Assembly (NCBI GenBank): GCA_009602725.1
Contig: WELB01000031.1
Span: 597,712 to 622,562, forward strand
Length of the DNA stretch: 24,851 nt
Source of the DNA: Spirogloea muscicola
Lineage: Eukaryota; Streptophyta; Zygnematophyceae; Spirogloeales; Spirogloeaceae
Direction: 5' to 3'
Both the position numbers and the translations under genes were made by a program. Position 1 is the stretch's first letter, and each line of letters starts with the position of its first letter. Under the pieces are notes generated by a model, which was given only the letters and a program-made list of their open reading frames with translations, made no database searches and was not told the origin of the DNA. Positions 1 to 24,851 of the stretch are shown piece by piece.

Positions 1-3
<3 letters not shown>

Positions 4-77
<74 letters not shown>

Positions 78-90
78 GTATATATGTATC
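4..90. repeat. (CT)n then (TA)n compound microsatellite
   Basis: An almost perfect CT dinucleotide run from about base 4 to 61 passes directly into a TA run and then TATATG-type units to about base 90. It lies about 160 bases upstream of the first putative exon of the hydrolase gene. It starts at the window edge, so its full length cannot be judged. Confidence 0.97.
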
Positions 91-250
91 TCTTTCCCCA
101 CCCCGCCCCCCATGTGCAAGCGTGTAATGTGTGTATCGTATTGTGGAAATACTTGCGGGCATCTGAGCAGCTTCCTCGCGTTCCCGGCCTTGTCAAATTA
201 CCACATCCACAGTCGTCTTCGCACCAGAGCACCTTGACGGCTCAGCGTGC

Positions 251-2058
251 ATGGCGGCGTACACACGTGGAAACGGCTCACGCGCCTGGCTGCCCAATGC
301 CCACGCGCACTTTGACAGCGCAAGCATTCCCATGGCCACATGGGCCGCCATGGTGGCGCATGTGAGCCCATCTAGAACCCTCTTCTTGACTAAGATTTAC
401 ACCAAAAGCGTGCAGAACTCATGTGTTCTGCCAACACGCTGCGTGGCAAGACCAGGGCCATCGCGCACTATTTTGCGCTGTGCGCTACCGCACTGCCAAC
501 CTATACTGCGTCTGACGCAGCACCTTGCGGTTGATCTGGGTCCAGCGGGCCGCCGAGACGCTCCGCATCCTTGACCTGGCGGAGGCGCTGGACGCCGGCC
601 GGCTGCCGCCGCTGGCTAATGTTGCTCGCGCGGGGCCCGCGGCGCTGGCTGTGGCCACCGCCCTGCGAGGGCGCCTCAGCCTGCGCCGGCTAGCGGTCGC
701 TGGCCACTCCATGGGCGCTGCGACCGCCATCATGGCGGCCGGGGCCGATGCCCGGCCCCGCGCCTGCCTTGCCCTCGATGCATGGTGGACGCCGCTGCGA
801 CCGGTATGACAGTCATCGATCAGACCCCAGTCTCTATCTTATTTTATTGTTCCTCATGACCGCCTTATCATAAGGGATATCAAACACTAATCTTCTCTGT
901 CACACTTCTAAGTATGTACTTCCAGATCTGTAAGTCTCTAAGTCTAAGCCAAAACCTTTGGCCTCCCTTTTCGGCTCTTGAAATCCCCACTGAAGGGTTA
1001 ATGTGGCCAGCTGCCTCATGGCTTATCGGCTCTCTGCTCTGCGGCGGCTATGGGTTGCCCCCCAGGAGGTCTATGCGCAAGCGGCTGGCCACGTGCCGCT
1101 GCTGTGCCTCAACACTGAGGGCTTCGACTGGCACACGCTGCGCGAGGCGCGGCAACGCTTCTTCCAGGCGCGCTCCGCCGCCGCCGCCGTCAGCAGCCCG
1201 GCGCTCGTCACAGATCTCCTCGTCATAAAGGTCCCAGCAAACGCTCCAATTGCTTGCACTTGCAGCAATTATTTTGTGCCGCGCAGTCCCCACCGCTGCA
1301 CGTGCTGCTCTGTGTGTGGCGGCAGTGTCAAATGGGTAAGAGATAGAGCATTCGTTAGTTCATCATTAGATATTTATGAGTCAAGTTTGGCGGCAGTGCA
1401 GGGGACGAAGCACCAGGACCAGAGCGACTTCCCATTTGTGGCCGCACCTGCCCTCCGCCGCATGGGGTAGACATCAGTCCTTAAACTTCTCACTCCTTCT
1501 TAGCCTTGTCATGCATTCTAGATCTGACAGTGCCTCATCCCCACACCCCCTACCTGCCAACCTGACATTCCAATGCACATGTAATCTGGCATGCCCCAAA
1601 GAAGCACGATCAGAGGGTGACCGCCGCTGAGCTCAAGTGCCGCTGCCTGTGCAGCATGACTGGTAAGCTGCCAGTGGCCAAGTGCCGCGAGACGAACAGC
1701 CGCCTGTGCCTCGCCTTTCTCCACAAGCACCTCCTAGGCCCAGGTCCGGCTTCCCCCCTGCCTCCTTTCCGGATCACTATAGTTGGTTCTCCTACTTAAA
1801 GTTGCAAACAGTGGGAGGACCTGCAGCAGGAGGACGCGGCTCCGCAGGATGGCCGCCTGTGTTGGTCATTGTCCACCACTTCACTGGCTATGGCTGAGGC
1901 CAGGCCTAGTCCAGGGGCTCACGCAAGCACAAGCTACGTGGAGGTGTGCAGATGTGGGCTGGCCGTATAAGGTGGACGTCCTCGAAGAGGACCTTGCACG
2001 CGTGGAGAGGGGCGACCTCAAGGGCCAGTACAACGAGATGAAGTCCAAGCACAGCTAG
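251..2058 (+). CDS. PAF-acetylhydrolase-like serine hydrolase (C-terminal part; N-terminal half incomplete)
   Basis: Likely an alpha/beta-hydrolase of the platelet-activating-factor acetylhydrolase family, which removes short or oxidised acyl groups from phospholipids. A phase-consistent exon chain is 521 (or 546)-803, 1066-1230, 1402-1466, 1616-1743 and 1952-2058, ending in TAG. The first exon carries the nucleophile elbow GHSMG (about 703-717) followed by LDAWW, whose Asp fits the family's acid. The third carries GTKHQDQSDF, whose His fits the catalytic His. The fourth ends in LAFLHKHL, typical of the family C-terminus. An upstream open segment (about 251-361, with RAWLPNAHAHF) resembles the family's N-terminal region and could splice in phase from 361 to 546. 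The block with the oxyanion-hole motif (family pattern FSHGLGG) is not found between 361 and 521. The gene is therefore mis-assembled, decayed, or has an unusual structure. The 3' exon is weakly conserved and is assigned from phase alone. The gene may begin upstream of the window. Confidence 0.7.
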
Positions 2059-2403
2059 CTCCATCCACAGGACTCAAAGCATGCCGCATCCACTTCGACA
2101 GGGGAGTATGGGATGCAACACTCCTGCATTATTCTCTGTCATAAGGCCCTGGATGTCATGTCTCCAAGTACTGCTCGTCTAGAATGGCGGAGCCCAGGCC
2201 GAGAGTAGGAGCTCTTATGAGCTCGCTCGCCTATTCAATAAAGATGTGATACTCTCTAGAAGTAAATGGGGGACTCAGTAGCGGATGAGAAGTCGCATTC
2301 GCATGTGCTCCATCCCACCTCCATTCTAGTACCCTTCAGAGCTGGAACATGCTCTGCCTTGGTACCAAGGTATGCACTTGCTGTCTAGAACATCGACCAG
2401 CAT

Positions 2404-2461
2404 ACGAGCTCAACTCCTCTCTGCGCAGGCAAACGAGCTCAACTCCTCTTTGCTTAGGCAA
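2404..2461. repeat. 29-bp tandem duplication (two units)
   Basis: Units 2404-2432 and 2433-2461 both begin ACGAGCTCAACTCCTCT and end AGGCAA, differing at only a few positions. This is a simple local duplication with no evident coding role. Confidence 0.85.
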
Positions 2462-2800
2462 GAAGTGCTGGTCGCACGACCTCCTCGGCCCTAGGGTTGC
2501 CAAGAAGGATCCAGCAGGCAGCACCCTGTCTCGCCATAGTGCTCATTGTGACACGGTCATCTTCGCCGGAGTGATGATCGGCCCTATGACCGAAGCACTG
2601 ATCGATTCCACGGCGATACTATGGCCCCCACACTAAATTGCCATAATAATCTCCATACCCTGCGATGCCAACCCGTGGAAAAGGGGAGTCCGACACAGCA
2701 AGAGCTTGCAGGGCCGGAAAGCGGCTCGTGGCCGCCTCGTAGCTGAAGTCTGAGTAACGTCCTTCACCACTTTGTAACTCTTCATGCACTCACTGTGACA

Positions 2801-2864
2801 ACGGGTTGATCAAGTGGTGGATCTCCAAGAGATCCTCTTTAGAACTAGAAACCACTTGACCCGT
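2801..2864. repeat. Nested inverted repeat
   Basis: The outer arms are 2801-2818 (ACGGGT then, after TGAT, CAAGTGGT) and 2851-2864 (ACCACTTGACCCGT). They pair over 14 bases with a 4-base bulge. Inside lies a second perfect stem, GGATCTC-CAA-GAGATCC (2819-2835). The result is a hairpin within a hairpin, about 25 bases before a TATA-like sequence. Confidence 0.75.
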
Positions 2865-2885
2865 ATTAAGTAGATCTTCTCCATC

Positions 2886-2902
2886 TCCTCTATTTAAAGC
2901 CC
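2886..2902 (+). promoter_or_regulatory. Candidate TATA box
   Basis: CTCTATTTAAAGCCC is a good TATA-box match on the plus strand. It lies more than 550 bases from the chosen MKP1 start. It could serve an upstream transcription start of MKP1, or belong to a relic element such as a solo LTR. No transcript evidence is available. Confidence 0.3.
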
Positions 2903-3462
2903 TCGCCTCCTTTGGAGAGCCACTTTCTTATCTTTCTGATATCATTTCAATTGGATCATCAAATGCACCTGAGACCATGCCGGCAAGTGGTCCGTAGCGC
3001 TTCTCTTGGCCCTTCGAAATTTGTCTGGAAGTTTGATTCTCCCTTCCTGCTGGCAAATTACAGCCAGTTTCCTTCTACTGGAAGATACCTTCTCGCTATT
3101 TGAACCCTGGACCTTATCTGGGAGCCGTGACTACAACCCGCCGCGCCGTCCGGCCGGACGCCGGCCCCCCCCAGAGCGCGCCGTCCCGTCGACGTCGGGA
3201 CCACGTGGGAGTGCCACGTGGCCGAGTCAGGAAGGGGGGGTGGGGCCCGCGCTTGGACGCCGTCATCCCCGACGACGTGCGCCGCGTCGCGGGGCTCGAC
3301 GTTCTGTTCCCGGCACCTGCGAGATCCCAGATCTCCTGTTCCAGCTTCCTGCAAAGTCGGGAATTCTTGCCCCGCAGTTGCAGAAGTATTCCGGTATCGG
3401 CCCGGCCCGGCGCGCCGCCGCATCTTGGTAGACCCGGCCCGCCCTCGCCCGCCCAGACCGCC

Positions 3463-6400
3463 ATGGCCGCGCCGCCGCCACAGCCGCCGCCGCCACCGCC
3501 GCGGCGCCGGCTGACGTGCAAGACGGGCCCGCAGCTCAGGCTGGTCGTCAGGCTGCAGCGGCTGCGGCACAGCGGTCCATCAAGTCGCGACTCCCTCTCC
3601 CGCGTCCTTCCCAGAAGGTGTGTCGCCTCTGGCTGCCTGGTTGCGCTCGGCTGCCGCTCCCTATTGCATGCGGCAGCTTGGATCCCGCTCGTCGGTCGGC
3701 GACCGCGGGCCGTCGGAGCCGCGAGATTGCGAATTTTGTGCATCCGTCACCTGCCGAGAACGGCAGTAATAGCAGCGCTGCATGCATGCTTAGGCTCAGT
3801 GACCTGCGAGCAACGAGCGTGACTTGGTAGCNCCGCCGGCCTCGGCGGCGGACGGCGGCGGCAGGCAGCAGGCCTCGAGCGCCGGCCCCCGGATGGAGTG
3901 CCAGAGCAGCAGCACCATCCGGCTGGGGTCCAGCCTGCGGCGACCGCAGCTCGAGATCCTGCAGGTCGTGCGGCGGAGCTGGGAGGACCTGGACCTCGAC
4001 GACGCCGGCAGCCGCGCCAGCAGCAGCGGCGGCAGCGGCGGCGAGGGCAGCAGCAGCCGGCGCAGCAACGGCCATCCTCCGCTGCCGACGCCCGGGCGCA
4101 GCGGCACTGGCATCGGGCGCAGCCGCGCCGGCCTCCCGGAGATCAAGCTCGACCTCGCGGAGCTGCGCGGCGGCGGCGGCCCCGGCATTGGCGGCAGCAT
4201 GGGTGGCATGGGTGGGGAGGCGTCAGAGCTCCAGACGCGGCGCGACAAGTTCGCCTTCTTCGAGAAGGAGTGCTCCAAGGTCGCGGACCACGTCTACCTC
4301 GGCTCCGACGTCGTCGCCAAGAACCGCGACAAGCTCCGCGAGTGCGGCATCACGCACGTCCTCAACTGCGTCGGTTTTGTGTGCCCCGAGTACTTTTCCA
4401 ACGAGCTCGAGTACAAGACCCTGTGGCTGCAGGCACGCCCCACCTCCACTACCCCTCGACTTGCTAATCTCCATGGTAGCCATGGCTGCGACCAGTGCCC
4501 AGCAGCAGACACGTCCCTTATGCAGGGACCGCTCCTGCTGCAGTTGCAACATGCCCGGTGACTGCAATGTCTCCACAAGAGCGCCAAAGCTGCATCCAGC
4601 TGCTCTGGTTTTGTGGACGTTCAGATGTCGCTAACATGACAATTTGCAGGATAGCGGTTTGATTCTTAGCACGTGCACGTGGTCTGAAGTTGGCTTCCGC
4701 TACCCCCTGGCCTTCCGTCGTTCAGGACACGCCTGCGGAGGATATCATGTCGGTGCTGTACGACGTCTTTGACTACATCGAGGAGGTGCGGGAGCTCAAA
4801 GGCCGCGTGTTTGTGCACTGCTACCAGGGCGTCTCCCGCTCCTCGTCGCTCGTCATTGGCTACCTCATGTGGCGCAGCGTACATTGCTGACCACTCTCCC
4901 TCATCTCATGACCTGCCTAGCACGAGGATTTCCCATGATCTGAAGGCTGAATAATTCATGCCATTTTGTGAGCAGAGCTCAATGTGCGCGCGTCCATTGT
5001 TCTTGGTCGAGAGCTTGCACAATTGAGGCTTTGTAGTGCAGGCCTTGCGTCCTGGCTGCTGGAGAACTTGGATTGAAATTGAGAAGCCAGAGGTGCTGAG
5101 CAACAGCTGACGCAGTTCTCGTGGCTCTCCCCCTCTGCCCCTGCAGGGAGCATCGTTTGAGGATGTCTTCCGTGAAGTCAAGGAGAAGCGCGGCGTGACC
5201 AACCCGAACATGGGCTTCGCCTGCCAGCTCCTGCAATGGCAGAAGCGCGTCAATCCTTCGGCGGTCGGCAGCTTCGGCTCTGGCAGCGGCAACGGCAACG
5301 GCGGCAGCAGCAGAGGCAGCGGGGCTGGCCGCAATGGCAGCAATGGATACAATGCTCAGCCTCGGCTGTACCGCATGGCGCCGCACTCGCCCTATGATCC
5401 CCTCCATCTCGTTCCCAAGTCTGTCGGCACCTCGCTGTCACAGGTCAGTTTAGCGGAAGCTATTGACAGACAACCTTCTCATTGCGGCACGTCCCAGCTG
5501 TCATTGACATTGCATGAACACATTATTGAGAAATTGACCAGAGCTCACGACAGACTTTAGCTGCAGCATTCCTACTGTGCATCAAGCATAGCAGGGGCAG
5601 CAGATATCTCGAGTCAATGAATGCCAAGGGTTTCTTAATCCACTCTGAAAGCTGATGCGACAACCATCACATCCTTGCCGTGTGCTCCTGCAGGTGCTGG
5701 ACCCGCGGGGCGCCTTCCTGTTGCATGCGGGGAACCTGGTGTACAGCTGGCGCGGCGGGGAGTGCGACCGCTTCATGACGGCTGCAGCAGATGTTGCGGC
5801 CGACCAGATTGTGCGATACGAGCTGCCCGTGGGCGGCGCTCTGGTGCCCGTGCACGAGGGCGAGGAGCCCGCCGAATTCTGGGACGCGTTCGGGCGTGCC
5901 GGCGGCGGCGACATTGCCGAGGGCCGCGCAGGTGGAGCGTCAGCCTCGCCCCTCCGGCGGCCTCCGCTGAGCACAACCCCTCCCGCTGCAGCTTCGCCAG
6001 TGGCGGCTGCAGCCGGGCCGGCCGCAGACACGTCAGGAGAAGGGTGGGGCGTGAAGTTCCTCGCGGGGCGGCTGAGCGGCAGCAACCTGTCGCCCAGCGT
6101 CAGCCCGCTGCGGGCTCGAGCAGCCGCTTCCGCGGAGGACGCGGTGCATCAGGTGGCGGGGTATGACTACGAGTATGGCATCTACCGGACGGCGCGTGAG
6201 GGTGGTGCGCCGCCTGCTGTCCCGGGCTTCGTCGGCGCGCTCAAGCTCATGCCGGCACGCGACAGTGGGTGGGGCAACAAGCTGCGCCGCGAGCACAGCC
6301 GCAGCTTCCCGGCGTACCGCGGCAACAGCCGTGATGCAGCGTTGCTCGCTGCAGCCTTGGCTGCTGCGCATGGCAAGGACTTTGTGCCGGAGTCCAGCCC

Positions 6401-7748
6401 CGCCGCTGGCGGCGGAAGCGTTGGACGCCAGCAGGCGCTCGGGATGCGAGCGGGGTCAGACGCTGCAGCGACGACATCGGCGGCGACAGAAAGCTCCTCC
6501 GCTAGCTCCGCCGGGCAGCCGGAGAGCAGCGCTGCGGCAAGCGGCTGGTCGGACGAGAGCACAACAGGTCGCCTGGACATTGCGGACTTGGGTGTGGCGA
6601 ACGGAGAAGAGGCAGCGCCAAGTGCCGATGCTGCGACAGAGTCAGAGGAGGACGAGGAGCCGTCATCGAGGTCAGCGGTCGGCCGAGACGGCCGGCCGAG
6701 CGAGTCCAGCGAGTCGTCGGACTGGCACCACCCGTCGCCCTCGCCGGTGGCGGTGGCACGGCCGCGCAATGCCCGGCTGCCGGCGGCGCTCTCCGCGCCG
6801 CCGCACCACCTCGCCGTGCCCTCGCTCGAGTACCCCGACGATCCGGGACCCTCGCCAGGCCCGTCACCGTCCAAGTCGGCGGCCTCCCCGGGCGCAGGCG
6901 CGCGGCCCTTCGCCGGCCCCCTCGCCAGCCGTGCGGCATCGCCAGCAGCCTCGCCCAACGGCCTCCGCATGCCGTCGCCCGTGCCATTGCCGCCTTCGCC
7001 GCCGGCCTCCTCGTTCTCGCCGCCCATGCACATCTCGGCGCCCATCCGCGTGGAGCCGCGCGACGTCTCGCCGCCGCACTTTGGCTCCGGCGGCGGCGGC
7101 CTGCTCTCCTGCGCCCCGGTGGGTTGCGGCCCCAAGCGCGTCTCCCACAGGAGCCCCGGCGGTGGCCACTCTGCGGACGGCAGCCGCAAGAAGGCTGGCT
7201 TTGGTGGCCAAGCAGCGGCTGCGAATGTGGCGAGGCCGCTGTTCGTGAGCTCGCCGCGTGAGGTCCTCCGCCGCATGTCCTTCCCATTCACAGGCCCTCC
7301 GCCAAGCTCGGCCGAGAGCAGCGACGGGCTTATGCCGCCACTCCCTGGAGCATCTGTCGAATGGCCGACTGACACTGATACAGACAAGGAAAGCCAGAGG
7401 TGAGTGGAGGTGGGCAACGGTGGCTGCTGCGGCGGCTCCGGAGGTTGTCGGTTGCTCTTACTCTCACAATTACCTGGATGCGAGCTCCACCATCAGTCAT
7501 TAGTGGGATTTCTGTACACACTGCGTCTCACGCACTCCCCCGAGCTCATCATCTTCTGGGCGGCTGCGCTCTTCAGCAGCTCCTTCTACTTCACTTTTTC
7601 CAGATTGAGGCGAATCGTCTTCATCAACTCGTCCATGGAGCCAGCTGTTTTACAAGATGCCATGTCATTGCAATATCATGCCTTGGCAGCTTACTTTTCC
7701 AGCGCCAGCAGCGCTGATGCTCTATCGCCTATTACAGTGGCAAGCTGA
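3463..7748 (+). CDS. MKP1: MKP1-type dual-specificity MAP-kinase phosphatase
   Basis: This gene should dephosphorylate Thr and Tyr of stress-activated MAP kinases, as Arabidopsis MKP1 does. Predicted exons: 3463-3617, about 3831-4432, 4726-4878, 5147-5443, 5694-7399 and 7604-7748 (TGA), about 1,015 residues. Exon 2 holds the MKP1-specific segment with KFAFFEKECSKVADHVYLG and ITHVLNCVGFVCPEYF. Exon 3 begins with the likely general-acid Asp (DTPAED) and contains the phosphatase signature HCYQGVSR (4815-4838). Exon 4 contains NPNMGFACQLLQWQKRV, a Gly/Ser/Asn linker, then the conserved RMAPHSPYDPLHLVPKS. Exon 5 begins a gelsolin-like segment (LDPRGAFLLHAGNLVYSW to EFWDAFG) and continues as about 450 Ser/Pro/Ala-rich residues. 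The intron before 4726 needs a GC donor. An ambiguous base (N at 3832) blurs the start of exon 2, and ATG 3893 in exon 2 is an alternative start. The last exon is phase-consistent but not recognisable by homology. Confidence 0.92.
3832..3832. other. Ambiguous base (N)
   Basis: This is the only undetermined base in the window. It falls two bases after a putative AG acceptor at the 5' edge of MKP1 exon 2. With a single base here, the join from exon 1 (ending 3617, phase 2) is one base out of phase. The N may mark a small sequencing gap. Confidence 0.95.
4433..4725 (+). other. GC-AG intron in MKP1
   Basis: The protein must run WLQ then DTPAED, as in plant MKP1. That forces the donor CAG|GCACGC at 4432/4433 and the acceptor TTCAG at 4725. 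No GT donor in phase gives the conserved join. The intron separates the strand leading to the general acid from the acid itself. Confidence 0.8.
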
Positions 7749-8078
7749 CACAACGACTGCACTTTATGTACCAGGCGATTGGGCTGCACACGTGCTGTTG
7801 TGACTGAGCCTGGCAGTCACTTCAGCCTGCTGTGCTCAATGAAGCATTCGCTATAGTCACTCAATATAGATTGCATCCTCTTCCTTGCAAGCTTCCACAG
7901 CTACTTAGCAAAGCTGCTCGCCTTAAAGGAAGGGCGGTGAGGTTTTAAGTCTTCAACAAGACCCATATCGAAGCAGCACGCATACACGCTGATAGGTGGC
8001 AACCATAAGGTCAAACCCCTTCCGCTAGTGGTCTACGATGAGGGCTGCTCAGCTACAGGCGCCCAGCAGCCATCTGTC
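7749..8078. other. Convergent intergenic spacer (MKP1 and thioesterase 3' ends)
   Basis: These 330 bases lie between the MKP1 stop (plus strand) and the thioesterase stop (minus strand). They should contain both 3' UTRs. No further exon and no obvious TGTAA-type polyadenylation signal could be assigned. Confidence 0.6.
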
Positions 8079-11000
8079 TCAGGCCGATGCTGCCTGCTCG
8101 AGTCTAGCAGTGGCCAAGTCATCGCGTAGGTGTGCAAGCATGGCGGCCGGGTCCTCTCTGATCAACCAGTGGCCCCCTGCAGCTCAAAGAACAAGGGGAC
8201 ATGGTGAGGACTAGGTTGTGGAAGTCGTCAGCACGCTGCTCGTTTGCAAAGAGCAGTGCCAACAGCACCTTAAAGGCAGAGCTCACTGCCCATAATAGCA
8301 CCTAAAAGGCAGCTCACTTCCATGCTATGCATCGGCCCAATGGAGGACACTTGCTTAAGCAGGCATGCAAACTCGTTCTGAAGGACTCTGGCTGATGCCG
8401 CTCACAGGGAGCAGGCAGATCTGGCAAGTAATGGCAGGTAGTTGCCAAGTCAGGGATGAGGACCTTGGAACCAGTGCTCTGAGAAATCTGCACAGGTGCT
8501 GTGCTTCCAAGCTGAAATCTGCACAGTAATTTTGAACCTCTGTCATGCTACGCCTTGCTCATGCAAACGCATATCCTTGACAAGGAGTGCCGTTGAATGT
8601 TGCAAGAGCAACCAATAAGAGAGCGATGCAAGAAAGCAGAGTCAATGAAAGAAGAGGCACAGAAGCTGCCATGGCTGTCTTTTTCTGCCTGCGTCAGTGT
8701 CTGCGACAAACAAGGGCATGTATCAATTACCTGGTCTCTAGTGTATCTCGTGTCAGCATCCGCAGCGAGCGCGTCGACTGGGATGGCGAGTGGAGCAAGG
8801 GTTGGCTCGTACATCTCCAGCACTGGCACAGAATCGGCGAAGCACAAGATGCTGTCAGATGTAGGAGCTGTTAAACATGTGCAGTTGGTCCAGTGCTGGC
8901 AGAAGCCTCCTGTTATGATGCTATGTGTCCAAGCCTAAACATCTCATTGAACCAAGACTGGATAGGCTGGCAAATCTAACATCGAAAGTCGGCCTTCAGG
9001 AGAGGCAGAGCATGTTCACGTGCCGCCTCAGTCTGCACAGACAGGGCCACCAAAGGGGGGCCATCGAAAAAGAGCAAGATGTGCGCAGCATGCTATAAGC
9101 TCCAGCCACCATGCAGATGGTGTGTCAGAATGTTCCTCAGTGTGAGCTACATTCAAGGTGGACAACAGATATCTTGGATAAAACCTCAGAAGCTTCAGGT
9201 ATAATTGAGCGCAAAGCCAAAGAAGACAAGGTGAGCCGTGTAGGTTGCATCTTTTTGCTTCATGGGCGAAGTCAGGGCGCGTGCTCGACACGACTGCTGC
9301 TTGCGGACCTGGAGGGATGTTACAGAGCCATAGCGACGGAAGAAGCACCGCCAGAACTCGACCAGGGGGAGGTCGGCGAATGATGTGGGGTCTACGTCGT
9401 GCGCAACGTCCGCCAAATGTGGGGCCCTGTTGTACCCACCAGAGGCAGCGAGATGAGTTGCAGCTAGCACACTGCTGCCACTGGTAAATACACTCGTCAA
9501 ACAGCTGACCTATGTATAACAAGAAACCTATCTATAACAAGAATGCTTGTTGAGCACATGTATGGGTGGTACACGAAGTTGACTGTGCCTAGATCACTGC
9601 AAGCTCTGCTATACTAAGAGGGAGCATAGTGGGTGTTGTAGCACATCTGGCATTTGGATAAGAGCAAGCCCAAGTGCAGATTTCACATTGGTAGCAGGAG
9701 ACACGCTAGGATACAGCAATTGACCATTATCATTACCGACGTACTAAGTCATTAAGGTCCTCTATGTGACAAGACAGTGGTACGATGACTATGATACAGT
9801 GACTTGTGACAAGCTATCTACGGCTTGCTCAGGGACCGGAGTAGCATGTCAACTACGTCACTTGAGTGTCCGGACCCAGCACCCAGCAGGTCAAGCAGTC
9901 TGAGAGCACTACAGACAATAAAGGCTGACCGGTTGCATGACGCGTAGAGCTTGACCGGCATCGGGCAGGAGCCTGCTGCCATTGCTGGTGCTGCCGAGCC
10001 TGCTTCGTCCACGACTGATGAGGGCCCTCGCGCAGAGCCTGCAGAATCACTTATGTGCAGCCGTTGGATCTCGTGGGCAACTTCATACGCAATCCAGGCG
10101 CCCATGCTGTGGCCGAACAGAGCAAAGGGCTGCAGAAGGGATGAGCGTGAGGGCCTGCGAGCACGGCCCCGCCTGCTCGTGAGCTCTGAGTCTGACCCCG
10201 AGACCCCGACATACAGACCCCTTAGTCCAATACCTTGAGGACCTTTTAGCTACCAAGGTCAATTTCAAAACAGGTCAATACACGCACGGAAATATAGCCC
10301 CTGCACCACAGATCTTGCAAGGTTTCCAGCATAGCAGGGCGAGCTTGCGAGGAACCTAGGCACGGTGCCTCAAGCAACACAGCGCGACCAAATGATGAAG
10401 TCTGTTGAGGGAGAGAAGACTCGACTTCTGAAGGTCTCAGAAGGCCAACCTCAATTATGAAACCTAGTCTTCCTACGTAGTGATACTCTGAACCCAGTAG
10501 ACTAAACCTGACGGTTAGCCCTGGACCCCGGATGCTGCGCTCACCTTGTCAAGCAGCAGGGGGAGGAGGCCGGCGAGGCACGCTGTGACCAGGAGCCGCA
10601 GCGACGGCGGCTGCGGCTCCCCGAGCCGCGCGCCGCGGCCGGGGAGTTCCACGGGCATCACCTGACGACCAGCCAGCCAGCGGCAGCGTCCTTTCAGGCC
10701 CGCCATGGCTCGGCGGAGCTCGAGTCGTTTAGGTTTCAACTTTTGGGACTTGGGTTGTGGGTTTTGGGATTTGGATGTAGATAATCACAGGGCAAGGTGC
10801 GGCAATCAATCCATTCAGGACTTGGATTTTGTATGTAGGAAAGCACAGGACAGGGTAAGGCACCTCGACGTCGGGCGCCAGCTCCGCGGCCCACCGGTGG
10901 TACACCCACGCGCCGGTGGCCGCCTGCGGCGAGCCCAGCTCAGCGGCACCCCGTTAGCAACAGCTGAGTGTACATGTGGCAACGTGCTTGCCACTGTGCT

Positions 11001-11208
11001 TGGCTACTCAGGCCCTCCATCATTCAGCTACACAATCTAAATCCCGTCAAGACGGAGCGCTGGCAGGCCATGGCGGCGTCCGGGGGCTGACCGGAGGGAA
11101 GCAGAAGAGGCGGACGGGGGCGTCGTGGCCGGCGCCGCCGCTCTGCGGCCAGCCCGGCGGGCGGCTGATCCAGCGCCCGCCCGCCGCCGCCGCGCCGTCG
11201 GCCGCCAT
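8079..11208 (-). CDS. Type II thioesterase (GrsT / OLAH-like)
   Basis: An alpha/beta-hydrolase thioesterase of the family that hydrolyses stalled or mis-primed acyl groups from carrier domains of polyketide, non-ribosomal peptide or fatty-acid megasynthases. Nine exons on the minus strand, listed 5' to 3': 11092-11208, 10864-10923, 10545-10661, 9930-10129, 9309-9426, 8981-9032, 8731-8822, 8464-8518 and 8079-8176. Together they make 909 bases, in phase throughout, for 302 residues plus stop. Motifs in order: WISRPP and VRLFCFP at the N-terminus; AWVYHRWAAELAPDVE; VMPVELPGRGARLGEP; PFALFGHSMGAWIAYEVAHE with the nucleophile Ser; NRAPHLADVAHDVDP; EFWRCFFRRYG; LPLLKADFRLLEMYE; PLAIPVDALAADADT with the likely catalytic Asp; FSEHWFQGGHWLIRED with the catalytic His. 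A segment of about 30 residues after the nucleophile helix is longer than usual and may be a skipped 78-base intron (9973-10050). The start is the ATG at 11208. The gene is divergent from the acetyltransferase gene. Confidence 0.93.
9973..10050 (-). other. Possible exitron (78-base, stop-free, in-frame intron) in the thioesterase
   Basis: Within exon 4 a donor (ATAA|GTGATT at 10050) and an acceptor (GGCAGCAG ending at 9973) flank 78 bases with no stop. Splicing keeps the frame. Removing it brings the nucleophile helix closer to the family's usual distance from the next strand (PVKLYASCNRS). Retention and removal both give intact proteins, of 302 or 276 residues. Confidence 0.4.
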
Positions 11209-11902
11209 GGCTCCCCCCCGCCCTGCTCGGCAGGCCTTCTGGCTCTGTATATGAGATGAGTATGCAGTAGCCACTTGGGTCGCGGTGTGCTTCTGGCCCC
11301 TTTTACATTCGTTCATCCTTTTTTCTGGGCTGGTTAATCACAGCCATCGCCCTGTACTGGAAGAATCTTGCTACTTTGTGCATTCTTTTGTCCCCCATGC
11401 GCCCGTCGGTATTGCTGCAGCCTGCAGCGGTCCATGGCACACGTTGCATCTGCGTGCCGGTCGCGCTCGCTCTGGCTGCAGCCTCTGGTTTTGAGAGCCC
11501 ACTGATGCTGCAGACTGTCAGTGACTGGCCAGGCATTGGCACCACACCACATCAAGGGCTCAGAGGCTGCGCTTGAGCCTGGCCGCAGTCAGACTAAGTA
11601 GTGCGCAGCAAGCTGCAGGCAGGCCGTCGAGCTGCCCTTCATTGCCGCTCCTGCATGGGCCCTTGGAGGTCCAGGCCCTGTGCTCGGCTGCTGATGCGAC
11701 CAGCCTGAGGATTTGTAATAGGCCGCCTTCAGCCTTCAGAAGCTCGGCCGACGAGAATCATGGCGGCGATGGCCGGCGCATTGCTGTGGGTGGCCTTGTC
11801 CAGCCTGACGTTGCGCTGTCACTGTAGGTAAGACCGCCGCCACGGTGCTGGAGGGGCGATCTGGGCCCCGCCGCTTCTGCGGCCCGGCTGCGGCGGACTC
11901 GC
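11209..11902. other. Divergent intergenic region (thioesterase / acetyltransferase)
   Basis: These 694 bases separate two start codons facing away from each other, so both promoters probably lie here. A copy of the dispersed repeat family occupies about 11285-11520. An ATG at 11760 opens a short frame (MAAMAGALLWVALSS) ending at a good donor (TAG|GTAAGA), but no acceptor in phase precedes the acetyltransferase exon. Confidence 0.55.
11285..11520 (+). repeat. Dispersed repeat family copy
   Basis: 11322-11365 contains the family core TTTTCTGGGCTGG followed by CACAGCCATCGCCCT and TGGAAG. 11415-11505 contains a second segment (TGCAGCGGTCCATGGC and flanks) that matches the reverse complement of about 24690-24790. 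The upstream part (CTGGCCCCTTTT to TCGTTCAT) matches the reverse complement of about 24280-24330. Confidence 0.65.
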
Positions 11903-13126
11903 ATGGCCATGGTCGCTGCGGCGGCGGCGCCGTACCGCACACTGGCCGACGACGACCTCGTCCTACGGCCGGCGACGCCGGCGGACCTCCCCACGCTGGC
12001 CGCCATGGAGCAGGCATTGTGCCCCGCCACAACTTCACAACTCCCTTATATCCTGAACCCTGAAACCTGCTGGCCGTGCTCTCATTGCCGGCTACGTTGG
12101 CGCCGGCCCTGGCGACACAAAGCCTGCCGTGCAGTAATGGCGGTGCCATGGACTATGGTGGTTGAGTTCTGCTGCTCGGGCCGCTGCAGGCGGGATACCC
12201 AAAGGACGAGGCCGCCTCGTCGGGCACGCTGCGCTACCGCATCAACAACGGTGAGCTGCGGCTGCGCACTCCAGGGCAAGCTACAGGGGATGAGGGCCCC
12301 TTCTCCTATTGTTGGGTTTGGGTTTTAGTGTGGCCATGGAGGGGCCTGCCTTCTGGCTGGCCCCTGAATTAGCACGCGTTGCCGCTGCAGCGCCGGAGTA
12401 CTTCTTGGTGGGCGAGCTCGGCGGCGTCGTAGCGGGCTTCGTCTGTGGCACGCTGGCCGCTGGTGACCGGCTCGACCACGAGTGCATGCGCCGGCACGAC
12501 CCTGCTGGAGGTCAGGCTGCCAGCGACTTGTTGCGAGACGCTTCGACCTTTGCCACCATCGCCATGGCCTGGCAGGCTATGGTCACCTGGCGGTGCTCGC
12601 CGAGCAGGGCCTTCACCAATCCATCAGCTTCACTGCTTGTGCTTGTCCTAACCCTTATACTAACAGTAGCCTTGTACTATTCACGCGGATTGTACAATTG
12701 ATCTGAATGTATGTTCTGCTGCAGGCACGCTCTGTATGTACTCGGTGTGCGTGGCGCCTGCATTCCAACGCCGTGGCATTGGCCAACGTATTGTCAAAGG
12801 TTACGTTGCAGCTGTGCGCGCCTGCCAGCTGCAAGTTCACACCATCCGGCTTATCTGCAAGGAGGTACTAGCTCACTGCAGCTAGAGTTGCAGCAATGGA
12901 GTTGGTAGCTCAACAATAGCAGAGGGAAGTATTTCGGCCTTGTGCTCATGGTATCCTCGTGGAGCTGGAGCAGGTGCTGGTGCCGTTCTATGAGCGGGCG
13001 GGCTTCACTGTGGTTGGGGCATCTGCAGTTGTCCACGGGAAGGATCCCTGGATTGAGTGCATGCTTAGCTGCCGCACTACGTTGCCAGGAGCGCCGCCGA
13101 CCCCGATTGGCCATGGAGAACCTTGA
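11903..13126 (+). CDS. Arylalkylamine (serotonin) N-acetyltransferase-like GNAT enzyme
   Basis: A GNAT-fold enzyme resembling arylalkylamine N-acetyltransferase, which transfers acetyl from acetyl-CoA to amines such as serotonin, tryptamine or polyamines. Five exons: 11903-12013, 12190-12250, 12391-12510, 12725-12864 and 12974-13126. They total 585 bases, all in phase, for 194 residues, a normal length for the family. Motifs in order: LVLRPATPADLPTLAAMEQ; AGYPKDEAAS; YFLVGELGGVVAGFVCGT; ECMRRHDPAG; YSVCVAPAFQRRGIGQR with the acetyl-CoA pyrophosphate loop QRRGIG; TIRLICKE; VPFYERAGFTVVGASAVVHG with the conserved Tyr. The His pair of vertebrate AANAT is absent, so it looks like the non-vertebrate type. 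Intron 1 needs a GC donor (CAG|GCATTG). No transit peptide is evident. Substrate preference cannot be read from the sequence. Confidence 0.9.
12014..12189 (+). other. GC-AG intron in the acetyltransferase gene
   Basis: The conserved AANAT-type segment AMEQ-AGYPKDEAAS is only restored by joining CAG (ending 12013) to GCG (starting 12190). The donor is therefore GC. GT donors nearby put the next exon out of frame. Confidence 0.75.
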
Positions 13127-14151
13127 GACTATTGAAGGGCAAGGCTGCTGTGCCTGTCAGTGACCTTCTGCCAATCCACGGCCAGGGCAAGGCGGCCTGC
13201 CATACAACACATTACTCTGGGTTCTGCGCAACAACATTAAGCAACCAACTGCCATTTTCGTGCTGCAGAGCAAGGGCGGTCAATGCAGGAGGTGAGCATT
13301 CGCTTGCAACAGTAGGAAACTCCTTGCAGCCGATGCTGGAATCACAGTACTGCGATGGCCTGCAAGCAGCTCACATGTATGTCATTTTCCTTGACTGTGA
13401 TGTTGTCTTGTCCAGTTGGCGTTCGTAAGACTGTTCGAGACAAGAAGCAATGCTCAGGACTTTACTCTGCGTAGTAAACGCCAAAGGGCATACCCAGTCA
13501 GGACCGCTACTTAAAGAGGACATCTAAATAGCTCACAAGCGGTGCTCTGTTGCATGGACTATGACTATGGCAGGCGATTGTCAGCTTAATGCATCAACAA
13601 ATGTGGCAATGGAAACAGAGATGCTCAGTCCAGCATTGCACTTTCAGTTGCTGCACAGGAAGGTCCAAAGAGGTTCTCTCTAACGCATCAGTCAAGTGCC
13701 GCTCGCATCTCCTGGTCATGCAAGATGAGTCTCGTCAAGGAGGTATTATGTGGGACGTATCATTGATGACGGGCATCCTGGCCGACAGTCATTGCCTTCC
13801 CACTCTTGTACGCCCATATGGCAAATTCAAAGCCAGCAGCATTTGGGAGGAAGGGACTCCGCCCCTCACCACTGTCAGAGTGTGTCTCTAAAGAGGACGA
13901 CACAAGTGCATTTTGGGTACATTGGGAACACGTGGCACTGTATAACTGTTTTTGTCTGAGCGGAACTTTGTGGGCATGGCTGCCGAATGTCATGCCTCTA
14001 AGGCAGCTAGCTCATCACTGCCGGCCAAAACTTTCAAGTGACAAAGCCTTGGCTGTTGCCTTTGGATTTCGACAGGGCGACACGTTTTCGCCCTCCGTCA
14101 CGGCAATGTGCACAAGTTGACCAGAGTACATTGAGCATTCACTCGCATTTA

Positions 14152-14378
14152 CCTCCTCTAGCAGCTCCACAAGCGGTACCGGTCGAGTCGTCATGGCCCC
14201 CGTCAGCACGGCTCCCCCCGCTCTGTGGCACCTACGGCCCTCCTTTCCCCCACCCGCCCTCCCTCCTGCCATTGCTGCTTTCTCAACCTCCTCTAGCAGC
14301 TCCACAAGCGGTACCGGTCGAGTCGACATGGCCCCCGTCAGCACGGCTCCCCCCGCTCTGTGGCACCTCCGGCCCTCC
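14152..14378. repeat. 92-bp direct repeat, two copies
   Basis: Copies at 14152-14243 and 14287-14378 (period 135) both begin CCTCCTCTAGCAGCTCC and end GGCCCTCC. They differ at about two positions and are separated by 43 C-rich bases. The near identity suggests a recent duplication. Confidence 0.93.
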
Positions 14379-14389
14379 TAGTATAGGGC

Positions 14390-14670
14390 GTCTTTTCATG
14401 TAGCCACATTCTTTGCGCTGCATTCTTTGCACTTTCTGCATTTTCTGCCTGAACAATGTAATGGCTTGAATTGGCCTCGCTTTAATTTCATGCGCACCGC
14501 GCGCCTTCTCTCTCTCTCGCAGAAGTTACAAAGAGTATCTTCGTCTTCATTTGCACCTTCCGGTTCTTACGGACCTTGTCTGCTTCCTGTGGGCTGGCCT
14601 TTCACTGCCTTCGCCCCTCCGGAAGAGCTTACCTTTTCTGGGCTGGCCTCTCACGGCCATCGCCTAAGAG
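14390..14670 (+). repeat. Dispersed repeat family copies
   Basis: 14466-14520 (GGCTTGAATTGGCCTC to GCGCGCCTTCTCTCTCT) has close relatives at about 22440-22510 (minus) and 24126-24172 (plus). Two copies of the second motif lie at 14588-14626 and 14634-14668 (GGGCTGGCCTTTCACTGCC and TTTCTGGGCTGGCCTCTCAC). The internal order suggests fragments of a non-autonomous mobile element. Confidence 0.65.
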
Positions 14671-15284
14671 CTATCACTTCTTCTTATGCTGTGAAGCAGA
14701 GCACCCCTAGCACTCCATTCTGAAAGTCCGTCATGTCAACCGCACGTTATGGCGGCGCGCCTGTAGCACTGAGGGACCAACGTGTGCCTGACTAGCAGTA
14801 GCCACCCACTGCCATCCCGCCGTCCTCCACTCGGCCAAGTTTTTGATGGTCAACATCGTTCTTGAATGCATGTGCATGCTCAACGTGATACTAGTCCTAC
14901 TCGTTGTGCAGAATAGGTGCCTCCCCCAATGAGCAGAGAGAAAGGTCGTCGGCAAGCTTAAACAGCATGCCGACACTTGGTGATGTACAGCACACAGTAT
15001 GATTGATTATTGCCAATCATTTCACCCTCGGGAAAGTTTACACCGAAGGCTCACCGACATAAACTTGCTGTACTCCACTGCAGCTTCAGTTCGTCAGATC
15101 ACAGCACAGCTTCACTGTGAGCACAAGCACCGAGTCACAGGACCGCCGCCGCAGCGCCGCGCTGCCACTGGCCATCGACCAGGGCCGCGCCCATGGCGGC
15201 CGCCGCCTCAGATTGCAGGCTGGTCAGCTGAGCAGACCCACGTAGAAATCTGCAGCGGAGGTGGCAATAGCGGCGGCGGCCGCT

Positions 15285-18200
15285 ATGGCGGGGCTCGCCG
15301 CAGTGGCGACGGCGGCGGCGGCGGCGGCGGCGGCGGCAGGCGACCAGAGCTGCAGCGCGCGCACTATGGGCCTCTCTGCAGGACGACTGCCTGCGGCACT
15401 GACTCCCGCGATTGCTTATGGCAATGCCGCCACGGCAATGGCGCGGCGGCCGGTCGCCCATGCTGCGGTCTCCGGCGGTGGCGACGGCCGGTGAGCTCGC
15501 AGCCAGAGCCAGCAGCCAGTCGGCCATGCGGCAGCAGCTGTAAGCCGAGTCACGCAGCTTGTACTGCTCTCCATTGCCAATGGGGTTTTGGGTTCGGTGA
15601 GTGGCGCAGGCAGGCCGAGCCAGGACGCGACGCCGGCGACGCGACCTCGACGCTGCCGCCTGTGGAGGCCGGGTGCGGGCCTCCTGCTTGGCCTTGCTTG
15701 AGCTTCTAGGAGCTCACAGCAGCTACCAGAACATTGTTGCTCACTGGCATCCTGCATTGCTGCCAAGGCGTCTGTCTGGTGGCTGACGACTACCCTATGT
15801 ATATTCTGTTTGTGGCCTGCAAATGGTATGGCAGGGCGGTCGATGGCAAGCTCGCATCTGACGCGCCCACGATGGTAAGCAAGCGCTTGCTTTTGCTGTG
15901 CTCTGGCTGAGCTAATTTCCTATGCCTGACGTAGACAAGACTGTTTGCTTACCAAGATCCTCGCAGCTCCAACTCTGAAGTCGAAGTTGGTGGGGTTTTG
16001 GCGGCTCTGTTGCTCAAGCAGGCTGTGTCAAAGCAGGAGCTGGCGACAGCAGGCTCTGGTGACATGATGAAGCTCTTCAACGACGCGCAGCAGAGTGAGC
16101 AGACGCCCCTAATCAAGGTCGGCAGTTGCCAACTTGCGGCGAGTGCAGAATTTTGGCCCGCCGTAACTTCGTCTTCAAGAAGCTCTTGTCATGATCTCCA
16201 TCAGTGAAGAGCTTGGGCTTCTGGAGATTGGGTCCTGGACTTAGCTCCAGGACCCAATCTCCAGAATGGCCTTAGCATTATTTCTCTTGCTGAAGCTCAC
16301 AAACGCATTGTCATGCGGATCATTTGGAGTTGTCTGGTTGTCCAAGCTCTGGAGTCTAGGATTGTTACTTAAGCAAGCCTGAATCTTTGAGAATGCCATG
16401 ATGATGTTCTGGCACATGTTGTCTGCATGTACTACTGTCCTGCTATCTCCTACCCTCGGCGCTCATTGTCTTCATCACTGCTTGGAGCTTGGCTATGGCA
16501 GACATGCTGTTCCTCAATAAGCAGCGGCTGGTGGCTGTGGAGGAGCTGCAGCGCGCCGACCGGGACCGCAAGCTCCTCCTGGCGCGCATCGGGCAGCTGG
16601 AGGCGGAGACAGCCGCCAATGCTGCGCAGAAGGAGCTACTGCAGCAGCGCTTGCGCCACCTCGAGACGTCACTCGGCATCGCCGAGAGCCGCGGTAAGAC
16701 GTGGACAGGAGTGACTCGTTGGCCAGATTGGCCACGTCAATAGTGGTCTCTGAGCCACTGTGGCAGTAAGCTGCAACTAACATCGATCTATGACAATGTG
16801 TCCTAGACCTAACGAACCTGGAGTACAAAGTCGCCAAGTCCCGGATGAGATGGAAAAAGATAGTGTGGATTTGCAAATAATCGATACATTTTGAGGCAAA
16901 CGAAGCAATAGATTGCAGGCATCAAGCTGACATTATGCTGATTTGATACAGTGTCCTCATCTCTTACAAATGGCAGGCGGTGCCCTCTTCCGCAGTGGCC
17001 TCGCGCGGAGCTGGAAGCACAAGCCAGACCCACCACCCATCTGGAGCTCGTTGCTGCTGCGCGTCGACTCGTTGCTGCTGACGGGCGCCCTCGCTGGGCA
17101 CCAGGCCGACGGCCTCCGCCAGCTAGCGCGGGTGCGCGACGTCCAGGTGGCCGAGACGTATGCGGAGTTGGTGGACTGCGAAGACCACCAGCTGGCCGCA
17201 GGGCTCATCTCGCTGCTGGATCACAACAAAAGGTAACTTGCTCCACTGCGCAAAGAGCTGCCGTCCTATATCCTGCATTCAGCTTAGACACGGTATGTAA
17301 CAAGCATTGTCAAGCACAACTTCAAGTTCAAGTCAGCAGTGTGATGGCAAGCAACTGCTGGACACTTCAGACACAGAGATGCATATCAGCCTCAAAGGAG
17401 CCCATAGCAGCAGTCGTCAGAGGCAGCAGTCTCTTGGCAGTGGCGCTGATGAGGCAGCTTCTGGTCTGAAGCAGGCGAGGCCTGCACGTGGTGCACGTGG
17501 CGACGGAGCTTGCGCCGATTGCGCAGGCGGGGTCGCTGGGCAAGTTTGTCACAGGCCTCAGCCGCGCGCTGCGCAAGAAGGGCCACCTAGTGGAGGTCAT
17601 CGTGCCCAAGTATGGCAACCTGGACATGACCTTCCTGGAAGGTGCCCAGCAGATCTCGCAGGAGATTTACTCGTACTTCGATGGCGAGTGGGTGAAGAAC
17701 CGCCTCTGGACTGGGTGAGCATGCTCCGTTGCCCAGCTTTGTGGCACCTCGGCTAGCACTAGACCAACAAGTGCCAAGAGGCAACCACCTTGCATCATAT
17801 GCAGATATGGTCTTTGAAATCCCTTTCACTGATTACCAGTTGAATGAGAACCCCTTTATGGTCAGCTGGGCGTGACACGGCCAAGGCTGCAAAGCTGCTT
17901 AGAAGGTGGTTAGCTTTGTATTTAAGTAGCTGGTCATATGCCGCCACTCATGCAGCCTCTGACTGCACCTTCACAAAGACGATTAGCAAGCTGCTGGTTG
18001 AGCGGGCTGCTGCGGCTGCTGGTTGGGCTGCAGTACGGTGTACGGCCTGCCCGTCACGCTCATCGAGCCTGTGCATGAGCGGGGGTTCTTCAATCGCGAG
18101 CACATGTATGGCTACGAAGATGACTTTGAGAGGTGAATCCACCTGAGATATGTCCCTTTGTGGAGCGGTTCCAAAATTCCTGACATTGTCTAGTTGACGC

Positions 18201-21200
18201 ACTGCTTTCTTGTTCTGCACACCCAGTTGCGCATTGCTTGCTCTGGCCACGATGGCCATTCAGCAGCGTACATCCCAAGATTGAGAGTGTGTCATGCTTG
18301 AGCAGTGCTCGAGGTGCTTGCGAATGTGTGAGGTAGTATGCACCGTAATCTGACGTTGAAGTGTAGTCTGGAAGGGCAACTTGACCAACCACTAGACAAG
18401 TTGGTCAAGGGACTCACACGACAGTCCTTGTGCCAGAGGCTTCTCCTGCCAGATGCCTCAAACCTCTGCAATTTTTTGAAGGCTTGTTGGTCATGTTGCA
18501 GGTTTTCATACTTCAGCCGGGCTGCATTGGAGTACCTCCTGAAGCTCAGAAAGCACCCGGACATCATCCACCTTCACGACTGGCAGACTGCTTCTGCTGC
18601 GCCGCTGTTCTGGGACATCTATGCAAACTTGGTGAGCCCAGCAGGACGATAGGACGCAGAGATGACATGCTGTGCACTTCTCCCCAGCCTCCTCCTTGAT
18701 TCCTGCCACAATGCACTACAGAGATAGTAACAGCAGACTTCACGGTGGGACTGGTCATGTACTTCTTTCTTGAGCCTTCCTGGCATATCGCACGTTGGTG
18801 CACCTTACCTGCCTGGCTCTAGCAGAATTTGCAGGCCAATCTGCTCATCAAAGCGACAACTGGGACCTGGTATCTGACCTTGGATGGCAATATTGCACAC
18901 AGGGCCTTGGAGAAGCGCGGATCATGCTGACATGTCACAACTTCAAGTATCAGGTCAGGAATTGACCTCATCGTTGGACTTGTGCTTTCTCATTATAGCA
19001 CCTCTATGTGCCATTCTGATAGAAATTACACAGACGCATTCATCCATTGGAGGATGATTGGCTGATTGCTGAGCATCATTTGGAAATTCTAAATTGATTC
19101 ACGCCTGACATTTGGTCCATTGCGCTTGTTCTTTTGCTCATAAGAGCACGCAACCTAGCGAGAAGTTGGCGCTCGTTGGGCTGGACCCATTTGCTCTGAA
19201 CAGGCCGGACCGCTTTCAGGACAATCAAGATCCCTCCAAAGTCAACATTCTCAAGGTGGGTTGTACATGCAGCCCGCTGTAGCAACAACGGCAACATCTC
19301 TGCGATTGCCACTTCTAACTTGGTGTCAGCTCTACTGCAGGGTGGGATCGTGTACTCCAACAAGGTGACTACAGTCAGCCCCCTGTATGCCAGTGATTTG
19401 ATTGCAGGCGTCAATGCTCATGGCCTTGAGTCGACACTCGCTTCACACAGGTCTGACTTTCTCAGTCCAGCTACACACGAATTCCTTCACATATTTATAG
19501 TACCTCTTCTGCTTGGCTGACGATGCTGGCCTTCTCATCTACAGCCCACACGAATTGTTGCAATCTGAAAGTATCTGCATCTTGACATCTCATATGACTG
19601 TACCGACAGGCACAAATTTGTTGGCCTCCCCTCCACATTCGATGAAGACCAGTGGAATCCTGGGAGGGACGCCGCACTTCCCATGGCAATCTCCGCTGAG
19701 GTGGGAGCAGTCCGGGTTGCTGTATGCCGAGCCAGGCTCAGACTTAAATGCAACTACGAAATGCTCATGTTTACACATGACATCTAATAGAGGGCTTTTT
19801 AGATTGTGGCAAGGTGCTGTTGAGACATTTGCTGGTTGATATTGTGAAGCAGATAATGGGTTCTGAGATTTTCTGTACCCTTATTTGTCAATGATGTACT
19901 GTCAGGATCCGTCTGGGAAGGCTGCTTCCAAGGCGGAGCTACGGCAGCAGCTTGGCCTCCCACGTATTGATGCCAGCGGAGTTGACCGACCGCTGGTACA
20001 AAGCTTGGGCTTGCACTGCATAACTTTTGGAGAATACTGCTTGTGGTACTTAGACGACCATGTGCTTGTTGCTGCATGTTCAGTCATCGCAGAAGGTCGA
20101 TGACCTCAATGATGCACGCAGCTCACAATCATCAGCGACATCATCCTGTCATGCCATGCACATGCATATGCACTTGCTGATCGCCGTCACAACAATCTTC
20201 AGAATGCCTGTCACCTTCAACACGAGCCCTGTCTAAGTTAGGTGACCTTAGTGCACTCCTGGCTGCTGCGTCAGAACATCTGCTCCAGATCATTTGCAAA
20301 GGTTTGGCAGATGAAAGCTTATATTACAATTTGCTGCCTGCAATTGCAGGTTGGCTGTATCGCGCCTCAGGTGTCTGAGGCTGAAATTGATATGATAAGA
20401 GAGGCTCTTCAAAGCTCGCTACAATGTGAAGCACAGGTGAGAGGGAGGTCTGCGAGCCTGCATCTGCTACTGAGTTCGCAAAACGAGCACTGCTTGACAC
20501 CCTGCACAATAAGCTGAAGTCCCTTGTACTCATGTTGTGCTTTCCTCGTGTACCAGTTTGTTTTTCTCGGCGCTAGCAAGTTCCCGAGAGTGCAAGTTGA
20601 GCTGGAGGACTTGAAGCGCGAGGAAAAGGTGCAGTGGCCATGTCCTCCTCTTTACCCTGGGGCCTTGCGGAGGTCTATGTAACACGTTAGGAGCATGCAG
20701 GACAGGATTTGCGATTTGACTAGTCTAAGTGTAGCATGTATCCTGTGAATTTGTGCTTTGCTGTGCTAATGTTGTCAGCCATTCTCCAGATGCGTCTCTT
20801 TGAAATCGCACAGTGAACCCTGCTGCTCTGGTTCTCCAGGACGAACACGCCGCCACTGTGATCCAGTACACGGACGCCCTCGCCCACCTGGTTCTGGCTG
20901 CTTCCGACGTCCTCGTCTGCCCCGCCGTCCGTGACCCATCTGAGGAGATGCCAGTGAGCTGCCACAACAGAAGCTGCCCCATGACTTTGCTGGATCTCAA
21001 CGCTAAAGAGTAGTCATTAGATGCTGAAAGGTGAGGCCAGCGTATCCAGCTGTGTAATTAGTTGTTGACACCTCGTCATCACCTGATGATTATATATCTC
21101 AAAGGCACCCACCTTTGATTGTGGCTGCGCAGCTTCTTGGTCTAAGATATGGAGCCATACCAGTGGCAAGGCAGCAAGGTGGCACCATGGACAGGTGAGG

Positions 21201-21925
21201 TGCAACTTCCCATGCTGATCAATCGCCTCAAGCTCAAGCGTTCCAACTTTTGCAGGTTCGCCAAGATGGCGTGTGTCAGATGGCGGCAGTATCTCGCCGC
21301 CATCTAGCCTGCAGCAGAGCTGTGACCTCATGAAGTGGAAGTCAGAAGACCTTGCCTTTCATTGGTCCCCAAGTATTCTAGACTGCTGAGAGACTATGTG
21401 TACCCCACATCTTGGCGCCAATCTTGCCATTCTATCTGGTTACGAAAACCTTGGTTTGCCTGTATCCAGCATTGTTGATGTCGATGATCCCACCCAGCCC
21501 CGCTCCAAGGTCAACGGCTTCCCATTCTACTCCGTGGAGCCCAAGGACATGTGTGCCGCGCTGCAACGAGCTCTTGAGTGTTATGTGCGCTTCTTTCTGC
21601 CTAAACCTGCACGAGACCCCTATATCCAGTTGGTCATTGTGACCTTGACACAGGATCTGGCACAATGGCCTCCATGATGCATGCCATGCTTGCATGCCAC
21701 CTTCTACGCAATGGCTATTGCATAATACTTCAATTATGAGGCCTTTTTGACCTTAACCTGAACCCAATTCGTGAATGTGACCATGAGCTGCTTCCGTTCA
21801 TGCAGAACCAGGACCCCGAGGGTTGGGCCGCTTTGGTGGTCAATGCCATGTCCACAGACACGTCTTGGGATGCGCGGTGCTGCGATGCATACGTGGAGGC
21901 CTACTGGTCGATCCGCAATGGGTGA
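15285..21925 (+). CDS. Starch synthase IV-like protein, probable pseudoenzyme
   Basis: A GT5-family starch synthase by overall sequence, closest in remembered features to plant SS4. Well-supported exons: 16502-16693, 16807-16864, 16996-17232, 17475-17714, 18034-18132, 18502-18631, 18903-18953, 19145-19255, 19341-19450, 19610-19700, 19906-19995, 20350-20436, 20557-20628, 20840-20953, 21133-21194, 21470-21584 and 21806-21925 (TGA). A tentative 5' chain (15285-15490, 15610-15672, 15730-15874, 15935-16058) keeps phase and would make 838 residues. It starts with an Ala/Arg-rich stretch like a plastid transit peptide. A coiled-coil segment (NKQRLVAVEELQRADRD) and the SS4-like linker (PPPIWSSLLLRVDSLLL) precede the GT5 domain. 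Conserved: HVATELAP, KKGHLVEVIVPKYG, HLHDWQTA, TCHNFKYQ, LNRPDRFQD, YSNKVTTVSP and LRYGAIPVAR. Changed: KxGGLGD is QAGSLGK; NGID is STFD; TRLxxQKG is APQVSEAE; FEPCGL is RDPSEEM; the Lys and Leu of KTGGL are replaced (QQGGT). Catalysis is therefore unlikely. A scaffold or regulatory role, as for plant SS5, is an inference. Confidence 0.88.
15307..15337. repeat. (CGG)n trinucleotide run
   Basis: A run of about ten CGG units encodes poly-Ala in the proposed first exon of the starch synthase. Length variation here would change the putative transit peptide without a frameshift. Confidence 0.9.
16221..16264. repeat. Perfect 19-bp inverted repeat (hairpin)
   Basis: 16221-16239 (CTGGAGATTGGGTCCTGGA) is followed by a 6-base loop (CTTAGC) and its exact complement at 16246-16264. 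It lies in the predicted intron before the coiled-coil exon of the starch synthase. The stem has no mismatch, which is unlikely by chance. It may be a small foldback element or an RNA structure. Confidence 0.95.
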
Positions 21926-22403
21926 TGGAGCAGCAGTCTCGCCAAAGCCCCTCCCACTCCATGCAGTGCCGCTGAAGCTACACCTTCATCCTGCTCCTGA
22001 CCATACCGTGACTCTCACAACAAACAGTTACCGGGTGCTGTCTTACCAGCAGGGTTGCAGCCTGTGAGCTCCAGTCCCTAATTCCGCCACACCTTGCTAG
22101 ACAAGGAACCCAGCTCGGCGTGTTCGCCGAGCTGAGGCGCCAGCCAGCGCAGCTAGCCGCCGGCTGGCCTGCTGGGACTGCTAACACGGCAACGTGGGTC
22201 CCACAGCCGCACGTGTTTATGCACACTTATCAGCACGGCTTCGGGCCTTGCTGAGCAGCCTTTGCTTGGTAATGGCGAGCGCGACAGTCGGCTTTCGAGC
22301 ACAGGTCGAACTTATCTAAGAGTGTCACGCAGCGAGGGCTGCTGGGCTCGTCCGGAGCAAAGCCACCAATGCTGACCGGTCCTCTGCTCTGCCTGAGGCC
22401 TCT

Positions 22404-22560
22404 TCCAGCCGGTTTCCTGGGCTGGCCTATCACAGCCATCGCCCTCTACTGGAAGAGAGAGAAGGCGCGCAGAGCACATGGCATGAAAGGGAGGCCAATT
22501 CAAGCCAACGCATCGGTCAGGCAGAATCTAGTGCAGGATTAGCAAGGCTACATGAAACGG
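22404..22560. repeat. Dispersed repeat family copy (composite)
   Basis: 22411-22455 carries the core on the plus strand (TTTCCTGGGCTGGCCTATCA, CACAGCCATCGCCCTCTACT). Immediately after it, 22455-22560 carries the other segment on the minus strand (reverse complement of GGCTTGAATTGGCCTC). The two modules occur in the opposite relative orientation at 14390-14670, so they rearrange or are independent repeats. Confidence 0.65.
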
Positions 22561-22983
22561 AGCCCTATGCTAAGGTGTCTGAGGTATCAGTGTGACATTA
22601 GTACCCACAGGTGAGCACATACAAACCCGATAAGCTAACTTTGGGGAGCCGGACCGCCGCCATGGAAGCCGGCGGCCTGACTTAGAGCGCGCCCTGCACA
22701 CTGATAGATAGCCAGAACTTGCGAGTACTGCAAACTAAGCGAAAGCTGCATTTATCACATGCAACACCTAATGCCTGCGGAATGCTAGTGTGGCTCAAGC
22801 TGCCCCCCCAACTTCGTCGACGCGCGTCAACTAGTCGGGCCAGATACTGGATGAGGGAGGACCATTCCATGTCATAGCCACTGTAAATAACCATAGCGCA
22901 AGTGGTCTCCTCGGGGGTGGTCCTTGCAGTGCTAAGGGGAGAAAGATCAACCCCGCGCTGCGCAAGCCAGAATAAGAGAAGAC

Positions 22984-23028
22984 GCTTCCAGGAGAGGGCA
23001 GTGGCTGTGAGAGGCCAGCCCAGAAAGC
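22984..23028 (-). repeat. Dispersed repeat core, minus strand
   Basis: The reverse complement reads TTTCTGGGCTGGCCTCTCAC followed by AGCCACTGCCCTCTCCTGGAAG. This is the closest match to the cores at 11322, 14634 and 22411. Confidence 0.7.
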
Positions 23029-23349
23029 CAGAGGCTGATGCAAGGGCGCGACCGGCTCGGCGGTGCAACAAGCCAGCGCTTGGGACCTTAAGCAAGCGCT
23101 TAGATAGACGCATGCGGTAGCAGGACACAAGACCCAAAGGGCACCGAGCCTCCAAGAAGTGCTGCACCCTGTTTGCTGCGCAGTCTAAGCTAGAGGAACA
23201 GACGCACAGGCAGCAATGCGATATGTAGTGGTGAAAGCGCCAAGCTACAACAGAATCTGCTCACGGGCTGTGGCTACAAGGCTGCCGGTCCGCCACCCCC
23301 GCAGGTTAAGGTATCGCGCCAGCCCCCCCCCCCGCCGCTGCACGCTCAC

Positions 23350-23848
23350 ATTGCTCGGCTGCTTGCGGACGCAGGCCAGCCCCGCCACGCCATGGCGAGG
23401 ACGCCAGTCGCATGCCTTCTATTCTCCACTGTCCTGGCGGCCACGACCATGCGGGCTGCCGCCAGAGCCTCTACTACCGGCTCTGTCTTCTGTGACCGAG
23501 ACCTCAATGGCATCGTAGTGGCGAGGACGCCAGTCGCATGCCTTCTTTTGTTCACTGTCCTGGCGGCAACGACATGCGGGCTGCCGTCAGAGCCTCTGTC
23601 ACCGGCTCTGTCTTCTGTGACCGTGACCTCAATGTCATCACTTCTCATCATTGTCATCAATGTCAATGATTGATCACGGTCACAGTCAGGTCACGGTCAC
23701 AGAAGACAGAGCCGGTGACAGAGGCTCTGACGGCGGCCCGCATGTCGTTGCCGCCAGAACAGTGAACAAGAAAGGGAAGCCATGCGACTGGCGTCCTCGC
23801 CATGGCGTGGCGTTGGCTGGCCTGCGTCCGCAAGCAGCCGAGCAATGG
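23350..23848. repeat. Large imperfect inverted repeat with internal tandem duplication
   Basis: The left side is an outer segment 23350-23394 (ATTGCTCGGCTGCTTGCGGA onward) followed by two direct repeats, 23395-23509 and 23521-23634 (both GCGAGGACGCCAGTCGCATG to GACCTCAATG, period 126). After a spacer (23635-23688), the right arm 23689-23848 is the reverse complement of copy 2 followed by the outer segment. Copy 2 and the right arm are more alike than copy 1 and the right arm. The transcript would form a hairpin of about 160 bp. Confidence 0.88.
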
Positions 23849-23950
23849 CGGCGCGCAGCGGCGGGGTGGGGGGCCGTAGGGAGCTGGCGCGAGAGCGTGG
23901 CCTGCGGGTGCAGCGGACTGGCAGCCTTTGTGATGCTAGCGGCGCCTTGT

Positions 23951-24200
23951 CCACATTTTCTTTCTTTCTGGGCCGGCTTTCTGGCCGCCGCCTCTGGGTC
24001 TCGGCGGAGTGCCTCTTTCCCTGCAGCGAGCTATTCCGACCTGATGTTGCTCACTCGCGGGTACTGAGCTTCCCTCTGCATCGTCTTGTGTTTCAGACCT
24101 TGTTCATTCCTTTGGGCTGTATCGGCTTGACTTGGCCTCCATTTCATTTCATGCGCCCCGCGCGCCTTCTCTCTGGGCTGGCCTCTCCCAGCCACCAGTC
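23951..24200 (+). repeat. Dispersed repeat family copies
   Basis: 24126-24172 (GGCTTGACTTGGCCTCCATT to GCGCGCCTTCTCTCT) runs directly into the core CTGGGCTGGCCTCTCCCAGCC (24172-24192). A divergent core (TTTCTGGGCCGGCTTTCTGG) lies near 23959. Here the two modules are fused in one orientation, which may be the ancestral order. Confidence 0.6.
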
Positions 24201-24265
24201 TATCTGGCCGCGCTTTTCTTCAGTCGTATTTCAAACAAAGAAGAAAGGGCTCGCCCATTGAGGAT

Positions 24266-24790
24266 AGGGGCTGGACAAGCCAGCCCAAAAAAGAATGAAC
24301 AAAGAACGAGAAGGGGGCCAGAGGAAGCCAGAGGAAGCGCTAAGAAACCAAAGCAGACAAAGAAAGAAAGCAGCTACAAATCACTCAGTAACCCCTGCTA
24401 AGCAGCCGCAAATCAGAGAGGCTAGGGTCCTGGAAGTGGGTCCCCTGGACAGAGCCAGAGGACAACAAAGTGCTCGCCCATAGATTAAAGAAGAGTAGGA
24501 AGTGGCACTCCCAATGGGGCAAGGGCTGCGAAAAGCCAGCCCAAAAAGAATGCACAAAGGTTCAGAGGGGCCTAAGAGCGGTGAGCAGCTACAATGGGGC
24601 CTAAGGATGCAATGGTAAAACAGGGGGAGGATGGATCACTCAATAAGTACGAGTGAGGAGCCTCAGATCCGACAGACTAGCTGCCGGGAAGCTATCACCC
24701 TGACGAAAGCCAGAGCCCGCAGCGAGAGCACGGCCAGCTCGCAGATGCAGAGCGTGGGCCATGGACCGCTGCAGGGATACAGAGAGGCGC
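24266..24790 (-). repeat. Dispersed repeat family copies, minus strand
   Basis: Two cores occur on the minus strand at about 24266-24300 and 24528-24555 (both reverse complements of CATTCTTTTT(T)GGGCTGGCTT). The segment at about 24690-24790 matches the reverse complement of 11415-11505. This is probably an old, nested accumulation of the family that continues past the window edge. Confidence 0.55.
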
Positions 24791-24851
24791 ATCCGATATA
24801 CCTGAGCCCACGAGCCCGCGGCGTTGAAGTCGGCTGGCTCGCCGCGTCTGC

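Follow-up and report, generated by a model that had tools for sequence, protein, structure and literature searches.

A probable STARCH SYNTHASE 5 orthologue in a green alga: a predicted pseudoenzyme with a full-length, degenerate GT1-like half

Introduction

In land plants, STARCH SYNTHASE 5 (SS5, or SSV) is a non-enzymatic protein which helps starch granules to start and binds MRC; the Arabidopsis protein was reportedly studied by Abt et al. in 2020. Maize SSV is reported to be nearest to SS4, as is potato SS5, and to have a GT1-like half in which no GT1 domain is predicted; K15, RL, QKG and the N of NG are lost, and FEPCGL reads DPS (PMC4653816). Potato SS5 is a protein of 76.5 kDa in which both xxGGL motifs are absent (PMC6013586). 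Among the species treated in these two papers, the short SS5 is that from Arabidopsis, and one of the two papers doubts the Arabidopsis annotation; the Arabidopsis work is cited in PMC10801857 and PMC11772324. On the algal side, an SSV is reported from Chlamydomonas reinhardtii, and in the published tree it lies outside both the SSIV and the SSV clade (PMC4653816). In the literature that we searched, we found no further algal SS5 described. Finally, an intron is reported to lie inside the KxGGL motif of SSIII and SSIV (PMC2576272). Here we compare with these systems a starch synthase-like gene found in the window, by which we mean the whole stretch of 24,851 nucleotides that was analysed.

Results

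Gene structure

The window and two other genomic copies share a chain of fourteen exons, from 17475-17714 through 21806-21925, in which every join keeps the frame and has GT-AG borders. A spliced alignment with Arabidopsis SS4 (AtSS4; PDB 6gne) as its sole query recovered the same 14 exons, with a difference of two bases at the 5' end and without the residues past the end of the 6gne query. A preliminary description of this DNA had these exons joining in phase down to the stop, which the three copies and the AtSS4-guided alignment bear out; the extent that it gave to the gene (17475-21925) stands as an exon chain but not as a complete gene, since further in-phase exons join upstream at 16502-16693 and 16977-17232. 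The start and the N-terminus are probably encoded at 15366-15490 and 15967-16094, which would give a predicted protein of 730 aa. The former exon has an in-frame Met and a GTGAGC donor in all three copies and joins 15967 in phase; the latter, a putative exon, carries a one-base deletion in one copy (L002). The features are as follows.

15366..15490, + strand: probable first coding exon; start Met, A/R/S-rich, transit-peptide-like sequence
15967..16094, + strand: probable second coding exon, ending ...NDAQQ|N; both sides in phase in 2/3 copies
16502..16693, + strand: coding exon, coiled-coil-like helix NMLFLNKQRLVAVEELQ...; its counterpart is DILLLNRVRTRALEELD of the genome's own SS4
16977..17232, + strand: coding exon, linker preceding GT5; 256 nt, same as moss SSV
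17475..17714, + strand: GT5 exon; 240 nt, equal to the moss 135 and 105 nt exons fused; QAGSL at 17524-17538 replaces KVGGL
18034..18132, + strand: GT5 exon; 99 nt
18502..18631, + strand: GT5 exon; 130 nt; HDWQT; surface-site Trp at 18611-18613
18903..18953, + strand: GT5 exon; 51 nt; TCHN
19145..19255, + strand: GT5 exon; 111 nt
19341..19450, + strand: GT5 exon; 110 nt; YSNKVTTVSP; surface-site aromatic Tyr at 19353-19355
19610..19700, + strand: interdomain exon; LPSTFD replaces LNGID, with Ser-Thr at 19632-19637
19906..19995, + strand: GT1-like exon; from the AtSS4-guided alignment and in-phase joins
20350..20436, + strand: GT1-like exon; 87 nt; APQVSEAE at 20362-20385 replaces TRLVPQKG
20557..20628, + strand: GT1-like exon; 72 nt, same as potato SSV
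20840..20953, + strand: GT1-like exon; 114 nt; RDPSEEM at 20930-20950 replaces FEPCGLT
21133..21194, + strand: GT1-like exon; 62 nt; RYGAIPVAR; QQGGT at 21172-21186 replaces KTGGL
21470..21584, + strand: GT1-like exon; 115 nt
21806..21925, + strand: last exon and stop; 120 nt

The simple heptad score of exon 16502-16693 was reached by 92 of 5,000 shuffles, and the exon resembles a segment of the genome's own SS4. A possible cassette exon of 40 nt, which is conserved, lies upstream at 15835-15874, and the intron beginning at 20954 has an unusually conserved start.

Compared by published exon lengths (PMC4653816), the gene follows land-plant SSV: the lengths matching in order, out of 15, number 11 in moss, 10 in soybean, 10 in potato and seven in maize. 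Shuffling the window's exons gave at most nine matches in 10,000 shuffles, and the genome's own SS4 loci match moss SSV at 3/15 and 2/15 (their exon models were made automatically and cover the GT part only). The lengths shared with moss SSV are 256/99/130/51/111/110/87/114/62/115/120; relative to land-plant SSV, the exons of 135 and 105 nt are fused here and the exon of 166-172 nt is split (91+90). Chlamydomonas SSV, by its published lengths, shares one of 13 with this gene. Exon 17475-17714 spans the KxGGL position without interruption, unlike the genome's own SS4 (K|VGGL), and summing the published exon lengths places no intron at KxGGL in maize SSV either (PMC4653816).

Relatives and domains

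A PDB search places AtSS4 first (E 3.8e-143, residues 149-639), followed by barley SSI (2.2e-40); with plant SS4 nearest by far in this search, a bacterial origin was rejected. No relatives among viral contigs were confirmed. As for the organism, the genome's RbcS scored 198 bits with its best PDB chain (9pvb_M), 170-189 bits with chains from land plants and about 151-152 bits with those from Chlamydomonas (1ir2, 1gk8); a chlorophyte origin was dropped on these scores, and a streptophyte alga is probable. A tentative candidate is Spirogloea muscicola, for which a genome triplication is reported (PMC7994812). No rbcL turned up in the assembly. In a tree of 17 rows, none of them an SS5 of another species, the gene groups with AtSS4 and the genome's own SS4 (support 95/94) on a long branch (1.18), the order relative to these two not being fixed by the tree. 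A separate canonical SS4, which the preliminary description had proposed to look for, is present in the genome at two loci (C50 and C90).

Among Pfam models, GT5 is recognised (185.8 bits) and all GT1 models fall below their cut-offs, the best in the GT1-like half being PF13692 at 18.8 bits (cut-off 27); the GT1 half of the own SS4 scores 40.7 bits with PF00534 (cut-off 26.4). Two models of GlgA, the ADP-glucose glycogen/starch synthase, disagree: TIGR02095 passes over the whole length (386 bits, cut-off 328), whereas NF001905 fails (452 bits, cut-off 560), with the own SS4 reaching 624. As the donor-site residues are missing here, the GlgA family name should not be taken as activity.

Donor, acceptor and surface sites

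HDWQT, TCHN, YSNKVTTVSP and RYGAIPVAR, previously read as retained fold motifs, were all located in the exon chain, and the motif losses described alongside them proved equally sound. KxGGL is QAGSL and KTGGL is QQGGT in all three genomic copies; the Arg and Lys of the TRLxxQKG loop are gone from APQVSEAE, and the acidic FEPCGL motif has degenerated to RDPSEEM. Across the copies these degenerate motifs are alike except for two residues, the other two copies having Asp at the end of APQVSEAE and reading HDPSEEM for RDPSEEM.

On a self-chosen list of 32 active-site positions, which omits Ser395 and Tyr439 from the contacts named in PMC6086201, 18 differ from AtSS4 in 3/3 copies, and the own canonical SS4 differs at one of the 32 in each of its two copies; the counterpart of Ser395, in the alignment from the PDB search, is Ala. 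Replacements present in all three copies are Arg332 to Pro, Lys337 to Ala, Lys39 to Gln, Asp45 to Lys, Asn277 to Ser and the Glu of FEPCGL (E412) to Asp, and the intact ADP-glucose site of SS4 (K39, D45, R332, K337, E412) is absent, with Q, K, P, A and D in its place. The donor contacts reported for AtSS4 include the phosphate-binding side chains of Arg332 and Lys337 (PMC6086201). With the charged residues for ADP-glucose and phosphates gone, the protein should not transfer glucose. On the other side of the cleft, the glucan-acceptor residues are kept (E, DWQ and two Tyr), as are the SS4 surface glucan site (Trp172, and Phe237 as Tyr), His190, Tyr390 and several Gly. This combination of a dead donor side with an intact acceptor side points to a possible role in holding glucan, and it is perhaps a new nuance.

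Could exons elsewhere restore the motifs? In six frames of 15000-22400 and of the corresponding regions in the two copies, there was no K.GGL, FEP.GL or.TGGL, and none of the five QKG strings stood in a GT context. Such a search is blind to motifs interrupted by an intron, and the genome's own SS4 interrupts its motif in this way (K|VGGL). The K|VGGL acceptor pattern was detected on the + strand in both own SS4 loci; between 17232 and 17475 there is no own-SS4-type K|xGGL acceptor, and none giving GGLG (+ strand). Hidden exons restoring motifs were thus found neither as whole motifs in six frames nor split at K|xGGL.

Selection on the genomic copies

Between the three pairs of genomic copies dN/dS is 0.058, 0.083 and 0.058 (0.064, 0.054 and 0.063 in the GT1-like half), with Fisher p < 1e-20 in each pair. 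In the GT part it is 0.076-0.095 versus 0.146 in the single own-SS4 pair, a stronger constraint, and in one pair the GT5 half, at 0.153, is no lower than the own SS4. Further models serve as rough controls only. Those of group x (L005-L007), of group y (L008-L010) and of L012 were built automatically; L007-L010 and L012 contain stop codons or join poorly, and a stop lies in the single misjoined stretch of L004. The PF08323 profile search may overlook weak exons. CBM48-type exons are also present in the genome. There are no gap columns in 1,940 aligned exon bases (16 exons, three copies) versus 86-165 in introns, the copies diverge by 3.3-3.4% in exons and 10.7-15.1% in introns, and 645 codons contain no stop and no indel in any copy.

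The neutral decay against which the earlier reading was to be checked is not what these values show, dN/dS of 0.06-0.08 being lower than the values measured for canonical starch synthases in this genome. Together with the gap-free exons and the degenerate motifs shared by 3/3 copies, this supports the gene as a selected pseudoenzyme, as had been proposed from the window's letters.

Discussion

We consider this gene to be, very probably, the STARCH SYNTHASE 5 (SSV) orthologue of a green alga, probably a streptophyte. The orthology call draws on exon lengths and a single motif table from the literature.

Several other explanations can be weighed against this one. A decaying SS4 pseudogene would explain the lost catalytic motifs and the one-base deletion in the putative N-terminal exon of one copy, but we rejected it on dN/dS (0.06-0.08) and the absence of indels: three copies of 645 codons without stop or indel, exons at 3.3-3.4% without gaps against introns at 10.7-15.1% with 86-165 gap columns, and a GT part held more tightly (0.076-0.095) than the own-SS4 pair (0.146) make it hardly credible. 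It is very unlikely that the protein is a glycosyltransferase that remains active through a different donor or a newly formed active site; retained acceptor residues, His190, Tyr390 and several Gly, along with strong constraint on both halves, would fit such an enzyme, but Arg332, Lys337, Lys39, Asp45, Asn277 and the FEPCGL Glu are replaced in every copy. The chance that alternative splicing restores an active enzyme is practically negligible, given that K.GGL, FEP.GL and.TGGL are missing from six frames of 15000-22400 and of the two copies and that no own-SS4-type split K|xGGL acceptor lies ahead of the GT5 exon, even with the conserved possible 40-nt cassette exon (15835-15874) and the unusually conserved intron start at 20954 counted in its favour.

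The preliminary description suggested a distinct, alga-specific starch or pyrenoid scaffold separate from SS5. In its favour, DWQ and HN are kept here and lost in maize SSV (PMC4653816), Chlamydomonas SSV is built of other exons and its placement is unsettled (PMC4653816), and our tree contained no SS5 of another species. Against it stand the land-plant SSV exon structure, the shared DPS change and the kinship with SS4, and we saw no link to a pyrenoid in the data. It was also argued that SS5, unlike this protein, lacks most of the GT1 half, whereas maize and potato SS5 are reported to keep a degenerate GT1-like half (PMC4653816, PMC6013586). Since exon structure, kinship and motif losses are those of SS5, a distinct algal scaffold is not needed, and we regard it as improbable.

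As an SS5, the protein of about 730 residues would consist of a coiled-coil-like helix, a linker, a GT5 domain and a GT1-like domain that is degenerate but of full length. By sequence, the charged residues for holding ADP-glucose and its phosphates are lost and no glucose transfer would be expected, while the aligned fold, the listed acceptor residues and the SS4 surface glucan site are retained in a protein that selection preserves. By analogy with land plants, it may reside in the plastid and bind malto-oligosaccharide or nascent glucan as well as partner proteins; in this way it could promote starch granule initiation without catalysis, a function transferred from Arabidopsis, with the canonical SS4 alongside presumably performing elongation. 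A more speculative scenario, which we hold to be possible but doubtful, is that SS5 began 'half-dead': the nucleotide-sugar side would have been destroyed with acceptor groove and surface site under selection, leaving a clamp for malto-oligosaccharide, which would hold primers or present them to SS4. The groove would have been lost later in lineages such as maize, the algal protein representing an earlier stage.

These results would mean that a green alga possesses a non-catalytic starch synthase of the SS5 type, in which the GT1 half is degenerate but of full length and the exon structure is that of land plants, under a constraint exceeding that on the active starch synthases measured beside it. 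They also correct the idea that absence of the GT1 half defines SS5, this absence being reported for Arabidopsis.

Chlamydomonas reinhardtii SSV differs from this gene in its exon structure and its reported place outside the SSV clade (PMC4653816), so that algal 'SSV' need not be one thing. Across 485 aligned residues the protein is 46.6% identical to AtSS4 (6gne), whose surface glucan site it keeps, and it has an N-terminal motif in common with the genome's own SS4; it differs from AtSS4 in the 18 of 32 active-site positions replaced and from the genome's own SS4 in having no K|VGGL intron. Like SS5, it has SS4, within group B, as its nearest relative and has lost KxGGL, RL, QKG, the N of NG and xxGGL. 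As in maize SSV, GT5 is recognised and the GT1-like half is not, and FEPCGL shows the changes E to D and C to S (DPS); maize has NWE for DWQ and QD for HN, whereas this gene keeps DWQ and HN. Arabidopsis SS5 is reported as truncated, whereas the gene described here is full length.

Gene structure and genomic copies

The SS5 (SSV)-like starch synthase gene runs on the + strand through 16 exons from 16502 to 21925; in each of its three genomic copies these have GT-AG borders and a single uninterrupted reading frame of 645 codons. Spliced alignment with Arabidopsis SS4 (AtSS4, 6gne letters) as the sole query recovered the 14 exons from 17475 onward identically in every copy, although its first border fell 2 bases earlier and the alignment stopped at the query's end; the exons from 17475 to the stop join in phase, as the preliminary description had read them. 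Further upstream, exon 16502-16693 is similar to part of the SS4 that the genome itself encodes (own SS4; NMLFLNKQRLVAVEELQ vs DILLLNRVRTRALEELD), and two more exons are putative:

15366-15490, + strand, putative upstream exon, joins in phase
15967-16094, + strand, putative upstream exon, joins in phase; 1-base deletion in L002 (the C92 copy)

With both added, the protein would be 730 residues long and begin with an Ala/Arg/Ser-rich stretch; the deletion in L002 would mean either that the N-terminus is broken or that the assembly is in error there. At 15835-15874, every copy has a 40-nt exon-like block with AG/GT borders; splicing it in disrupts the frame into the next exon, which makes it a possible cassette exon. 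Over its first part (20954-21040), one intron is near-identical between the copies, with few changes across about 75 bases vs 11-15% across introns; this stretch could be regulatory or serve as an alternative exon.

Searching the whole assembly (153 Mb, 471 contigs) with the starch synthase catalytic domain returned the window gene, two further copies on C218 (L001) and C92 (L002), and the canonical starch synthases. L001 aligns with window 14857-23787 and L002 with 14667-22177, both at 86-87% DNA identity; these alignments span gene and flanks, which identifies the three copies as homologous chromosome segments and rules out dispersed duplicates for L001 and L002. Several genes of the assembly occur in three diverged copies and RbcS in four, SS4 was found at only two loci, and dS between copies is 0.07-0.21 in the starch synthase sets measured. 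This pattern is as expected for a triplicated or hybrid genome, and genome triplication has been reported for Spirogloea muscicola (PMC7994812). The Rubisco small subunit read from L014 reaches 198 bits against its top PDB chain (9pvb_M) and 170-189 bits against land-plant chains; Chlamydomonas chains, with a matched stretch 7 residues longer than the query's, give 151-152 bits. Together with the multiple gene copies, this makes a triplicated zygnematophyte such as S. muscicola a plausible source. The window also holds parts of a PAF acetylhydrolase-like gene (516-806, +) and of a thioesterase-domain gene (9821-10249, -), as well as direct and inverted repeats at 23393-23928 common to the flank of the C218 copy.

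Active site and selection

Active-site contacts were taken from the AtSSIV structure paper, whose numbering is chain index + 15 (PMC6086201). All three copies carry the replacements Lys39 to Gln, Gly42 to Ser, Asp45 to Lys, Asn277 to Ser, Arg332 to Pro, Gln336 to Glu, Lys337 to Ala, Glu412 to Asp, Gly415 to Glu and Leu416 to Glu. Retained are the acceptor-side residues Glu33, Asp161, Trp162, Gln163, Tyr194 and the stacking Tyr of MYGYEDDF, together with His190, Asn191, Trp284 and Tyr390. Over a small list of 32 positions of our own choice, the gene agrees with AtSS4 at 14 and differs at 18, in line with the active-site loss first described; the separate canonical SS4 that was to be looked for is present, agreeing at 31/32 in each of its two copies. 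By our own sorting of side chains, seven of ten on the donor side are replaced (Lys39, Asp45, Asn277, Arg332, Gln336, Lys337, Glu412; His190, Tyr390 and Ile330 are kept) and none of six on the acceptor side. The kept acceptor residues suggest that the cleft may still bind glucan. The AtSSIV surface glucan site (Trp172, Phe237) reads Trp, Tyr here; in the alignment, this Trp also occurs in own SS4 and the C224 sequence and is absent from groups x and y of the genome's starch synthases, barley SSI and two bacterial enzymes.

The three pairs of copies give dN/dS values of 0.058, 0.083 and 0.058 (GT1-like half 0.064, 0.054, 0.063; GT5 half 0.088, 0.153, 0.085); these describe constraint since the copies parted, as the copies share one genome and are not species orthologues. 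Under equal counting, the glucosyltransferase part of the SS5-like gene gives 0.076-0.095, vs 0.146 for own SS4 (one pair) and, from rough automatic models, 0.147-0.220 (group x) and 0.186-0.280 (group y). Exons diverge by 3.3-3.4% with 0 gap columns in 1,940, introns by 10.7-15.1% with 86-165 gap columns. The proposal of a selected pseudoenzyme is therefore supported at the sequence level. Within the canonical group B set L005-L007 (group x), the C8 copy, L007, has a stop codon at the Glu of FEPCGL and, in its automatic model, an apparently broken N-terminal exon, while the C42 and C39 copies (L005, L006) read FEPRGL and FEPCGL; one copy of this set may be decaying, unlike the SS5 copies.

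Family placement

AtSS4 was the top match in sequence search, with a lead of roughly a hundred orders of magnitude. In a 17-row tree, whose rows lack SS5 of other species and whose program flags long branches, the three copies group on a long branch with AtSS4 and own SS4, the support of 95/94 covering the joint group and not the order inside it. The identity of own SS4 is 65% with AtSS4 and 44% with the SS5-like gene, so the split from SS4 would seem to predate that of the alga from Arabidopsis; fast change in a pseudoenzyme could produce the same pattern.

We regard exon structure, compared with the published SSV exon table (PMC4653816), as the strongest test of family. Eleven of the 15 moss SSV exons are present in order (256, 99, 130, 51, 111, 110, 87, 114, 62, 115, 120), with ten ordered matches each for soybean and potato and seven for maize; shuffling the window's exon order 10,000 times gave at most 9. 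Moreover, a 240-nt exon equals moss 135+105, the moss 172-nt exon is split as 91+90 (9 bases more), and the moss 66-nt exon is 72 nt, as in potato. Own SS4 shares three (L003) and two (L004) lengths with moss SSV (automatic models, GT part), and Chlamydomonas SSV shares 1/13 with the window. SSIII and SSIV are described as having KVGGL interrupted by an intron after the K (PMC2576272); own SS4 has this intron, and the SS5-like gene lacks it, as does maize SSV by our sum of the published lengths (PMC4653816). The preliminary description had proposed a kind distinct from SS5, which is not supported; land-plant SSV exon lengths, the common DPS and the missing KVGGL intron point instead to SS5, and on these sequence features the window gene is most likely a further member of that known family.

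Comparison with known SS5 proteins

The role of Arabidopsis SS5 in granule initiation was reportedly shown by Abt et al. 2020. At the motif sites, maize SSV is given as SCGPL, DD, D--, YG and FQDPS (PMC4653816); it has DPS in common with the [R/H]DPS of the SS5-like gene but differs in NWE and QD, where the latter retains DWQ and HN. Chlamydomonas SSV is described as having a different exon structure and lying outside the SSIV and SSV clades (PMC4653816), both of which speak against a simple family picture. Arabidopsis SS5 is described as a noncanonical, nonenzymatic starch synthase that is bound by MRC and whose mutants have fewer granules (PMC10801857), and is listed among the granule initiation proteins as a proposed modulator of SS4 (PMC11772324). 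By analogy we infer that the SS5-like gene most likely has the same role as Arabidopsis SS5.
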